Below are positions 1 through 64,000 of a DNA stretch of 64,000 bases, piece after piece. Origin of the DNA: Mesoterricola silvestris (GTDB taxonomy: Bacteria; Acidobacteriota; Holophagae; Holophagales; Holophagaceae); assembly GCF_030295405.1 (NCBI RefSeq), contig NZ_AP027080.1, forward strand, positions 1,488,001-1,552,000, read 5' to 3'. Position 1 is the first letter of the stretch. Every line of letters begins with the position of its first letter. A program made the translations under genes and the position numbers. The notes below the pieces were generated by a model. The model ran no database searches. It saw nothing but the letters and a program-made list of their open reading frames with translations, and was not told the DNA's origin.

Positions 1-77
1 ACACCGTGACCCGGGCCGAGGGCATCGACCTCCCGCCCGAACTGGTGGCCCTGGGGCCCCGGAGCCCGCTTCCGTGA
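1..77 (+). CDS. C-terminal end of an unidentified gene (partial)
   Basis: The frame beginning at base 3 is open and ends in TGA at 75-77, encoding the last 24 residues of a protein that starts before the window (ending RSPLP). The stop overlaps the GTG start of the next gene (GTGA), which suggests the two genes are translated together. Too little is present to name a family. Confidence 0.55.
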   Translation, partial: TVTRAEGIDLPPELVALGPRSPLP

Positions 78-916
78 GGACCATCCTTCCGGCGGACCTG
101 GATCCCGCGGCCACCAACGCCCTGCTCACGGGCGGCGTGGCCCCCAGGCCCATCGCCCTGGCCAGCACGGTCTCCGGGAGCGGCGTGAGGAACCTCTCGC
201 CCTTCAGCTTCTTCAACGCCTTCGGGAGCAACCCCCCCATGGTGGCCTTCGCCCCCAACCGCCGGGCCCGGGACGGCACGGTGAAGGACACCTACCGCAA
301 CGCCACCGCCACGGGCGAATTCGTCATCGCGGCGGTGAGCTTCGCCATGCTCCAGCAGATGAACGTGGCCAGCGGGGAGTACCCCGCCGAGGTGGACGAA
401 TTCCTGAAGTCGGGCCTCACGCCGCTGCCCGCGCTCAAGGTGGCCCCGGCCCTGGTGGGGGAATCGCCCTTCCAGATGGAATGCCGGCTGCACCGGGAGG
501 TGGAGCTGGGATCCGGCCCCGGGTCGGGCCTCATGCTCATCGGCGAGGTGCTGGCCTTCCACGTGCGGGAGGACTGCCTGGACCTGCATCCGGACCGCCT
601 GGACCTGGTGGGGCGCAACGGCGGGGCCTTCTACACCCGGGCCTCGGGCAAGGCCATCCTCCAGGTGGCCAAGCCCGTGGGCCGGCCCCTGGGCTACGAC
701 GCCCTGCCCGAGGCCCTCAAGCGCAGCCGCATCCTCACCGGCAACGACCTGGGCCGGCTGGCCAACTCCCCGGAACTCCCCGATCCCCGCGGCGCCCAGC
801 CCCTCCGGGGCGATCCCGCGGACCCCGAGGGGCTGGAGCGGGCCATCCACGCCGCGCTCCAGCGGGAGGACCTGCCCGAGGCCTGGCGGCTCGTGGGACG
901 CCGTCTGGAGATCTGA
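74..916 (+). CDS. Flavin reductase-like (FMN-binding split barrel) protein
   Basis: This 280-residue protein matches the flavin reductase-like family: VAPRPIALAST near residue 22, then NLSPFSFFNAFGSNPPMV, the stretch that contacts FMN in these proteins, and a central HREVELG strand. Members bind FMN as dimers. Some reduce flavin for a partner oxygenase, while many have no known substrate. The C-terminal 70 residues (after PVGRPLGYDALP) are Pro/Arg-rich and look less conserved. The GTG start is favoured because it overlaps the upstream stop, as in a coupled pair. The family is clear; the substrate is not. Confidence 0.8.
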   Translation: MRTILPADLDPAATNALLTGGVAPRPIALASTVSGSGVRNLSPFSFFNAFGSNPPMVAFAPNRRARDGTVKDTYRNATATGEFVIAAVSFAMLQQMNVASGEYPAEVDEFLKSGLTPLPALKVAPALVGESPFQMECRLHREVELGSGPGSGLMLIGEVLAFHVREDCLDLHPDRLDLVGRNGGAFYTRASGKAILQVAKPVGRPLGYDALPEALKRSRILTGNDLGRLANSPELPDPRGAQPLRGDPADPEGLERAIHAALQREDLPEAWRLVGRRLEI

Positions 917-960
917 TCCCCCGGAGTACCGGAACGACCTTTCTTCGCCAGGATGGGGGC

Positions 961-1112
961 CTCATCCCCTTCATCCCCTGCATCGGCGTTCATCCCTGTT
1001 AAGCAGGGCCAGCGATGGCTTGGGTCGGCGCACGCATGAGCCTACCCAACGAAGCCTTGGCCCTGCGCAACAGGGATGAACGCCGATGGAGGGGATGAAC
1101 AGGATCGGGATT
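961..1112. repeat. Family A inverted-repeat element, copy 1
   Basis: Two arms of about 65 bp face each other with a short middle. The left arm reads CATCGGCGTTCATCCCTGTT and then GCAGGGCCA; the right arm carries the reverse complement (TTGGCCCTGCGCAACAGGGATG, split here by one short bulge). It fills the gap between two convergent genes. A second copy with the same core lies at 9262-9416. As RNA it would fold into a long imperfect hairpin, so it could end transcription from both sides. Confidence 0.75.
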
Positions 1113-1114
1113 TC

Positions 1115-3580
1115 TCAATACAGATGCAGGAAGGAGATCATCCCGTTCACGGTGCGCACGCCCTTGACGTCGCTGTGGAGCCCCGCGCCCAGATCCACCC
1201 GGATGGTCGTGAACCACCAGAATCCGGGCAGGTCCCCGGCGATCTTCAGGCCGGTGAAGCCGTAGGTCTTCTGGTCGGTGAGGCTGTGGGCCCGCCCATG
1301 GTTCAGGCCCAGGGTCAGGCGCAGATTGGGCCCCGTGGGAAAGGCCAGGGACACGCCCCCGTAGACCATGCGGTCCGCCACCACGGCGTAGGGCTTGATC
1401 CCGGAAACCCGGCCGTCGAAGCTGAGGGGGGAGAAGCGGTCGAAGAATCTGCCTCCCCCGAAGCCCACTTCCGAATTGAGCCAGACACCCTTGGCCGGCT
1501 CCACATCGTACCCCGCCGCCCCCTCCCACCGGGTGAACCGGCCCTCCCCGGGCAGGGGCTGGACGGCCCCCGGCGCCCCGAAGTCCCCCTGGGGGCGCCG
1601 CCCTTCGCCGTACTTGGAGCGGATCTGGAACCCCTTGTGCTGCCAGGTGAGCTGGGCCGACCCCAGGAGGGTCCAGCCCGAAGGCGGGTTCAGGAAGCCG
1701 GGGGTCCGGTACTTGTCCTTGGGGGTCGAAAAGAGATCGTGGGTGAAGTTCCCCAGGGCCTCCAGGCGGAAGCCCGCCCCCAGGTCCCGCCCCAGGCCCA
1801 GTTCCACCAGCTGGCTGCGCCGGTCCACGCCCTCCTTGTCCTCCTGGCGGCCGTCCTTCACGGGCCGCTCGGTGCCGCCGAACAGGGTGAGCACCGCCTG
1901 GGAGGTGAGGTCCAGGCCCAGGAGGGCCTTGGACACCGTGAGGTTGAGGCTGTTCCAGACCCCCGCGGTGAGGAGCGAATACTGGATGCCCCGGTCCAGG
2001 GCGTTGAAATCGAACATCAGGAGGCCCGCCAGGGGCATGACGGGGGGCTCCATGCCGGGCACCACCAGCACCACGCCCCCCACGGCCTTGGCGCGGCTGC
2101 TGGCCCGGGTCTCCAGGGCCCGGCTCCCGTCGGCCTGCTTCACCAGGTAGCGGTAGCCCTCCCGGGTGTTCTGGAGGAGGCTGCCCTTGCCGTCCCGGGC
2201 GGCGGCCCGGGCTCCGTCGAAGGCGGGGTCGTTGAACCGGCAGGCGGAGTAGGCGATGTCCCTCAGCACCTGGCTGACCCCGCCCGTGGCCACCCAGCGC
2301 TCGGCGGTGTGGATCCGGGCGATCCTCCAGATGCCCGGCGCCATCTCGCCGTAGGTGATCACCCGGTCCTCGCTGCGGACGATGCCCGGCAGGCCGGAGC
2401 GGCGGCTGCGCTCCTCCAGGATGCGGCCCGAGGCCTCCTCCACCGTGAGCTCGCCGGTGTAGAGCAGGGGATCCCGGTCCACCGGGGCGAACCGGAGGAT
2501 GCGCCGCCCGGGTCCCGCGGGTCCGCCGTCCGCATAGCGATACCGTTCGGTGAGGGCCAGGGCCACGGGGGCCGCCAGGCTGGTGCGGGCCTCGATCACC
2601 GGGAACTGGGCGCCGCCCCCCACGTTGGCCTTGACGCCGTTGAAGCGGAGCTCCTTCCGGAGCAGTTCCTCGGGCTCTCCCGCCTTTTCGAAGCCCTCGA
2701 AGAGGTACCCCAGGTCCGCGCTGCCCCCTTCGCCCTGGAAGTGCAGGTCCACCGTCACGGCGGACCAGGCGCTGCGCACGGCCGCGAGGTTCCGCGCGGC
2801 CGTGGCCCGCACACGGGAGAGGAGGGCCCCCACGTCGTAGGCCTCCCGGTCCACCACCTGCACCTCGTTGCGGTCCGCGGGGACCGGGGCCGGGCGCCAG
2901 GCCTCCTTCCGGTAGACCCAGCGGAGCACCGGGCCCGCGCCCCGGGGGCGGAGGGTGATATCGCCGAAGCCCCCTTCCATGTCGGCGCGGCCCCGGGGCA
3001 GGGACTGGGCGAGCTGCGCGCTGGGGGTGCCGGCGGGCACCTCCAGCCGGCCCCCGTCCCCCAGGAGCTGGCCCGCCAGGGGCCCGGGATCCACCGGGGC
3101 CCAGAGGGTCCAGGGCCGGCCCGGGAACTGGGCCTGGGCCGCGGCGAGGATGGTCGGCCACCGGCCCGGATCGCCGCCCAGATCCGCCGGCACCAGGGCC
3201 CCGCCGTCCACGGCCCCCCAGGCGTCCTCGTCCAGGATGGGGGCGGCCCCCTCCTGGTAGGCCACGAACAGGCGCAGGCCCGGGAAGCGGGCCTTCGCGG
3301 CCTGGCTCGCCGCCAGGAGCATGCGCACCCGCTCCGCCCCCGGCGGCAGCAGGATGCGCAGGGACCCCGCGCCCGCCAGCGGCTCCAGGTACGTCTGCCA
3401 GGCCCTGCGCGCGGCCTCCGTCCCGGCCACGTCCCTCGTGTCGCCGGTCACCAGGGTGGCCACCGGGGCGGCCCGCAGATCCAGGTCCACCGGCCGCGCG
3501 GCGCCCGTCCCCAGGGGAGGCGGCGCGTCCTGCCCGAAGGCCATGACCGTGGCGAGCGCGAAGGGAAGGCAGGAACGCAT
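1115..3580 (-). CDS. Exported protein with outer-membrane-barrel-like C-terminal half
   Basis: I do not recognise the family of this 821-residue protein. The first 17 residues (MRSCLPFALATVMAFGQ) look like a signal peptide, with the mature protein starting near QDAPP. The N-terminal half is mixed, with Ala/Gly-rich segments. From about residue 500 on, the sequence alternates polar and apolar residues in short strands with many Gly and aromatic residues (for example YGGVSLAFPTGPNLRLTLGL), and it ends in an aromatic residue (FLHLY). This is typical of Gram-negative outer-membrane barrels. It stands alone: the repeat element lies at its 3' end and the divergent response regulator gene at its 5' end, so that two-component system is a possible regulator (inference). 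Confidence 0.6.
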   Translation of the reverse strand: MRSCLPFALATVMAFGQDAPPPLGTGAARPVDLDLRAAPVATLVTGDTRDVAGTEAARRAWQTYLEPLAGAGSLRILLPPGAERVRMLLAASQAAKARFPGLRLFVAYQEGAAPILDEDAWGAVDGGALVPADLGGDPGRWPTILAAAQAQFPGRPWTLWAPVDPGPLAGQLLGDGGRLEVPAGTPSAQLAQSLPRGRADMEGGFGDITLRPRGAGPVLRWVYRKEAWRPAPVPADRNEVQVVDREAYDVGALLSRVRATAARNLAAVRSAWSAVTVDLHFQGEGGSADLGYLFEGFEKAGEPEELLRKELRFNGVKANVGGGAQFPVIEARTSLAAPVALALTERYRYADGGPAGPGRRILRFAPVDRDPLLYTGELTVEEASGRILEERSRRSGLPGIVRSEDRVITYGEMAPGIWRIARIHTAERWVATGGVSQVLRDIAYSACRFNDPAFDGARAAARDGKGSLLQNTREGYRYLVKQADGSRALETRASSRAKAVGGVVLVVPGMEPPVMPLAGLLMFDFNALDRGIQYSLLTAGVWNSLNLTVSKALLGLDLTSQAVLTLFGGTERPVKDGRQEDKEGVDRRSQLVELGLGRDLGAGFRLEALGNFTHDLFSTPKDKYRTPGFLNPPSGWTLLGSAQLTWQHKGFQIRSKYGEGRRPQGDFGAPGAVQPLPGEGRFTRWEGAAGYDVEPAKGVWLNSEVGFGGGRFFDRFSPLSFDGRVSGIKPYAVVADRMVYGGVSLAFPTGPNLRLTLGLNHGRAHSLTDQKTYGFTGLKIAGDLPGFWWFTTIRVDLGAGLHSDVKGVRTVNGMISFLHLY

Positions 3581-3690
3581 GCGGACTCCAGAAACCGGGC
3601 GGCGCCCGGATCCTTGAGGATCGATCGGGGACCTTAAGGTAGGCTTAAGGCCGGGAGGGCAGGCTGGTCCTCTGCCGTGAAGGGAATGCC

Positions 3691-4362
3691 ATGGGTCGAG
3701 GCGTCCGCGTCCTCCTCGTCGAAGATGACGCTCAGCTGGGCAAGGCCCTGCTGCGGTCCCTGGTGCAGGCCGGGTACGAAACCCGGTGGGCCAGGACCCT
3801 GGCCGGCGGGGACCTCCTCCTGCGCACCCAGGCCTTCGAAATCCTCCTCCTGGACCTGGGCCTTCCCGACGGATCGGGCCTGGAACTGCTCCGGGCCCTG
3901 CGCAGGCGCCAGGACCGGACCCCGGTGCTCATCCTCACCGCCCAGGATTCCGTCCAGGACCGGGTGCGGGGCCTGGACGAGGGGGCCGACGACTACCAGG
4001 TGAAGCCCTTCGCCGTCCCCGAGCTGCTCTCCCGGATCCGCGCCCTGGTGCGCAGGAGCGCGGGCTTCGCCGCCCGCCGCTGGGTGATGGGGGACCTGGC
4101 CCTGGACCCCGAGGCCCGCACCGTCACCCTCCGGGAGGCCCCGGTGGACCTGGCGCCCCGGGAATTCCAGGTGCTCCACCTCCTGTCCCTGAACGCCGGG
4201 CGGGTGGTGACCCGGGCCCAGCTGGAGGAGACCCTCTTCGCCCTGGGCGCGGAACCCGAGAGCAACGCCATCGAAGTGCACATCCACCACCTGCGGCGCA
4301 AGCTGGGCGCCGAGCGGATCCGCACCGTCCGGGGCCTGGGCTACCTGCTGGAGGGGGCGTGA
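3691..4362 (+). CDS. OmpR/PhoB-family response regulator
   Basis: The 223-residue protein has a receiver domain with acidic residues ED at 11-12, phospho-acceptor Asp55 (LLLDLGLPDGSG), Thr83 and Lys105 (VKPF). A winged-helix DNA-binding domain follows (REFQVLHLLSLNAGRVVTRAQLEE, split by family position, and IEVHIHHLRRKLG). This is the standard OmpR layout and length. AAGGG lies just ahead of the chosen ATG. The stop overlaps the GTG start of the sensor kinase, so the two form an operon. Its stimulus cannot be read from the sequence. Confidence 0.93.
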   Translation: MGRGVRVLLVEDDAQLGKALLRSLVQAGYETRWARTLAGGDLLLRTQAFEILLLDLGLPDGSGLELLRALRRRQDRTPVLILTAQDSVQDRVRGLDEGADDYQVKPFAVPELLSRIRALVRRSAGFAARRWVMGDLALDPEARTVTLREAPVDLAPREFQVLHLLSLNAGRVVTRAQLEETLFALGAEPESNAIEVHIHHLRRKLGAERIRTVRGLGYLLEGA

Positions 4363-5723
4363 GAAGTTCGCTCTTCCGCCGGGTGGCCTGGGCCCAGGCC
4401 GGTTCCCTGGGGGCGCTGGTCGTTCTCCTGCTGGGCCTGGAGTTCGGGTCCTCCTTCCTGGGGTACTCCTCGGATTTCGACCAGACCATGCGGCCCTACG
4501 CCATGGGCCTGGCCCTGCTGCTGGCCGACGAATCCGACCCGCGGCGCATCGAGGAGGTGGCGCGCAAGATCCAGGACCTGGATGAGCGCACCACCTGGCC
4601 CGCGGGCGTGCGCCCGGCGGGCTACCAGGCCTACTACCAGGTCCTGGACGCCCGGGGCGCCATGCTGTTCCGCACGGCGGGGACGCCCCCGCGGCCCTAC
4701 ACCAGCCTCGGACCCGGGTTCCACGTGGTGCGGGTGGACGGGAGGCGCACCCGGGTGCTGGTGGAGGACGCCGCCAACGGGCGCATCCGGGTCATCATCG
4801 GCGAATCCCTTCCCCTGCGCCGCGCGGCGATCCTCCGGTCCATGAGGATGCTGCCCGTGTCCTACCTCCTGATCCTCCTGCCCATGGTGCTCTTCACCTG
4901 GGTGGCCACCCGCCGTGCCCTCCGGCCCCTGCGCCAGCTGGCCGACGCCGTGGAGGCCCGGGCCGCCACGGATCTGGGGCCCCTGGACCCGACCGTCGAC
5001 CTGAAGGAGGTCCGCCCCCTGCTCTCCGCCCTGAACCGGCACATGGCCCGGGTTTCCGGCCTGATCGAATCCCAGCGGCGCTTCGTGGCCGACGCGGCCC
5101 ACTCCCTGCGGACGCCCCTGGCGGTGCTGGGGGCCCAGGCCCACGCCCTGGTCCAGGCCCCCGGTCCCGGGGAGCGGGAGCAACTGGGCGGCGAGTTGCG
5201 GGCCGGCATCGAGCGGGCCACCTCCGTGGTCCACCAGCTCCTGTCCGTGGCCCGCCTGGAAGGCGCCGGCCCCGACCCCGTCACCGCCACGGTGGACCTG
5301 GCGGAACTGGCCCGGGAGCGGGTGGCCCTCCTGGTGCCCCTGGCCCTGCGCCGGGGCCAGGACCTGGGCGTGGAGGGCCCCGACCACCTCCCCTGCCGGG
5401 CCCACGGCGCCATGCTGGCCACGGCCCTGGACAACCTCCTGGAGAACGCCCTGCGCTACACCCCCGAGGGAGGCGTCATCACCCTCCGCCTGGGCCGGGA
5501 CGGCGCCCGCTGCTGGTGCGAAGTGGAGGACGACGGCCCCGGCATCCCCGATTCCTTCCGGGAACAAGCCTTCGACCGCTTCGCCCGCGCCCCCGGCGCC
5601 CCCGGCCACGGCGCCGGCCTCGGCCTCTCCATCGTCCGCAAAGCCCTCGACCTCCACCACGGCACCGTGAGCCTCCTGGATCCCCCCGGCGGCCGTGGCC
5701 TCCGGGTCCGGATCGAGATCTAG
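4359..5723 (+). CDS. Two-component sensor histidine kinase
   Basis: A 454-residue membrane kinase. Segment 1 spans about residues 14-36, followed by a periplasmic sensor loop of about 130 residues; segment 2 is near 166-183. A HAMP-like linker (RRALRPLRQLADAVEAR) and a HisKA helix with His248 (DAAHSLRTPLAV) follow, then an ATP-binding domain with ENALRYTP, DDGPGIP and GAGLGLSIVRK. The GTG start overlaps the stop of the response regulator (GTGA), and the reading frame runs in well before it, so the start is set by the overlap and by the hydrophobic segment that follows. It is the cognate kinase of the upstream regulator. The layout resembles QseC/TctE-type kinases. Confidence 0.92.
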   Translation: MRSSLFRRVAWAQAGSLGALVVLLLGLEFGSSFLGYSSDFDQTMRPYAMGLALLLADESDPRRIEEVARKIQDLDERTTWPAGVRPAGYQAYYQVLDARGAMLFRTAGTPPRPYTSLGPGFHVVRVDGRRTRVLVEDAANGRIRVIIGESLPLRRAAILRSMRMLPVSYLLILLPMVLFTWVATRRALRPLRQLADAVEARAATDLGPLDPTVDLKEVRPLLSALNRHMARVSGLIESQRRFVADAAHSLRTPLAVLGAQAHALVQAPGPGEREQLGGELRAGIERATSVVHQLLSVARLEGAGPDPVTATVDLAELARERVALLVPLALRRGQDLGVEGPDHLPCRAHGAMLATALDNLLENALRYTPEGGVITLRLGRDGARCWCEVEDDGPGIPDSFREQAFDRFARAPGAPGHGAGLGLSIVRKALDLHHGTVSLLDPPGGRGLRVRIEI

Positions 5724-5731
5724 GCGGCGGA

Positions 5732-5832
5732 TAGGTCCGGGTCCCACCGTCGCGCCCCGTTCGGTGACGCAGGCAAGCTGCGTCACCGGAAAGCGTCCAC
5801 CCATGGGTCACGGTTGAGTGTTCGCACGCTCC
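5732..5832 (+). repeat. Family B element, left arm
   Basis: The arm starts with GGTCCGGGTCCCACC, has a perfect 10-bp hairpin at 5763-5787 (GGTGACGCAG, loop GCAAG, CTGCGTCACC) and runs on to GTTCGCACGCTCCAG. A second arm in reverse orientation lies at 6058-6158. The pair fills the gap between the convergent kinase and TPR genes. Confidence 0.75.
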
Positions 5833-6057
5833 AGCTCCGCTGAGCGGAACCCCTTGGGAAGGCCAGGGCTCCCCGGCCCGGCCTATTCCCCATCCTCCCG
5901 CTTCAAGTGCCCCCGATCCCAACCCCATCCGCGCCGACGCTGATCACCATTCAACGTCGGCGCATCCCCCAGTCCGACCCCAGCCCTCGCAGCGGGCCCT
6001 CCACTCCCTAGGCCCATCCGGGAGTCCCCGCGCTCCACCTGCCGCACCGCCCCTCGA
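5833..6057. other. Spacer between the two family B arms
   Basis: No gene is visible. It holds a perfect 9-bp stem (GCGCCGACG at 5931-5939, CGTCGGCGC at 5955-5963) around a 15-nt loop. The stretch CACCATTCAACGTCGGCGC at 5945-5963 recurs exactly at 20349-20367, inside the spacer of the family C pair. The shared 19-mer suggests that the spacers belong to the elements and are not chance filler. Confidence 0.55.
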
Positions 6058-6158
6058 AGCCGGAGCGTGCCAACACCCACCCGTCACCCCTGGGCGGACG
6101 CTCTCCGTTGACGCAGCTTGCCTGCGTCAACGAACGGGGCGAAATGGTGGGACCCGCC
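6058..6158 (-). repeat. Family B element, right arm (inverted)
   Basis: This is the reverse complement of the arm at 5732-5832 with scattered differences. Its hairpin at 6106-6132 keeps the same loop (CTTGC on this strand) but has a T-A pair where the left arm has G-C, so a base pair changed on both sides. It ends 2 bp before the stop codon of the TPR gene. Confidence 0.75.
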
Positions 6159-6160
6159 CC

Positions 6161-6748
6161 CTAAATCCCAGCCAGGAACTGCTTTGCCTGTTGCCCCTGG
6201 GTGCTCTCCGGGGCGATCTCCACGATCCGCGACCAGACTTTCCTGGCGGCGGGCTTGTCGTTGAGGTTGGTGGCGTACACGATGCCCATGTTCAGCATGC
6301 TGGGCAGGTGCTGGGGGTTGATCTTGGTGGCCGCCTTGAAGTTGGCCAGGGCCTTGTCGTAGGCCTTCAGTTCGCGGTACATCACCCCCTGGTCCGTGAG
6401 GATGTCGGCGGCCTTGGGGTTCGTGGGGTCCAGGGCCAGGGCCTTGGCGTAGGCGTCCACGCTGAGCTGGGGCTGGTGGGTGTCGAAGTAGTCGTTGCCC
6501 AGCAGGACCAGGGCGTCGAAATCCTTGGGGTTCTTCTCCAGGGCGGCCTTGGTGGCGGCGATGCGGGCGAAGGCGTCCACCTGGCCCATGGCCATGGGGG
6601 GCATGCCGGCGGGAGCGGCGGCGGGGGGCGGCTGGGGGGGGTGGGTGTGGCCTCCGGAGGTGGTGAAATAGACACCCGCCCCGTAGCCCAGAAGGAAGCC
6701 GGCCACGAGCCCGGTCCCCAGACCGATCAGGATGTTGCGGTTCTCCAC
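6161..6748 (-). CDS. Membrane-anchored TPR protein
   Basis: One N-terminal membrane segment (ILIGLGTGLVAGFLLGYGAGVYF) is followed by a Pro-rich linker and about three TPR units from residue 60 on (FDALVLLGNDYFDTHQPQLS, AYAKALALDPTNPKAADI, KALANFKAATKINPQHL). Its place in the envelope suggests a scaffold role. The GTG at 6748 is preferred because GGAGG sits 4 nt ahead of it; an ATG at 6793 would add 15 residues but has no clear ribosome site. Comparable small TPR proteins occur with cytochrome-maturation genes, but none are near here. Confidence 0.75.
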   Translation of the reverse strand: MENRNILIGLGTGLVAGFLLGYGAGVYFTTSGGHTHPPQPPPAAAPAGMPPMAMGQVDAFARIAATKAALEKNPKDFDALVLLGNDYFDTHQPQLSVDAYAKALALDPTNPKAADILTDQGVMYRELKAYDKALANFKAATKINPQHLPSMLNMGIVYATNLNDKPAARKVWSRIVEIAPESTQGQQAKQFLAGI

Positions 6749-6818
6749 GATGCCTCCAACCCGGTAGAAATGAACGGATTGGAATTCTCTCATGAAGCGA
6801 TGGAACCTGCGAGCGGGT

Positions 6819-7922
6819 CTATTTCCAACTGCTCCAGTAGGCTTCGTTCTCCACGGCGGCCGCGGCGGGGGTGGCTTCCAGGGGGTGGAAGGCGTCCACC
6901 ATGACGGCCACCTCGTCCGTGCGGTCCTTCAGGCGGGAGGCGGGGATGGCCTTGGGGTGGGGCCCGTGGTGGATGCCCTGGGGATGCCAGGTGACCATGC
7001 CGGGCCCGATGCCCTCCCGGCTGAAGAAGTGGCCGTCGGAATAGAAGAGCACCTCGTCGTAGTCGATGTTGGCGTGGTAGAAGGGCACCCGCATGGCCCC
7101 GGGCTCCTCCTCGAAGGGGCGGGGCAGGAAGGTGCAGATGACGAAATTGCGCCCCAGGAAGGTGCTGTGGGCGCTGGGGGGCAGGTGGTAGCGGGGGCTC
7201 ACCACCGGGCGGATGTCCTTGACGTTGATGCGCCACACCGTGAGGTCGCCCTTCCAGCCCACCACGTCGTTGGGGTTGAAGGGGTAGTAGACGCGGGTGA
7301 TGGCGTTGCGGCGCTTGATGTGGACGGCCCACTCCCGGTCGGGCTCCGCGGGGGGCTCCAGGTCCGGGGTGTCGATCATGGCGGGGTCGAAGATGGCGTT
7401 GGGCCCCAGCTGGTTGCGGTCCGGGATGGTGATCTCCCCCGCGCTCTCGATGAGCAGGTAGGCCTGGGGCCCGGCCGAAGGCAGGAAGCGGTAGGTGGTG
7501 CCCCGGGGCAGGACCAGGTAGTCGCCCCGGGCGTAGTCCAGCACCCCGAAGGTGGTCTCCAGGCGCCCGGCCCCCGCATGGATGAAGTAGACATCATCCC
7601 CGTCCGCGTTGCGGTAGAAGAAATCCATGGCGGAAGGGGCCACCCAGTGCAGGGCCACGTCCTCGTTGCGCAGGAAGCACACGGGCTCGAAGGGGCCCCC
7701 GGGCTCCAGCCGGTTCAGGTCGTAGCTGCGGGGCCGGAGGGGGCCTTCGATGCGGGTCCAGGCGGTGACGGGGTGGGTGCGGTACAGATGGCTCGTCCGG
7801 CCGAAGAACCCCTGCCGGGCGAACTCCTCCTCGAAGGTGCCCTCGGGCAGGTCCACGTGGGCCTGCCGGGTGACCCGGCCCTTTCGCAGGGGGAAAAGAC
7901 TGGATTCATTGGTCAATTTCAT
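6819..7922 (-). CDS. hmgA: Homogentisate 1,2-dioxygenase
   Basis: A 367-residue cupin-fold dioxygenase that opens the ring of homogentisate to maleylacetoacetate in tyrosine/phenylalanine breakdown. The metal-site region reads YHANIDYDEVLFYSDG, with His283 and Glu290 as likely Fe(II) ligands, and HPQGIHHGPHP, with the third His at 318 or 319. This spacing is like the shorter actinobacterial-type enzymes and differs from the HRNxMSE form of the human enzyme. The start at MKLTNESS fits the family; the open frame extends 25 residues further upstream. It diverges from hppD, the previous step of the pathway, with a shared 124-bp promoter gap. Maleylacetoacetate isomerase and fumarylacetoacetase genes are not in the window. 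Confidence 0.9.
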   Translation of the reverse strand: MKLTNESSLFPLRKGRVTRQAHVDLPEGTFEEEFARQGFFGRTSHLYRTHPVTAWTRIEGPLRPRSYDLNRLEPGGPFEPVCFLRNEDVALHWVAPSAMDFFYRNADGDDVYFIHAGAGRLETTFGVLDYARGDYLVLPRGTTYRFLPSAGPQAYLLIESAGEITIPDRNQLGPNAIFDPAMIDTPDLEPPAEPDREWAVHIKRRNAITRVYYPFNPNDVVGWKGDLTVWRINVKDIRPVVSPRYHLPPSAHSTFLGRNFVICTFLPRPFEEEPGAMRVPFYHANIDYDEVLFYSDGHFFSREGIGPGMVTWHPQGIHHGPHPKAIPASRLKDRTDEVAVMVDAFHPLEATPAAAAVENEAYWSSWK

Positions 7923-8046
7923 GGCGGCACCGGGCTTGGGGGGGAGTCGACCCCAGCAGTGTAGCGCCGAAAAAACTCCGCGGCGAACCTGTCTCAATCT
8001 CGTCGCGGGCTGCTATGATCCTGGGTTCCTCCGCACGGAGTCATGA
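7923..8046 (+). promoter_or_regulatory. Shared divergent promoter region of hmgA and hppD
   Basis: A good -10 match, TATGAT, lies at 8014-8019 on the hppD side, with a weak -35 (GTCTCA, 7991-7996) 17 bp ahead. This would give a short leader before the hppD start. GGAG at about 8036-8039 serves as its ribosome site. No clear operator palindrome was found. A run of six A (GAAAAAACTCC, near 7971) lies toward hmgA. Confidence 0.4.
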
Positions 8047-9153
8047 ATGACCAAGACCAGCTTCGCCCTTTCCACCCCAACCGGCCGGGCCGCCACCAAC
8101 CCACTGGGCATCGAGCGCATCGACCATTTCCAGATGACCGGGGTCCTGGACCGGCTCGAACCCCTCTACCGGCGCCTGGGCTTCTCCCGCGTGGCCTCGG
8201 GCAAGGCCCCCTGGGGCCGCCTCGTGCACCTGCGCCAGAACCGCATGGACGTTCTCATCCTGGAGGCCGACGACACGCACTGGGCCGGGCGCTACTTCCA
8301 GGCCCACGGCGAGGGGGTCTGCGCCCTGAACTTCCAGGTGGCCGACCTGGACGCGGCCCTGGCCTCGGCGCGCCGCAGCGGCGCCAAGGTCATGCTGGAG
8401 CCCGAGACCCACCACCACGGCGACGGCATGCTGCGCTTCGCGGCCATCAAGGGCGTGGGCGACGTGCTGAACTACCTGGTGGAGCGCACCGGCGAGGTGC
8501 GGCCCTTCTGGTCCTTCCTCCACGCCGATCCGGGCCTGCCCCTGTGCGAACCGGGCCTGGTGCGGGTGGACCACCTCACCAACAACGTCGGCCCCGGGGA
8601 GATGGACCCGCTGGTGGACTTCTACGAGCGGGTCTTCGGATTCACCGTCACCCGCACCTTCAACATCCGCGGGCACCTGGGCACCGGGCTCAATTCCAAG
8701 GTGGTGCAGAGCGCCAACGGCCGGGTCATCATCCCCATCAACGAACCCACCGACGCCAAGAGCCAGATCCAGGAATTCGTGAACCGCCACGGGGGCCAGG
8801 GCGTCCAGCACATCGCCATGTCCACCAACGGCATCCAGGAGACCCTGGCCGTGCTGAGGGCCCAGGGCTTCCAGTTCCTGAAGGTGCCCGCCACCTACTA
8901 CGAGCTGCTCCCCGGGCGCATCGAGAAGGGCGGCTACAAGGTGACCGAGGACCTGGCCGAAATCGAAGCCATGGGCATCCAGGTGGACGGGGACGCCACG
9001 GGGTACCTGCTGCAGATCTTCAGCGAGGACCAGATCGGGCCGCTGTTCTTCGAGATCATCCAGCGCCGGGGGAACATGGGCTTCGGGGAAGGGAACTTCC
9101 AGGCGCTGTACGACTCCATCGAACTGGACCAGCGGCGCCGGGGCGTGCTCTAG
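8047..9153 (+). CDS. hppD: 4-hydroxyphenylpyruvate dioxygenase
   Basis: A 368-residue VOC-superfamily enzyme that converts 4-hydroxyphenylpyruvate to homogentisate. The Fe(II) ligands of the family are visible in the C-terminal half: His in VDHLTNNV (about 176), His in QHIAMSTN (about 255) and Glu in LLQIFSED (about 326). The conserved C-terminus (GFGEGNFQALYDSIE) is complete. An overlapping ATG four bases upstream is in another frame and is not the start. With divergent hmgA it makes the core of the homogentisate pathway. Glycine-rich 4-hydroxymandelate synthase is a close relative, but the hmgA neighbour supports HPPD. Confidence 0.95.
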   Translation: MTKTSFALSTPTGRAATNPLGIERIDHFQMTGVLDRLEPLYRRLGFSRVASGKAPWGRLVHLRQNRMDVLILEADDTHWAGRYFQAHGEGVCALNFQVADLDAALASARRSGAKVMLEPETHHHGDGMLRFAAIKGVGDVLNYLVERTGEVRPFWSFLHADPGLPLCEPGLVRVDHLTNNVGPGEMDPLVDFYERVFGFTVTRTFNIRGHLGTGLNSKVVQSANGRVIIPINEPTDAKSQIQEFVNRHGGQGVQHIAMSTNGIQETLAVLRAQGFQFLKVPATYYELLPGRIEKGGYKVTEDLAEIEAMGIQVDGDATGYLLQIFSEDQIGPLFFEIIQRRGNMGFGEGNFQALYDSIELDQRRRGVL

Positions 9154-9261
9154 TTCAAGGTTTCCGGCCCACCCCGTATATCGCTACCGAACCCAATAGA
9201 TGGCTTTTCCATGAATCGTGAAGTCCGGCTCCTCGGCCGGGAACGGGCTGAATTCGACGGC

Positions 9262-9416
9262 TGATCCCCTGTATCCTTTGCATCCATTTCATCCCTGTTC
9301 CCGCAGGGCCAGCGATGAGGTGGGGCGGCGCGTGGCTGATCTGCAAACGCCGACCCATCCCCGCCTTGGCCCTGCGGGTACGGGGATGAAATGGATGGAC
9401 AGGATGCATGGGATGA
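9262..9416. repeat. Family A inverted-repeat element, copy 2
   Basis: The arms at about 9262-9330 and 9352-9416 are reverse complements. The core (TTCATCCCTGTT, then GCAGGGCCAGCGATG; TTGGCCCTGCG on the other side) is the same as in the copy at 961-1112, while the outer part differs (CATCCATTTCATCC in place of CATCGGCGTTCATCC). It again lies in a convergent gap, between hppD and the Spy-like gene. The rest of this gap (9417-9545) holds nothing I can name. Confidence 0.75.
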
Positions 9417-9545
9417 AAGAAGGGATCACCCTCTGGCTCTCCCGTGGCGTCTGAAATTCGATAGGTTATTTCCGACGAGTTGCCCCGATGGAAAATCCGC
9501 GGGATGGTCTTAGGCTTTGATTAGGTGGGGGGGCGGAACGTCGGG

Positions 9546-10013
9546 CTAGGGTTCTCCGGGGCCGGCCGATCCTTCCAGGTCCTCCCTGAGGGCCATCCCG
9601 GCCTCCTGCTCCCTTCGAAGATTCTCCCGGATGCGGCGGGCCTTGGCGCGCTGCTCCGGGGTCAGGATGGCATCCAGGTCCACGGCCTGGGCGTGGCGGT
9701 CCAGGAGCTCCTGGAGGCGGGCCTCGGCGGCGGCGGCGTGCAGGGCGCGCAACTGGGGCGCGGTGGTGGCGGGGTCCTCCACGGCGGCGCGCAGGGCCTC
9801 CTCCGCCTCGCGCCCGGCCCTGGGGGCCTTCGGGCGCCGTGCCAGGACGGCGCGGCAGGCCTTCATCTGGTCCGGGGTGAGGCCCAGGGCCTCCAGGGGC
9901 AACCCGGGACCGGGGCGGCCCATGCCTTCGGCGCCGGGCGGGCAGGGCGGGGGGGGCTGCTGGGCGCAAAGGCCCCCCGCCAGGGCGAGGGTCAGAAAGG
10001 TGGTGCGGATCAT
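9546..10013 (-). CDS. Spy/CpxP-like periplasmic protein
   Basis: A 155-residue exported protein: signal peptide MIRTTFLTLALAGGLCAQ, a Pro-rich stretch, then a helical domain with two LTxxQ motifs (LTPDQ near 45 and LTPEQ near 117), the mark of the Spy/CpxP family. Spy is a periplasmic chaperone and CpxP damps envelope-stress signalling; related proteins in other phyla also bind metals. It follows the LytS/LytTR pair on the same strand after about 106 bp, so it could be part of, or a target of, that system (inference). Confidence 0.75.
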   Translation of the reverse strand: MIRTTFLTLALAGGLCAQQPPPPCPPGAEGMGRPGPGLPLEALGLTPDQMKACRAVLARRPKAPRAGREAEEALRAAVEDPATTAPQLRALHAAAAEARLQELLDRHAQAVDLDAILTPEQRAKARRIRENLRREQEAGMALREDLEGSAGPGEP

Positions 10014-10119
10014 GGTGCCTCCTTTCCCCCAAGGTGCGCCTCCGGAGCCCCCAGGTCACGGGTTCGCGGCCAATGGCGCGGGGCCGCCGCCCTGCGTCCC
10101 CCGGGCGCCGCCGGATGGA

Positions 10120-10848
10120 TCAGAGGCCCAGCCGCTCCCGCAGGCGCGGCGCGCCGCCCCGGCTCGCCTCCAGTTCCCCGCCCCCGGCCAGGCGGATGAT
10201 GGCGCGGCCGCCCGACGAGGGGCGCAGGCCGATGACGGCCTCCGGGCGCACCAGGAGGTGGCGGTGGATGCGCAGCATGCCCGCCATGGGGAAGGCCGCC
10301 TCCACTTCCCCCAGGGAGGTCCACTGGGTGCGCATGCGGGCCCCGGCGTGGGCGTAGACCACCTCGTTCTCCACCTCGAAATGGGTGGTCTTGGCCAGGT
10401 CCACCAGCACGACGCCTTCCCCGGCCTGCACCGGGTAGCGCAGGGGGCCGTGGTGCGGGGCGGGGGCCGCCAGCGCGTGCACTTCGGAGCCCTTGCGGGC
10501 CTCGATGCGCTTCAGGGCCCGCTCCAGGCGCGAAGCGGTGATGGGCTTGAGGAGGTAGTCGGTGGCCTCGGAATCGAAGGCCTCCACCGCATGCTCCGGG
10601 AACGCCGTGGTGAGCACGGCGGGAATGCGGCCCTCCACGGACCTGAGGATGGCCAGGCCGTCCAGGTTGGGCATGTGGATGTCCAGGAACAGCGCGTCCA
10701 CGTCCTGGGGCCGCCTGAGCCACTGGGCGAGGCCCCCGCCCTCGGCGAAGGTGGCCACCACGTCGCATCCCGCCTCCTGCAGGAGGCGCACCAGGCGCTT
10801 GCTGCTCAGGGCCTCGTCCTCGGCCACCACCACGCGCAATCGGCTCAT
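10120..10848 (-). CDS. LytTR-family response regulator
   Basis: A 242-residue regulator. The receiver domain (AEDEALSSKRL; phospho-acceptor in LFLDIHMPNLDG; Lys in YLLKPI) is joined to a LytTR DNA-binding domain (about residues 140-240; VVLVDLAKTTHFEVENEVVY region and MLRIHRHLLVRPEAV). The ATG is chosen because it overlaps the stop of the upstream kinase (ATGA) and has AGGAG ahead of it. It is the output partner of the LytS-like kinase. LytTR proteins bind paired direct repeats, but none were identified. Confidence 0.92.
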   Translation of the reverse strand: MSRLRVVVAEDEALSSKRLVRLLQEAGCDVVATFAEGGGLAQWLRRPQDVDALFLDIHMPNLDGLAILRSVEGRIPAVLTTAFPEHAVEAFDSEATDYLLKPITASRLERALKRIEARKGSEVHALAAPAPHHGPLRYPVQAGEGVVLVDLAKTTHFEVENEVVYAHAGARMRTQWTSLGEVEAAFPMAGMLRIHRHLLVRPEAVIGLRPSSGGRAIIRLAGGGELEASRGGAPRLRERLGL

Positions 10849-11948
10849 GCCTTCTCCTTCCATCGCACTTCCGCCACGGTCCAGGCCTCATGCTGGGCGA
10901 GGGTGAAGGCGCCGGCGCCCTCCATCCACAAGTCGAGGCGGGCTTCCAGGTTCGCCAGGCCCACGCCCTTCGGGGGGGCCGGCCCCAGGGCCCTGCCCGT
11001 GTTGGCCACCACCAGCGCAAGCGACCCGTCCCGCCGGGCGCAGGCGATGCGAAGGTCGCCGCCCTCCTCGCAGGGGCTGATGCCGTGCTTGATGGCGTTC
11101 TCCACCAGGGGCTGAAGGAGGAGCGGGGGCAGGATCACCGCGTCCGCCCAGGGCGGCCACTCCCAGGCAACCCGCAGGCGGTCCCCCAGGCGCATCTGCT
11201 CCATGGCGAGGTAGGCCTCCACCAGGAGGCGCTCCTTGAGCAGGGGCACGAAGTCCGCTTCCGAATGGCGGGTGAGCATGCGGTACAGATCCGCGAGGCG
11301 CGCGATCATCTCCTCCGCGGCCAGGGGGTCCTCGTGCACCAGCTCCGAAAGGCCGTTGAGGGCGTTGTAGAGGACGTGGGGCTCCAGCTGGTTCTGGAGG
11401 GCCCGGGACCTGGACTGGCGCAGCAGTCCGGCCATGCTGCGCTCCCGGGATTCCGTCGCCTCCTTGTCGGCGAAGACCCACCCGAACACCAGGGCGAAGG
11501 TCAGGTTCACCAGCGCCAGCCCGAAGACGGGCGGCGTGCGGGGCCCCCGGGGGTCCCTCCCGTGGCCGCCCTGCGCCGGGGGCGGCCCCTCGGGGCCGGC
11601 CGCGGGGGGAGGCTCGCGCAGGTCCCGGGGCCCCCTGGGTTCCATCGGCGCATTCAGGCCCAGGACCAGGGCCACCCACACCGCGTTGAACAGAAGGGAC
11701 TGGACGATGCCCCGCCCCAGCCCCGCGATGGGGGCCTCGTCGCCGGTCCACTGCCAGGGCAGGGGGGAAAAGGCGAGGTGCCCGAAGAGCAGGATGAAGG
11801 GGAAGGCGATCTCGGCCACCGAGACCCCGGAGGGGCCCAGGGCGAACCGGAACAGGCAGAACATTCCCCCGACCAGGAGGATGATGGCCAGATTGGCGCG
11901 GTTGGTGACGCGCTGGACGATGGTCGGGATGATCCGTTCCTGCCGCAT
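10845..11948 (-). CDS. LytS-type sensor histidine kinase
   Basis: A 367-residue membrane kinase. About four hydrophobic segments lie in residues 15-150 (for example LAIILLVGGMFCLFRFAL), with a Pro/Gly-rich loop near 105-130. The His_kinase domain starts at LQNQLEPHVLYNALNGLSEL, where the usual QINPHFLFN is QLEPHVLYN, with His as phospho-acceptor. The C-terminal ATPase has LLLQPLVENAIKHGI and GVGLANLEARL. The start at MRQERII is preferred because the open frame upstream is Arg-rich and non-protein-like. The stop overlaps the response regulator start. Confidence 0.9.
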   Translation of the reverse strand: MRQERIIPTIVQRVTNRANLAIILLVGGMFCLFRFALGPSGVSVAEIAFPFILLFGHLAFSPLPWQWTGDEAPIAGLGRGIVQSLLFNAVWVALVLGLNAPMEPRGPRDLREPPPAAGPEGPPPAQGGHGRDPRGPRTPPVFGLALVNLTFALVFGWVFADKEATESRERSMAGLLRQSRSRALQNQLEPHVLYNALNGLSELVHEDPLAAEEMIARLADLYRMLTRHSEADFVPLLKERLLVEAYLAMEQMRLGDRLRVAWEWPPWADAVILPPLLLQPLVENAIKHGISPCEEGGDLRIACARRDGSLALVVANTGRALGPAPPKGVGLANLEARLDLWMEGAGAFTLAQHEAWTVAEVRWKEKA

Positions 11949-12360
11949 GGGGTTCCCCGGGTTCGGGCCGATGGCACAGCATCCATGAAAACAGCGAATC
12001 GGGCAAACCGCTCGCCGGCGCCGCCCAGTGTCGGATTCCCCCCGCCGGATGGCGCGGGGGCCCCGATGGACGTTCCGCCGGGCCGGGCCGCGGGCCCCGT
12101 CCCCGCCGCCGACCCCGCTGCCGATTCTGCACCGTGGGTTCAAGTTCTAATATTAGGCAAGTTGTCGGCGACAAATTCCCCGTGGTCCCCCCGGGCCGTC
12201 CCGGACCTTTCCGTTCACCCCTTCCCGGGCGCGATCCGGCGGCACGGAGCGGCGTTTCCCCGGAAAGCCTGTGGCCAGGCCCCTCTTCGGCCGAAAAATA
12301 CTGGCGGGGGGATTGCATCGGACGGCGGCGGACCGTGTCCGCATCCATGAGGAGGGAAAC
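11949..12360. promoter_or_regulatory. Divergent regulatory gap with two palindromes
   Basis: This 412-bp gap separates the LytS-like kinase from the divergent gene at 12361. Two perfect palindromes lie close together: CTAATATTAG at 12147-12156 and TTGTCGGCGACAA at 12162-12174. They sit in the only AT-richer patch of the gap and are candidate operators or promoter elements. Downstream of them, ATGAGGAGGG at about 12347-12356 gives the next gene a strong ribosome site. No gene was seen in the gap. Confidence 0.45.
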
Positions 12361-13083
12361 ATGAACATCTCCGCAACCGGGACTTCGAGCCTTTCGTCCC
12401 TGTACCTCCAGCAGCTGCTGGGATCGACGGGAACGTCCTCCTCCGGCGAGGACGCCGGCACGACGATCACGGACCTCCTGACCCTCTCCGCCGCGGGGCA
12501 GCAGGCGTCGGCAGGCAGCGGCACCGATCCCTTCAAGGCCGACCTTGCCAGCCTGCAATCCACCGTCGCCTCCGGCGACCTCGCCGCGGCCAGGAAGGCC
12601 TACCAGGCCATGGTGGAGAAGATGCAGAAGAACGGGGAGATCCCCGCCGATTTCGCCGCCGTGGGCAAGGCCCTGGAATCCGGCGACCTCAGCGGCGCCG
12701 CCACGGCCCTGGAGGGGGTCCAGTCCAAGGCCGGCAAGGGCCCCCAGGGCGGGCCGCCTCCCCAGGGCGCCAATCCCCTCGAGGAGGACATGACCACCTT
12801 GGGCACGCTGATCCAGTCCGGGGACCTCACCTCCGCCAGCACCCTGTTCGCCTCCATCCTCACCAAGGCCAAGGGCCTTTCCACCGACGATTCCACCCGG
12901 TCCGCCGTCAGCGCCCTCTCCACGGCCCTGGACGCCTCGGACAGCTCCGCCTCCGGCACCGCCTGGGAAACCCTGATGGCCAAGCTCCAGTCCGAGCAGG
13001 CAAGCACCTCCTCGTCCTACGCGAAGACCCTGGAGTCCCTGGCCGCGGCGGCCTACACCAGCAGCGCCGCGGCGCTGGGGTAG
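12361..13083 (+). CDS. Protein with paired SGDL helical repeats, unknown function
   Basis: I do not recognise this 240-residue protein. After a Ser/Thr/Gly-rich N-terminus without a clear signal peptide there are two similar units of about 40 residues: DLASLQSTVASGDLAAARKA near 62 and DMTTLGTLIQSGDLTSASTL near 142. A shorter related stretch lies between them (FAAVGKALESGDLSGAATAL). The units look like helical hairpins. Met, Ala and Ser are common and Cys is absent. The ATG at 12361 has AGGAGGG six bases ahead, one of the best ribosome sites in the window, which suggests high expression. Confidence 0.7.
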   Translation: MNISATGTSSLSSLYLQQLLGSTGTSSSGEDAGTTITDLLTLSAAGQQASAGSGTDPFKADLASLQSTVASGDLAAARKAYQAMVEKMQKNGEIPADFAAVGKALESGDLSGAATALEGVQSKAGKGPQGGPPPQGANPLEEDMTTLGTLIQSGDLTSASTLFASILTKAKGLSTDDSTRSAVSALSTALDASDSSASGTAWETLMAKLQSEQASTSSSYAKTLESLAAAAYTSSAAALG

Positions 13084-13530
13084 CTATTTCGCCCACTCCA
13101 GGCTGTCCCGCTTGGCGCGCCAGTGCGCGCCCAGGTCCAGGGCGATGGCCCTTTCGCAAAGTTCCAGGGCCCCATGGAAATCCGCCCTTTCCGTGCGGGC
13201 CTGCACGCCCCGTTCCAGGGCGGTGGTGGCCTCCAGGGCCCGGCGGTAGCCGTGGCCCAGGGCCGGCTCCATCTCGGGGAGGTTCTTCAGGAACCCCTGC
13301 AGGGCCTCCTCCACGCCCTCCCAGTCCTGGAGCTGGGCCCGGGCCTCGGCCAGGAGGTCGTAGGCCACGGCCTTGACGGCGTTGGGCAGGGACTGCTGGC
13401 CCTCCAGGGTGCGCGCGAGGTACTTGGCCGCTCCGCCGGGGCCGGCGATGGAGGCCTCCCGGTGCCCCTCCACCAGGTCCTCCAGGACCTCCTTCACGGA
13501 TTTGTTCACGCGTTCGATGCGCTTGGCCAT
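13084..13530 (-). CDS. Small helical (TPR-like) protein, unknown function
   Basis: A 148-residue mostly helical soluble protein with an Arg/Lys-rich start (MAKRIERVNKSVKEVLEDLV). Its two C-terminal helices (FHGALELCERAIALDLGAHW) resemble a single TPR unit. The start at 13530 is preferred over the longer frame from 13602, which would run into the promoter of the divergent editing gene. Its stop lies directly against the stop of the convergent gene at 13083, with no room for a terminator. Function is unknown. Confidence 0.6.
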   Translation of the reverse strand: MAKRIERVNKSVKEVLEDLVEGHREASIAGPGGAAKYLARTLEGQQSLPNAVKAVAYDLLAEARAQLQDWEGVEEALQGFLKNLPEMEPALGHGYRRALEATTALERGVQARTERADFHGALELCERAIALDLGAHWRAKRDSLEWAK

Positions 13531-13600
13531 CAGGACCCCACCAGGATGAGAACGAGCCGGTTCATCCGGCCATCCTATCAGCCATGGTAGCCTTTGCCCC

Positions 13601-14773
13601 ATGAGCGACCTCGCCGCCTACGAACGGGACCCCTACCTCACGGAACTGGACACCGCCGTGGTGCGCGCCGGCGACGACGGGCGCCCCTTCGCGGTGCTGG
13701 CCGACACCGTCCTCTACCCCGAAGGCGGAGGCCAGCCCCCGGACCACGGGAGCCTGGGCGCCGCCGAGGTCCTGGACGTGCAGAAGCGCGACGGGGAGGT
13801 GCGCCACTACCTTTCGGCGCCGGTGGCGCCCGGGCCCGCGCGGGTGCGCCTGGACTGGGACCGCCGCTTCGACCACATGCAGCAGCACACCGGCCAGCAC
13901 CTGCTCACGGCCGTGGCCCAGGACCGCTTCGCATGGGCCACCACCGCGTTCCACCTGGGCGAGGAGGTCTGCGACATCGAACTGGCCACCCCCGCCATCC
14001 GCGGGGCCGAGCTGCGCGCGCTGGAGGAGGCCGTGGCCGCCGAGATCCGCGCGGCGCGCCCCGTCAGCGCCGCGCGGGTGAAGCCCGGGGACCTGGCCGG
14101 GCTCCAGGTGCGTTCCCGGGGCCTGCCGGAGGGGTTCACGGGGGACGTGCGCCTGGTGACCATCCAGGGGGTGGACACCAACACCTGCGGGGGCACCCAT
14201 GTGCGCTCCACCGCGGAACTGGAGGCGGTGGCCCTGCTGGGCACCGAGGGCCTGCGGGGGGGGACGCGGCTCTTCTTCGTGGCCGGGGGCCGGGCCCGCC
14301 GGCGCCTTGCGGCCCACGAAACCCGCAACGCCGCCCTGCGGACGCTGCTGGGGGCCCCGGACGCCGGCCTCGTCCCGGCCCTGGAGGGCCGGCTGGAGCA
14401 GATGCGCGCCCTGGACCGCAGGGTCCGGGCCCTGGAGGAGGACCTGGCCGGCCTGGTGGTGGAGGCCCTGGCCTCCCGCCCCGGACCCGTGGCCGATCAC
14501 CACTTCGAAGGCCGGGATGCGGGCTTCCTTCAGCGGGCGGCGCGGCAGCTGGCCGCCGCGGCGCCCCACAAGGCGGTGTTCTTCACCTCCACCCTGGAAG
14601 GCCAGCACTTCTTCCTGCTCACCGCCGGGGAGGCCTCGGCCCTGGATGTTCCCGCCCGGGGCCGGGAATTGGCGGCCCTCCTGGGGGGAAGGGGGGGCGG
14701 CTCCGGCCGGCTGTTCCAGGGCAAGGCGTCCACCCTGGAGGCCCGGGGGGCGGCGGCCGCCCTCTTGTCTTGA
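13601..14773 (+). CDS. AlaX-type alanyl-tRNA editing protein (long form)
   Basis: A 390-residue relative of the AlaRS editing domain that hydrolyses wrongly charged tRNA-Ala (Ser or Gly). The N-terminal barrel has PEGGGQPPDHG. The zinc site is HTGQH (His at about 96 and 100) plus CGGTH (Cys and His near 197-201). After residue 250 comes a coiled region and a C-terminal domain like DHHA1 of AlaRS, so this is the long AlaX-L form. No aminoacylation domain is present, so it is a stand-alone editor and not a broken alaS. Confidence 0.9.
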   Translation: MSDLAAYERDPYLTELDTAVVRAGDDGRPFAVLADTVLYPEGGGQPPDHGSLGAAEVLDVQKRDGEVRHYLSAPVAPGPARVRLDWDRRFDHMQQHTGQHLLTAVAQDRFAWATTAFHLGEEVCDIELATPAIRGAELRALEEAVAAEIRAARPVSAARVKPGDLAGLQVRSRGLPEGFTGDVRLVTIQGVDTNTCGGTHVRSTAELEAVALLGTEGLRGGTRLFFVAGGRARRRLAAHETRNAALRTLLGAPDAGLVPALEGRLEQMRALDRRVRALEEDLAGLVVEALASRPGPVADHHFEGRDAGFLQRAARQLAAAAPHKAVFFTSTLEGQHFFLLTAGEASALDVPARGRELAALLGGRGGGSGRLFQGKASTLEARGAAAALLS

Positions 14774-14945
14774 TTCCCCAGGGCTTCTCCTATAGGATTC
14801 TCGCATCTGGGCCTCCGAGGTATTCGCGCGGAGCGTCCGGATCGCCACCAAACCCCATACCGGTTACTCTGTTCCTCCGCGAGGCCTGTCTTCCGTCCGG
14901 GCCGACGTGGCCCAGACCCACGGTGGCCTTTCCCGGGGATCCCCC

Positions 14946-16307
14946 ATGGCCGAGGAACCGCTTCTCACCAAGACGATCCAGTGCCCCGCCTGCGAGCAGA
15001 AGGTGCCCCTGCGCATGGCCAATCCACGCCTGTACACGGTGGCCAGCCGGGAGTCGGACCGGCATGTGACCTCGTACCGCTGGCTGCGGTCCCTGGTCAC
15101 CGACGTGGTGCCCCACCACTATCGGGTCTGGCAGTGCCCCCGGTGCCTGTTCGCGGATTTCGCCGACAAGGTGGACAAGGAGAAGCTGGACGGCAGCCAC
15201 GACGAGGCCCGGTCGCTCTTCATGGACATCTCCATCGAGAAGCGGGTGGTGCTGGATTCCCTGCGCAAGCTCGTGCCCCAGGGGGACCTGGACGCCCGGG
15301 GGGCGGTGGCCATCCACCTGGCGGCCCTCCTCATCGCCTTCTTGCCGGGCAAGCGCATGGACCACGCCAAGCTGGGGCGTCTGGCCATACGGTTGGGCTG
15401 GCTGTACCGGGAAATGGATGGCCCGGCCACCCCCCCGCCCGAACCGGAAAGCCGGACCATGCCCGAACTGGCCGAGGCCACCGAGCGCCTGGACCGCCTC
15501 CTCAAGGACGCCGCGGCCGCCCTGGAGGCGATCCAGAGCAAGGGCCGCCTCCGGGGCGCCGAGCTGCGGCTGCCGGCCGACGGGAACCCCTACCTGGCCC
15601 ACGGCGAACTCATCGAGGTGCGCCTCCGCACCGTCCAGGCCGACGTGGCCACCCTGCAGCTGGCCGTGCTCGCGGACCAGCAGGGCCGCCTCACCCCGCC
15701 CCCCCCGCCCGGGGCGGATGCGGGAGGCACCCTGGCGGGCTCCCTCAACGCCATCCTCCCGCTCTGGCCGGACCTCCCCAGGAACGAGCGCCAGTGCATG
15801 CTCCTGGCCCTGGAGGCCCTGGAGTACAGCTACCAGTTCGAGCGGGGCAGCGGCAGCGAGGACGAGGGCCTGGCCCAGGTGAACATCATCCTGGATCTCC
15901 TGATCCGCCTGGGCCTCCTGGAACGGGCCCTGGACTGGACCTCCCAGATCTCCAAGTTCGCCACCGACAGCGTGGAGGATCTCCAGAACCGCATCGCCAA
16001 GGGCCGCGGCTCCGGCACCATGACCCCCTTCGATGAAACCGTGATCAACCGGAAGATCGCCGCCATGGGCCTGACCCGCCAAAAGGCGGGCGAGCGTCGG
16101 CGGGAGGTGCTGGAGCTGATCCTGGACCGGGACCGGGAGGCCATCGACGCCAGCCTCACCGCCACCGCCCAGCGCCCCTCCCCGGAGCGGGTGAAGGCCC
16201 TCCTGGACCTGGGCATCCACCAGGGCGTGGTGGCCCTGCTGGGCAAGGAACTCGCCGACAAGACCAAGGATTCCCCCGGCTGGTTCAAGAACCTCCTGAA
16301 GACCTAG
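14946..16307 (+). CDS. DUF2225-like zinc-ribbon protein
   Basis: A 453-residue protein with two CxxC pairs near the start (CPACEQ at about 13 and CPRCLF at about 65), the pattern of DUF2225 proteins, whose function is unknown. Between the pairs lies the ESDRHVTSYRWLRSLVTDVVPHHY region. The remainder is helical, with a segment rich in Pro and Glu (near 160) and a conserved-looking C-terminus (LTRQKAGERRREVLELIL). ATG 14946 (MAEEPLL) is chosen over an in-frame GTG 13 codons upstream. The downstream lipoprotein gene begins 2 bp after the stop, so the two are probably one operon. Confidence 0.7.
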   Translation: MAEEPLLTKTIQCPACEQKVPLRMANPRLYTVASRESDRHVTSYRWLRSLVTDVVPHHYRVWQCPRCLFADFADKVDKEKLDGSHDEARSLFMDISIEKRVVLDSLRKLVPQGDLDARGAVAIHLAALLIAFLPGKRMDHAKLGRLAIRLGWLYREMDGPATPPPEPESRTMPELAEATERLDRLLKDAAAALEAIQSKGRLRGAELRLPADGNPYLAHGELIEVRLRTVQADVATLQLAVLADQQGRLTPPPPPGADAGGTLAGSLNAILPLWPDLPRNERQCMLLALEALEYSYQFERGSGSEDEGLAQVNIILDLLIRLGLLERALDWTSQISKFATDSVEDLQNRIAKGRGSGTMTPFDETVINRKIAAMGLTRQKAGERRREVLELILDRDREAIDASLTATAQRPSPERVKALLDLGIHQGVVALLGKELADKTKDSPGWFKNLLKT

Positions 16308-16309
16308 CC

Positions 16310-16876
16310 TTGCGAATCGCGCCCCTTCCCCTCCTCCTCGCCCTCCCCCTGGTGCAGTGCGGCCACGGGGTGGCCGAGCGGAACGCCCGGGCCCTGGACC
16401 AGATCCGCACCCTGCGCGCGGAGCTGCACGCCACCAACCGGGATGCCTTCGACCGCTTCACGAACCTCCAGGACTATCCCGAGATCCGCCGCGCCTTCGG
16501 CACCGAATCCCTGGATCCCGGCACCCCCCTGGGCCCCCACTTCCAGGAGAGCCTGGACCAGATGCTGGACCTGGTCCTGAAGAAGCTCGCCGCGGAGCCC
16601 GACGATGCCTATTTCCTGAACAAGGCCGCCAAGGAGGTGCGCCGCTTCGGCACCTGGTGGCGCTTCCAGGCCTCCCTGATCCAGACCCGCAACGACCGCC
16701 TGAGGGACCATTTCGAAAAGGAGCGGGACAGCTATTCCACCTCGGGCCAGGAGCGCTTCCGCCTGGGGCTGGAGGTGCTGGACGAGATCGTGAACGTCCT
16801 GCGGGAGTACGAGCGCCGCGTCGAGGCCTGCGCCCGGCGCATCGAGGCGCTGGACGTGAAGCGCGGAGGATGGTGA
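16310..16876 (+). CDS. Putative lipoprotein (TTG start)
   Basis: A 188-residue protein with a lipoprotein signal: MRIAPLPLLLALPLVQC, with Cys17 as the likely lipidation site. The mature part is charged and helical and matches no family I know. The start codon is TTG, two bases after the stop of the previous gene; no ATG or GTG would keep the signal peptide. It may act at the envelope together with the DUF2225-like protein (inference). Confidence 0.7.
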   Translation: MRIAPLPLLLALPLVQCGHGVAERNARALDQIRTLRAELHATNRDAFDRFTNLQDYPEIRRAFGTESLDPGTPLGPHFQESLDQMLDLVLKKLAAEPDDAYFLNKAAKEVRRFGTWWRFQASLIQTRNDRLRDHFEKERDSYSTSGQERFRLGLEVLDEIVNVLREYERRVEACARRIEALDVKRGGW

Positions 16877-16885
16877 GCGGGGGGG

Positions 16886-17066
16886 CGCCGGCGCCTTGGG
16901 CCTTCCGGCCGGTTCCGTCCCGCCCTGCCGGGGGCCGCGAGTTCATTCAGCCGGGTTCCATCCAGGGACCCGACCCACAGGGGCCCCGACGCCATCCGCC
17001 GACCCACCGGTAGCGCAATCGCAGCAGCAAGCTGCTGCGATCGCACTTGCCGTTGTCCATGGACGG
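16886..17066 (+). repeat. Family D element, copy 1
   Basis: Conserved blocks appear in order: CCCTGCCGGGGGCCGCG, GGGTTCCATCC, CGACCCACCGGTAGCGC, a hairpin at 17013-17046, then CTTGCCGTTGTCCATGGAC. The inner stem is ATCGCAGCAG / CTGCTGCGAT around the loop CAAG. Relative to the commonest copy one A-T pair has become T-A on both sides. The outer stem has two mismatches. This copy and the next are inverted over about 130 bp each and fill the gap between convergent genes. Confidence 0.8.
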
Positions 17067-17186
17067 CAGGAGGAAGAGGACATGGGGTGCGCTCCTTAGG
17101 CGCGCGGCGCAGAAATGATGTTTCGACATATATTCCGCGTATGGGGGCGCCTTTCGCGACCTCCCCGCCCCACCCCTCCGCCACCC

Positions 17187-17370
17187 ATCGTCCATGGATG
17201 ACGGCAAGCGCAAACGCAGCAGCTTGCTGCTGCGTTTGCGCTACCGTTGGGTCGGCGGATGGCGTCGGGACCCCTTTGGGTCGCGTCCTTGGATGGAACC
17301 CGGCTGAATGAACCCGCAGCCCCCGGCAGGGCAGGACGGAACCGGCCGGAATGCCCAAGGCGCCGGCGCC
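17187..17370 (-). repeat. Family D element, copy 2 (inverted)
   Basis: The reverse orientation of the copy at 16886-17066, with near identity outside the hairpin. The hairpin (17208-17241) has a perfect 15-bp stem, GCGCAAACGCAGCAG with its complement, around CTTG (CAAG on the other strand). It ends 11 bp before the acnB stop. The 120 bp between the copies contains an AT-rich patch (GACATATATTCCGCG near 17125) and no gene. Confidence 0.8.
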
Positions 17371-17381
17371 GTCCCAGGGGA

Positions 17382-19967
17382 TTAGACGGTCACCGTGTCG
17401 GCCACGTCCTTGAACGAGGGGATCTGGTCGAAATTCATGTAGCGGTAGATCTCCTTCGCCTTGGCGTTGACGGACGCCACCTGGGCCAGGTACTCGGCCG
17501 GGGTGGGGATCCGGCCCAGGAGGGCGCAGACGGCGGACAGTTCCGCGGAGCCCAGGTACACCTGGGTGTCGATGCCGAGGCGGTTGGGGAAGTTGCGGGT
17601 GGAGGTGGAGATGGCGGTGGCGCCCTTGCGCACCTGGGCCTGGTTGCCCATGCACAGGGAGCATCCGGGGGTTTCCATGCGGGCGCCGGTGCGGCCCAGG
17701 AGGCTGTAGTAGCCCTCCTCCATGAGGACGAATTCGTCCATCTTGGTGGGGGGGGCGATCCACAGGCGGGTGGGGATGTCCGTCTGGCCTTCCAGGACCC
17801 GGCCCGCGGCGCGGAAGTGGCCGATGTTGGTCATGCAGGAACCGATGAAGACCTCGTCGATCTTCGCGCCGGCCACGGCGGACAGGGGCTTCACGTCATC
17901 GGGGTCGTTGGGGCAGGCCAGCAGGGGCTCCGTGATGGCGCTCATGTCGATTTCCAGGACGGCGGCGTATTCCGCGTCCTTGTCGGCTTCCAGCAGCTCC
18001 GGCCGGGCCACCCAGGCCTCCATGGCCTTGATGCGGCGCTCCAGGGCGTTGCGGTCCTCGTAGCCGTTGGCGATCATCCACTTCATGAGGGTGATATTGG
18101 AATTCATGTATTCGAGGATGGGTTCCTTGTCCAGCTTGACGGTGCATCCGGCCGCGGAGCGCTCCGCGGAGGCGTCCGTGAGCTCGAAAGCCTGCTCGAT
18201 CTTCAGCTTGGGCAGGCCCTCGATCTCCAGGATCCGGCCGGAGAAGACGTTCTTCTTGCCCTTCTTCTCCACGGTGAGCAGGCCCCGCTTGATGGCCTCG
18301 TAGGGGATGGCGTTCACCATGTCCCGCAGGGTGATGCCGGGCTGCATTTCGCCCTTGAAGCGCACCAGGACGGATTCCGGCATATCCAGGGGCATGACCC
18401 CCGTGGCGGCGGCGAAGGCCACCAGGCCCGAACCCGCGGGGAAGGAGATGCCGATGGGGAAGCGGGTGTGGGAGTCGCCGCCGGTGCCCACGGTGTCGGG
18501 CAGCAGGAGGCGGTTCAGCCAGGTGTGGATGACGCCGTCCCCGGGCCGCAGGGACAGGCCGCCGCGGTTCGTGATGAAGGGCGGGAGGGTGTGGTGCACC
18601 TGGATGTCCACGGGCTTGGGGTAGGCCGCGGTGTGGCAGAAGGATTGCATGACCATGTCCGCCGAGAAGTTCAGGCAGGCCAGGTCCTTCAGTTCGTCCC
18701 GGGTCATGGGCCCGGTGGTGTCCTGGCTGCCGACGGTGGTCATGCGGGGCTCGCAGTAGGCGCCGGGGCGCACGCCCTCGCCTTCCGGAAGGCCACAGGC
18801 GCGCCCCACCATCTTCTGGGCCAGGGTGAAGCCCTTGGTGGACGCGGGGGGCACGGTGTTGGGACGGAAGAGGGTGGAGGCCGGAAGGCCCAGGGACTTG
18901 CGGGCCTTGGCCGTGAGGCCCCGGCCGATGATGAGCGGGATGCGGCCTCCGGCGCGCACCTCGTCGAAGAGCACCGCGGACTTCACCTGGAATTCCGCCA
19001 CCACCTTGCCGCCCTTGAGGACCTTGCCGTCGTAGGGGCGCAGCTCCACCACGTCCCCCGTCTCCAGGCCGGACACGTCCAGTTCGATGGGCAGCGCCCC
19101 GGAGTCCTCCATGGTGTTGTAGAAGATGGGGGCGATCTTGGAGCCCAGGCACACGCCGCCGAAGCGCTTGTTGGGCACGAAGGGCACGTCGGCCCCCGTC
19201 CACCACAGCACGGAGTTGGTGGCCGACTTGCGGCTGGAGCCCGTGCCCACCACGTCGCCCACGTAGGCCACCGGGTGCCCCTTGGCGATGAGTTCCTGGA
19301 GCAGCTTCATGGGGCCCAGCTTGCCGGGTTCGTCCGGGACGATGCCCGGCCGCGGGTTCTTGAGCATGGCCAGCGCGTGGAGCGGGATATCGGGCCGGCT
19401 CCAGGCGTCCGGGGCCGGGGAGAGGTCGTCGGTGTTGGTTTCGCCCGTGACCTTGAAGACCGTCACCGTGAGGCTGGCGGGCACTTCCGGCCGGCACGTG
19501 AACCACTCGGCCTCCGCCCAGGAGGCCAGCACCGCCTTGGCGTTGGCGCTGCCCCCGTCGGCCTTGGCCTTGACCTGGTCGAAGGAATCGAAGATCAGCA
19601 GCGTCTTCTTGAGCCCCTCCGCGGCGATGGCCCCCACCCCCGGCTCGTCCAGCAGGGCGATGAGGGGGGAGATATTGAACCCGCCCAGCATGGTCCCCAG
19701 CAGCTCCGTGGCCTTCTCCCGGCTCACCAGCGGGCTCTGGACCTCGCCCCAGGCCACCTTGGCCAGGAAATCCGCCTTCACCTGCGCCGCGTCGTCCACC
19801 CCCGCCGGCACCCGGTGGATGAGCAGCTCGAGCAGCGTGGCCTCCTCCCCCTGGGGCGGCCGCTTCAGCAGCTCCACCAGCTCCCGGGTCTGTTCCGGCG
19901 TCAAGGGCAGCGCCGGAATGCCAAGGGCGGCGCGTTCGGCAAGGTGGGTACGGTAGGCGGCGAGCAT
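17382..19967 (-). CDS. acnB: Aconitate hydratase B / 2-methylisocitrate dehydratase
   Basis: An 861-residue AcnB, close to the 865 residues of the E. coli enzyme. It interconverts citrate and isocitrate in the TCA cycle and, in many bacteria, dehydrates 2-methylisocitrate. The [4Fe-4S] cysteines are visible: [10 protein letters not shown] and CSLCMGNQ in the C-terminal third. The N-terminal HEAT-like domain ([20 protein letters not shown]) and the swivel domain ([20 protein letters not shown]) are in the order typical of AcnB. The ATG at 19967 has GGAGG four bases ahead; the open frame continues 14 codons further. No other TCA-cycle genes are adjacent. Confidence 0.96.
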
Positions 19968-20081
19968 GGGACCTCCGCCTACAAAGATACCCCCCAACCC
20001 CCAAAACATCTAATGGTGCCGCTAATTAGGATCAACGAGTCGTCTTTGCCGCCGGTTTCCGGCCCGTCCCGCCCGGACCTT
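19968..20081. promoter_or_regulatory. acnB upstream region
   Basis: The leader contains CGCTAATTAG at 20021-20030, whose last eight bases are palindromic (CTAATTAG), 54 bp ahead of the acnB start. The same ten bases recur at 20262-20271. It may be a promoter element or operator. No strong -35/-10 pair was assigned. Confidence 0.35.
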
Positions 20082-20156
20082 GGAGCCCGGCTACGGAATC
20101 GCACGTGTCCCGGACGTTCGCCCCGGTTCGTTGCTGCGGGCCAAGCCCGCAGCAAC
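20082..20156 (+). repeat. Family C element, left arm
   Basis: The arm reads GAGCCCGGCTACGGAATCGC, then ACGTGTCCCGGACGTTCGCC and a perfect 11-bp hairpin at 20130-20156 (GTTGCTGCGGG, loop CCAAG, CCCGCAGCAAC). The inverted partner is at 20529-20602. Confidence 0.8.
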
Positions 20157-20528
20157 GGAATGCTCTCACCCCATGGTTGGGCCTGTGTTTTCACCTATTG
20201 GCCCCGACCCACCTCAGGGCCTCTCTTCGAGTGCTGCGCGGAGGGCCTTGGACCGCGCCAACGCTAATTAGTGAAAGCGACCTCGTCTCGAACCGGGCCT
20301 TCAGCAGGTCTGGGCGTGAGCCAACTTCAAAAGCTTGTGGGCGGTCCACACCATTCAACGTCGGCGCCCCCCGGCACCGAGAGGCCCATCGCGAAGCAAA
20401 CCCACAAACCCATGGGAGCCGCTCTCCTCGCCTGGGCCTTCCAGGAGAGCCCTTTCCTTCCGTATTCCCTTCCGCTCAACGAAGCGGGTTGGGCGTAGCA
20501 CAGCCCCGACGTCTCTTCCGCCCCCCCC
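20157..20528. other. Spacer between family C arms
   Basis: No supported gene lies here. The 372 bp holds CACCATTCAACGTCGGCGC (20349-20367), also present in the family B spacer, and a second CGCTAATTAG (20262-20271). Base composition is lower in GC than the neighbouring genes. Short open frames are present but show no recognisable protein. Confidence 0.5.
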
Positions 20529-20602
20529 GTCATCGCCGGCTTGGCCGGCGATGACGAAACAGGGCGAACGTCTGGGACACGTACGATTACGTAGCCAGGC
20601 CC
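20529..20602 (-). repeat. Family C element, right arm (inverted)
   Basis: The flanks match the left arm in reverse (AGGGCGAACGTCTGGGACAC and TACGTAGCCAGGCCC). The hairpin (20529-20555) has a different stem: read in the same direction it is GTCATCGCCGG / CCGGCGATGAC around the same CCAAG loop. Six of 11 stem positions differ from the left arm yet all still pair. It abuts the stop of the FadL-type gene. Confidence 0.8.
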
Positions 20603-22087
20603 CTAGAACGACCAGCGCGCCTGGAGCGCCCAGATGTCGATGGCGTTCTTGAAGGTGCCGGAGAGGTTGCCCTTGATGTAGTCGGAGGACAAGGGGTTGG
20701 TGCCGCCCTTGAGGTTCACGGTGGAGTCCTTGGCGATGATGTGGGTGTAGCCGAAGTCCAGGGTGAAGGCCTTGCTGAACTGGTAGCCGGTGCCGGCGGA
20801 GATCCAGGTGCGGTCGGCGTCGGGGATGCGGGGGGTGCGGTAGGTGTCGTCCACGGGGGCGGTGTCCATGGCCAGGCCCACGCGCCAGGTCCAGCCGTCG
20901 CCGGGGCGGAGGGTGGCGCCCACGGAGGCGAAGGTGCTGTCCTTCCAGTTCTCGGGGGTGATGTTGTCGGCCTGCGTGGCGGGGTTGGAGAACTTCAGGC
21001 GAAGCTCCTGGAACTTGGACCACTGGGTGCGCTCCACCTCGGCGCTCAGGGTGACGGTGGGCGACACCTGCACGTTCAGGCCGAGGGTGATCACGGCCGG
21101 GAGGTTCAGCTCGGCGGTGACGGGGCCGTTGGCGGTGCCGGCGGCGAAGGCCGCGGCCAGGCCGTCCAGGTAGGGCTTCTTGGCGGCGCCGGGGTTGATC
21201 TGGTAGAGCGCGGCCAGGCCCATGGGGACCGTGGAGGGGATGGCGAAGGTGGCGTCGCCCTTGATCTTCTCCGTGATGGCGGACTGGTAGCCCAGGCCCA
21301 CGCTGAGGGTCTTCGTGGGCTCGAAGAGCAGGCCCGCCTTGAAGCCGTAGGCCCAGGAATCGCCCGTCACCGAGACCTTGCCGTCGGCGGCGCCGGGGTA
21401 CACCACGGGCCCGCCGGTGAGGGGGTTGGTGTTGGTGATGCCGGCGGGGGCCAGCTGGGCCACGCCCATGTAGGCCTCGTAGCCGAAGTCCACGGCCTGG
21501 CTCAGTTCCGCCTTGGCCCTGCGGGCCACGAAGGACACGCCGCCGCTCCACATGTCGTTGAAGCGGTAGGCGACGGTGGGCGTGATGTCCAGGGTCTCCA
21601 GGTGGCTGCGCAGGGCGTGGTACCGCCCGATCCAGTTGTCGTCGTACTGGGTGGTGAGGCCGTAGGGCACGTTCACCGAGAAGCCCGCCTTCAGGTTGGG
21701 GCCCAGGGACCACATGGCGTAGACGTTCGGGGTGACGGCGCTGAGGGCGGCGTTGCCGGTGGCGGCGGGCCCGGAGATGGCGCTGAAGGGCGAGGCGGCG
21801 GGGATGCCGGCCCTGCTGGCGGCGCCGTTGCTGAACTTGGTGGAGGGCAGGATGTTGGTGAAACCCAGCTGGACCTGGTTGCCTTCGAAGCGGGTGAGGA
21901 CCGCCGGGTTGTAGAACATGCCGCCGATGTCGGTGCTGCCGGCGCTGACGCCGGCGTAGGAAAGGCCCTGGCCGCTGGCGCCCTGTTCCCTCAGCTGGAA
22001 TCCGGAAGCCATGGCGTGGGGCGCGGCCGCCACGAGCAGGAGAGCCACCGCTGAAGCGGACAGGGAAACGCGGGAATGGTTGGTCAT
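20603..22087 (-). CDS. FadL/OmpP1/TodX-family outer-membrane transporter
   Basis: A 494-residue outer-membrane barrel of the family that takes up long-chain fatty acids or aromatic hydrocarbons. It has a signal peptide (about 1-26, ending HAMASG) and the family's N-terminal hatch motif, with GFQLREQGASGQGLSYAGVS, then the NPAVLTRF box. It ends in an aromatic (LQARWSF). AAGGAG lies eight bases ahead of the ATG at 22087; the open frame continues upstream. The divergent TetR gene is its likely regulator. Whether the cargo is fatty acid or a hydrocarbon cannot be told. Confidence 0.9.
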   Translation of the reverse strand: MTNHSRVSLSASAVALLLVAAAPHAMASGFQLREQGASGQGLSYAGVSAGSTDIGGMFYNPAVLTRFEGNQVQLGFTNILPSTKFSNGAASRAGIPAASPFSAISGPAATGNAALSAVTPNVYAMWSLGPNLKAGFSVNVPYGLTTQYDDNWIGRYHALRSHLETLDITPTVAYRFNDMWSGGVSFVARRAKAELSQAVDFGYEAYMGVAQLAPAGITNTNPLTGGPVVYPGAADGKVSVTGDSWAYGFKAGLLFEPTKTLSVGLGYQSAITEKIKGDATFAIPSTVPMGLAALYQINPGAAKKPYLDGLAAAFAAGTANGPVTAELNLPAVITLGLNVQVSPTVTLSAEVERTQWSKFQELRLKFSNPATQADNITPENWKDSTFASVGATLRPGDGWTWRVGLAMDTAPVDDTYRTPRIPDADRTWISAGTGYQFSKAFTLDFGYTHIIAKDSTVNLKGGTNPLSSDYIKGNLSGTFKNAIDIWALQARWSF

Positions 22088-22250
22088 GCTTGAGACTCCT
22101 TGGTCCTGGTTGCGTGTTTTCACGCTTTTTGCCGAATTGGCATGCAGAATCGTCAACCTTATCAAACCGCGCGCCGCCGGACCTTGATTTAATCCATTGG
22201 GGACTCAATCTAAATGACTCAGGGTCAGTATCATCAGGAGCGAGGTTCCC
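22088..22250. promoter_or_regulatory. FadL/TetR intergenic promoter region
   Basis: The 163-bp gap between the divergent FadL-type and TetR genes is AT-richer than its surroundings, with TTGATTTAATCCATTGGGG and GACTCAATCTAAATGACTCA in the middle (about 22182-22222). Two copies of GACTCA, 16 bp apart, flank AATCTAAAT. One or both could belong to the TetR operator. Confidence 0.4.
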
Positions 22251-22934
22251 ATGCGGCGTGCCTACAGGCCTGAAGAGAAGGAGCTCCGGCGCAAGGCCAT
22301 CCTTGCCGCCGCGGCCCAGCTCTTCAGCGCCTGCCGCTACCAGGACCTGCGCATGGCCGACCTGGCGCGGCTGCTGGGCATGGGCAAGGGCACCCTCTAC
22401 CTCTACTTCCCCACCAAGGAGGCCCTGTTCCTGGCGGTGCTCAAGGCGGAGATGGGCGGGTGGTTCCAGGGCGCGGCCCGGCGCCTGGAGGCCACGGCCC
22501 CCGGGGAGGACCCCGAGCGGGTCGCCGCGGGTCTCGTGCGCGAACTGCTGGACCGGCCCCTGCTGCCCGGCCTCCAGGCCCTGGTGCACGGCGTCCTGGA
22601 GCAGAACGTGCCCCGGGAGGAGACGCTGGCCTTCGCGCGGTTCCTGCAGGACGGCGTGACCCGCGTGGGGGCCTGCCTCGAGCGGGCCATCCCGGCCCTG
22701 GCGCCGGGCCGGGGCGCCCAGTTCCTCCTGCGCTTCTACGGCCTGGTCATCGGCTCCCAGCTCATGTCCGGGCGGCCCCCGTCCGTGGCCGAGGCCCTGG
22801 AGGAACCGGGCCTCCACGTGTTCGATTTCACCTTCGAAGGCGTCTTCACGGGCGCGGTGGTGGATCTCCTGAAGGGGATGCTGCAGGGGGAACTGGCGGC
22901 TTCGAACCAGGGAGGTACGACAGCGGCACCTTGA
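22251..22934 (+). CDS. TetR/AcrR-family transcriptional regulator
   Basis: A 227-residue regulator with the TetR helix-turn-helix (RKAILAAAAQLFSACRYQ, MADLARLLGMGKGTLYLYFP) in residues 14-60 and a helical ligand domain after it. The divergent FadL-type gene suggests that it responds to fatty acids or acyl-CoA (inference). Its last 30 codons overlap the convergent gene at 22846-23856 by 89 bp on the other strand. The final residues (LAASNQGGTTAAP) look like an unconserved tail, so an earlier natural end or later mutation of the stop is possible. Confidence 0.88.
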   Translation: MRRAYRPEEKELRRKAILAAAAQLFSACRYQDLRMADLARLLGMGKGTLYLYFPTKEALFLAVLKAEMGGWFQGAARRLEATAPGEDPERVAAGLVRELLDRPLLPGLQALVHGVLEQNVPREETLAFARFLQDGVTRVGACLERAIPALAPGRGAQFLLRFYGLVIGSQLMSGRPPSVAEALEEPGLHVFDFTFEGVFTGAVVDLLKGMLQGELAASNQGGTTAAP

Positions 22935-23856
22935 GCGGCGGCTCCTGCCCCTTGAAGCGCAGCACCAGGAGGGCCCGGGCCACGTCCGGGGCCGTGCGGC
23001 GGATTTCCAGGGCCATCTCCGGGGCCGCGGCCGGCAGGGGGCCCCGTTCGAAGCCGGCCCCCTCCACGTCGGCGCCCTCCAGGGCGAAGGCCTTGCCGTC
23101 CCGGGCCTTGAGCAGGAGCGTCTGGACGGGGACGGCGGGATCCAGGAAGACCACCCGGCTGGGCAGGGCCTCGATGGGGTGATGGAGCTTCCAGTCCAGG
23201 TACAGGTCGAACCGGGGCTGCAGCGGGGCGCTGGTCTCCACCCGGAGGGTCTCCAGGCCCAGGGCGGTGCCGGGGGGGATGAGCGCGGGGCGGAGCGTCA
23301 CCAGGAGCCGCGAGGACGGGGTGCCCGGCACCACCTCCGTCTCCAGGTACGGGGCCACGTCCCCGGTCAGGCGCAGCACGGTGGGCTGGCCCGTCTCCCG
23401 GGTGAACGTGAACACGGCCTGGGGGCTCTCGTGGGGCGCCACGACACCCAGGCTTTTGCGCTGCGCGTCCACCGTCAGGTCCGCCCGCACGTCCACGGCC
23501 ACGGGGAGCCGGTACTCCCCCTGGTGGGGATCGTCGGTGAGGAGCCGCACGTTGCGGGCCTGGGGCCCCACGAAATCCGCGGGATCCAGGGTCAGGGTGA
23601 GGCCGAGGCTCTGGCCCGGCGCGAAGGGCCCGTCCAGCGCCGGTCCGCGCACGGTGACGCCCGGGGAGAGTTCGCCCACGCGCAGGGCGATGGGCCTGTC
23701 GCTGATGTTGGTGAAGGTGTAGGCGACGGTCCGCACCTCGCGGGGCCCCGTGCTGCCCAGCTGCACGCGGCCCGCGGGCCGGATGTCGAGGCGGGCCGGA
23801 GCCTGGGCGAGGAGGTGCGCGGCGCAGGCGGCGATGGCTAGAAAGCGCATGGACAT
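22846..23856 (-). CDS. Exported protein with DUF1573-like domains
   Basis: A 336-residue exported protein: signal peptide MSMRFLAIAACAAHLLAQAP, then beta-rich domains. The first resembles DUF1573 (YTFTNISDRPIALRV, PFAPGQSLGLTLTLDP), an immunoglobulin-like fold often found in Bacteroidetes and Acidobacteria proteins of unknown role. A second, weaker copy follows near 120-220 (VFTFTRETGQPTVLRLTG). The Pro-rich C-terminus (PPVPPAASPSGDPPPRP) is read from the antisense of the TetR gene. The start at 23856 places the signal peptide at the N-terminus. Confidence 0.65.
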   Translation of the reverse strand: MSMRFLAIAACAAHLLAQAPARLDIRPAGRVQLGSTGPREVRTVAYTFTNISDRPIALRVGELSPGVTVRGPALDGPFAPGQSLGLTLTLDPADFVGPQARNVRLLTDDPHQGEYRLPVAVDVRADLTVDAQRKSLGVVAPHESPQAVFTFTRETGQPTVLRLTGDVAPYLETEVVPGTPSSRLLVTLRPALIPPGTALGLETLRVETSAPLQPRFDLYLDWKLHHPIEALPSRVVFLDPAVPVQTLLLKARDGKAFALEGADVEGAGFERGPLPAAAPEMALEIRRTAPDVARALLVLRFKGQEPPLKVPLSYLPGSKPPVPPAASPSGDPPPRP

Positions 23857-24145
23857 TGGGTTTCCCGGGAAAGGTAAGGGGTTGATGCATCGGGATCCGA
23901 GGCAGTATCCCACATCATGGCGGTGGTGCCCAGCGGTCTATCTCCAGCTTTTACAATTAAATACACACACGTCGTCTATTTCGATTTCACATTAATTAAC
24001 ACCACCCGCAAGGGCGTTGCAGGGATGATCCTTCCAGGTCACAACCCCATCGTCCAGTTCTCCATGCGCCGCAGGCCACCCATGCCTCCGGCCGCATTTC
24101 CAGTAGCTGCTGGAACCCTCCAACCCCACCGCACGGGAGCCCCGT
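23857..24145 (+). promoter_or_regulatory. Upstream region of the M4 protease gene
   Basis: An AT-rich patch at 23948-24000 has a possible -35 TTTACA (23950-23955) and -10 TCTATT (23975-23980) with a 19-bp spacer. A leader of about 160 nt would follow. The patch is also only about 95 bp upstream of the divergent DUF1573-like gene, so it may serve both. No other feature was seen in the 289 bp. Confidence 0.35.
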
Positions 24146-26383
24146 ATGGCCTTGAACCGTCGTACCTACACCCTCCTCACCCTCGCCCTGGCCGCCGCTC
24201 CGGCGTTCGCCCAGGTGAATGCCCTCAGCCACCTCACGAACCTGCGCAGCTCCCTGGGGCTGGACGGGCAGCACTCCTTCGCCCAGCGCAATGCCATCAG
24301 GGACGAAGCGGGCCGGACCCACGTGCGCTTCCAGCAGTTCTACCAGGGCGTGCCGGTGTTCGGCGGCATGGCCATCACCCACACGGACGCCACGGGATCC
24401 GAGCGCCCCATCACCGACCACCTGGTGCGCAACATCGCCCTCAACGTGCAGCCCAACCTCGCCCCCGCCGAGGCCGTGGCCGTGGCCCACGGGCACCTCG
24501 CCCCCACCGGCGCCTATGCCCAGGAGCCCACCGCCAAGCTGGTGGTGTACCCCGTGAAGGCCCTCGCCGCCAAGGCGGGCCGCTTCCAGGCCGCCAACGC
24601 GGAGGACTTCGAGGAGCAGGTGATCCGCCACGTCCTGGCCTACCACGTGCACACCTCCCTGCGCAACGAGGGTGAAACCCGCGACACCGACTACATCATC
24701 GACGCCCACACCGGGGCGATCCTGGACACCTGGGACGATCTGCACACCACCGCCGCCGTGGGCTCGGGCATCTCCCAGTTCAGCGGCACCGTGGCCCTGA
24801 ACACCAACCTGAACGGCAGCAATTACGAGCTCAAGGACACGGTCCGGAGCATGAACATCTCCACCTACAACCTCAACCACGGCACCAGCGGCACCGGCAC
24901 CCTCTACACGGACGCCGACGACGCCTGGGGCAACGGCACCAACTACACCGGCTCGACCACCTCCACCACCAGCGCCACGGGCCAGACCGCGGCGGTGGAC
25001 GCCCACTACGGCGTGGGGATCACCTTCGACTTCTACAAGAACCTCTTCGGCCGCAACGGCATCGACGGGGCCGGCAAGGCCACCTACAGCCGCGTGCACT
25101 ACAGCACGAGCTACGACAACGCCTTCTGGGACGACACGTGCTTCTGCATGACCTACGGCGACGGCAGCTCCTTCAAGAGCCTCGAGGCCCCCGACGTGGC
25201 CGGCCACGAGATGAGCCACGGCGTGTGCGCCTCCACGGCGAACCTCACCTACTCCGGCGAGTCCGGCGGCCTCAACGAGGCCAACTCCGACATGTTCGGC
25301 AACATGGTCGAGCTCTACGCCCGCAACGGCTTCACGATGCCCGCCACCGTGGCGAACACCGACGCGTGCTGGACCGTGGGCGAGCAGCTCTCCTCCACCC
25401 CCCTGCGCTACATGTACAAGCCCAGCCTGGACGGATCGAGCCCCAACGCCTGGTCCTCCACCGTGAAGAACCTCGACGTGCACTACAGCTCGGGCCCGGC
25501 CAACCGGATGTTCTTCTTCCTCAGCCAGGGCGCCAGCGCGACCAACACCAGCAACTACTACAGCTCCTACGCCCCCTCCGGCTTCAGCGGCATCGGTCCC
25601 GAGAAGGCCATCCGCATCTGGTACAAGGCGCTCACCACCTACATGACCTCCAGCACCAACTACGCCGCGGCCCGCACCGCCGCCCTCAGCGCGGCCTCGG
25701 ACCTCTACGGCGCCGCCGGCGCCGAGTATGCCGCCGTGCAGAACGCCTTCGGCGCCATCAACGTGGGCGCCCTGGCCTCCACGGGGGTGTCCGTGGTCCT
25801 GACCCCCTCCACCGCCACCCTGGCCCCCAACGCCACCCAGCAGTTCACCGCGGCCGTCAGCGGCAGCACCACCACCACCGTGACCTGGACCTGCACGGGC
25901 GGCACGGTCACCTCCGCCGGCCTCTACACCGCCCCCGCCACCGTGGGCACCTACACCGTCACCGCGACCTCCACCGCCGACACCAGCAAGTCCGCGAGCG
26001 CCACCGTGACCGTCACCACCGGTTCCACCACCTACGCCGAGGTGGAAAGCAACGGCACCATCGCCACCGCCAACGCCGTGGGCAACGCCGTCACGAAGAT
26101 CACCGGCTTCATCGGCACCACCACCGACGCCGACTACTTCAAGGTCCTCGTGGGCGCCGGCGCCACCCTCACCGTCAACATGACGGGCCCCGCCAAGGAC
26201 TACGACCTCTACCTGTACAACGCGTCGGGCACCAAGCTCGCCAGCAGCACCGGCACGACGTCCACCGAGTCCGTCACCTACAAGAACACCGGAACCGCCG
26301 GCGTCAACTACTACATCCTGGTGAAGGGCTACAACAAGGCCTACTCCACCACCGCCGGCTACACGCTCGCACTCACGCGATAG
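24146..26383 (+). CDS. Secreted M4-family (thermolysin-like) metalloprotease
   Basis: A 745-residue secreted protease. It has a signal peptide (MALNRRTYTLLTLALAAAPAFA), an FTP-like propeptide (about 25-200), then the catalytic domain with the zinc motif HEMSH at residues 354-358 and the downstream Glu in GGLNEANSD. The catalytic domain ends near 550. An immunoglobulin-like domain (about 551-630, VVLTPSTATLAPNATQQFTA) and a C-terminal PPC domain (about 631-745, ending TAGYTLALTR) follow; PPC domains are usually cut off during maturation. It probably degrades external protein for nutrition. A strong terminator lies just downstream. Confidence 0.93.
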   Translation: MALNRRTYTLLTLALAAAPAFAQVNALSHLTNLRSSLGLDGQHSFAQRNAIRDEAGRTHVRFQQFYQGVPVFGGMAITHTDATGSERPITDHLVRNIALNVQPNLAPAEAVAVAHGHLAPTGAYAQEPTAKLVVYPVKALAAKAGRFQAANAEDFEEQVIRHVLAYHVHTSLRNEGETRDTDYIIDAHTGAILDTWDDLHTTAAVGSGISQFSGTVALNTNLNGSNYELKDTVRSMNISTYNLNHGTSGTGTLYTDADDAWGNGTNYTGSTTSTTSATGQTAAVDAHYGVGITFDFYKNLFGRNGIDGAGKATYSRVHYSTSYDNAFWDDTCFCMTYGDGSSFKSLEAPDVAGHEMSHGVCASTANLTYSGESGGLNEANSDMFGNMVELYARNGFTMPATVANTDACWTVGEQLSSTPLRYMYKPSLDGSSPNAWSSTVKNLDVHYSSGPANRMFFFLSQGASATNTSNYYSSYAPSGFSGIGPEKAIRIWYKALTTYMTSSTNYAAARTAALSAASDLYGAAGAEYAAVQNAFGAINVGALASTGVSVVLTPSTATLAPNATQQFTAAVSGSTTTTVTWTCTGGTVTSAGLYTAPATVGTYTVTATSTADTSKSASATVTVTTGSTTYAEVESNGTIATANAVGNAVTKITGFIGTTTDADYFKVLVGAGATLTVNMTGPAKDYDLYLYNASGTKLASSTGTTSTESVTYKNTGTAGVNYYILVKGYNKAYSTTAGYTLALTR

Positions 26384-26395
26384 CCGTACGAGCCC

Positions 26396-26433
26396 GAAAG
26401 GAAAGGGCCGCCTCCGGGCGGCCCTTTCCTTTC
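26396..26433 (+). terminator. Strong terminator of the protease gene
   Basis: A perfect 17-bp stem (GAAAGGAAAGGGCCGCC, loop TCCG, and its complement) begins 12 bp after the protease stop. The 3' arm carries TTTCCTTTC in place of a pure T-run. The 3' part of this hairpin recurs at 29487 on the far side of the ADOP gene. Confidence 0.85.
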
Positions 26434-26750
26434 GGCCGCCCCGGCTTTCCGGCCCTGACCAGCCTGCCCTGCCGGCGGCCGCGGGTCGTGACGGCGGGGT
26501 TCCATCCGTACCTGGCGACCCATCCGGGTCCCAGCATTCTGCGCCGACCCATCGGTAGCGCAAACGCAGCAGCAAGCTGCTGCGTTTGCGCTTGCCGTTG
26601 TCCATTGGACGGAAGGGGATGGCGGAAGGGGGGTGCGCCCAAGGGGGAACGCTTGCCTGGCACGGCATGATTTGACGGGGGGCGGGGCTGCAGGCGCCAA
26701 GGTCGCCGCATGGCAGGTGTCCTGCCGGAACCCATGGCTTTCTCTTTACA
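26410..26750 (+). repeat. Family D element, copy 3 (long form)
   Basis: The core blocks are CCTGCCCTGCCGG, GGGGTTCCATCC, CCGACCCATCGGTAGCGC, a perfect 15-bp hairpin at 26558-26591 (GCGCAAACGCAGCAG, loop CAAG) and CTTGCCGTTGTCCATTGGAC. It continues through CTTGCCTGGCACGGCATG to GGAACCCATGGC at about 26740. That extension is found, inverted, in the copy at 29765-30066. The first 200 bp recur directly at 29487-29690. Confidence 0.85.
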
Positions 26751-26988
26751 TGCCGGAATTCCGAAGGAAGCCAATTTTTCTTCAAATGGGGGATCCCGGA
26801 TGGAATAGGGCCCTCACGTGAACGGTCCTGAAAATGGGACATGGAATCCCGATTCCGAAACTGGCGGTATGGGTCTTCCTTCAGATACATGGAGAATTCC
26901 GCCGGTATCATTCTTGCTGGAGGCAGGGGAACCCCGTTTCAAATCCTTCCCCGCCCCTGCCTCTGGAGCCCAGGTGCCCGTTCTTCGA
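26751..26988 (+). promoter_or_regulatory. ADOP gene upstream region
   Basis: Lower in GC than the rest of the window, continuing the composition of the permease gene. The frame of the permease is open from a GTG at 26818, so part of this region may be coding. GGAGGCAGGGG at about 26920 could be a ribosome site for a start further downstream, but no start matches it well. No repeat is visible here. Confidence 0.35.
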
Positions 26989-29382
26989 ATGACCCTTCGC
27001 GATGCATTCCGTGGGTTGAGCCGATCCCCGGCTTTTTCCCTGACCACCCTGTTGGTCATGGCACTTGGGCTGGGAACCAACATCATGTTCTTCAATGCCG
27101 TCCATGCGCTTCTGTGGCGGCCATTGGCGTTTCCCCAATCCGAAGGGGTCCTGTTCGTCCAACTTCAAGGTGATCGCGCGGCAGGCTTCAGTGCCACTGG
27201 ACGCGACGCCGCAGTCCTACACGATCACGTCCCTGACGTGGCGGAAATCGGACTGGTGAACACGACGGCCAACCTCGCTTTATCCCTTGGGGACCAGACC
27301 CTGGATTTGACCGCAGCCGAAGCCAGTTCAGGCTATTTCCGGCTTCTGAGGTTGCAGCCTCTGGTCGGCCAGTTCTTCGGCCCTGAAGAAGACCTCGACA
27401 ACCCCACCGAACAAAAGGCCGTGCTGACCGAATCCGCGTGGCGGTCTCGATTTCAGTCGGACCTGTCGGTGGTCGGCAGGACCTTCATGACCGAATCAGG
27501 TACCGAGCGTTACCCCGTCCGAATCCTTGGAGTAGTCCGAAGCGGGGTCACCCTGCCTTTCGCGGCCAATGCTGAAATTGTCACGGCGATTCCATGGATG
27601 GACACGAAGGTCCGGGCCCAGGGCTCCCACTTCTACAAGACTCTGGTCCGGTTACGCCCAGGGGTAAGCCGGGAGCAAGGATCAGCCGAGATTCAGACGG
27701 TGTTCAGGACCTTGGGCAACCTGGGGCCGGAGTTCCCCTTGGATCGGAACTTCCGGCTGGACCCGCTTCGCCAAGTTGTGATTCCGGCGCAGCCCGCGGT
27801 GTTGTTCCTCCTCTACGGGGCCGCGGGCCTATTGCTCCTGCTTACCGCTGCCAACGTCGCCAGCCTATTCCTCGCGCGGGCACTTAGCCGGGCCCATGAG
27901 ATGGCGGTTCGTCAAGCCCTGGGGGCCGAGCATCGGCATCTGTTCTTGACCTACTTTATGGACAGCTTCCTGGTCTGCGCGGGCGGTTTGGCCCTGGCCA
28001 TGGCCTTGAACTTCGTTGCTGGGCCGATCGTGCTTGCCCTGATGCCCGAATTAATCCGGGTGGGCTCGGAACTGCTTCGCCCCGGCTGGGCACTTTTGGG
28101 CTTCGGCACAGCGCTGTGCTTGGCCGTGTCCATCCTGTTGGCAGCCTTGGTGGCGTTCCAGCCTCAAAGGGTCGAATTGGCCAATTCCATGGGGGATGGC
28201 GGCCACGCCGCCACCGAAGGCCGACATCCCGTGAGGGCGGCACTCCTGCCAGCCCAGGTCGCGATCATTCTGGTCCTGTTGACTGTCGCCAGTTTGGTGA
28301 CCCGCAGTTGCATCCAGGCCCTGACCCTGGACCCAGGCTTCCGGTCCAAGGGGGCATATTGCTTTGAAGTGGTAATGCCGGATCCTGCCAATCGCTGGGC
28401 CCCCGCCGGTTTTGAGCTCCTAGGCCTCGCGGCCAACCTCCCGGGGACCAAAGCTGCCACCTTTTCCAAAGGTGAACCGGTAGGTCGTGGTTCCCGTTGG
28501 GTTAGCACCATTTGCAGCCACCCGGGCCCAGCCCTCCCGCAGGATCCACAGGCCCGCTTCATGGGCATTTCCACATCCTACTTCGAGACCTTGGGAACCC
28601 GGATTATGGACGGCCGGGGCTTCACCGAAGCTGAGGTCCGCGCGGATTCCCCGGTGGTCATCCTCAATTCCACCTTGGCCAAGCAGTTGTTTCAGAACCA
28701 GAACCCGCTCGGGCGGTCTGTGCGTATGGGAATGGGGAATCGTCAGGTCGAGGTCGTTGGCATTGTCCAGGATCTCCGCAGCCATGCTCTCGACCAATCG
28801 GCACTGCCGGAATTCTTCATTCCCTATTTCTCGAAATTTGGGGCCAGCATGACCGTCACCGTACGAACTGACCTGGCGCCTGGGGAATTCGAGCGGGCCT
28901 TCCGGTCCCGAATGGGTGTGTGGAACGGCGGAGCCCGGATGCGGAAGGTGAAACTCCTGGCCGACTTGTCTGTGGAAACCCTTGGCGAGCGATTTCGGGC
29001 CAGTGCTTTGATCGCCGGGGTCGCATTTCTAGGTTTGGTGATCGGTGCGACAGGCCTATACGGCACTCTGTCGACCCAGGTGACCCGGGGCCGCCGTGAA
29101 ATTGGGATGCGCATGGCCCTTGGGGCCAGAACCGGAGAGATCCTGGCGCTTGTGCTTGGACGCGGGGCACGCAGGGTCGGGATAGGAATGGCGTTGGGGC
29201 TACTGGGTTCGTCCGCAGTCGCTCACCTCCTAGCCAATCGTCTATATGGAATCGGCCCCATGGACCCCATCGCTTTTTCCTTCGCCGCACTGGTATTGGG
29301 CCTAGTCTGCTTTCTGGCGAGCCTGATCCCCGCGTTGAGGGCGGCTTCCGTCGACCCAGCCCAGGTGCTCAGGGGAAATTAG
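26989..29382 (+). CDS. ADOP-type (MacB-like) orphan ABC permease
   Basis: A 797-residue permease of the ADOP (acidobacterial duplicated orphan permease) type. It opens with MTLRDAFRGLSRSPAFSLTT and a first membrane segment, followed by a MacB-like periplasmic domain. Then come three membrane segments (AVLFLLYGAAGLLLLLTAAN onward), a second periplasmic domain, and three C-terminal segments (VAFLGLVIGATGLYGTL to LVCFLASLIPALRAASVDP). The two FtsX-like halves form an internal duplication. No ATPase gene is adjacent, which is normal for this family. Its codons use A and T in third positions far more than all neighbours. It sits between repeat copies, so it was probably acquired. A GTG at 26818 would add 57 residues without family similarity. 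Confidence 0.88.
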   Translation: MTLRDAFRGLSRSPAFSLTTLLVMALGLGTNIMFFNAVHALLWRPLAFPQSEGVLFVQLQGDRAAGFSATGRDAAVLHDHVPDVAEIGLVNTTANLALSLGDQTLDLTAAEASSGYFRLLRLQPLVGQFFGPEEDLDNPTEQKAVLTESAWRSRFQSDLSVVGRTFMTESGTERYPVRILGVVRSGVTLPFAANAEIVTAIPWMDTKVRAQGSHFYKTLVRLRPGVSREQGSAEIQTVFRTLGNLGPEFPLDRNFRLDPLRQVVIPAQPAVLFLLYGAAGLLLLLTAANVASLFLARALSRAHEMAVRQALGAEHRHLFLTYFMDSFLVCAGGLALAMALNFVAGPIVLALMPELIRVGSELLRPGWALLGFGTALCLAVSILLAALVAFQPQRVELANSMGDGGHAATEGRHPVRAALLPAQVAIILVLLTVASLVTRSCIQALTLDPGFRSKGAYCFEVVMPDPANRWAPAGFELLGLAANLPGTKAATFSKGEPVGRGSRWVSTICSHPGPALPQDPQARFMGISTSYFETLGTRIMDGRGFTEAEVRADSPVVILNSTLAKQLFQNQNPLGRSVRMGMGNRQVEVVGIVQDLRSHALDQSALPEFFIPYFSKFGASMTVTVRTDLAPGEFERAFRSRMGVWNGGARMRKVKLLADLSVETLGERFRASALIAGVAFLGLVIGATGLYGTLSTQVTRGRREIGMRMALGARTGEILALVLGRGARRVGIGMALGLLGSSAVAHLLANRLYGIGPMDPIAFSFAALVLGLVCFLASLIPALRAASVDPAQVLRGN

Positions 29383-29419
29383 GTTCCTTCAAAAACCTAG
29401 GTCATACAACCACCCACAT

Positions 29420-29454
29420 AAGGGACAGGGCGAATTGAACCCCTCCTGTCCCTT
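29420..29454 (+). terminator. Terminator-like hairpin after the ADOP gene
   Basis: A perfect 10-bp stem (AAGGGACAGG / CCTGTCCCTT) with a 15-nt loop lies 38 bp after the stop. There is no T-run, so its strength is uncertain. Confidence 0.55.
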
Positions 29455-29486
29455 CAACCCTGGGTTGGCTTAATGAACTGCATTAC

Positions 29487-29690
29487 GCCTCCGGGCGGCC
29501 CTTTCCTTTCGGACGCCCCTGCCTTCTGGCCCTGACCAGCCTGCCCTGCCGGCGGCCGCGGGTCGGGACGGTGGGGTTCCATCCGTACCTGGCGACGCAT
29601 CGGGGTCCCAGCAGCCTGCGCCGACCCATCGGTAGCGCAAACGCAGCAGCGAGCTGCTGCGTTTGCGCTTGCCGTGATCCATTGACGAAG
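29487..29690 (+). repeat. Family D element, copy 4 (direct repeat of copy 3)
   Basis: This matches 26410-26612 in the same direction, beginning inside the protease terminator hairpin (GCCTCCGGGCGGCCC). The hairpin at 29635-29668 has the standard stem and loop CGAG in place of CAAG. With copy 3 it brackets about 2.9 kb that contains the ADOP gene. The 74 bp to the next copy show no feature. Confidence 0.85.
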
Positions 29691-29764
29691 GGGAGAGAGG
29701 AGGCGTGGGTGCGGCGCATACGGTGCCGGGGCCGGGGGAACGATGCGAGGCCGCGATGGACGGT

Positions 29765-30066
29765 GATGTGCGGGATAAAGAACAAGGCCATGGGTTCTGG
29801 CAGGCCACCGGCCGCTCGGCAGACCTGACGGATGCAGCCTCGCCCCGAGTCAAACCATGCCGTTCCAGGCATGCGTTTCACCTGGGCCCCACCCCACTCC
29901 GCGATCCCCTTCCGTCCAATGGACAACGGCAAGCGCAAACGCAGCAGCTTGCTGCTGCGTTTGCGCTACCGATGGGTCGGCGCATAATGCCGGGACCCCG
30001 GTGGTGGGTCGCGAGCCGCGGATGGAACCCGGCCGCGACGTCCCGCGGCCCCCGGCAGGGCATGCC
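29765..30066 (-). repeat. Family D element, copy 5 (inverted long form)
   Basis: The reverse complement of the long copy at 26410-26750, including the extended part (CCATGGGTTCTGGCAGG on this strand). The hairpin at 29933-29966 is perfect. It lies in the convergent gap between the ADOP gene and the binding-protein gene, facing copy 4. The copies are too far diverged in their outer parts to be a recent duplication of one another. Confidence 0.8.
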
Positions 30067-30100
30067 TGGCCTGGCCACGCCGACGAACCCGCCGAATTCC

Positions 30101-31030
30101 CTACTGCGTCGCGACCCGCCGCAGGTTTCCGCGCACCAGGTCCGGGGGCAGCGGGACCATGCCGTTGAGGCGGACCTGGTTCTGGCCGTCTTGGGAGAGG
30201 ACGAACTCCATGAAGGCCGTGATCCTGGGGTTGAGGGCCTTGCCGGGGGCCTTGTTGAGGTAGATGTAGATGCCGCGTACGAAGGGGTAGGAGCCGTCGG
30301 CCACGGTCGCGGCGGTGGGCGCCACGGCGGCGCTCCCGCCCTGGGGGACGATGGGGAGGGGGCGGACGCCTTCGTAGATTTCGGAAAGATCGCCGTAGCC
30401 CATGGCGCCGGGTTCGGCCAGGACCATCCGGTAGACCTCCATGCCATCCACCCCGTGGCGGGTGTCGGCCTTGGGCTTCCCGTCCTTCAGGATGGTGTGG
30501 ATGAAGTCGTCCCGAAGGCCGGCCCCTTCCGGGCGGCCCACCCGGAGGATGGGCCTGGCCTTCCAGGCGCGGTCCGTGACCCCGAGATCGCCCCAGGTGG
30601 CGGCGTCCCCGGGCCACTTCAGGAGGCGGGTGGTGCTCCAGGCCGCGTCCAGCTGCTCCACCTTGACCTTCTGGATGGGATTCTGCTTGTGGACCATCAC
30701 CACCAGGGCGTTGAGGCCCACGGTGATGCGGGTGGGCGGGTAGCCCCACCGGGCGGTGAACGCACTCACCTCCTCGGGCTTGAGATCCCGGTTCATGCCG
30801 GCCAGTTGGGCCGTGCCGTCGATGAAATTGCGGGCGACCATGGCGGCCACCATGGGCTGGACGTTCATCTGGATTTCGGTGTCCCGCAGGCGGTAGGCGT
30901 CCCGCCAGAGCAGGAACGTGGATTCCATGTTCGTCGGGGTGGCCGCGAGAAGGGGGTCGCCTGGCGCCGGGGTGCGCGCGGACAGCAGGAAGCCCATGGA
31001 AAGGAGGGTGCAAAAGGCCAGGCATTTCAT
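30101..31030 (-). CDS. PstS-like substrate-binding protein, paralogue 1
   Basis: A 309-residue exported protein with signal peptide (MKCLAFCTLLSMGFLLSART) and the fold signature of the PBP-like phosphate-binding superfamily. Key segments are ALVVMVHKQNPIQKVKVEQL, DAAWSTTRLLKWPG and YPFVRGIYIYLNKAPGKALN. The canonical PstS TGSG/SGT phosphate site is not obvious; the equivalent segment reads GRPEGAGLRDDF. It diverges from a second copy with the same layout at 31173. No PstCAB transporter genes are near, so phosphate uptake by this protein is not supported by context. It may be a sensor or store (inference). Confidence 0.75.
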   Translation of the reverse strand: MKCLAFCTLLSMGFLLSARTPAPGDPLLAATPTNMESTFLLWRDAYRLRDTEIQMNVQPMVAAMVARNFIDGTAQLAGMNRDLKPEEVSAFTARWGYPPTRITVGLNALVVMVHKQNPIQKVKVEQLDAAWSTTRLLKWPGDAATWGDLGVTDRAWKARPILRVGRPEGAGLRDDFIHTILKDGKPKADTRHGVDGMEVYRMVLAEPGAMGYGDLSEIYEGVRPLPIVPQGGSAAVAPTAATVADGSYPFVRGIYIYLNKAPGKALNPRITAFMEFVLSQDGQNQVRLNGMVPLPPDLVRGNLRRVATQ

Positions 31031-31092
31031 GGGGTCCCCCGGGTGCAAAAGCGGTCCTGCTTCCGAAGCTGGTGCCAATTCGAAGAATAAGT

Positions 31093-31145
31093 TCAGAAAA
31101 CCAATGGATGATATCATCGCAATGTTTCACTCATTGGCTTTCTGA
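31093..31145. promoter_or_regulatory. Dyad between the two binding-protein genes
   Basis: TCAGAAAACCAATG (31093-31106) and CATTGGCTTTCTGA (31132-31145) form an inverted repeat with one mismatch in 14. A perfect palindrome, GATGATATCATC, lies between them at 31107-31118. The gap is only 142 bp and serves two divergent paralogues, so this is a strong candidate for a shared operator. Confidence 0.55.
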
Positions 31146-31172
31146 CAACGTGGAATTCACAAGGAGGCCCTC

Positions 31173-32117
31173 ATGCGATTCCCGCGTGGCCTGAACTCCC
31201 TGCTGCTCGCCAGCGCCCTGGTTTCCGCCCTGCCCGCCCAAGCCCAGGCCCCCCGGGCGGGTAACGCCATCGTGGTGGCGGAAATGGTTGAACCACTTAT
31301 GGCCAAGTGGAAGGACGCCTACCGGTCCAAGCATCCGGGGTGGGACCTCTCCTACGCCTCCACCCTCCAGGATTCCGTCTTCAAGGCCTTCCTCGCCGGC
31401 CAGTCCCTGCTGGCGCCCAGCGCCCGGGACTTCACCCGGGAGGAGATCGCCGCCTTCACGGCCAAGTGGGGCTATGCGCCGACCCGGGTGGCCATCTGCA
31501 TGGACGGCCTCGTGGTCCTGGTGCACAAGAGCAACCCCCTGAAGGAAATCAAGATCGAGCAGCTGGACGCCATCTATTCCACCACCCGGCTCCAGGGCTG
31601 GCCCAAGGATATCCAGGTCTGGGGGGATCTGGGCCTGACCACCGGCAACTGGGCGACCCGCCCCATCGAAGTCCTGGGCCATCCCGTGGGCTCGGGCACC
31701 CGCATGTTCTACCTGAGCGCGGTGCAGAAGAACGGCACCAGCAAGCCCACGATCCAGCGTGGCGCCGATATCCTCGAAATGGTGGAGAACCTCACCGCCA
31801 ACCAGGCCGCCATCGGGTACGGCTCCATGAGCCAGAACTATTCCTCCCTGCGCACCGTCCCCGTGGTGCCAGCGGGCGGAAAGACGGCAATTGAAGCCAA
31901 CCCCGCCAATATCGTGGAGGGGGCCTACCCCCTCGGGCGCATCCTCTACACCTATGTGAACCAGGCCCCCGGCAAGCCCCTCAACGCCAACCTGCTGAAC
32001 TTCCTCCGGTACATCCTTTCCAAGGACGGGCAGTCCCAGGTCACCTCGGCCGGCTTCGTTCCCCTGGCCGAGGACATCGCGGGCATCAATCTCCGCCGCC
32101 TGGAAGCAGCCCGTTAG
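31173..32117 (+). CDS. PstS-like substrate-binding protein, paralogue 2
   Basis: A 314-residue exported protein (signal about 1-25, PAQAQAP) with the same segment order as the divergent gene: CMDGLVVLVHKSNPLKEIKI, DAIYSTTRLQGWPKDIQVW and YPLGRILYTYVNQAPGKPLN. Here the binding-loop segment reads GHPVGSGTRMFY, which does contain a GSGT motif typical of PstS. AAGGAGG lies six bases ahead of the ATG. Its last 32 bp overlap the 3' end of the convergent methyltransferase gene. Confidence 0.8.
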   Translation: MRFPRGLNSLLLASALVSALPAQAQAPRAGNAIVVAEMVEPLMAKWKDAYRSKHPGWDLSYASTLQDSVFKAFLAGQSLLAPSARDFTREEIAAFTAKWGYAPTRVAICMDGLVVLVHKSNPLKEIKIEQLDAIYSTTRLQGWPKDIQVWGDLGLTTGNWATRPIEVLGHPVGSGTRMFYLSAVQKNGTSKPTIQRGADILEMVENLTANQAAIGYGSMSQNYSSLRTVPVVPAGGKTAIEANPANIVEGAYPLGRILYTYVNQAPGKPLNANLLNFLRYILSKDGQSQVTSAGFVPLAEDIAGINLRRLEAAR

Positions 32118-32946
32118 CCCGGCCCCGCTCCAGGGCTAGGATCACCCGCTTGCGGGCGGCGCCCCAGTGGTAGCCGCCCAGGGCCCCGGAAGCCTGGATG
32201 ATCCGGTGGCAGGGGATGAGGAGGGCGATGGGGTTCCGCCCCACCGCGGCTCCCACGGCCCGGGCCGCGCCGGGGTCGCCCAGGGTCCGGGCCAGGTCCC
32301 CGTAGGAGAGCACCCGGCCCTCGGGGATGGCCAGGAGGGCCTCCCAGACCTTCAGCTGGAAGGGGGATCCCTGCAGCAGCAGGGAGAGGGGCTTCGGGGG
32401 CTCCCCCCGGAACCGTGATTCCAGGGCTTCGGCCAGGGGGGCCAGGCCGGCGGGGTCGTGGGGGAAGTCCGCCCGGGGCCACCGGCCCCGGAGCTCCGCC
32501 AGGGCCTTGGCCGGGTCCCCGTCCTCCAGGAAGGCCAGGCCGCAGAGCCGGCCGTCCAGGGCCGCCAGGAGGGCCTCCCCGAAGGGGGTCGCCACCACCG
32601 TCCATCCCACCCGGAGGCCCCGGCCCTGCTCCTTGAACTGTCCCGGGGTCATGCACTCCAGGGACAGGAAGAGATCGTGGAGCCGGCTGGGACTGGAGAG
32701 GCCCACCGCGAGGCTGGCGTCCAGCATGGACCGGGAGTCCATGAGGAGCCCCTTGGCCTCCCCCAGGGTCAGGTACTGAAGGAACCGCTTGGGGCTGATG
32801 CCCGCCCACCGGCGGAACATGCGCTGGAAATGGAATTCGCTCACCCCCGCCTGGGCCGCCACCTCCGCCAGGGCCGGCTGTTCCCTCACGCTGTCGCAGA
32901 GGAAGCGGATGGCCTTGGCGCAACGGGTGAAATCGCTCTGGGACAT
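32086..32946 (-). CDS. AraC-type regulator fused to O6-alkylguanine-DNA alkyltransferase
   Basis: A 286-residue hybrid like the C-terminal two-thirds of Ada. Residues 1-100 are an AraC-type DNA-binding domain (LAEVAAQAGVSEFHFQRMFR, GISPKRFLQYLTLGEAK). From about 110 comes the alkyltransferase with the acceptor cysteine in LIPCHRIIQ and the preceding RAVGAAVGRNP helix. The Zn-binding methylphosphotriester domain of Ada is missing, so the usual Ada switch cannot operate; such AraC-Ogt proteins are known in other bacteria. The 3' end overlaps the convergent gene by 32 bp. Confidence 0.9.
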   Translation of the reverse strand: MSQSDFTRCAKAIRFLCDSVREQPALAEVAAQAGVSEFHFQRMFRRWAGISPKRFLQYLTLGEAKGLLMDSRSMLDASLAVGLSSPSRLHDLFLSLECMTPGQFKEQGRGLRVGWTVVATPFGEALLAALDGRLCGLAFLEDGDPAKALAELRGRWPRADFPHDPAGLAPLAEALESRFRGEPPKPLSLLLQGSPFQLKVWEALLAIPEGRVLSYGDLARTLGDPGAARAVGAAVGRNPIALLIPCHRIIQASGALGGYHWGAARKRVILALERGRANGLLPGGGD

Positions 32947-33004
32947 GGGTCGCCCTCCGGATCCAAGGTGGCGGATCCGCGCCGGCCGGGCAATCCGGTT
33001 CTTG

Positions 33005-33871
33005 CTACTGGATCTTGAAGACGGCCGCCAGGTCGCCGCCGGTGGGGATGATGCGCCCGGCCTTGAGGCAGGTCTCGAAGCCGCCCCGGACGAAGTCCCT
33101 CACGCGGTAGAGGGTGGCGAAGTTCCACACCGGCGTGGCCTCCCCCTGGCCGCCCACGATCTCGCCGCCCCGGCGCACGTTGTCGGCCATCCAGGAGGGC
33201 AGGGTGAGGTGGTAGGGGTTGCGCACCACTTCGCCCTTGTGGAAGGACGTGGCGGCCACCAGGTCCGCCACCTCCTCGGCGGTGGACTGGATCATGAGGT
33301 TGGGATCGGACATGGGATGCCAGTACTCGGTCTCGATGATGCGGCACTTGAAGGCCGGGCCGAGGGTCTTGAGGGCGTCCACCACCAGGTGGTGGGTGCC
33401 CAGGTGGGTGCTGTTCCAGTCCTGGTCGTGGGGGATCACGATGAAGGAGGGGCGGTGGTAGGAGATGATCTGGGCGATGGTCTCCACGGAGGTGGCCCAG
33501 CCGTCGGGGTTGCCGGCCCGGGTCTTGGGGTTGATGCTGGCGAGGCCGTTCTGCCGGGTGGTGATGAGCTCGAAGCCCAGGAAGTGGCAGGCCCCGTACA
33601 TCTCCTGGAGGCGGGCCTCCTGGCGGTCCACGCGGCTGCCCTGGGTCACGGCCACCACGCACACCCGGTAGTTCAGTTCCCGGCGCAGGCGCAGGGTCAG
33701 GGCGCCGGTGATGGATTCGTCGTCGGGATGGGGGGAGAAGACCAGCACCCGGGGCGCGTTGTCCATGAGCCGGGGGGCGGAGGCGGGGGCGAAGTCGCCC
33801 AGCGGCATCTCCCGGGCCTCCTCCTGCAGTTTGACGAATTCCTCAACGTAGTGGGTGTAGGGATGAGTCAC
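33005..33871 (-). CDS. PIG-L/LmbE-family deacetylase
   Basis: A 288-residue zinc hydrolase of the PIG-L family: HPDDES near residue 47 gives the first metal residues, and the later HDQDWNSTHLGTHH segment gives more His ligands. Members remove acetyl groups from sugars or related compounds. The substrate cannot be deduced here. GTG at 33871 is chosen because AGGAG lies eight bases ahead; the open frame extends 20 codons further without a ribosome site. Confidence 0.88.
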   Translation of the reverse strand: MTHPYTHYVEEFVKLQEEAREMPLGDFAPASAPRLMDNAPRVLVFSPHPDDESITGALTLRLRRELNYRVCVVAVTQGSRVDRQEARLQEMYGACHFLGFELITTRQNGLASINPKTRAGNPDGWATSVETIAQIISYHRPSFIVIPHDQDWNSTHLGTHHLVVDALKTLGPAFKCRIIETEYWHPMSDPNLMIQSTAEEVADLVAATSFHKGEVVRNPYHLTLPSWMADNVRRGGEIVGGQGEATPVWNFATLYRVRDFVRGGFETCLKAGRIIPTGGDLAAVFKIQ

Positions 33872-33946
33872 GGTCCATACTCCTATGCCAGACGGATACT
33901 CATGAATACCACAGAGCCCGGGGGCGGGCATCCTCTTATTGGATGC

Positions 33947-34219
33947 CTATTCCGGGGCCGATTCCAGGGCTTTGTCCACCATTCCGTTCATTTCCAGACA
34001 CTGCTTCTGGATCCGCCCGGCGATGCGGGCGACGTCCGGGGAACCGGCGGTCTCCTCCAGGAGCTGGGCCATGAGCAGGATGCTGTTGAGGGGGTTCCGC
34101 AGGTCGTGGGCCAGCTTCCGGAGGGTGCGGTGGTGCTCCGCCCGGGCCTCGGCCAGGGCTTGGGCGCCGGGCCGGGAGCGCCAGCGCGCCTGGATCCTGC
34201 GGAGGCTTCCGGGGCTCAT
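33947..34219 (-). CDS. Stand-alone histidine-kinase dimerisation (HisKA) domain protein
   Basis: A 90-residue protein that consists of little more than a DHp domain: LRKLAHDLRNPLNSILLMAQ, with the His-Asp-Leu-Arg-Asn-Pro of the HisKA box, and a second helix (ARIAGRIQKQCLEMNGMVDK). There is no ATPase domain and no membrane segment. It could be a phosphotransfer partner, a decoy for another kinase, or the remains of one. GGGAGG lies four bases ahead of ATG 34219. An ATPase domain is not encoded in the 75 bp to the next gene, so it was not just split off. Confidence 0.75.
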   Translation of the reverse strand: MSPGSLRRIQARWRSRPGAQALAEARAEHHRTLRKLAHDLRNPLNSILLMAQLLEETAGSPDVARIAGRIQKQCLEMNGMVDKALESAPE

Positions 34220-34354
34220 CACTCCTCCCTGCTTGGCTGGTGGGATATCAAGGCACTACGAGATTAGGACCATTCACCGTTAGTTCAACCCAAACCTGGC
34301 CGGGCCCCGTTGCGCCGGGCCGGGTTCTCTGGCTGAATGGCAGGGGAGATCCCG

Positions 34355-35065
34355 ATGAGCTTTGGCGACTTGACCTACCTGGTGGTGGACACGGAAACGA
34401 CGGGCCTCAACCCGCCCGCGGACAAGGTGGTCTCCGTGGCGGGCGTCTGGGTGCGGGCCGGCCAGGGGCCCTTCCGCCGGGAGAGCTTCCTGGTGGATCC
34501 GGGCATCCCCATCCCCCCCGAGGCCTCGGCCATCCACCACATCGTGGACCGGCACGTGGCCGGCGCCCCCGCCCTGGGGGAGGTGCTGCCCGTGTTCCAG
34601 AAGGACGACTTCGACGCCTACGTGGCCCACAACGCCGCCTTCGACTTCGGCTTCCTGCCCCGGGCCGGGCGTCCGGTCCTCTGCACCATGCGCCTGGCCC
34701 GCAAGGTCTGGCCGAAGCTCAGCAAGTACTCCAACCAGTACCTGCGCTACTTCCTCCAGTTGGAGGTCACCGAGGCCGAGGGCCTGCCGGCCCATGAAGC
34801 CCTCGCGGACGCCCTGGTGACCAGCCGCCTCCTCCTCAAGGAACTGGCCTGGCTCCAGGAGAACCCCCAGCCCGGCGTGGAGACCATCCAGGACCTCATC
34901 GCCTGGGCCGAGGCCCCCAACCTCCTGGAGACCTGCCAGTTCGGCAGCAAGCACCGGGGCGTGCCCTGGGCCCGGGTACCCAAGGACTACCTGGCCTGGA
35001 TGAAGCGCGAGGTGAAGGACATGGATCCGGACCTCCGGCACACGGTGGAGCACTACCTGCAGTAG
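34355..35065 (+). CDS. DEDDh exonuclease (DnaQ/ExoX-like) with C-terminal DUF3820-like part
   Basis: A 236-residue 3'-5' exonuclease. ExoI (VVDTETTGLN) and the aspartate-containing ExoII motif (AHNAAFDFGFL) are clear, and the HEALADALVTSRLLL segment supplies ExoIII (His-x4-Asp). The C-terminal FGSKHRGVPWARVPKDYLAWM matches the small domain seen in ExoX and DUF3820 proteins. Start 34355 is chosen because GGGGAG lies six bases upstream. It acts on DNA, probably in repair; it is too short to be a polymerase subunit with a polymerase domain. Confidence 0.88.
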   Translation: MSFGDLTYLVVDTETTGLNPPADKVVSVAGVWVRAGQGPFRRESFLVDPGIPIPPEASAIHHIVDRHVAGAPALGEVLPVFQKDDFDAYVAHNAAFDFGFLPRAGRPVLCTMRLARKVWPKLSKYSNQYLRYFLQLEVTEAEGLPAHEALADALVTSRLLLKELAWLQENPQPGVETIQDLIAWAEAPNLLETCQFGSKHRGVPWARVPKDYLAWMKREVKDMDPDLRHTVEHYLQ

Positions 35066-35155
35066 ACACGCCCTGAGGGAGGGGTTGTGCATTCCATCAC
35101 CATTTGGTGCGGGGTCCGCCGGCGCCCCCGGGGGGCTACGGCCCCAGGTGCATTT

Positions 35156-35174
35156 CATTTATTAAAAATAAATG
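35156..35174. promoter_or_regulatory. AT-rich palindrome upstream of the transcarboxylase operon
   Basis: CATTTATT and AATAAATG flank a 3-nt AAA spacer in perfect symmetry, about 190 bp ahead of the first gene of the operon. It lies in one of the few AT-rich patches of the window. It is a candidate operator or attenuation site. The rest of the 296-bp gap shows GGGGTTGTG and Gly-rich short frames without meaning. Confidence 0.4.
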
Positions 35175-35361
35175 GGTTAGGGAAAAGTCCCAGCCGCCCT
35201 GGCGATTCGATCCAAGAGCGAGGATTCAACGGTTTTTTCCGGGTTCCGATTTTTCCCCTGACCCTACAATAGCGGATCGCGGGCAATTCGAGGTCTTGCG
35301 GAGCCCACGCCCTGCGGTCGGCGCGGCTCTACCCACTTTCTGGAAATCCTGGAGGACACGG

Positions 35362-36912
35362 ATGGACACCAAGTCAAAGAAGGAGATGCTCGAGAACCTC
35401 CGGAAGGAGGCGCTTCTCGGAGGCGGCCAGGACCGCATCGACGCCCAGCACGCCAAGGGCAAGATGACGGCCCGGGAGCGGGTGGAGGCCTTCCTGGACA
35501 AGGGCACCTTCCGGGAGCTGGACGCCTTCGTCGCCCACCGCACCCACGACTTCCAGATGGACAAGAAGACCTTCCTGGGCGACAGCGTCGTCACGGGCTG
35601 GGGTCAGGTGGAAGGCCGGCCCGTCTACGTCTTCAGCCAGGACTTCACGGTCCTGGGCGGGAGCCTGGGCGAGGTGCACGCCGAGAAGATCTGCAAGGTG
35701 ATGGACCTGGCCGTGAAGAACGGCGTGCCCGTGGTGGGCCTCAACGACAGCGGGGGCGCCCGGATCCAGGAGGGCGTCGTGAGCCTGGGGGCCTACGCGG
35801 ACATCTTCCTGCGCAACACCCTGGCCTCGGGGGTGGTGCCCCAGATCAGCGCCATCCTGGGCCCCTGCGCGGGCGGCGCGGTGTACAGCCCCGCCCTCAC
35901 GGACTTCATCATGATGGTGAAGAAGACCAGTCACATGTTCATCACCGGCCCCGACGTGGTGAAGACCGTCACCCACGAGGACGTGTCCATGGACGACCTG
36001 GGCGGCGCCGGGATCCACGCCAGCAAGAGCGGCGTGGCCCACTTCGTGGCCGAGGACGAGAAGGACGCCCTGGCCGGCCTGCGCACCCTCCTCTCCTACC
36101 TCCCCTCCAACAACATGGAGGACGCCCCCCGGGTGGAGACCGGCGACGATCCCAACCGCCGGGAGGAGGCCCTCAACGCCATCGTCCCCGACGACCCCCG
36201 CAAGGCCTACGACATGCACGAGGTCATCGGCCACGTGGTGGACTCGGGCGAATTCCTGGAGGTCCACGCGGCCTTCGCGGGCAACATCATCGTGGGCTTC
36301 GCCCGCATGGACGGGCACACCGTGGGCATCGTGGCCAACCAGCCCCTGGTCCTGGCCGGGGTGCTGGACATCGACGCCTCCGTGAAGGGGGCCCGGTTCG
36401 TGCGGTTCTGCGACGCCTTCAACATCCCCATCATCACCTTCGAGGACGTCCCCGGCTTCATGCCGGGCGTGGACCAGGAGCACCGCGGCATCATCCTCCA
36501 CGGCGCCAAGCTGCTCTACGCCTATTGCGAGGCCACGGTGCCCAAGCTCACCGTGATCACCCGCAAGGCCTACGGCGGCGCGTACGACGTGATGAGCTCC
36601 AAGCACATCCGGGGCGACTACAACGTGTCCTGGCCCACGGGGGAGATCGCGGTCATGGGGCCCGACGGCGCCGTGAACATCATCTTCCGCAAGGAGATCG
36701 CCGAGGCCGCGGACCCCGCCGCCAAGCGGGCCGAGCTCATCGAGCTCTACAAGGACAAGTTCGCCAACCCCTTCGTGGCCGCGGGCCGGGGCTACCTGGA
36801 CGACGTCATCGATCCCGCCGACACCCGCGCCCGGCTCATCGAGGCCCTGCGGATCTCCCAGAACAAGCGCGACGCCAATCCCCCGCGCAAGCACAGCACC
36901 ATGCCCCTGTGA
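35362..36912 (+). CDS. Methylmalonyl-CoA carboxyltransferase 12S subunit (MmdA/PccB-like)
   Basis: A 516-residue carboxyltransferase that moves CO2 between acyl-CoA and biotin. The acyl-CoA carboxylase signature is clear: [26 protein letters not shown], and [16 protein letters not shown], where the Gly-Gly pairs form the oxyanion hole. The second half ([37 protein letters not shown]) is complete. It heads an operon with a cupin, the 5S subunit and the 1.3S carrier. The set of three subunits without a membrane decarboxylase subunit fits the soluble transcarboxylase, which uses pyruvate or oxaloacetate as partner. Alternatives are a propionyl-CoA carboxylase beta subunit or an ion-pumping decarboxylase. 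Confidence 0.9.
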
Positions 36913-36920
36913 GGTGAGCC

Positions 36921-37253
36921 ATGGCCAACAAGACCAGCATCAAGGAACTGTCGAAGCACCTGACCACGCCCTACAGCCACCTGGAACTGGGCCAGGTCAA
37001 CGACCACGCCGCCTACGTCATGAACTTCAAGGACGTGTACCCCTTCCACCGGCACATCCAGGACGAGCTCTACCTGGTGCTCCAGGGCGAGATCACCATC
37101 CGGTTCAAGAACGCGGAGGCCATCCGCCTGCGCAAGGGCGAGAGCACCGTGGTGAGGGCCTACACCACCCATTCCTCCGAATCCCTGGAGGGGGCCCTGG
37201 TGCTCATGGTCAAGCCCAAGGAAATGTTCCCCCATCCCTCTGAAGTGGAGTAG
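36921..37253 (+). CDS. Small cupin protein within the transcarboxylase operon
   Basis: A 110-residue single-domain cupin: FHRHIQDELYLVLQGE is the first cupin box (HxH, E) and the second is weaker (YTTHSSESLEG). It binds a metal or small ligand, role unknown. It lies 8 bp after the 12S subunit gene and 5 bp before the 5S gene, so it is expressed with both. It is not a known subunit of transcarboxylase. Confidence 0.8.
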   Translation: MANKTSIKELSKHLTTPYSHLELGQVNDHAAYVMNFKDVYPFHRHIQDELYLVLQGEITIRFKNAEAIRLRKGESTVVRAYTTHSSESLEGALVLMVKPKEMFPHPSEVE

Positions 37254-37258
37254 CGGAC

Positions 37259-38746
37259 ATGGCAGCCACACCCCTGATGATCTGCGAGACCCTCCTGCGG
37301 GACGCGCACCAGAGCCTCCTGGCCACGCGCATGCGCACCGAGGACATGCTCCCCCTTTGCGAGGCCCTGGACGAGATCGGCTACTGGTCCCTGGAAGTGT
37401 GGGGCGGCGCCACCTTCGATTCCGCCATCCGCTTCCTGGGCGAGGACCCCTGGGAGCGCCTGCGGGCCCTCCGGAAGGCCCTGCCCAGGACCCGCCTCCA
37501 GATGCTTTTGCGCGGCCAGAACGTCGTGGGCTACAAGCACTACCCCGACGATATCCTCGAGCACTTCATCACGCTGGCCCGGAAGAACGGCATCGACGTC
37601 TTCCGCATCTTCGACGCCCTGAACGACCTGCGCAACATGGAACCCGCCATGCGCTTCGCCAAGGCCGCCGGCGGCCACGTGCAGGGGACCATCTCCTACA
37701 CCATCAGCCCCTTCCACACCAACGCGGCCTTCGTCCAGATGGGCCGGGACCTCAGGTCCATGGGCGCCGATTCCATCGCCCTCAAGGACATGGCCGGCCT
37801 CATCACCCCCTACGTCGCCTACGACCTCGTCAAGGCCCTCAAGGAGGAGGTGGGCCTGCCCGTGCAGCTCCACACCCACTACACCTCGGGCTTCGGCACC
37901 GCCGCCCTCGTCAAGGCGGCGGAGGCCGGGGTGGACGTGGTGGACACGGCCATCTCCTCCATGTCCATGTCCACCTCCCAGCCCCCCACCGAGACCCTGG
38001 TGGCCGCCCTGAAGGGCCAGCCCCGGGACACGGGCCTGGACCTGGGCCGGCTCGCCGACATCTCCCGGCGCATGGAGAAGATCCGCAGGAAGTACGCGAG
38101 CTTCGAGGCGGGCGTGGCCGCCGTGGATATCAATGTCCTGCAGTTCCAGGTGCCGGGCGGCATGCTCAGCAACCTGGTGGGCCAGCTCCGCTCCCAGGGG
38201 GCCATGGACAAGTACTACGACGTGCTGGACGAGATCCCCAAGGTGCGCAAGGAGATGGGCTATCCGCCCCTGGTCACCCCCTCCAGCCAGATCGTGGGCA
38301 CCCAGGCCACCCTCAACGTCGTGCTGGGCGAGCGCTACAAGGTGATCCCCGAGGAGGTGAAGCAGTACTTCCGGGGCTGCTACGGCAAGCCCCCCGCCCC
38401 CATGGATCCGGATATCCAGAAGCTGGCCATCGGCACCGAGAAGCCCATCACCTGCCGCCCCGCGGAGCTCCTGGAGCCCGGCTGGGAGGCCGCCAAGAAG
38501 GAGATCGGGGACCTGGCCGAAAGCGACGAGGACATCTGCTCCTACGCCCTCTTCCCCCAGATCGCCAAGCCCTTCCTGGCCCGGCGCCGGCAGGGGCTGG
38601 GGGGCAAGGAGGAGGTGGCCGCGGCCATCGCCGCCGCGATGTTCGCCCAGGCGGACGCCAAGGCCGCCAAGCCGGCCGCGGGGCCCGCCCCGGCGGCCTC
38701 CATGTGGAAGATGGCCGGGCGAACCGGCGCTCAGAGGGGATGGTGA
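37259..38746 (+). CDS. Transcarboxylase 5S subunit / oxaloacetate decarboxylase alpha-like
   Basis: A 495-residue carboxyltransferase with a TIM barrel: ETLLRDAHQSLLATRMRTED opens the domain, GYWSLEVWGGATFDSAIRFL follows, and the carbamylated Lys lies in ALKDMAGLI. The metal-binding HTHYTSGF follows. The helical C-terminus (about 310-460) binds the biotin carrier. The end (KAAKPAAGPAPAASMWK) is flexible and carries no biotin site, so the biotin domain is on the separate 1.3S subunit. It decarboxylates oxaloacetate or transfers CO2 to pyruvate. Confidence 0.9.
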   Translation: MAATPLMICETLLRDAHQSLLATRMRTEDMLPLCEALDEIGYWSLEVWGGATFDSAIRFLGEDPWERLRALRKALPRTRLQMLLRGQNVVGYKHYPDDILEHFITLARKNGIDVFRIFDALNDLRNMEPAMRFAKAAGGHVQGTISYTISPFHTNAAFVQMGRDLRSMGADSIALKDMAGLITPYVAYDLVKALKEEVGLPVQLHTHYTSGFGTAALVKAAEAGVDVVDTAISSMSMSTSQPPTETLVAALKGQPRDTGLDLGRLADISRRMEKIRRKYASFEAGVAAVDINVLQFQVPGGMLSNLVGQLRSQGAMDKYYDVLDEIPKVRKEMGYPPLVTPSSQIVGTQATLNVVLGERYKVIPEEVKQYFRGCYGKPPAPMDPDIQKLAIGTEKPITCRPAELLEPGWEAAKKEIGDLAESDEDICSYALFPQIAKPFLARRRQGLGGKEEVAAAIAAAMFAQADAKAAKPAAGPAPAASMWKMAGRTGAQRGW

Positions 38747-38750
38747 TCCG

Positions 38751-39227
38751 ATGCCCACGAAATTCAAGCTGACCCTGGAAGGCAACGCCTACGACGTGGA
38801 GCGCCGGGAAGGCCTCATGGTGGTCAACGGGGTGGAGTTCTCCCTGGCCGCCAAGGAGAACCAGGTCCTCATCGCCGGCACCCCCCACACCGTCAAGCTG
38901 GGCGCCGGCGTGGCCGAGGTGGACGGCATCTCGTACACGGTCTCCGCCGAAGGCCTGGAGGAGCCCTCCCCGGCCCGGGGCCGCCGGGCCGCCAGCTCCA
39001 ACGCCGCCGCCGAAGCCGGAGCCCTGGTGGCCATCATGCCCGGCCTCATCATCAAGATCCTCAAGAAGGAGGGCGACCGGGTCGAAGCCGGGGAGGTCAT
39101 CCTCGTCCTGGAGGCCATGAAGATGCAGAACGAGCTCCAGGCGAAATCCGCCGGCGTCATCCGCCAGATGAACGTGAAGCAGGGGGATAACGTGGAGATG
39201 CGGCAGGTGCTCTGCGTGATCGAGTAG
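38751..39227 (+). CDS. Biotin carboxyl carrier (1.3S) subunit
   Basis: A 158-residue carrier. Residues 90-158 are a biotinyl domain with the biotin lysine in EAMKMQN, on the standard hairpin turn. The N-terminal 80 residues (MPTKFKLTLEGNAYDVERRE onward) form an extra beta-rich region, followed by an Ala/Arg-rich hinge (SPARGRRAASSNAAAEAG). The 1.3S subunit of Propionibacterium is about 123 residues, so this one is longer. It lies 4 bp after the 5S gene. Confidence 0.92.
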   Translation: MPTKFKLTLEGNAYDVERREGLMVVNGVEFSLAAKENQVLIAGTPHTVKLGAGVAEVDGISYTVSAEGLEEPSPARGRRAASSNAAAEAGALVAIMPGLIIKILKKEGDRVEAGEVILVLEAMKMQNELQAKSAGVIRQMNVKQGDNVEMRQVLCVIE

Positions 39228-39262
39228 GGGGGTAATGAAACAGGCTCCCAGGACAGGCGTGG

Positions 39263-39293
39263 CCAGAAAATAGATATGATATATACTTTCTGG
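39263..39293. promoter_or_regulatory. Inverted repeat at the vapBC promoter
   Basis: CCAGAAA (39263-39269) and TTTCTGG (39287-39293) are perfect inverted arms, 17 bp apart, around the AT-rich stretch ATAGATATGATATATAC, which holds a -10-like TATGAT. A VapBC complex often binds such a dyad to repress its own operon. The ribosome site GGTGGAGG follows directly. Confidence 0.55.
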
Positions 39294-39306
39294 TGGAGGT
39301 GGCGCC

Positions 39307-39558
39307 ATGTCGCAGGTCAGGGCCAAGGTATTCTGGAGCGGCCCGAGCCAGGCGGTTCGGCTGCCGAAGGCCTTCCGGTTCAGTACCGATGAAGTGACGA
39401 TCCGCAAGGTGGGGGATTCCCTGATCCTGGAGCCCGTCCACAAGCGGGAGTGGCCGGTGGGATATGCGGCGAGCTTCGCGGACATGCCCGAAGACTTCGA
39501 GCGGCCGGAGCCGCTGCCGGGCTCCGGGCACCGGGATGTGCTCCTGGAGGAGCTGTGA
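39307..39558 (+). CDS. vapB: VapB-type antitoxin (SpoVT/AbrB-like)
   Basis: An 83-residue antitoxin. Residues 3-48 form an AbrB/MazE-type DNA-binding swapped-hairpin domain (AKVFWSGPSQAVRLPKAFRF), typical of VapB. The acidic C-terminus (MPEDFERPEPLPGSG) is the likely toxin-binding part. Its stop overlaps the toxin start. Confidence 0.85.
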   Translation: MSQVRAKVFWSGPSQAVRLPKAFRFSTDEVTIRKVGDSLILEPVHKREWPVGYAASFADMPEDFERPEPLPGSGHRDVLLEEL

Positions 39559-39950
39559 AATACATCCTCGACACGGATACCTGCATCTTCGCGTTGAAGC
39601 GGCGTCCAGGGGTTCTGCAGCGGCTTCTCCGGGAGAGCCCGGACGATGTTGCGGTCAGTGCCATGACGGAGGCCGAACTGACCTTCGGCGCCCTCAAGAG
39701 CGCCGCCCCGGAACGGGCCCTGCCCCAGGTGGCCTCGTTCCTGGAACCTTTGGTGGTGCTGCCCTTCGATGGCGTGGCGGCCCGGAAGCATGCCGGGATC
39801 CGGTTCGCGGTGCCCAGCAGCCCCATCGGGGAGCGGGACATGGTGACGGCGGCCATCGCGGTGGCCAGCGGGCTGGTTCTCGTGACCCACAACACGCGGG
39901 AGTTCGCGCGGGTGGAAGGGCTGGCCCTGGAGGATTGGGCGGAGCCCTGA
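39555..39950 (+). CDS. vapC: VapC-type PIN-domain toxin
   Basis: A 131-residue PIN-domain ribonuclease. The metal residues are visible: Asp in ILDTDTCIF, Glu in MTEAELTFG, Asp in GERDMVTAAIAV, and the THNTREFARV end typical of VapC. GTG 39555 overlaps the antitoxin stop (GTGA). VapC toxins cleave tRNA or rRNA. No reading-frame damage is seen. The order antitoxin-toxin with overlap is typical. Confidence 0.88.
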   Translation: MKYILDTDTCIFALKRRPGVLQRLLRESPDDVAVSAMTEAELTFGALKSAAPERALPQVASFLEPLVVLPFDGVAARKHAGIRFAVPSSPIGERDMVTAAIAVASGLVLVTHNTREFARVEGLALEDWAEP

Positions 39951-40014
39951 AGCCCGGCGGCAAAGCCGGGGGAAGTACGTCAAAATGGAGATCTTCATTA
40001 ATCGGAAGGAATCC

Positions 40015-40671
40015 ATGCACAAGCTCCCCGTCATCGCCCTCGACGGCCCCTCGGGGGTCGGGAAGTCCACCACGGCCAAGGCGGTGGCCCAGGCCCTGGG
40101 ATGGAACTACCTGGACACGGGGGCCATGTACCGGGCCACTGCCCTGGCGCTTCAGCGGGCGGGGGTGGGGCTGGAGGACCGGGAGGGGCTGGAACGGGCC
40201 CTGGCGGGGCTTCGCATCCAGCAGCGGGGCACCCGGGAATTCCTGGGGGACGAGGACGTGAGCGAGGCCATCCGCTCCCCGGAGGTGACCCGCATGGTCA
40301 CCCCGGTGTCGGCGGACGGGCGAGTCCGGGAGGTGCTGGTGGACCAGCAGCGGGCCATCGCGGGCTCGGGGGGCTGGGTGGTGGACGGCCGGGACATCGG
40401 AACGGTGGTTTTCCCGGACGCATGCTGCAAAGTATTCCTCACGGCCGGCGTGGAGGTGCGGGCCCGGCGCCGGGCCCTGGAACTGGAGGCCAAGGGGGCC
40501 TCCGTGTCCCTGGCGGAGGTGGCGGCGGATATCGAACGCCGCGACCTGGCGGATTCCACCCGCGCCGTGGCGCCCCTCCGGAAGGCCGCGGACGCGGTGG
40601 AACTGGACTCGGGCGGCATGGGGTTGGAGGAGGTGGTGGAGTGGATCGTGGCGCTCCACCGGCGCCACTGA
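40015..40671 (+). CDS. cmk: Cytidylate kinase
   Basis: A 218-residue kinase that phosphorylates CMP and dCMP. The P-loop is GPSGVGKST, followed by NYLDTGAMYRA, which binds the substrate, and DGRDIGTVVFPDA and RRRALE of the LID. AAGGA lies ahead of the ATG at 40015; ten upstream codons in frame are non-family. It is full length. The gene after it is convergent and starts on the next base, so there is no terminator between them. Confidence 0.96.
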   Translation: MHKLPVIALDGPSGVGKSTTAKAVAQALGWNYLDTGAMYRATALALQRAGVGLEDREGLERALAGLRIQQRGTREFLGDEDVSEAIRSPEVTRMVTPVSADGRVREVLVDQQRAIAGSGGWVVDGRDIGTVVFPDACCKVFLTAGVEVRARRRALELEAKGASVSLAEVAADIERRDLADSTRAVAPLRKAADAVELDSGGMGLEEVVEWIVALHRRH

Positions 40672-41094
40672 TCACACCCGGAATTCGTCGGGGCGCCAGG
40701 TCTGGATGCGCTTCTTGATGGCCTCGCCGCCCAGGTTCTCCCGGAGGGCCTCCTCCACCCGGGCCGCCAGTTCCCCGTCGGAGGCGAAGCGCAGGGCCAC
40801 GAACTGTCCGGGCCGCAGGCGGTCGATTTCCGGCCGCAGGCTTTCGGGGAGCAGGGCCCGCATGCGCAGGGTCTCCTCCAGGCGGATCACCCGGTCCTGC
40901 ACCCGCAGGGCGTAGAGGCGGATCTTGAGGAAGGCCAGGGCCAGGAAGGCCAGGAGGAGGAGCTGGGTCCAGGCCCCCGCGTGGCCGCGGATGGCTCCCA
41001 GGACGGCCAGGGCGATGCACGCCAGGAGCAGGCCGAAGCCCCAGTAGTGGTACCCGGGATCCAGGCGGCGGTGGGTGGCGTAGGACTGGGTCAC
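40672..41094 (-). CDS. DUF6526-like small membrane protein
   Basis: A 140-residue membrane protein. Two membrane segments lie in residues 20-60 (WGFGLLLACIALAVLGAI and QLLLLAFLALAFLKIRLY), followed by a soluble helical tail with RVQDRVIRLEETLRM, LRPGQFVALRFASDGEL and IKKRIQTWRPDEFRV. This order matches DUF6526 as I recall it; its function is unknown. Its stop lies directly against the stop of cmk. Confidence 0.7.
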   Translation of the reverse strand: MTQSYATHRRLDPGYHYWGFGLLLACIALAVLGAIRGHAGAWTQLLLLAFLALAFLKIRLYALRVQDRVIRLEETLRMRALLPESLRPEIDRLRPGQFVALRFASDGELAARVEEALRENLGGEAIKKRIQTWRPDEFRV

Positions 41095-41104
41095 GGGAGG
41101 CTCC

Positions 41105-41632
41105 TTAGCGGGCGGGGCGGAAGGCCTTGATCACGGCGGGGTCGGTTTCCAGGATGGGGCCCCCGGCCAGTTCGATGCAGTAGGGGATGGCGGGGAACAC
41201 CGCGTCCAGGCATTCCCGGATGGACTTGGGGCGCCCCGGGAGGTTCACCACCAGGCTGGAACCCCGCAGCCCCGCCATCTGCCGGCTGAGGATGGCGGTG
41301 GGGACGTACTGCAGGGACACCGCGCGCATGCGCTCCCCGAAGCCGTCCAGGATCCGGGGGCACACGGCCCGGGTGGCCTCGGGCGTCACGTCCCGGGGCG
41401 AGGGCCCCGTGCCGCCGGTGGTGAGCACCAGGCAGCAGCCCTCCTCGTCGCACAGGGCCCTGAGGGTGGCCTCGATGACGGGCTGTTCGTCGGGGATGAC
41501 GTGGTAGCGCTCCTCCCAGGGCGTGGCGAGGTAGGCCCGGAGGGTGTCGCGGATGGCGGGCCCGCCCAGGTCCTCGTAGACCCCCGAGCTTGCCCGGTCG
41601 GAAATGGTGACGATGCCGATGCGTGGTTTCAT
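41105..41632 (-). CDS. mogA: Molybdopterin adenylyltransferase
   Basis: A 175-residue MogA/MoaB-type protein that adenylylates molybdopterin before Mo insertion. The conserved box is LTTGGTGPSPRDVTPEAT and the later motif is NLPGRPKSIRECLDAVFPAI. The length fits MogA and the fold is a single MoCF domain. No other molybdenum-cofactor genes are in the window. Confidence 0.9.
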   Translation of the reverse strand: MKPRIGIVTISDRASSGVYEDLGGPAIRDTLRAYLATPWEERYHVIPDEQPVIEATLRALCDEEGCCLVLTTGGTGPSPRDVTPEATRAVCPRILDGFGERMRAVSLQYVPTAILSRQMAGLRGSSLVVNLPGRPKSIRECLDAVFPAIPYCIELAGGPILETDPAVIKAFRPAR

Positions 41633-41687
41633 GGGGCTATCCTACACGAAAGGGCGGGCTCCGGATGCCGTTGGGCCCTCCGGCAGG

Positions 41688-41830
41688 GGCGAGCCTGCCC
41701 TGCCGGGGGGCTGCTGGGCCAGCCGCGAGGTTCCGGGGGGAAGGGCCGGCCCATGGGGTCCCGGAGCGGCGCCCCGACCCACCGGTAGCGCCACCAGCAA
41801 GCTGCTGCTGGCGCTTGCCGTCATCCATTG
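41688..41830 (+). repeat. Family D element, copy 6 (diverged)
   Basis: The blocks GCCTGCCCTGCCGGGG, CGAGGTTCC, GGGGTCCC, CGACCCACCGGTAGCGCC and CTTGCCGTCATCCATTGAC are kept. The hairpin (41788-41814) has another stem: GCGCCA and CAGCA pair with TGCTG and TGGCGC across one C-C mismatch, with AAG at the tip. The region to 41969 also has CAGCGCCCCAGCG twice (41892-41925) and T-rich tracts, but no gene. Confidence 0.7.
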
Positions 41831-41969
41831 ACTAGGGGGACGGTGGAGGTGGAGCGAAAAGCTGGCCACCCCAGTTTTTCCTGCTTTTCCCAGCGCCCCA
41901 GCGAGCCCTCAGCGCCCCAGCGTTTTTCTTTTTCCCCGGTCATCCACGGCCCTCGTGTCCGGGCCGAAA

Positions 41970-42000
41970 CGCCAAGGGCGCCCGGAGGCGCCCTTTGGCG
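41970..42000 (-). terminator. Terminator of the trigger factor gene
   Basis: CGCCAAGGGCGCC and GGCGCCCTTTGGCG form a 13-bp stem with one bulged base and loop CGGA, just downstream of the tig stop (on the minus strand). Confidence 0.8.
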
Positions 42001-42015
42001 AAAGCACGTGATGAC

Positions 42016-43470
42016 CTACTTGTGGTCGTGGTCGCAGTCCGGCCCATGGACATGTTCGGCAGCCTGGACCGAATCCGGGGACCCGCCCTCCTGGTGCTCC
42101 AGCTCGCCGCCCTCCAGACCGCCCGCGTCAAACCGGGCCGAGGGGATGCCGGCCTCGCGGCGGCGCTCCAGCTCCACCAGGGCCGCGAAGGCGTCCTTGT
42201 CCAGCAGCTCCTCGGTGACCGTGGCCGCGGCCACCATCATCTGGAAGATCTTGTCGGTGCGCACCCGGCCCTTGATCTCGGTGGTGGAGCCGCGCTTCTC
42301 CAGGTTGGCCTTGAAGGCCTCGAAGGTCTGGGGGACCTTGTGCTCCTCCATGATGGCGCGGATCTCGGCGTCGATCTCCTCGTCGGTGACCTGGAGGTCC
42401 TCGGCGTTGCCGATGCTCTGGAGCAGGTAGCCGGAACGCACGGCGCGCTCGGCGTCCTGCATGCGGCTCTGGCGGTAGCCGGCCCAGTTGATGTTCTTGG
42501 GATCCACGCCCTGGCGGGCGGCCATTTCGGCGAATTCCTGGCAGTAGTCGTCCAGCTGGAGGCTGACCATGGAGGAGGGCACCTCGAAGGGGGCGGCGTC
42601 CAGGAGGGTGTCCAGGAGGGTGGAGTGCAGGCGGGCCACGGCGTCGCGCTCGGCGGCCTCTTCCAGGTCCTTCTTCACGAAGGCCTTGAGATCCTCCAGG
42701 TTCTCGTGGGCGCCCAGGTCCTTGGCGAACTCGTCGCTCAGCTCGGGCACCTCGCGCATGCGCAGGTCCTTGAGGGTGGCCTCGTAGGCCACGGCCTTGC
42801 CGGCCATGGCGCGGTTGGGGTCCTCGGCGGGGATGGTGATGGAGAACTTCTTGGTCTCGTCCGCCTTCATGCCCAGGATCTCGCCGTCGAAGGGGCGGCC
42901 TTCGGCCAGCTGGATGACCTGGTCCGTGTAGTTCACGGGCTTCATGCCCTGGGGCTTCACCTTGATGTCCAGGGTGGCGAAGTGGCCGAGGGCGGCGGGG
43001 GCGTCCTCCACGGGGATGAACTTGGCGTGCTGCTGGCGCAGGGACTCCAGGTGCTCCGCGATGGCCTCGTCGTCGATGGCGCGCTTCTTCTTGGTCACCG
43101 CCAGGCCCTTGTAGTCGGGCAGGGTCACTTCGGGGGCCACGTCGAACTGGGCGCGGAAGACGCCCTCGGCGCCCTCCTTCAGGTCGATCTTCTCCAGGGC
43201 GGGCCGGGAGATGGGGTTGGCGCCGGCCTGGGCGGCGGCGGCCATGAAGTGCCGGGTGATGAGGTTCTCGGCCACCTCGGACTGGATCTCCCGCTCGTAG
43301 CGCTTCATGAGCACGTCCTTGGGGGCCTTGCCGGGGCGGAAGCCGGGCACCTTGACCTTCGGGGCGATCTTCGCGAGGACCTTGCCGAACTCCTCGCTGA
43401 CCTCGGCGGCCGGGACCGTGACGTCGATGGACTTCCGGGTGGAGGTGTGGTGCGTGAGGCTGGACTGCAT
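42016..43470 (-). CDS. tig: Trigger factor
   Basis: A 484-residue ribosome-associated chaperone. The ribosome-binding motif is in VPGFRPGKAPKDVLMKRY (about residues 42-58), followed by the FKBP-like domain (about 160-240) and the helical C-terminal arms. It ends in a His/Asp-rich tail (HVHGPDCDHDHK) that may bind metal. AGGAG lies five bases ahead of ATG 43470. The frame extends further upstream into the tRNA-Leu gene and is not coding there. It is transcribed in the same direction as both tRNAs. Confidence 0.95.
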   Translation of the reverse strand: MQSSLTHHTSTRKSIDVTVPAAEVSEEFGKVLAKIAPKVKVPGFRPGKAPKDVLMKRYEREIQSEVAENLITRHFMAAAAQAGANPISRPALEKIDLKEGAEGVFRAQFDVAPEVTLPDYKGLAVTKKKRAIDDEAIAEHLESLRQQHAKFIPVEDAPAALGHFATLDIKVKPQGMKPVNYTDQVIQLAEGRPFDGEILGMKADETKKFSITIPAEDPNRAMAGKAVAYEATLKDLRMREVPELSDEFAKDLGAHENLEDLKAFVKKDLEEAAERDAVARLHSTLLDTLLDAAPFEVPSSMVSLQLDDYCQEFAEMAARQGVDPKNINWAGYRQSRMQDAERAVRSGYLLQSIGNAEDLQVTDEEIDAEIRAIMEEHKVPQTFEAFKANLEKRGSTTEIKGRVRTDKIFQMMVAAATVTEELLDKDAFAALVELERRREAGIPSARFDAGGLEGGELEHQEGGSPDSVQAAEHVHGPDCDHDHK

Positions 43471-43511
43471 GGGTGCTCCTGGAACAGGTTGAGGTGCGTC
43501 GGGCGGGGGGG

Positions 43512-43596
43512 TGGTGCGAATGGCGGGACTCGAACCCGCACGGTGTGAACCGCTGGAACCTAAATCCAGTGCGTCTACCAGTTCCGCCACATTCGC
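43512..43596 (-). tRNA. tRNA-Leu (anticodon UAG)
   Basis: On the minus strand the acceptor stem starts GCGAATG. The anticodon loop is TTTAGGT in the stem CTGGA/TCCAG, which gives anticodon UAG. A long variable arm (GGTTCACACC) and TTCGAGT in the T-loop follow. The 3' CCA is encoded, with discriminator A. The class II form fits leucine. Confidence 0.95.
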
Positions 43597-43621
43597 TTGG
43601 AGAGGTGCTGCAGGCTCTTCG

Positions 43622-43698
43622 TGGTGCGCCCGGAGCGACTCGAACGCCCGACCCTCAGGTTCGAAGCCTGATGCTCTATCCAGCTGAGCTACGGGCGC
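43622..43698 (-). tRNA. tRNA-Arg (anticodon UCG)
   Basis: Minus strand: acceptor GCGCCCG, D-arm AGCTCAGCTGGATAGAGC, anticodon stem TCAGG/CCTGA with loop CTTCGAA, giving UCG, and T-loop TTCGAGT. The 3' CCA is encoded. It is 25 bp from tRNA-Leu, so the two are probably co-transcribed, with trigger factor downstream. Confidence 0.96.
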
Positions 43699-43744
43699 AC
43701 AACGAAACCGCTATTTTGCCACGAAACCGGCGGGAATTCACGCT

Positions 43745-44692
43745 TCAATCGGCGGGGGCGCCCAGGCACCAGGCATCGGCCCGGGCGTTGCGGGCGAGGG
43801 TTTCCAGGTGGGGGTTGGAAAGACCCAGGTCCCGGGCCGCGTTCCACTCGCCCGGCAGGTCGGTCGGGATGAGGCCGGGATCGTCGGTGCCCAGGGCGCA
43901 GCGGACCCCGGCCTCCAGGAGGAGGGGCAGGGGGTGGGGCCCCAGATCCGGCACCAGGGCCCGGTTGGAGGTGGGGCACACGTCCAGGGCGATCCCCCGG
44001 TCCACCAGGAGCTCCACCAGGGCGGGGTCGGAGGCGGCCCGCACCCCGTGGACGATGCGCTCCACCCCCGCGTCCAGGATGGCCTCCCGGACGTTGGCGC
44101 CCGGGCCGTTCTCCCCGGCGTGGGCCGCCAGGCGAAGGCCTGCGCCGCGGGCCCGCTGGAACACCGGGGCCCAGTCCCGGAAGGGGACCCGCTCCAGGCC
44201 GCCGGTGGAGAAGCCCACCACCCATCCGGGCCTTCCGGGCAGCACCAGGTCCAGCACCTCGTGGCCGTGCCCGGGGCCGAAGTGGTTCACGGCGTCGATG
44301 ATGACGGCGATGCGGATCCCATCGCGCCCGGCTTCCCGGATGCCCTCGTCCAGACCCTTCCACAGCGCGTCCAGGGAGAGGAAGGCCGCCTGCTTCACCA
44401 GCAGGTGCGGGGAGACCCAGAGATCCACGCCCCGGGGCCCACCGTCGGCCGGGGGAAGCCGGCCGGCCGCGGCCCGCACCGCGTCCCGCACGGCGTCCGC
44501 GTCGCACAGGAAGCGGCAGCCGAAGAAGAAGGCCTGGATGAAGCTTTCAAACGGAACCGCCTCCCCGCGCCACAGGGCCTCCAGGGGCGCGGGGAGCTCC
44601 ATGCCCCGCTCCCGGGCCCGGTCCCGCACCCACCGGGGATCCAGGCCGCCCTCCAGGTGGGCGTGGCGGTCGATCCCGGGGCAGGGGGGCAT
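43745..44692 (-). CDS. Adenosine deaminase-like metal hydrolase
   Basis: A 315-residue amidohydrolase of the adenosine-deaminase group. Metal and catalytic motifs are RHAHLEGGL near the start, HAGENGPG (His and Glu near 190), CPTSNRALV, and the Asp pair in GTDDPGL. The substrate may be adenosine, adenine or, in organisms with the futalosine route to menaquinone, aminodeoxyfutalosine. The start at 44692 places HxH near the N-terminus as in the family; upstream codons overlap the FYDLN gene and are Arg-rich frame noise. It lies 10 bp after that gene on the same strand. Confidence 0.85.
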   Translation of the reverse strand: MPPCPGIDRHAHLEGGLDPRWVRDRARERGMELPAPLEALWRGEAVPFESFIQAFFFGCRFLCDADAVRDAVRAAAGRLPPADGGPRGVDLWVSPHLLVKQAAFLSLDALWKGLDEGIREAGRDGIRIAVIIDAVNHFGPGHGHEVLDLVLPGRPGWVVGFSTGGLERVPFRDWAPVFQRARGAGLRLAAHAGENGPGANVREAILDAGVERIVHGVRAASDPALVELLVDRGIALDVCPTSNRALVPDLGPHPLPLLLEAGVRCALGTDDPGLIPTDLPGEWNAARDLGLSNPHLETLARNARADAWCLGAPAD

Positions 44693-44702
44693 GGGGCTGG
44701 AT

Positions 44703-44996
44703 CTATTCGTCGTAGTCGTCCATCTGCAGGTCGCCGGGGTCCACGCCCTCGGCCCGGGCGCCGGAGATGCCGAGGCTTTCCTCCAGGGTGTCCTCGGTGG
44801 CCGGATCCACCTCGCCTTCGGGGATGAAGTCGTCATCGATCTGGAGCGCCGCCTTCTCCTTCTTGACGGCCTTGGGCTTGGCGGGTGCTTCCTTCTGGTT
44901 CGCGCCGCACTTGGGGCACAGGGCCTCAGGTTTCGTGAAGTCGTAGAACTTCGCTCCGCATCCGAAACAGGTCCATTTCTTTCCAAGATTCGCCAT
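44703..44996 (-). CDS. FYDLN-acid zinc-ribbon protein
   Basis: A 97-residue protein with two CxxC pairs (CFGCGAKFYDF and CPKCGANQ) around KFYDF, the hallmark of the FYDLN_acid (TIGR02300-like) family. A Lys-rich middle and a strongly acidic C-terminus (PGDLQMDDYDE) follow. Function is unknown; zinc binding is likely. Confidence 0.88.
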   Translation of the reverse strand: MANLGKKWTCFGCGAKFYDFTKPEALCPKCGANQKEAPAKPKAVKKEKAALQIDDDFIPEGEVDPATEDTLEESLGISGARAEGVDPGDLQMDDYDE

Positions 44997-45067
44997 GGCT
45001 TCCTCAATCCCGTTTAAGGGTCAAGGATTTACCATGATTCAGGGCCCGTGTCACCAGGAAGAATGGG

Positions 45068-46093
45068 CTAGTGCGCTCCCCAGGGGGCCGGTCCCAGCCG
45101 GGAGGGGTCTCCGGCGCATAGCTGCTGGACAACCGTGTGGTAGAAAATCTGGTGCTGGTTTTCCAGGTCGATGCCGTACCTTTCCACGAACGAAGCCCGG
45201 CTCCGGTCCAGTTCGTCCTTCAGGACGGGGTAGAGGCTGCCGTCCTGCTGGCCCTGGGTGACCTTGGCGGGGAAGTACAGTTCGATGTCGCCCACCAGGA
45301 CCCGGGCGCTGCGCTCGGCGTTCTGGCGCACGCGGGGGTCCAGGGGGGCGCCCTGGGGCTCGGCGATGGCGTCCGGGATGCGCTGGGTGAGGGTGGAGGG
45401 GTGGGATTCCACGGGCGCGGAGCGCTCCTCGTCCTTCACCCCCGCCAGGAAGGACAGGCGCGCCTCGGCGCAGAGGGCCAGGGCCCGCACGTGGTTGGGG
45501 TGGTCGATGGCGGCCTGGAGGCCGCTGTCCACCAGGAGCAGGGCCACGATGCGCTTGCGCAGGCGCAGGGGGAGGATGAGGATGTCCCGGGCCTGGAAGC
45601 GGCTCAGGGGGGCCAGGAGGGCCTGGTAGGCGGGACCCGGGCCCGCCACGAAGAGGGCGCGGCCGGAAAGCAGCTCCTCCAGGTCCGGGGGGGGGACCAC
45701 GGGGCTGCCGGCCCGGGGGGATTCGCCGTCGAAGCCCCGGTGGGCGAAGGCGGTGGCGATGCCCTGCTTGAGGACGAAGAGGGCGCTGCGCTCCACGAAG
45801 CGCTGGGTGGCGTCCAGGAGGTGCTTGAGCACCTCGCCCTGGGTGTGGGCGTTCTCCAGGAGGTCCAGCCCCGCGCCCAGGTCCCCGTCGGTGTCCGGGG
45901 GGGGCTCGGGGGCCGGGGGAGGCTCGGGCACCGGCATGGCCGCCTGGATGGATTCCAGGAGGGCCTCGTCCGGCGCCAACTGGCCGATGCCGTCGCTCCA
46001 GGCGAGCATCACCCGCTCCAGGAGGGCCTGCTGGCGGGTGTCAACCCACTGCTGCAGCAGATGCTTCAATGAGGCCTGCAGATTCTCGTCCAT
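45068..46093 (-). CDS. GAF-like domain protein, unknown function
   Basis: A 341-residue soluble protein. The first 70 residues are helical and precede a Pro-rich hinge (PVPEPPPAPEPPPDTD). A GAF-like region follows (about 75-210, VLKHLLDATQRFVERSALFV, LLVDSGLQAAID), and a helical C-terminus that includes QNAERSARVLVGDIELYFPA. It diverges from the STAS gene of the signalling operon by 123 bp and may be linked to it. The ATG at 46093 (MDENLQ) is preferred over an in-frame TTG seven codons ahead. Confidence 0.7.
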   Translation of the reverse strand: MDENLQASLKHLLQQWVDTRQQALLERVMLAWSDGIGQLAPDEALLESIQAAMPVPEPPPAPEPPPDTDGDLGAGLDLLENAHTQGEVLKHLLDATQRFVERSALFVLKQGIATAFAHRGFDGESPRAGSPVVPPPDLEELLSGRALFVAGPGPAYQALLAPLSRFQARDILILPLRLRKRIVALLLVDSGLQAAIDHPNHVRALALCAEARLSFLAGVKDEERSAPVESHPSTLTQRIPDAIAEPQGAPLDPRVRQNAERSARVLVGDIELYFPAKVTQGQQDGSLYPVLKDELDRSRASFVERYGIDLENQHQIFYHTVVQQLCAGDPSRLGPAPWGAH

Positions 46094-46216
46094 GTCGTTC
46101 CCGATTTGAGGCAATGGTACCCGAAAACCCGGCCGTCCAACCCGCGGCTGGCAATTATTCCGCCGGGGCGATAGGATTCACCCAGGTTCAAGGGCCCCAA
46201 CATGGAGCGAACAAGC

Positions 46217-46570
46217 ATGGCCGATCTTTTGATCCAGGTGCGCGAGGTGGATGGTGTGGCGGTGATGCGGCCCGAGGGCTTCATCAACGCCCATACGGTC
46301 CGGATGTTCGAGGACGCCCTGGAGAAGCTCGTGGCCGAGGGCCGGTTCACCATCCTCCTGGACTGCCAGGGCCTCAACTACATCAGCTCCGCAGGCCTGG
46401 GGGCCATCATGGGCCTCATCGAGACCGTGCGGGACAACGGCGGGGACATCCTCCTCTGCAACCTCCACGAGAACGTCTTCGCGATCTTCGACACCCTGGG
46501 GTTCACCCAGCTGTACCGGGTCTTTCCCACGGAGGCCGAAGCCATCCTGGCCGTGGCCGGGAAGGCCTGA
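46217..46570 (+). CDS. STAS-domain anti-sigma factor antagonist
   Basis: A 117-residue STAS protein of the SpoIIAA/RsbV type. The phosphorylatable Ser lies in YISSAGLGAIMG, the conserved site. It would bind the anti-sigma ATPase encoded by the next gene when unphosphorylated. The next gene begins on the base after its stop. ATG 46217 has GGAG nine bases ahead; ATG 46202 would add five residues. Confidence 0.9.
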   Translation: MADLLIQVREVDGVAVMRPEGFINAHTVRMFEDALEKLVAEGRFTILLDCQGLNYISSAGLGAIMGLIETVRDNGGDILLCNLHENVFAIFDTLGFTQLYRVFPTEAEAILAVAGKA

Positions 46571-47005
46571 GTGCGTGCCGCCGCAGACCCCGAGAGCTTC
46601 CGGCTGGTCATCCCCAGCCAGACGCGGTACCTGAACCTGGTCACGGGCCTGGCCAAGCGGGCCTCGCTGGTGGCGGGCATGGACGACGCCACCGCCGCCA
46701 AGGTCTCCATCGCCGTGGACGAGGCCGTCACCAACGTCATCATCCACGCCTACCGGGGCGAGAGCACCCACCAGGTGGAGATCGAGCTGCGCTTCCGGGA
46801 GGAGGCCCTGGAGATCCGCATCTGGAACACCGGCGGCGGCCTCCACGACGAGGACGTGGTGCTGCCCGATCCCAAGGAGTACGTCAAGCACCCCCGCAAG
46901 GGCGGTCTGGGGCTCCTGCTCATGAGCCGCTTCATGGACGAGATCCACTTCAAGGACACCGACGGGCGCAGCGAGTGCTGCATGATAAAGCGCACTCCAG
47001 CCTGA
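46571..47005 (+). CDS. RsbW-like anti-sigma factor kinase
   Basis: A 144-residue HATPase of the RsbW/SpoIIAB family: the N-box is AVDEAVTNVIIHAY, and G-motifs are IWNTGGGLHDEDV and KGGLGLLLMSRFMDE. Such proteins phosphorylate the STAS antagonist and hold a sigma factor or another target. No sigma-factor gene is in the window. GTG start directly after the STAS stop. Confidence 0.9.
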   Translation: MRAAADPESFRLVIPSQTRYLNLVTGLAKRASLVAGMDDATAAKVSIAVDEAVTNVIIHAYRGESTHQVEIELRFREEALEIRIWNTGGGLHDEDVVLPDPKEYVKHPRKGGLGLLLMSRFMDEIHFKDTDGRSECCMIKRTPA

Positions 47006-47073
47006 TTCGTGGGATTATCGGGGTCTGGGAAGGCAACCGGCGTGCGGCCATGCCCCCCAGGGAGGCTCCCGCA

Positions 47074-48639
47074 GTGCTCTCATTCGGCAGACACCTGAAA
47101 ACCGCCATGCTGTGCCTGGGGTTCATCGCCGCCCAGGCCCAGCAGACGGAGCCTTCGGTGGAGGCCCGGAAGGCCGCCCTGCCCGCCCTGAAGGGCCAGG
47201 AGCGCATGGCGGCGCTCCTGGACCTGGCCAACGGCATCGAATCGGCCTCCCCCCAGGAGGCCCTGGTGTACGCCCAGGAGGGGCTCTCCCTCGCCGTGGC
47301 GCAGGGGGACCGCAACCGGGAGGCCGCCTTCCTCACGTCCACCGCCTACTGCTCGGGCCAGTCGGGGGACTACCCCAAGGCCATCGAGTACGGGCGGAGG
47401 GCCCTGGCCCTGAGCACCCAGCTGGGCGACAAGGACCGCATGGCCAAGGCCCACAACGCCCTGGCCATCACCTACACCTTCGTCGGTTCCTACAGCCAGG
47501 CCCTGGACGAGGCCATCGAATCCCTGCGCCTGCGGGAGGAGCTGGGGCTGGAGAAGGCCGTGACCCAGTCCCTGAACCTCATCGGGGTCGTGTACCACAA
47601 CAGCGGGCAGTACGACAAGGCGCTGGACTACTACGGGCAGATCCTCAAGCGCATCGACCAGCACCCGGACAACAAGCGCCTCATCCTGACCCGGCTCAAC
47701 ATCGGCTTCGCCCAGTTCAAGATGGGCCGGCTGGAGGAGGCCCTCGCCAACCACCAGGCCGCCTTCGCCCTCTCCCGGGAGACCCGGGACGACAGCTATC
47801 TCGCCTACAACTACATGAACCTGGGTATGACCTATTCGGAACTGCGGAAGTTCGACCTGGCCCGGGAAAACCTGCGCCTGGCCCGCCTCCAGTACGCCAA
47901 GTTCAACCACCGCCACGGCCTCGTGCAGGTGCTCAACGCCTCGGCGCGCATGCACCTGCTTTCGGGCTCGTACCGGCAGGGGATCCCCATCGCCCGGGAG
48001 GCGGCGGCCCTGGCCAGCGTCATCAACGCCCGGGACGAGCGCAAGCGCAGCTTCGAGCTCATCGCCGAACTCCACGAGAAGCTGGGCGAGACCGCCGAGG
48101 CCTACCGCGCCTTCAAGCAGGCCATGGAGATCAAGGATTCCATCTACACCATCCAGGAAAGCAACAAGATCGCCGAATCCACCATGAAGATCGTGACGAT
48201 CCGCAAGGACAACGAGATCGAGGCGCTGAAGAAGGAACGGGTGATCGCCTCCCTCCAGCTGGAGCGGAACCGGTACTTCCTGGCCGCGCTGGTGCTGGGC
48301 CTGGGCACCCTGGGCACCGCCATCGTCGTCATGGCCGTGCACAGCCGGAACGTGCGCCGGAACCGCGAGGCCCTGCGGCGCTCCAACGACGCCCTGGCCC
48401 GCATCAACCTGGAGCTCCAGGAGCGCATGAACGAGATCAAGACCCTCAGCGGCTTGCTTCCCATCTGCGCCCAGTGCAAGAAGATCCGCAACGACCAGGG
48501 GTACTGGACCCAGCTGGAGAGCTACGTGTCCGAGCACACCTCCGCCACCTTCTCCCACGGCATCTGTCCCAACTGCGCCGAGGATCTCTACCCCGAGGCC
48601 ATGGACCGCATGCGCAAACGGACCGGGTCCACGCCATGA
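47074..48639 (+). CDS. TPR membrane receptor with C-terminal Cys motif
   Basis: A 521-residue protein: signal peptide (HLKTAMLCLGFIAAQAQ), about seven TPR units in the periplasm (for example YPKAIEYGRRALALSTQLGD, YDKALDYYGQILKRIDQHPD), a membrane segment (YFLAALVLGLGTLGTAIVVM, about 404-424), then a cytoplasmic coil. The C-terminus has LLPICAQCKKIRNDQGYW and SHGICPNCAEDLYPEA. This tail also ends many PAS and GGDEF sensor proteins, and its Cys pairs may bind metal. GTG 47074 has GGGAGG eight bases ahead; an in-frame ATG at 47050 is less supported. It overlaps the phosphatase start (ATGA). Confidence 0.8.
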   Translation: MLSFGRHLKTAMLCLGFIAAQAQQTEPSVEARKAALPALKGQERMAALLDLANGIESASPQEALVYAQEGLSLAVAQGDRNREAAFLTSTAYCSGQSGDYPKAIEYGRRALALSTQLGDKDRMAKAHNALAITYTFVGSYSQALDEAIESLRLREELGLEKAVTQSLNLIGVVYHNSGQYDKALDYYGQILKRIDQHPDNKRLILTRLNIGFAQFKMGRLEEALANHQAAFALSRETRDDSYLAYNYMNLGMTYSELRKFDLARENLRLARLQYAKFNHRHGLVQVLNASARMHLLSGSYRQGIPIAREAAALASVINARDERKRSFELIAELHEKLGETAEAYRAFKQAMEIKDSIYTIQESNKIAESTMKIVTIRKDNEIEALKKERVIASLQLERNRYFLAALVLGLGTLGTAIVVMAVHSRNVRRNREALRRSNDALARINLELQERMNEIKTLSGLLPICAQCKKIRNDQGYWTQLESYVSEHTSATFSHGICPNCAEDLYPEAMDRMRKRTGSTP

Positions 48640-50216
48640 CCGGTCCCGCGGGAATGCCCCCCTTCGAGCGCCTGCGGGAGCTGTGCACGCGGATCCCCGA
48701 GGGCACCCAGGAGCTGCTGCCCATCATCGACTTCCTGGAGACCTTCCCGGCCCAGGCCACGGAGGAGGCCCTGATCCACCTGGTGGGGGTCACGGCCCTG
48801 GGCATCGCCAAGGCCAGCCAGGGCGGCATCTGGAACGGCACCCGGTGGATCTTCCTGCGGGGCAACGCCTCGCCCTTCCCCTCCCACCCCGGCCCGGGCT
48901 GGACGAGCCTGCCCTGGGCCTACGGGGAGGAGCAGTACGGCCACCTGGTGGTGCGCACCCCGGAGGTGCCCGCGGCGCTCACGCTCCTCCTCTCCATTTC
49001 CGCGCCCCTCCTGGCCTGGCGGCGCCTGGAGGCCAACCGCAGCGACCAGAACCGGGCCCTGGCCCTGCAGCTCTCGCGCCTGAACACCCTGTTCGACCTC
49101 ACCCGCAACCTGGGGGAGGTGGAGACCCGGGGCGAGCTCATCCGGCTCATGGGCAACACCCTGGCGGGGGAGTTCCACATCCAGCGGCTCCTGGTGGTGG
49201 GCGCCGACGGCAGCGTCGTTCACAGCCGGGGCCTGGGGCCGCTGCCGGCGGTGCTGGAAGGCGAGAGCATCCACCGCATCGTGGCCGAAAAGGGCCTAGC
49301 CCACGCGGTGGAACTGCGGGACCAGGACCACAGCTACGGCTTCGCCTACGCCGCCGAGCCCGCCCAGGGCCGGCTCAACGACGACGACGAGCTTTTCTTC
49401 CAGACCCTCATCAACATCACCTCCACCCAGCTGGGTGGCCTCGAGCTGCGGGAGACGCGGATCCAGGCCATGAAGCTGGAGAAGGACCTGGAGCTGGCCC
49501 GCAACATCCAGCGCCGCATCCTCCCCAAGCGCCTGCCGGAGCCCGAAGGCTGGCAGTGCGCCGCGGCCAACCTGCCCTACCAGGCCGTGGGCGGCGACCT
49601 GTACGACCTCTGGATGGCCTCGGACGTGGACCGCAGCCCGCGCCTCCACATCGCCCTGGCCGACATCTCCGGCAAGGGACTGCCGGCCTCCCTCATGATG
49701 ACCCAGCTCTCGGCCTTCCTGCGGGCCATGGCCGACCGGCGCGTGGTGGACTGGGGCGCCCTGGCCCTGCGCCTCAACGCGCGCATGAACGAGGTGCGGG
49801 ACCAGAACCGCTTCGCCACCCTCTTCATGGGCAGCCTCAACCCGGCCACCGGCGACCTCCGCTACGTGAACGCGGGCCACAATCCCCCCCTCCTGGTGCC
49901 CGGGGACGGGCGGCCCCTGGAGCACCTGCAGCCCACCGGGCCCATGGTGGGGCTCCTGCCCGGGGCGGTGTTCCGGGAAGGGCGGGCCACCATGCACCCC
50001 GGGGACGCCCTGGTCATCTTCACGGACGGGGTGTCCGAGGCCGAGAACCTCGCCGGGGAGGACATGGGGGAGGACCCCCTGGTGGCCACGGTGCTGGAGA
50101 ACCCCGGCGCCAGCGCCGACGACCTCTTCGAGAAGCTCCTGACCCGCACCTTCCAGCACCTGGACGGGGGCGGCTTCAAGGACGACGTGACCCTGGTGGT
50201 GATCAAACGGCTGTGA
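48636..50216 (+). CDS. RsbU-like PP2C (SpoIIE-type) phosphatase
   Basis: A 526-residue protein. A GAF-like region lies at about 165-285. The PP2C domain (about 300-526) has QAVGGDLYDLW, LADISGKGLPASLMM, NAGHNPPLLV, FTDGVSEA and GFKDDVTLVVI. These residues bind the two metals. It would dephosphorylate the STAS antagonist. An N-terminal helical domain (about 1-160) may take signals from the TPR receptor, whose gene overlaps it. Confidence 0.9.
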   Translation: MTGPAGMPPFERLRELCTRIPEGTQELLPIIDFLETFPAQATEEALIHLVGVTALGIAKASQGGIWNGTRWIFLRGNASPFPSHPGPGWTSLPWAYGEEQYGHLVVRTPEVPAALTLLLSISAPLLAWRRLEANRSDQNRALALQLSRLNTLFDLTRNLGEVETRGELIRLMGNTLAGEFHIQRLLVVGADGSVVHSRGLGPLPAVLEGESIHRIVAEKGLAHAVELRDQDHSYGFAYAAEPAQGRLNDDDELFFQTLINITSTQLGGLELRETRIQAMKLEKDLELARNIQRRILPKRLPEPEGWQCAAANLPYQAVGGDLYDLWMASDVDRSPRLHIALADISGKGLPASLMMTQLSAFLRAMADRRVVDWGALALRLNARMNEVRDQNRFATLFMGSLNPATGDLRYVNAGHNPPLLVPGDGRPLEHLQPTGPMVGLLPGAVFREGRATMHPGDALVIFTDGVSEAENLAGEDMGEDPLVATVLENPGASADDLFEKLLTRTFQHLDGGGFKDDVTLVVIKRL

Positions 50217-50243
50217 GTGTAAAGTGGGCCCGGGGAGCGACGC

Positions 50244-51083
50244 ATGAATAGTGTTAAAACGTTCATCCTGATCATGGTCATGACCGGGCTGCTGGTTTGG
50301 GCGGGCGGCCTGCTGTACGGGGACATGGGCATCGTGCTGGCCCTGGGTTTCGCCATCCTCATGAACGGCGTCAGCTATTTCTTCTCGGACAAGATCGTCC
50401 TGGCGGCCTACCGGGCCCAGCTGGTGGGGCCCGCCGACGCCCCGGAGCTGTACGCCATCGTGGCCAACCTGGCCCAGCGGGCCGGCCTGCCCATGCCCAA
50501 GGTGGCCATCATCCCCGACGAGACCCCCAACGCCTTCGCCACCGGGCGCAACCCCGACCACGCCGTGGTGGCCGTCACCGAGGGCATCCTCCGGGCCCTG
50601 TCCCGGCCCGAGCTGGAGGGCGTCCTGGCCCACGAGCTGGGCCACGTCAAGCACCGGGACATCCTCATCGGCAGCCTCGCGGCGGTGCTGGCCCAGGCCA
50701 TCATGCTGCTGAGCCGCATGGCCTTCTGGTTCGCCCCCCGGCGGGACGACGACTCCGGCAGCCCCCTCGTGGCCATCCTCGTGATGATCCTGGGCCCCAT
50801 CGCGGCCCTCCTGCTGCAGATGGCCGTGAGCCGCTCCCGGGAGTACGAGGCCGACGACTACTCCGCCCACCTCACGGGCCGCCCCGACCAGCTGGCCTCG
50901 GCCCTGGGACGGCTGGCCGCCTACAACCAGCAGGTGCCCATGCGGGACGCCCAGCCCGCCACGGCCCACATGATGATCGTGAACCCCCTGCGGGGCGGCG
51001 GGATCCTTTCGCTCTTCTCCACCCACCCCCCCATGGAGAAGCGCATCCAACGCCTCAACGCCATGGCGATCCAGATGCGGTAG
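50244..51083 (+). CDS. htpX: HtpX-type membrane zinc protease
   Basis: A 279-residue inner-membrane protease. Two N-terminal segments (about 4-40), the zinc motif HELGHVKHRD (His near 131-135), then two more segments (about 140-200), with the third ligand in SREYEADDYSA. It removes misfolded membrane proteins. It is 27 bp after the phosphatase on the same strand and may be transcribed with it. Confidence 0.93.
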   Translation: MNSVKTFILIMVMTGLLVWAGGLLYGDMGIVLALGFAILMNGVSYFFSDKIVLAAYRAQLVGPADAPELYAIVANLAQRAGLPMPKVAIIPDETPNAFATGRNPDHAVVAVTEGILRALSRPELEGVLAHELGHVKHRDILIGSLAAVLAQAIMLLSRMAFWFAPRRDDDSGSPLVAILVMILGPIAALLLQMAVSRSREYEADDYSAHLTGRPDQLASALGRLAAYNQQVPMRDAQPATAHMMIVNPLRGGGILSLFSTHPPMEKRIQRLNAMAIQMR

Positions 51084-51094
51084 GGTGGGAGCCG

Positions 51095-53233
51095 ATGCGC
51101 GAACGGATCGGCAAGTTCGAGATCGTCAAGATGATCGGGCACGGGTCCATGGGCGAGGTGTACCTGGCCAAGGATCCCCTCCTGGACCGCCCCGTGGCCG
51201 TGAAGACCATCCGCCTGAACGCGAGCTTCGCCCCGGAGGCCAACGCGCGCTTCGAGCGGGAGGCCCGGTCCGCCGGGTCCCTGAACCACCCCAACATCGT
51301 CACGGTCTTCGAATTCGGCGAGGACGAGGGCACCCACTACCTGGCCATGGAGTACGTGGACGGCGAGGACCTGGGGGCCGCCATCCGCGGCGGGGAGCAC
51401 AGCCGGGAGGACCTGCTGGAGCTCCTGGCCCAGGCCTGCGACGGGCTGGCCTTCGCCCATGACCACGGCATCATCCATCGGGACATCAAGCCGGCCAATA
51501 TCCTCGTGAGCCGCCGGGGCCGCAGGGCCCAGGCCAAGCTCATGGATTTCGGCGTGGCCGCCGTGGAGCAGTCCGAGCTCACCCAGAAGGGCAACTGGAT
51601 GGGCACCGCCAACTACATGGCCCCGGAGTACCTGGACACCGGCAAGGCCCTGCCCGCCTCGGATCTCTTCGCCATGGGGGTGGTGCTCTACGAGATCCTC
51701 ACGGGAGGCCGCAAGCCCTTCGCGGGGGAGACCCCCGCCTCCATCCTGGGCGCCATCCTGGGCCGGCCCCCGGCGCCCTTCACCCCGGAGGAGCTGGCCA
51801 CCCTGAACCCCGCCCTCCTGGCCCTTGTGGACCGCACCCTGGCCAAGGACCCCGCGGAGCGCTACCCCAGCGCGGACGCGCTGGCCGAGGCCATCCGGGA
51901 GGCCGCGGCCTCCCTGGCCCGGGGCCCCGGGGAGGTGCCCGCCGTGCGCACCCTGGTGGTGGGCAAGGGCGGCAAGGGCCAGTGCATGAGCCTGCGGGTG
52001 GCCCTGCGCCAGGCCGACCCGGGCATGCGCATCCTCGTCCTGCCCGGCCTCTACCGGGAATCCCTGGTTGTGGACAAGGACGTGACCCTCGTGGGCGAGG
52101 GCGGGGCCGCGGAGGTGGTGATCGAGAGCCTTCAGGGCCCCTGCCTCGCCCTGAACGCCGCCGACGTGCGCCTGGGCGGGCTCACCCTGCGCAGCGCCGA
52201 TTCCTCAGCGGCGCTCCAGGCCCTGCGGGGCCGGGTCCTGGCGGAAGGCTGCGCCTTCGAGGTGGCGGGGGGCCCGGCCATCCAGGTGGCGGGCACCGCG
52301 GCGGAACCCACCTTCCAGGACTGCCGGATCGGGGGGGCGGGCCCGGTGGCCGTCCTGGTCGAGGCCCATACCGTGGCGCGCCTGGAGGGCTGCGAAGTGG
52401 CCGGGGACTTCCTCGCCGGCGTGCGCGCCGGCGCCGGCGCCCGGGTCCTGCTCCATGGGTGCGCCCTGGGCGGAGGCCGGGGGGTGGGGGTCCACCTGCT
52501 GCCCGGTGCCCAGGCCACCCTGGAGGACTGCCGCATTTCGGGACAGGCCGCCGGGGGCGTCGAGGTGGAGGCCGAGGCCCGGGCCGAACTGCGCCGCTGC
52601 CGCATCCTGGATTCCGGGTCCATCGGCGTCCTGGCCCTGGAGCGGGGCCAGGCCACCCTGGACGACTGCGAACTGGGGGGCCACGCCCTGGCCGGGGTGC
52701 ACGGCGCCCACGGCGCCACCCTCACCCTCCGGCGCTGCCGCCTGGCCGGGAACGGGGGCCTGGGGGGCTCCATAACGGACCAGGGGCTGCTGGCCATGGA
52801 GGACTGCGAGCTCTCCGGCAATCAGGAACCCGCCGTGCTGGCCCACCGGGGCGCCACCGCGCAGCTGAAGTCCTGCAGGATCTTCGATGGGAAATCCTTC
52901 GGGGTCCTGTGCTCCTGGCGGGGCCGCGCCGTCCTGGAGGGCTGCGAGATCTACGGCAACGCCGGCACCGGCGCCAAGGTGGAGCCCGGCGGCAGCCTCC
53001 TCCTGGTGCGCTGCGACCTGCGCGACGGCAAGGACACCGGCATCCTGCTCCTGGAGGACGCCGAGGCGACGCTCGAGGAATGCGTGGTGCACCGCAACGC
53101 CCGGGGCGGGATCCTGCTGGCCCGGGAGGCCTCCGACCCCATCCTGCGGGGCGGGAACCGGCTGCAGGACGCCCTCATTCGCGAAACCGCCAGCGGCGAG
53201 GGGGTGAAGGTCGCACCGGTGAGGAAGGCCTGA
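51095..53233 (+). CDS. Ser/Thr protein kinase fused to a beta-helix
   Basis: A 712-residue protein. Residues 8-270 are a Hanks-type kinase: P-loop GHGSMGEVYLAK, Lys in VAVKTIRL, catalytic HRDIKPANIL, DFGVA, and APEYLDT in the activation segment. After a hinge (about 271-290) comes a right-handed parallel beta-helix of about 420 residues. At least 12 turns of about 23 residues carry LxxCxhxx (for example LEDCRISG, LRRCRILD, LDDCELGG), so a column of Cys would stack on one face. No membrane segment or signal peptide is visible, which is unusual since the sensor part of such kinases is normally outside the cell. It lies 11 bp after htpX. ATG 51095 has GGGAG ahead. Confidence 0.92.
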   Translation: MRERIGKFEIVKMIGHGSMGEVYLAKDPLLDRPVAVKTIRLNASFAPEANARFEREARSAGSLNHPNIVTVFEFGEDEGTHYLAMEYVDGEDLGAAIRGGEHSREDLLELLAQACDGLAFAHDHGIIHRDIKPANILVSRRGRRAQAKLMDFGVAAVEQSELTQKGNWMGTANYMAPEYLDTGKALPASDLFAMGVVLYEILTGGRKPFAGETPASILGAILGRPPAPFTPEELATLNPALLALVDRTLAKDPAERYPSADALAEAIREAAASLARGPGEVPAVRTLVVGKGGKGQCMSLRVALRQADPGMRILVLPGLYRESLVVDKDVTLVGEGGAAEVVIESLQGPCLALNAADVRLGGLTLRSADSSAALQALRGRVLAEGCAFEVAGGPAIQVAGTAAEPTFQDCRIGGAGPVAVLVEAHTVARLEGCEVAGDFLAGVRAGAGARVLLHGCALGGGRGVGVHLLPGAQATLEDCRISGQAAGGVEVEAEARAELRRCRILDSGSIGVLALERGQATLDDCELGGHALAGVHGAHGATLTLRRCRLAGNGGLGGSITDQGLLAMEDCELSGNQEPAVLAHRGATAQLKSCRIFDGKSFGVLCSWRGRAVLEGCEIYGNAGTGAKVEPGGSLLLVRCDLRDGKDTGILLLEDAEATLEECVVHRNARGGILLAREASDPILRGGNRLQDALIRETASGEGVKVAPVRKA

Positions 53234-53284
53234 CCCGGGCGCCCGCCGGGGGACGGCGGAGCGCGGCGGGCGAACCCGGTCCGG

Positions 53285-53797
53285 CTACTTCCTGAATTTA
53301 CTGAAGGTGGGCCGCACGAAGGTGAAGAGGTGCACGACGTCGTTCGTGTTCCTGACGACCTTTTTATACGTGACCGTGGAATAGTCGAAATCCTGGGCGT
53401 CTTCCACGTTGCTGAACTGGAACCAGTCGCAGTTCGAGCCGTTATTGTTGTTGACCATGATGTACTCGACCTGCGATTTCGCCCAGTCCCTGACCCGGAA
53501 GCCGTAGCTTCCAACCTCATCCCTATCCTTGTAGTGGGCCGCGAAAACCATGTCGACGGTCTCGCTCGGGCCGACCAGCCACCCGACATCGGGCATCTTC
53601 GCGTTGGCCGGTACGTTATTCGGCACGATCACCGCGACATCCCGGGTCCTGTACGTCATGGGACTGATGTAGAAGGGTTTCGCTGTCGTGTTCTTGAATT
53701 GCATCGCGCGGCGATGCACTTCGGCGTCCGCGGAAAGGTTGGGTGCCATGGCCGCGAAGGCGGCGAGGGCGAGCACGGCGGTACGAAGATTGGGCAT
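53285..53797 (-). CDS. Small exported protein of unknown function
   Basis: A 170-residue protein with a signal peptide (MPNLRTAVLALAAFAAMAP). The mature part is rich in aromatic residues and Asn (FYISPMTYRTRDVAVIVPNN, YIMVNNNNGSNCDWFQF), as in small beta-rich secreted proteins. I do not recognise it. GC is lower than in its neighbours and codon choice is different, so it may have been acquired. GGAGG lies four bases ahead of the ATG. The gap upstream (53798-53912) is AT-rich (CTATTTATTAAAC, CAATTATTAATTTTC) and could hold its promoter. Confidence 0.6.
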   Translation of the reverse strand: MPNLRTAVLALAAFAAMAPNLSADAEVHRRAMQFKNTTAKPFYISPMTYRTRDVAVIVPNNVPANAKMPDVGWLVGPSETVDMVFAAHYKDRDEVGSYGFRVRDWAKSQVEYIMVNNNNGSNCDWFQFSNVEDAQDFDYSTVTYKKVVRNTNDVVHLFTFVRPTFSKFRK

Positions 53798-53912
53798 GGA
53801 GCCTCCATGGGGTTGGGTACGACGAATCCACCCCGGGGTGTGCTTCCTCGCGGCGGGTTTCCAGTGCACAAACTATGCGCTATTTATTAAACTGCGCAAG
53901 TATTAACAATTA

Positions 53913-55184
53913 TTAATTTTCGGAATCCCCGCCCAGCATCGCGTCCAGGGTCGCCAGGGATTCGGGGCCCACTTCGGTGGAGACGAACCGGGTCAGGTCG
54001 GCCTGGGCCAGCAGCAGGGTGGGGTCCACGGCGTCGCAGAGGATGGCGATGGGAATCGCGCCCAGGCCCGCCACCTCGGCCTCGATGGCGCGCACCGCCT
54101 CCAGGGGCTCGGCGTCCCCGGCGCGGACCACGGAGAGATCCACGATGCACAGGCGCGGGGGATGCCGGCGGGGCTCCGCGGAGGTGAGGGCGGCAAGTTC
54201 GACCAGGGTCCCGGCTACCAGCAGGCGGTGGAAACCCGCCTCCCGCAGCCGCAGCTCCAGGTCGGCCCGATGGGGGCCGCCGGGCATGACCAGGCCCACG
54301 GCGGAGGCGCGCCGGCGGAGCCGGCGCAGGAGGTCGCCGGCGGCCATCTGGGCATCGGGGGGCCTCATCTCCGCGGCGGGTTCCAGGGTGCGGCCCTCGG
54401 CGCGCAGGGCCACCGCCCCTCCCTCCACCCGGGGACCGGAGCCCCGCTGCAGGCGGTCGCGCACCTCCAGGGCGGACTGGATGAGGGCCTCCTCCTCGGG
54501 GGTGAGGGAGGTGAAGTTGACGCCCAGGATCACTTCGCTGCCCCGCTCGGTGGCGTGGGTGCAGATGCCCCGGGCGTCCAGCAGGTGGATGCGGGGGAGG
54601 TCCTGCACACGCACCCGGGGGAAGCCCTTGCCCCGTTCGAAGAGGGCGGTGGAGGGCGGGATGCGCACGCCCGTGTCCAGGCGGATGACCCGGTCCACCC
54701 GCAGGGCCAGGCCGCCCAGGCTGATGTTCACCAGGGGGCCGGCCACACCCAGGCCCGGCAGGCCGGAATCCTGGAGGATCACGTAGGCGCTCTCCCGGGG
54801 CCGGAAGGGGTAGCGCTTGTGCACCCGGCGGTCCGAAAGCAGGAGGAAGGCGGGCCGCTCGAACCGGTACTGGAGGTACCCCTCCCGGGCCAGGAAGGTG
54901 ATGTGGCCCTCGTACCGCTGTTCCCCCGCGGCGCACAGGAACTGGAAGACGGCGCCCACCAGCAGCTCGTGGGGCAGGGGCCGCACCAGCTTGAGGACCA
55001 GGGCCTCCTCCTCCCAGTGCAGGCTCCGGATCGTGGAGAAGTAGGGCAGGGTGCTGGTGCCCTCCACGCGGATGGGGAACTCCGCCTCCGAATCGAAGAG
55101 TCCCTGGAAGATGTCCCTCAGGACGGCGGGATCCTCGATGCGGGTGCCGGGATCGGCGGGTTTGCCTGCCTTGAGCTTTGCCAT
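53913..55184 (-). CDS. PilZ-domain protein with C-terminal receiver-like domain
   Basis: A 423-residue protein. The N-terminus (about 20-110) resembles the YcgR-N domain and the middle is a PilZ domain for c-di-GMP: RRVHKRYPFRP holds RxxxR and VNISLGGLALRV holds the [DN]xSxGG site. The last 130 residues (about 290-423, VGLVMPGGPHRADLELRLRE, LCIVDLSVVRAGDAEP) are like a response-regulator receiver with one central Asp, although it lacks the N-terminal acidic pair. The protein may link c-di-GMP and phosphorylation signals. Its place 1 kb from the beta-helix kinase is suggestive only. Confidence 0.78.
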   Translation of the reverse strand: MAKLKAGKPADPGTRIEDPAVLRDIFQGLFDSEAEFPIRVEGTSTLPYFSTIRSLHWEEEALVLKLVRPLPHELLVGAVFQFLCAAGEQRYEGHITFLAREGYLQYRFERPAFLLLSDRRVHKRYPFRPRESAYVILQDSGLPGLGVAGPLVNISLGGLALRVDRVIRLDTGVRIPPSTALFERGKGFPRVRVQDLPRIHLLDARGICTHATERGSEVILGVNFTSLTPEEEALIQSALEVRDRLQRGSGPRVEGGAVALRAEGRTLEPAAEMRPPDAQMAAGDLLRRLRRRASAVGLVMPGGPHRADLELRLREAGFHRLLVAGTLVELAALTSAEPRRHPPRLCIVDLSVVRAGDAEPLEAVRAIEAEVAGLGAIPIAILCDAVDPTLLLAQADLTRFVSTEVGPESLATLDAMLGGDSEN

Positions 55185-55203
55185 GGCCTGCTCAGTATGT
55201 GCC

Positions 55204-56304
55204 TCAGACGTTGAAAAGGAAGTGCATCACGTCCCCGTCCTTCACGACGTACTCCTTGCCCTCGGAGCGCATGCGGCCCATCTCCTTGGCGCCCTGCTCC
55301 CCCTTGTGGGCGATGAAGTCCTCGAAGCCGATCACCTGGGCCCGGATGAAGCCCTTCTCGAAGTCCGTGTGGATGACCCCGGCGGACTGGGGGGCCGTGG
55401 CCCCGATGGGGATGGTCCAGGCCCGCACCTCCTTGACGCCGGCGGTGAAGTAGGTCTGGAGGTTGAGCAGCCGGAAGGAGGCCTGGATGAGCCGGTTGAG
55501 GCCCGGTTCGGAGAGCCCGGCCTCCTCCAGGAAGAGGGGGCGCTCCTCGGGGGCCAGTTCCTGGATCTCGGCTTCCAGCTTGGAGCAGATGGGGATCACG
55601 GGGCAGCCCCGCTGGGCGGCCGCGGCCACCAGGGCCGCGTAGTGGGGGTTGGCCATGGGGTCCGGGATATCGGCCTCGGAGATGTTGCCCACCAGGAGCA
55701 TGGGCTTGAGGGTGATGAAGCCGAAGGACTTCACCAGGGCGAGGTCCTCCTTGTACAGATCGGCGGTGGAGGCCCAGGCCCCGCCGTCCAGGGCGCCGTG
55801 CACCTTCTCCAGGGCGGCGACCAGCTGCTGGGATTCCTTGTTGCCGCTCTTGGCGATCTTGCGGTGGCGCTCCAGGGCCTTCTCGGCCCCGTCCAGGTCC
55901 TTGATGATCAGCTCGGTGTCGATGATGGCCAGGTCCCGCACGGGGTCCACGCCGCCCTCGACGTGGGTGACGTCCCCGTCCACGAAGCAGCGCACCACCT
56001 GGACGATGGCGTCGGTCTCGCGGATATTGGCGAGGAAGGCGTTGCCCAGGCCCTCGCCCTTGCTGGCGCCCCGCACGAGGCCGGCGATGTCCACGAATTC
56101 CTGGCTGGCGGGAAGCACCCGCTGGGGGTTCACGATCGCCGCCAGGTCGTCCAGGCGGGAATCCGGCACGTCCACGACGCCGGTATTGGGCTCGATGGTG
56201 CAGAAGGGATAATTGGCCGAGGCTGCTCCGGCCCGGGTCAAAGCATTGAAAAGGGTGGACTTACCAACATTGGGAAGGCCCACGATTCCGCACTGCACTG
56301 CCAT
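55204..56304 (-). CDS. ychF: Obg-like ribosome-binding ATPase YchF
   Basis: A 366-residue YchF/OLA1-family protein: P-loop GLPNVGKST, switch region [30 protein letters not shown], and the ATP-specificity motif NISEADIP. The C-terminal TGS domain ends DVMHFLFNV. It is full length. It lies after the PilZ gene's promoter side (20 bp between stop and start in the same direction). Confidence 0.97.
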
Positions 56305-56346
56305 TCGGTCTCCTTGTCCTGATCCACCAGTGTCTCAGGGCAGGGC

Positions 56347-57246
56347 TCAGCCGGGAAGGACCCGGACGGTGTAGGCCGAAGTTGTGGTGGCGCCCGCCCC
56401 CACCTGGAAGACCCCGGGCTTCTCGCCGAACTCGCCGTCGAAGGCCGCGGGACTGGCGAAGCCCCGCCAGGGTTCGATGCACACGAAGCCCGCGCCCGGC
56501 CGGGTCCAGATGCCCAGCTGCGGGAAGCCCTCCCAGCTCACCTCCACCACGGGGGCGCCGGGGGCCGAGTAGCGCAGGAAGCGGCTCTCCACCGGGTTGA
56601 AGATGAGGGCGTCCTCCTGGAAGATCTCGTCCCGCAGGGCCAGTTCCCGGTTCTTAAGGGGGCTGGGCTGGTTCCCCGCGCCCAGGAGGCCCCGGGCGTC
56701 CAGCACGGGCAGGAAGGCCATTTCGGGCTTCTCGAAGACCATGCGGTGTGATTCCCTGGGTATATCGGGATGCAGGGGCCAGCGGAAGGCGGGGTGCGCC
56801 CCGAGGCTGGCGAAGAGGACCGAACCGCCCGGGTTGTGCAGGTCGTACTGCACCCGCAGCTGGTTCCCGTCGATGCGGAAGGTGACGCACAGCTCGAAGG
56901 GGAAGGGGTAGGCCGCGCGGGTGCCCTCGTCGTCGCAAAGGCGCAGGGTGACGGAATGCGCGGTCAGGCGCTTGAGGGCCCATTCCCGGTCCCGGGCGAA
57001 GCCGTGGCGGCCCAGGGCGTGGTCCCGGCCCTTGTGGCGGAGCCGGTCGTTCTTGAGGGCCCCGACGATGGGGAAGAGATTGGGCGCCTGCCGTGCCCAC
57101 ACCGCGGGGTCGCCGTCCCACAGGAGGTCCATGCCGGAGCCGGTCTGGAGCCGGCAGAGCTCGGCGCCCGCGGTGCGCACCGAGGCGCGGAGCAGGTCGC
57201 CTGCGATATGGTACGTGCCCACGGTGGCCTCCCGAACGGTCATCAT
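56347..57246 (-). CDS. Aldose 1-epimerase family protein (LacX-like)
   Basis: A 299-residue galactose-mutarotase-fold enzyme: AGAELCRLQ near 25, HGFARDREW, GAHPAFRWPLHP with the catalytic-like His, and CIEPWRGFA. It matches the LacX-type branch, whose substrate is not firmly known. Start is ATG 57246 or 57243; the frame upstream runs into hisC and is not coding. It follows hisC by 14 bp. Confidence 0.85.
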   Translation of the reverse strand: MMTVREATVGTYHIAGDLLRASVRTAGAELCRLQTGSGMDLLWDGDPAVWARQAPNLFPIVGALKNDRLRHKGRDHALGRHGFARDREWALKRLTAHSVTLRLCDDEGTRAAYPFPFELCVTFRIDGNQLRVQYDLHNPGGSVLFASLGAHPAFRWPLHPDIPRESHRMVFEKPEMAFLPVLDARGLLGAGNQPSPLKNRELALRDEIFQEDALIFNPVESRFLRYSAPGAPVVEVSWEGFPQLGIWTRPGAGFVCIEPWRGFASPAAFDGEFGEKPGVFQVGAGATTTSAYTVRVLPG

Positions 57247-57260
57247 AGGCCCGGGGGCGC

Positions 57261-58394
57261 CTAGCGGCAACCGCAGCCCACGTTGTCCAGCACCACGGAG
57301 GCCGCGGCCCAGAAGGCCTCCATCTCCTCGGGCTTGCCCAGGGTGACCCGCACGTGGTTGGGCAGGTCGTAGCCGTGCATGGGGCGCACGATGACGCCCG
57401 CCCTCAGGAGGTCCTTGAACAGCTCCGGCGCGGGGAGGGCGCTCTCCAGCAGGATGAAGTTGCCGGCCATGCCCGTGGCCTTGCACTTGTGGTTGGCGGC
57501 CTCGGTGAAGAAGGCCTGGCGGGCCTCGGCGTTGCGGGCGCGGGAGAAGGCCTCGAAGGCGTAGTCCTGCACCGCCGTCTCCGCGGCCACCTGGGCCAGC
57601 ATGTTCGTGTTGAAGGGGCTGCGCACCCGCTCCAGGAGGGAGATGAGCTTGAGGTGGCCGACGCCGTACCCGATGCGCAGGGCGGCCAGGGAGTGGATCT
57701 TGGAGAAGGTGTGGAGCACGAGCAGGTTGCTGCGCTCGTCCAGGAACGACGCGGCGTCGGGGTAGGTCTCAGGATCCTCGTACTCCGAGTAGGCCTGGTC
57801 CACCACCAGGAGGATGTCGTCCCGCAGCTCGCGCACGAGCCGGGCCAGGCCCTCCCGGCCGAGCATGACGCCGGTGGGGTTGTTGGGGTTGCCCAGGAAG
57901 ACGATGCGGGTGTCCAGCTGCACCGCGCCCAGGATGGCGTCCACGTCCATTTCCGTGGGGCTGCACGGGCACTCGATGAACCGGCCCCCCGCGGTCTGGG
58001 TGGCGATGCCGTAGATGGCGAAGGAGTGCTTGGGGGCGACGCCGCTGCCGCCGCCCAGGAGCGCGGCCTTGGCGGCCATCTCGATGATCTCGGAGCTGCC
58101 GTTGCCCAGGATGATCTGGCCCAGGTTCAGCCCCCGGCGCTTGGCGATGGCCGAGCGCAGGTAGAAGCCGTCTGAGACGGGGTAGAGCCCCAGCCCCTCG
58201 TAGGCGCTGCCCGTGACGGCCTTGATGACGCGGGCCTTCACGGCCTCGCTGGGGCCCCAGGGGTTCTCGTTGCTGGCGAGCTTGACGATGGATTCCAGCG
58301 CGAGCTCCCGCTGCACCTCCTGGATGGGTTTCCCGGGGACGTAGAGGGGGATCTGCCGGAGCGTTTCAAAGGCCTGGTTGGACAGCAGAGTCAT
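57261..58394 (-). CDS. hisC: Histidinol-phosphate aminotransferase
   Basis: A 377-residue PLP-dependent enzyme of class I/II: SNENPWGPS, GNGSSEIIEM, NPNNPTGVM, DQAYSEYED and the PLP lysine in HTFSKIHSLAALRIGYG. It makes histidinol phosphate in histidine synthesis, although some relatives act on phenylalanine or tyrosine. AGGA lies eight bases ahead of ATG 58394; ten upstream codons in frame are less likely. No other his genes are in the window. Confidence 0.9.
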   Translation of the reverse strand: MTLLSNQAFETLRQIPLYVPGKPIQEVQRELALESIVKLASNENPWGPSEAVKARVIKAVTGSAYEGLGLYPVSDGFYLRSAIAKRRGLNLGQIILGNGSSEIIEMAAKAALLGGGSGVAPKHSFAIYGIATQTAGGRFIECPCSPTEMDVDAILGAVQLDTRIVFLGNPNNPTGVMLGREGLARLVRELRDDILLVVDQAYSEYEDPETYPDAASFLDERSNLLVLHTFSKIHSLAALRIGYGVGHLKLISLLERVRSPFNTNMLAQVAAETAVQDYAFEAFSRARNAEARQAFFTEAANHKCKATGMAGNFILLESALPAPELFKDLLRAGVIVRPMHGYDLPNHVRVTLGKPEEMEAFWAAASVVLDNVGCGCR

Positions 58395-58466
58395 GGCGGG
58401 GTCCTGTGGAGTAACCACTACCATGCCTCCACGCCAAGGCGTAATGCGTCACAACCTGGAAGTATT

Positions 58467-59063
58467 TTAGGCCGGCCGTTCCGAAAGGACCCGGTCGATG
58501 AGGCCGTATTCCTGGGCCTCGTCGGCGCTCATGAAATAATCACGATCCATGTCCTTCATGACCTTCTTGAGGTTCTGGCCCGTGTGCTTGGCCAGGGCGG
58601 CGGCGAGGTTGTCCTTCAGGCGCTGGATCTCCTTGAAGGTGATCTCGATGTCCGAAGCCTGCCCCTGGGCGCCGCCGGAGGGCTGGTGGATCATGATGCG
58701 GGCGCTGGGCAGGGCGAAGCGCTTGCCCTTGGTGCCGGCGGCCAGGAGGTGGGCGCCCATGGAGGCGGCCTGCCCGATGCAGTAGGTGACGATGTCGTTC
58801 TTCACGAACTGCATGGTGTCGTAGATGGCCAGGCCCGCGGTGACGCTGCCGCCGGGGCTGTTGATGTAGATCTGGATGTCCTTGTCCGGGTCCTCGCTCT
58901 CCAGGAAGAGCATCTGGGCCACCACGGCGTTGGCGACGGAATCGTCGATGGCGGTGCCCAGGAAGATGATGTTGTCCTTGAGCAGGCGGGAGTAGATGTC
59001 GTAGCTCCGCTCGCCCCGGGGGGTTTCCTCGATGACGATGGGCGGATAGTAGGCGCGTTCCAT
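58467..59063 (-). CDS. clpP: ATP-dependent Clp protease proteolytic subunit
   Basis: A 198-residue ClpP with Ser101 ([11 protein letters not shown]), His126 (MIHQPSGG) and Asp175 (MDRDYFMS) as the catalytic triad. The N-terminal [20 protein letters not shown] is typical and the length is standard. No clpX follows it in the window; the next gene is hisC. A 58-bp gap on its upstream side precedes a GH3 gene. Confidence 0.97.
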
Positions 59064-59121
59064 GGGTGCTCCTTCGGGGCTTAGGATACTTGCGTTGCGG
59101 ACGGCGTGGATAGCCTTATTG

Positions 59122-60135
59122 TTAATTTATAGATCCCGCCTCCTCCCGCACCTCCTCCACCCAGGCCCGCCACGCGTCGGGTTGGAAGGGCCCGGCATGG
59201 CAGTGCAGGAGCCGCCTCAGGCCGCGGAAGCGGGCCGCGGCGGGGGCCCAGAGGGTCTCGGGCATGCGGGCCGCGGCTTCGGCGCAGGCCAGGGAGGCCT
59301 CGGGGGTCTGGCACACCAGGAGGGCCTCGTGGCCCGCCAGAAGGCAGTGGCGCACCTTGTCCTCCCAGCTCCATCCCTCCGCCCCGCCCATCTGCAGGTC
59401 ATCGGGGATCCAGCGGGCCCGCACGCCCCAGGGGTTGCCGGCCACGCAGGGGGCGCTGAGGCTCGCGGGGAGGCCCTGGCTCCGGGGCACCTTGAGGTGG
59501 GCCACCATGACCAGGCGGTCCGCGTGGGCCAGGGCCCGGAAGGGGGCGAGGTTGGCGGCGATGGCCCCGGGGTCGAGGGTTTCGGGCAGGCCCACGTGGC
59601 TGTCCAGGCGGGTGCCGCCCAGGCCGGGGAAGTGCTTGAGGCAGCCCCGCACGCCCTGGGCCTCCAGGCCTTCCAGGAAGGCGCCGGCGGCGGCGATGGT
59701 CTCCTCCGGGTCGGCGCTGGCGCAGCGCCCGCCCAGGGCGGAATCCGGAGCCGGATCGTAGAGGTCGGCCACCGGCGCGAAGTCCACGTTGAAGCCCAGC
59801 ATGCGCAGCCCCCGGCCCCACAGGCCCCCCCAGCGCCGGCAGGCCTCGGCGCCGCCGCCCTCGAAGGCCGCCCGGAGCCCCGGGGTGAGGCCCACCCACT
59901 CCCGCAGCCGGCTCACGGCCCCCCCCTCCTGGTCCACGGCCACGGCCAGGGGGCCCCAGCGCTCCTGGAGCCCCCGGATGAGGGCGTGGCACCGGGCGGG
60001 GCCGTCCACGGGGTGGGGGTCCAGGTTCCGGGCGAAGAGCACGACGCCCCCGGGCTGGAAGCCCGGCTGCACCTGCACGGCGTCCAGGCCCGTGAAGCCG
60101 GTCCAGAGCAGGCGGTGCGCCGGGGACCGCTCCAC
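59122..60135 (-). CDS. nagZ: Glycoside hydrolase family 3 (NagZ-like)
   Basis: A 337-residue beta-N-acetylhexosaminidase of GH3: [27 protein letters not shown] and [14 protein letters not shown], the NagZ signature (KHFPGxGxxxxDSH). The nucleophile Asp is probably in PDDLQMGG. NagZ trims cell-wall muropeptides in recycling. The start is GTG; a single base separates it from the stop of the preceding response-regulator gene. Confidence 0.9.
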
Positions 60136-60136
60136 G

Positions 60137-61030
60137 TCAGCGGGGCCGGGCGGCGTCCAGGAGGGCGCGGGCGCGGTTCAGGCCGTGCAGGGCGGCCTCC
60201 AGCTGGCGCCGCCAGAGCAGGAAGGCCGGGGTCTCCGGGTGGAAGGAACTGCGCTCGTCGAACCCCACGAAGAGGGCGCCCAGCAGCACCCCGCCGGCCC
60301 TCAGGGGAATGAGGTGGCCGTCGGCGTAGCCCCCTTCCCAGGTCCACTCCCCGCCCTCGCCCAGGCGGGACGGGGGGGGCAGGCCCTGGGTGCTGGAGCC
60401 CCGGGGGCCCTCGCAGGCCACCAGCTCCCAGGCGTCCCCGGCCGCGGGCAGGAGGACCATGTGGCCGCCGGGGTGCCAGCGGTCCTGGAAGTGGGCCAGG
60501 AAGGCGCGGAGGATGGGGGCCTCGTGCACCTCCCCGTGGGAGGCCACCAGGAGGGCGTTGAGGAGCTCCATTTCGCCGATGAGGTCCTGGTTCTCCTTCA
60601 CCCGCGCCAGCACGCGGCCTTCCAGGTCGCGCTGGTAGTCCTGGAGCTGGCCCACCACCACGGCGTGGTCCAGGGCGCGGTCCAGCACCGCCTCGATCTC
60701 GGCCAGGCGGAAGGGTTTCTGGACGAAGTCGTAGGCGCCGAACTTCACGGCCCGGATGGCGGTCTCCAGGGAGGCGTAGCCGGTGATGACCACGCAGAGG
60801 GTGCGGGGATCCCGGGCGTGCACCGCGGCGATGAGATCGAAGCCCGTGGGGCCCCCGGGCATGTTGAGGTCGGTGAGCACAACCGGGTAGTGCGTGCGGG
60901 ACAGGATCGCCAGGGCCGTGTCGGCGTCGGGGGCGTCGTCCACCCGGTAGCCGTCGTGGGTGAGGGCGTCCTTGAGGAAGGTCCTGAGATCCTCCTCGTC
61001 GTCCACCAGAAGGATCGGTTCCCGGATCAT
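60137..61030 (-). CDS. Response regulator with GAF-like output
   Basis: A 297-residue protein: a receiver (ILLVDDEEDLRTFL, phospho-acceptor in VVLTDLNMPGG, QKPFRL) in residues 1-120, a coil (about 120-160), then a GAF-like domain that could bind a small ligand (WELVACEGPRGSSTQGLPPP). No DNA-binding or enzyme motif is seen. Its ATG overlaps the stop of the HD-GYP gene (ATGA), so the two are co-translated and may act together. Confidence 0.85.
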   Translation of the reverse strand: MIREPILLVDDEEDLRTFLKDALTHDGYRVDDAPDADTALAILSRTHYPVVLTDLNMPGGPTGFDLIAAVHARDPRTLCVVITGYASLETAIRAVKFGAYDFVQKPFRLAEIEAVLDRALDHAVVVGQLQDYQRDLEGRVLARVKENQDLIGEMELLNALLVASHGEVHEAPILRAFLAHFQDRWHPGGHMVLLPAAGDAWELVACEGPRGSSTQGLPPPSRLGEGGEWTWEGGYADGHLIPLRAGGVLLGALFVGFDERSSFHPETPAFLLWRRQLEAALHGLNRARALLDAARPR

Positions 61031-62460
61031 GCCCGCTCCGGCTCGGCCTTGATCTGGTTCATGGTCAGATCGAAGACCCGGGCCTCCAGGAAGATGCCCA
61101 GGGCCTCGCCGTCCAGGAGTCCCGCCCTCGCCTCGTCCTCCAGGATCTCCAGGCTCCGGGGCACCGTGACGGCCACCTTGTAGGGGCGGTCCGCGGCCAC
61201 CAGGGCGTCGTACACGTCGCAGATGGCCATGAGCTTGGATTGGGGCGGAATGGCCTCGGACTTCAGGGCGCGGGGGTAGCCCATGCCGTTGAGGCGCTCG
61301 TGGTGGGCGTAGGCGATGCCGGGCACGTCGGCCAGGGTCCCGGTCCAGGGGATCTGCTTGAGGAACCGGTAGGTCTTGTCCACGTGGCTGTTGATCTCGT
61401 CCCGCTCGGCCTTGGAGAGGCTGCCCCGGGGGATTCGCAGGGCGGCGATGTCGGTGGGCTCGAGCACCTTGGTGACCGCGCCGTTCCAGTGGAGGAAGCT
61501 CAGCTCCTCCAGTTCGTCCATGGAGTCCACCACCTCCTGGGTGAGGAGCTTGGGCTCGTTGCAGCGCAGCACCAGGTCCGCGATGCGCTGGCTCTCGGCG
61601 CGATGGGCGGCCATGACGATCTCGAAGCAGCCCTCCTCGTAGGCCTCGCTGCGCTTCCAGGCCTCCTCCAGGCGCCGGGCCACGGCTTCCAGGTCCCGCT
61701 GGTAGATGCGCTGGAGGATGCGCTCCAGGCGCTCGGGCTCCAGCTTCCGGGCCTTGACCAGCACCTGCTCGCGCACGCCCACCTTGCCGAAGTCGTGCAG
61801 GAGGCTCGCGTAGCGCAGCTCCTTCACCTGGTTCTCGTTGAAGTGGAGGGGACCGTAGGATCCCGTCGGCGTGCGGTTCACGGCCTCCGCAAGGCCCACG
61901 GTGAGGGTGGCCACGCGGTTGGAATGGCCCGAGGTGGAGGGGTCCCGGGCCTCGATGGCGAACACCGCCGCCTGCACGAAGCCCTCGAAGAGCTTCTCGA
62001 TGTCGTCCTTGAGCTTCACCACCTCGCGCGTGCGCTCGGCTACCCGCTCTTCCAGGCCGGACTGGTAGGCCTCGTTCTGGCGCAGGGCCTTGTAGTGGTT
62101 CAGGGCCCGCTGGAGGCTGGCGTCCAGTTCGGCCAGCTTGAAGGGCTTCTGGATGAAGTCGTAGGCGCCGCTCTTGAGGGCCTGGATGGCGCTGTCGGTG
62201 GTGGCGTAGCCCGTCATGAGGATGCAGAAGGTCTTGGGATCGATCTCCTGGATGGCCTGCAGCAGGTCCAGGCCCGAAAGGCCCCCGGGCATGTTGAGGT
62301 CCGTGAAGATGATGGCGAAGTGCCGGGTGCGGGCCATGTCCAGGGCCACTTCGGCGGTCTCCGCGCCCTCGCACAGGTACCCCATGCTTTCCAGCGCCTC
62401 CACCAGGAGGGTCCGGAAGTCCGATTCGTCGTCCACGATCAGGATGTTATAGGTGTCCAT
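61027..62460 (-). CDS. Response regulator with HD-GYP domain
   Basis: A 477-residue regulator with an N-terminal receiver (ILIVDDESDFRTLL; phospho-acceptor in IIFTDLNMPGG) and a C-terminal HD-GYP domain (about 150-470), a c-di-GMP phosphodiesterase fold. HDFGKVGV is near 221 and HHERLNGMGYP near 385. The 160 residues between them exceed the usual 60 or so by an insertion near 240-340. The rest of the active site (DVYDALVAADRPYK) is intact. The start at 62460 has AGGA just upstream. Confidence 0.9.
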   Translation of the reverse strand: MDTYNILIVDDESDFRTLLVEALESMGYLCEGAETAEVALDMARTRHFAIIFTDLNMPGGLSGLDLLQAIQEIDPKTFCILMTGYATTDSAIQALKSGAYDFIQKPFKLAELDASLQRALNHYKALRQNEAYQSGLEERVAERTREVVKLKDDIEKLFEGFVQAAVFAIEARDPSTSGHSNRVATLTVGLAEAVNRTPTGSYGPLHFNENQVKELRYASLLHDFGKVGVREQVLVKARKLEPERLERILQRIYQRDLEAVARRLEEAWKRSEAYEEGCFEIVMAAHRAESQRIADLVLRCNEPKLLTQEVVDSMDELEELSFLHWNGAVTKVLEPTDIAALRIPRGSLSKAERDEINSHVDKTYRFLKQIPWTGTLADVPGIAYAHHERLNGMGYPRALKSEAIPPQSKLMAICDVYDALVAADRPYKVAVTVPRSLEILEDEARAGLLDGEALGIFLEARVFDLTMNQIKAEPERA

Positions 62461-62492
62461 AGGGTTCCTGGACACCTATCCTACCCGAAGCT

Positions 62493-63053
62493 TCATTTGC
62501 GGGGGGGCGGGAAGCGGGAAAGCATCGTCTTTACCGCCTGGGACACCTGCTGCTCGGCGTCCTCGGGGTCCGTGAGCCCCGTGAGGGCCCCTTCGGCCAC
62601 GGCCTGCCAGATGAGCTGGTTGGTCTTGTTGTCCACGATCTCCAGGATGATGCTTCCCTCCCGGTAGCGCCGGGCCTCCGTGAACTGGGTGCCCACCCCG
62701 TAGCCCCAGGGCCGCCAGTAGCCCCAGTGGGAGCCCAGGGTCGTGGTGGTGTACACCGTGCCCTGGCGGTAGATCGGATAATAGGTGACCAGCACGTCGG
62801 GCTCGGCGGTCTTCTCCACCTTCAGCCCCTTGGCGGCCAGTTCCCGCTCCACGGCGGACCGCACCCGGCGGTCCATGATGGGGTTGCTCACCCCGTCGGA
62901 CTTGCCCTGGGCCTTCTTGCTGGCGGCGTACCAGTCCCAGGTCTTGAAGGAGGCGTACGGGGCCTGGGAATCGTAGTCGTACTTCACGGTGTAGGGGGTG
63001 CAACCGGCGAGCACCGCCAGGGCCAGGGGGAACAGAGCGGCTTTCAGGTTCAT
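62493..63053 (-). CDS. DUF4136 lipoprotein
   Basis: A 186-residue lipoprotein: signal MNLKAALFPLALAVLAGC with Cys18 as the lipid site. DUF4136 features follow (KYDYDSQAPYASFKTWDW, then VERELAAKGLKVEKTAEPDV and GSIILEIVDNKTNQLIWQ). Role unknown. The sequence between positions 100 and 130 is rich in Trp, Gly and Tyr (GSHWGYWRPWGYGVG). Confidence 0.9.
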   Translation of the reverse strand: MNLKAALFPLALAVLAGCTPYTVKYDYDSQAPYASFKTWDWYAASKKAQGKSDGVSNPIMDRRVRSAVERELAAKGLKVEKTAEPDVLVTYYPIYRQGTVYTTTTLGSHWGYWRPWGYGVGTQFTEARRYREGSIILEIVDNKTNQLIWQAVAEGALTGLTDPEDAEQQVSQAVKTMLSRFPPPRK

Positions 63054-63071
63054 GGGGACCTCCGGATCAGT

Positions 63072-64000
63072 CTATGGATGCGCCAAGGGCGTCAGAGGTT
63101 TAAGGCTCCCGTTTTCCCAGAGCATGAATGAGCCATCATGGGCCCAGGGAAGCGCGGTGCCGTTGCCTTCCACTTCATGGGTGTGGAAGTGGCCCGTGAT
63201 GAAGGTCTGCCCCGGGTGGGCCGCGGCGGCGGCCCGGAAGGCCTCCCGGGGAAAGGCCAGCTTGTAGGCCCGGTTCGTGGTGCGCAGGGACCGCTCCAGC
63301 CGGGCGGCAAGGGAACGGGCGGTGGAGCGGGGCAGGGCCCGGGCCACCACCCACATGGCCCCGCTGCGGGAGACCAGGTTCCAGAGCCGGTAGCGCCCGT
63401 CGGCGGCGTTGATGAGGTCCCCGTGCTCCCAGGCCAGGGCCTCCCCGGGCAGGCCGCCCCCGATGCCCTCGCCCATGAGATCGAAGCGGTCCGAAAGGCC
63501 GTCCAGGAAGTATTCCCGGTTGCCCAGCCAGAACCCCACCCAGCGCCCCTGGCGCCGGCGCTCGTCCACCCAGGCCAGGAAGGCCTCCTGCTGGGGGGAT
63601 TCCATGCCCGGGATCCCCACCCACACATCGAAGATATCCCCCAGGAAGAGCCAGTCCGCCTCCGGGAGGCGGGCGGTGGCCTCCCCCAGGCCCGTGAGTT
63701 CCCCGCCCCAGTGGGGGTCGGCCACCAGCACCAGGGGCCGGGAGGGGTCCGGCCGCTCCGCCCGGCCCCGGCGCCAGCCCAGGGCGGCCATCCACCGCCG
63801 CCACAGGAGCGGCAGGCAGGAAAGGGCCAGCCCCGCCACCGCCCCGGCCGAATCCGCGGCCCAGTCCAGCACCGAGGCGTCCCGCCCCGCCACGAAGATC
63901 TGATGCACTTCGTCGGACAGGCCGTAGGCCGAGGCCAGCAGGAAGATCGCCAGGTGGCGCCGGTAGGTGGGCGCGCCGCGCCAGGTGGCCCGGGCCGCCA
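63072..64000 (-). CDS. VanZ-like domain fused to LpxH-like metallophosphoesterase (partial)
   Basis: The frame is open past the window edge, so the N-terminus is missing. The first visible residues form the end of a VanZ-type membrane domain (LAIFLLASAYGLSDEVHQIF, VAGRDASVLDWAADSAG). After a short Arg-rich hinge comes a calcineurin-like phosphoesterase: LVADPHWGG, LFLGDIFDVWVG, LGNREYF, EHGDLIN and GHFHTHEV. This is the motif order of LpxH, which makes lipid X from UDP-diacylglucosamine, but here the usual GNRD is GNRE. No stop separates the parts. A separate start at 63791 (MAALGWRRG) cannot be excluded. Confidence 0.72.
   Translation of the reverse strand, partial: AARATWRGAPTYRRHLAIFLLASAYGLSDEVHQIFVAGRDASVLDWAADSAGAVAGLALSCLPLLWRRWMAALGWRRGRAERPDPSRPLVLVADPHWGGELTGLGEATARLPEADWLFLGDIFDVWVGIPGMESPQQEAFLAWVDERRRQGRWVGFWLGNREYFLDGLSDRFDLMGEGIGGGLPGEALAWEHGDLINAADGRYRLWNLVSRSGAMWVVARALPRSTARSLAARLERSLRTTNRAYKLAFPREAFRAAAAAHPGQTFITGHFHTHEVEGNGTALPWAHDGSFMLWENGSLKPLTPLAHP

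Follow-up and report, generated by a model that had tools for sequence, protein, structure and literature searches.

Three groups of bacterial repeats and one class of membrane proteins provide the closest comparisons for the locus described here. REP sequences form head-to-head dimers, that is, inverted pairs located near 3' ends and between convergent genes (PMC3733652). The GTAG-type REP dimers and REPINs (PMC3733652, PMC3116915) resemble the elements of Mesoterricola silvestris in several respects: they are inverted pairs, which in the main subfamily mostly bear GTAG on the outside and a hairpin beside the tag, they occur in many copies within few genera as singletons, dimers and trimers, and they are intergenic, close to the 3' ends of genes and enriched between convergent genes. 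The differences concern size, enzyme and tag. A REP or REPIN unit measures 20-40 bp, whereas the Mesoterricola arm has ~150 nt and the whole element is a near-palindrome of ~490-640 bp; REPs and REPINs have a cognate Y1/RAYT gene, whereas no such gene was found in the M. silvestris genome; and the GTAG tag is lacking in a second subfamily and in the copies of a congener (G003). MITEs and terminator-like repeats such as SPRITE (PMC10969869) are likewise short non-coding inverted-repeat elements whose presence or absence varies between species. Like MITEs, the elements have inverted repeats at their ends and sites that are empty in relatives; a target-site duplication is not clear, and within the elements no parent transposase was found. 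In Escherichia coli, long palindromes give rise to rearrangements controlled by SbcCD and RecA (PMC3315005) and are, as we propose for the present locus, sites of breakage and inverted duplication; the E. coli case concerns an engineered palindrome of 246 bp, whereas here the repeat is natural, foreign DNA lies at its centre, and the mechanism is inferred. ADOP permeases (TIGR03434), finally, share with the gene at this locus MacB_PCD and FtsX domains along the full length.

The window, the whole stretch of DNA that was analysed, comprises 64 kb of the M. silvestris chromosome. The locus consists of three repeat arms, termed A, B and C, and a permease gene, in the order A, permease, B, C, between two convergent genes:

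24146..26383, + strand: gene for an M4-family metalloprotease, left convergent neighbour (Pfam Peptidase_M4/M4_C; orthologues with 90% in G004 and 88% in G005)
26392..26433, + strand: terminator-like hairpin 3' of the protease, missing in G004 and G005 (sequence, fold, relatives)
26434..26752, + strand: A, left arm of the palindrome (core 26459-26613, with the inner hairpin at 26557-26592; covariance model 149.5 bits)
26753..29485, no strand assigned: foreign insert that carries the permease gene as well as a hairpin of its own (29424-29454); GC 0.605; matched neither by arms nor by relatives
26989..29382, + strand: ADOP-like permease, 797 aa, MacB_PCD and FtsX domains (TIGR03434, Pfam)
29486..29511, + strand: repeats the 3' portion of the hairpin behind the protease gene and forms the left boundary of the duplication (25/25 against 26409-26433)
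29512..29775, + strand: B, second left half, without most of A's inner part (core 29536-29690; covariance model 148.5 bits)
29776..30095, - strand: C, right half (core 29911-30068; covariance model 143.9 bits)
30101..31117, - strand: PstS-like substrate-binding protein 1, right convergent neighbour (TIGR02136, PF12849)
31173..32117, + strand: PstS-like substrate-binding protein 2 (TIGR02136, PF12849)

The two pstS genes (30101-32117) are divergently transcribed, encode proteins that are ~40% identical, and are missing at this position in G004 and G005.

A comparison of the region with itself (blastn) confirms the direct repeat that a preliminary description had placed around the permease: 26409-26637 matches 29486-29713 in the same direction with 90.9% identity over 230 columns (E 9e-87). 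As also described there, the right copy begins within the hairpin of the protease and repeats only its 3' part. The hairpin is perfect and lies 3' of the protease stop codon; its 3' part, 26409-26433, constitutes the first 25 bases of the repeat, is identical in the right copy (25/25), which sets in 3 bp short of the loop. The hairpin, designated there as the protease terminator, is itself missing in G004 and G005. An in silico junction of 26409 with 29487 gives the hairpin back (fold energy -41.0 vs -42.0 kcal/mol) and also yields one complete two-arm element B-C; the right copy alone has no hairpin. The claim that removal of the segment restores one terminator and one element is thus correct as a computation, but a permease-free state of this form was seen in no genome searched. 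It is possible that recombination between A and B would lose the segment again.

What the preliminary description missed is an inverted third copy at 29776-30065 and more than 80 further arms elsewhere in the genome. Copy A alone has ~60 blastn matches in its own genome. Arms were sought with profiles in iterated rounds and with a covariance model based on 44 arms; among 26 genomes, the model recovers 84 arms at ~47 loci in M. silvestris (G000), and 14, 18 and 7 arms in the congeners G005, G003 and G002, respectively, with none in G001, G004 and the 20 genomes outside the genus. The majority of loci consist of an inverted (+/-) pair whose arms are ~50-250 bp apart. The conserved arm combines a GC-rich, hairpin-like outer stretch with an inner hairpin, whose stem varies from locus to locus yet remains self-complementary (29 different hairpins in 44 arms). 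These stem changes could reflect selection on structure, or a correction of the palindrome in which one arm is copied from the other. A hairpin tag is present in 40 of the 44 aligned arms of the main subfamily (GTAG in 36, GGAG in 4), and the second subfamily is also distinguished by a different inner hairpin. Using a codon-based gene caller, 30 of the 47 loci lie between convergent genes, an arrangement shown by 17% of adjacent gene pairs (p 2e-12). A gene points into 59 of the 76 outer arms, with a median of 33 bp between its stop codon and the arm. None of the 47 other loci encloses a predicted gene. Two further copies are located in the window itself:

16888..17378, arms 16915-17068 + and 17186-17339 -: ordinary two-arm copy (1505k; covariance model, relatives), palindromic through its centre with 81% over 487 bp
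41690-41836, + strand: solo arm (1529k), with 318 bp around the arm missing at the G004 counterpart

We saw no transposase within the elements, and genes of the Y1_Tnp type (RAYT, PF01797) number zero in G000, G001, G002 and G005, with matches in G003 and G004. G004 has four near-identical Y1 transposase genes and no copy of the element, G000 the reverse. As Y1_Tnp genes occur in the element-free G004, the presence of RAYT and the presence of the element do not track each other, and RAYT was rejected as the driver. A scan of 26000-30300 against Rfam returned nothing at E up to 1, and a literature search on Holophaga repeats and on this palindromic family found nothing specific. The family is REP-like, and new in its size and in the absence of a resident RAYT. 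We note that in G003 near-identical copies are found at contig ends (L151, L159, L163, L167, L170, L174, L202-L210 and L212), each directly 3' of a perfect hairpin and TGCAG. Since the same few hairpins occur at different loci of G003, the hairpin may belong to the element.

The locus has an empty counterpart in relatives. The flanking DNA of G004 and G005 is 88.5% and 86.6% identical to that of G000, respectively, and in both genomes the stop codon of the protease lies ~16-20 bp from the stop codon of an Ada-like gene. Missing are 5.75 kb (26380-32128) with the hairpin, A, the permease, B, C and both pstS genes. The permease is absent from the locus in both closest relatives; the empty site predicted by the preliminary description exists, but it spans 26380-32128 rather than 26410-29486. 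G003 has neither the region nor the protease, and tetR adjoins the Ada-like gene. Given that the protease is absent in G003 and the 5.75 kb are absent in G004 and G005, the position grew stepwise, with the permease in the youngest layer. The part missing in G003 (22846-26383) also includes a DUF1573-like gene, genes having been gained repeatedly at this position.

Seven positions of the family were mapped in G004 by both flanks (the window locus, 1505k, 1529k, 2508k, 2624k, 2664k and 478k); each of them is either empty or occupied by no more than a short, unrelated sequence. For example, at 1505k exactly the 491 bp between two convergent stop codons are missing, such that the genes are ~13 bp apart without an element, and at 2624k the site is located just 3' of a terminator that G004 retains. 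A candidate target duplication, CGAAA, was observed at 1529k only; at 1505k none is clear. Two element sites are common to G000 and G005, so that some copies are older and were lost from G004. Together with the empty sites in G004, this indicates that copies come and go.

Sequence comparison of the three arms reveals how the locus deviates from the ordinary layout. C (29776-30065) matches A (26462-26748) in inverted orientation with 84.6% over 292 columns (blastn, E 3e-86), and the inverted match between B and C amounts to 82.8% over 169 columns. On its outer side, to the left of the inner hairpin, A agrees with B (25/25, 21/25 and 59/61), and on its inner side, to the right of that hairpin, with the reverse complement of C (42/47, 48/60 and 34/52); A therefore ends near the centre of a palindrome. 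The half hairpin of ~25 bp lies outside the element, is common to A and B, and was not found before other copies of the family. As it is specific to this locus, A and B are products of one local duplication. An ordinary element is a palindrome that lies between convergent genes; by this standard A and C form the regular pair, with the permease and B interrupting its centre. We also considered A as a loop-inverted copy of B-C; this was rejected, as elements like 1505k are palindromic through the centre, so that a single palindrome formed by A and C is the simpler account.

An extra arm inside one element is found at two other loci, 2664k (+,+,-) and 1905k (+,-,-), where neighbouring arms are inverted as well, and the copying of extra arms therefore recurs without cargo. 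A third three-arm locus, 1166k, consists of two different subfamilies side by side. Widely spaced +/- arms at 3095977/3100930 were examined as a second case of cargo and rejected: they flank several ORFs whose GC content is ordinary, and resemble solo arms that are not related to each other. Sequence divergence is 9% between A and B and 20-35% between the inner parts of A and C, which makes the event old, with the microhomology of the junctions eroded. A and B could have been homogenised by gene conversion.

The enclosed segment differs from its surroundings in composition, as had been noticed before. The GC content of 26753-29485 compares to 0.69 for the 64-kb window, and the permease has a GC3 of 0.711 and a codon-adaptation-like score of 0.27, against 0.886-0.977 and 0.58-0.83, respectively, for eleven neighbours. 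Five resident ADOP paralogues elsewhere in the genome are ordinary in GC3 (0.89-0.95), hence the oddity is a property of this gene and not of the ADOP family. The protein comprises two MacB_PCD and two FtsX stretches over ~800 aa (Pfam) and covers positions 5-801 of 803 of TIGR03434. Its score of 558.5 bits remains below the curated cut-off of 622.3. Across 396 genomes of the phylum no full-length homologue exceeds 34% identity, the best relatives lying at 30-34%. A donor search against genome contigs gave one match with 22%, and there is no second copy above ~33% in the own genome. Short C-terminal pieces with 50-60% identity occur in G011 and G004; the G004 fragment (L073:5033-5212) matches the 61 C-terminal residues of the permease with 58-61% identity, and the remaining gene was not found. 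Low GC3 by itself is no proof of transfer. The permease was probably acquired.

The reading of the preliminary description, acquisition of the gene together with duplication of a flanking element, is thereby partly supported. The foreign composition, the common origin of A and B and the absence of the permease from the locus in the two closest relatives agree with it; the repeat, however, is more than a flanking element. It represents the left half of a member of a palindromic family confined to the genus, and the right half lies at 29776-30095. We consider it probable, with some reservation, that foreign permease DNA was joined at the centre of the palindrome and that a second copy of the left block was made beside C. 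The ordinary state would have been protease, A, C and pstS1, with a long palindrome between two convergent genes. A foreign stretch of 2.7 kb with an ADOP-type permease would then have joined the chromosome at the palindrome centre, and a second copy of everything from the protease hairpin loop through the left arm would have been made beside C. Duplication and capture may both have been caused by a break or a replication stall at the palindrome and the hairpin, if repair synthesis or a switch of template resumed copying at the hairpin loop on the sister strand pair. The duplicated block is bounded by the palindrome centre at one end and by the hairpin loop at the other. One pass would give the order hairpin-A-permease-half hairpin-B-C, with the inner arm of B partly lost later; two separate steps would be equally compatible. 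Several points count against capture at the centre: no searched genome has the element without the permease, the relatives lack all 5.75 kb at once and so do not show the order of events, and no searched homologue of the permease exceeds 34% and would point to a donor or to the exact ends of the insert. The divergence of the arms, possible gene conversion between A and B and the limited weight of a low GC3, all given above, also belong here.

Among the other explanations, the one closest to the preliminary description gives the palindrome no role. The gene would have come with a simple duplication of the flanking element, for example by a single crossover with a circle that carried a homologous stretch, and the direct repeats could excise it. 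The 230-bp direct repeats with their common locus-specific flank are as expected, and so is the computed excision product with hairpin and complete element B-C. The circle, however, must have carried half a hairpin in addition to an arm, the empty site of the relatives is larger, and a single crossover does not predict that the inner part of A is unlike B and like the reverse complement of C. We regard this course as unlikely. Distinctly less probable is that the 5.75 kb are ancestral and were deleted in G004 and G005, without any recent acquisition. Absence in relatives alone does not separate gain from loss, and some elements common to G000 and G005 must indeed have gone from G004. On the other hand, the more distant G003 is also without the region, and even without the protease, the codon usage of the permease is foreign compared to that of residents, and independent deletions in two species, each ending only a few bases from the two stop codons, are the less simple course.

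The inverted orientation of A and C with the permease between them, and the variable presence of elements between species, might also suggest terminal inverted repeats that move the permease as transposon-like cargo. Such a unit leaves the position of B inside it unexplained; moreover, the segment contains no transposase, the 47 other loci are without enclosed genes, and the permease has no second genomic copy above the level given, which together make cargo transposition very unlikely. It is scarcely credible that a common repeat inserted twice, independently, once on each side of a resident gene, to give A and B. Although dozens of repeat copies exist, often at gene ends, the identical 25-bp half hairpin that A and B share outside the element effectively refutes this explanation, and their outer arms are identical at 59 of 61 positions as compared to 70-80% for other copies.

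The preferred reading, joining at the palindrome centre, allows for a wider and rather doubtful extension. REP-like palindromes may act as breakage points between convergent genes, whose centres copy extra arms and capture foreign genes; the permease would then be an example caught in the genome, and 2664k and 1905k would represent the same reaction without cargo. Long palindromes have mostly been studied as engineered sites in laboratory strains. A natural family of such near-palindromes, each of about half a kilobase and with sites that are empty in sister species, would allow a direct inquiry into their spread in a genome that has no recognisable REP transposase, and into how often palindrome centres take in foreign DNA. 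The locus also shows that what looks like a gene flanked by direct repeats can turn out to be a single, broken copy of a three-arm repeat.
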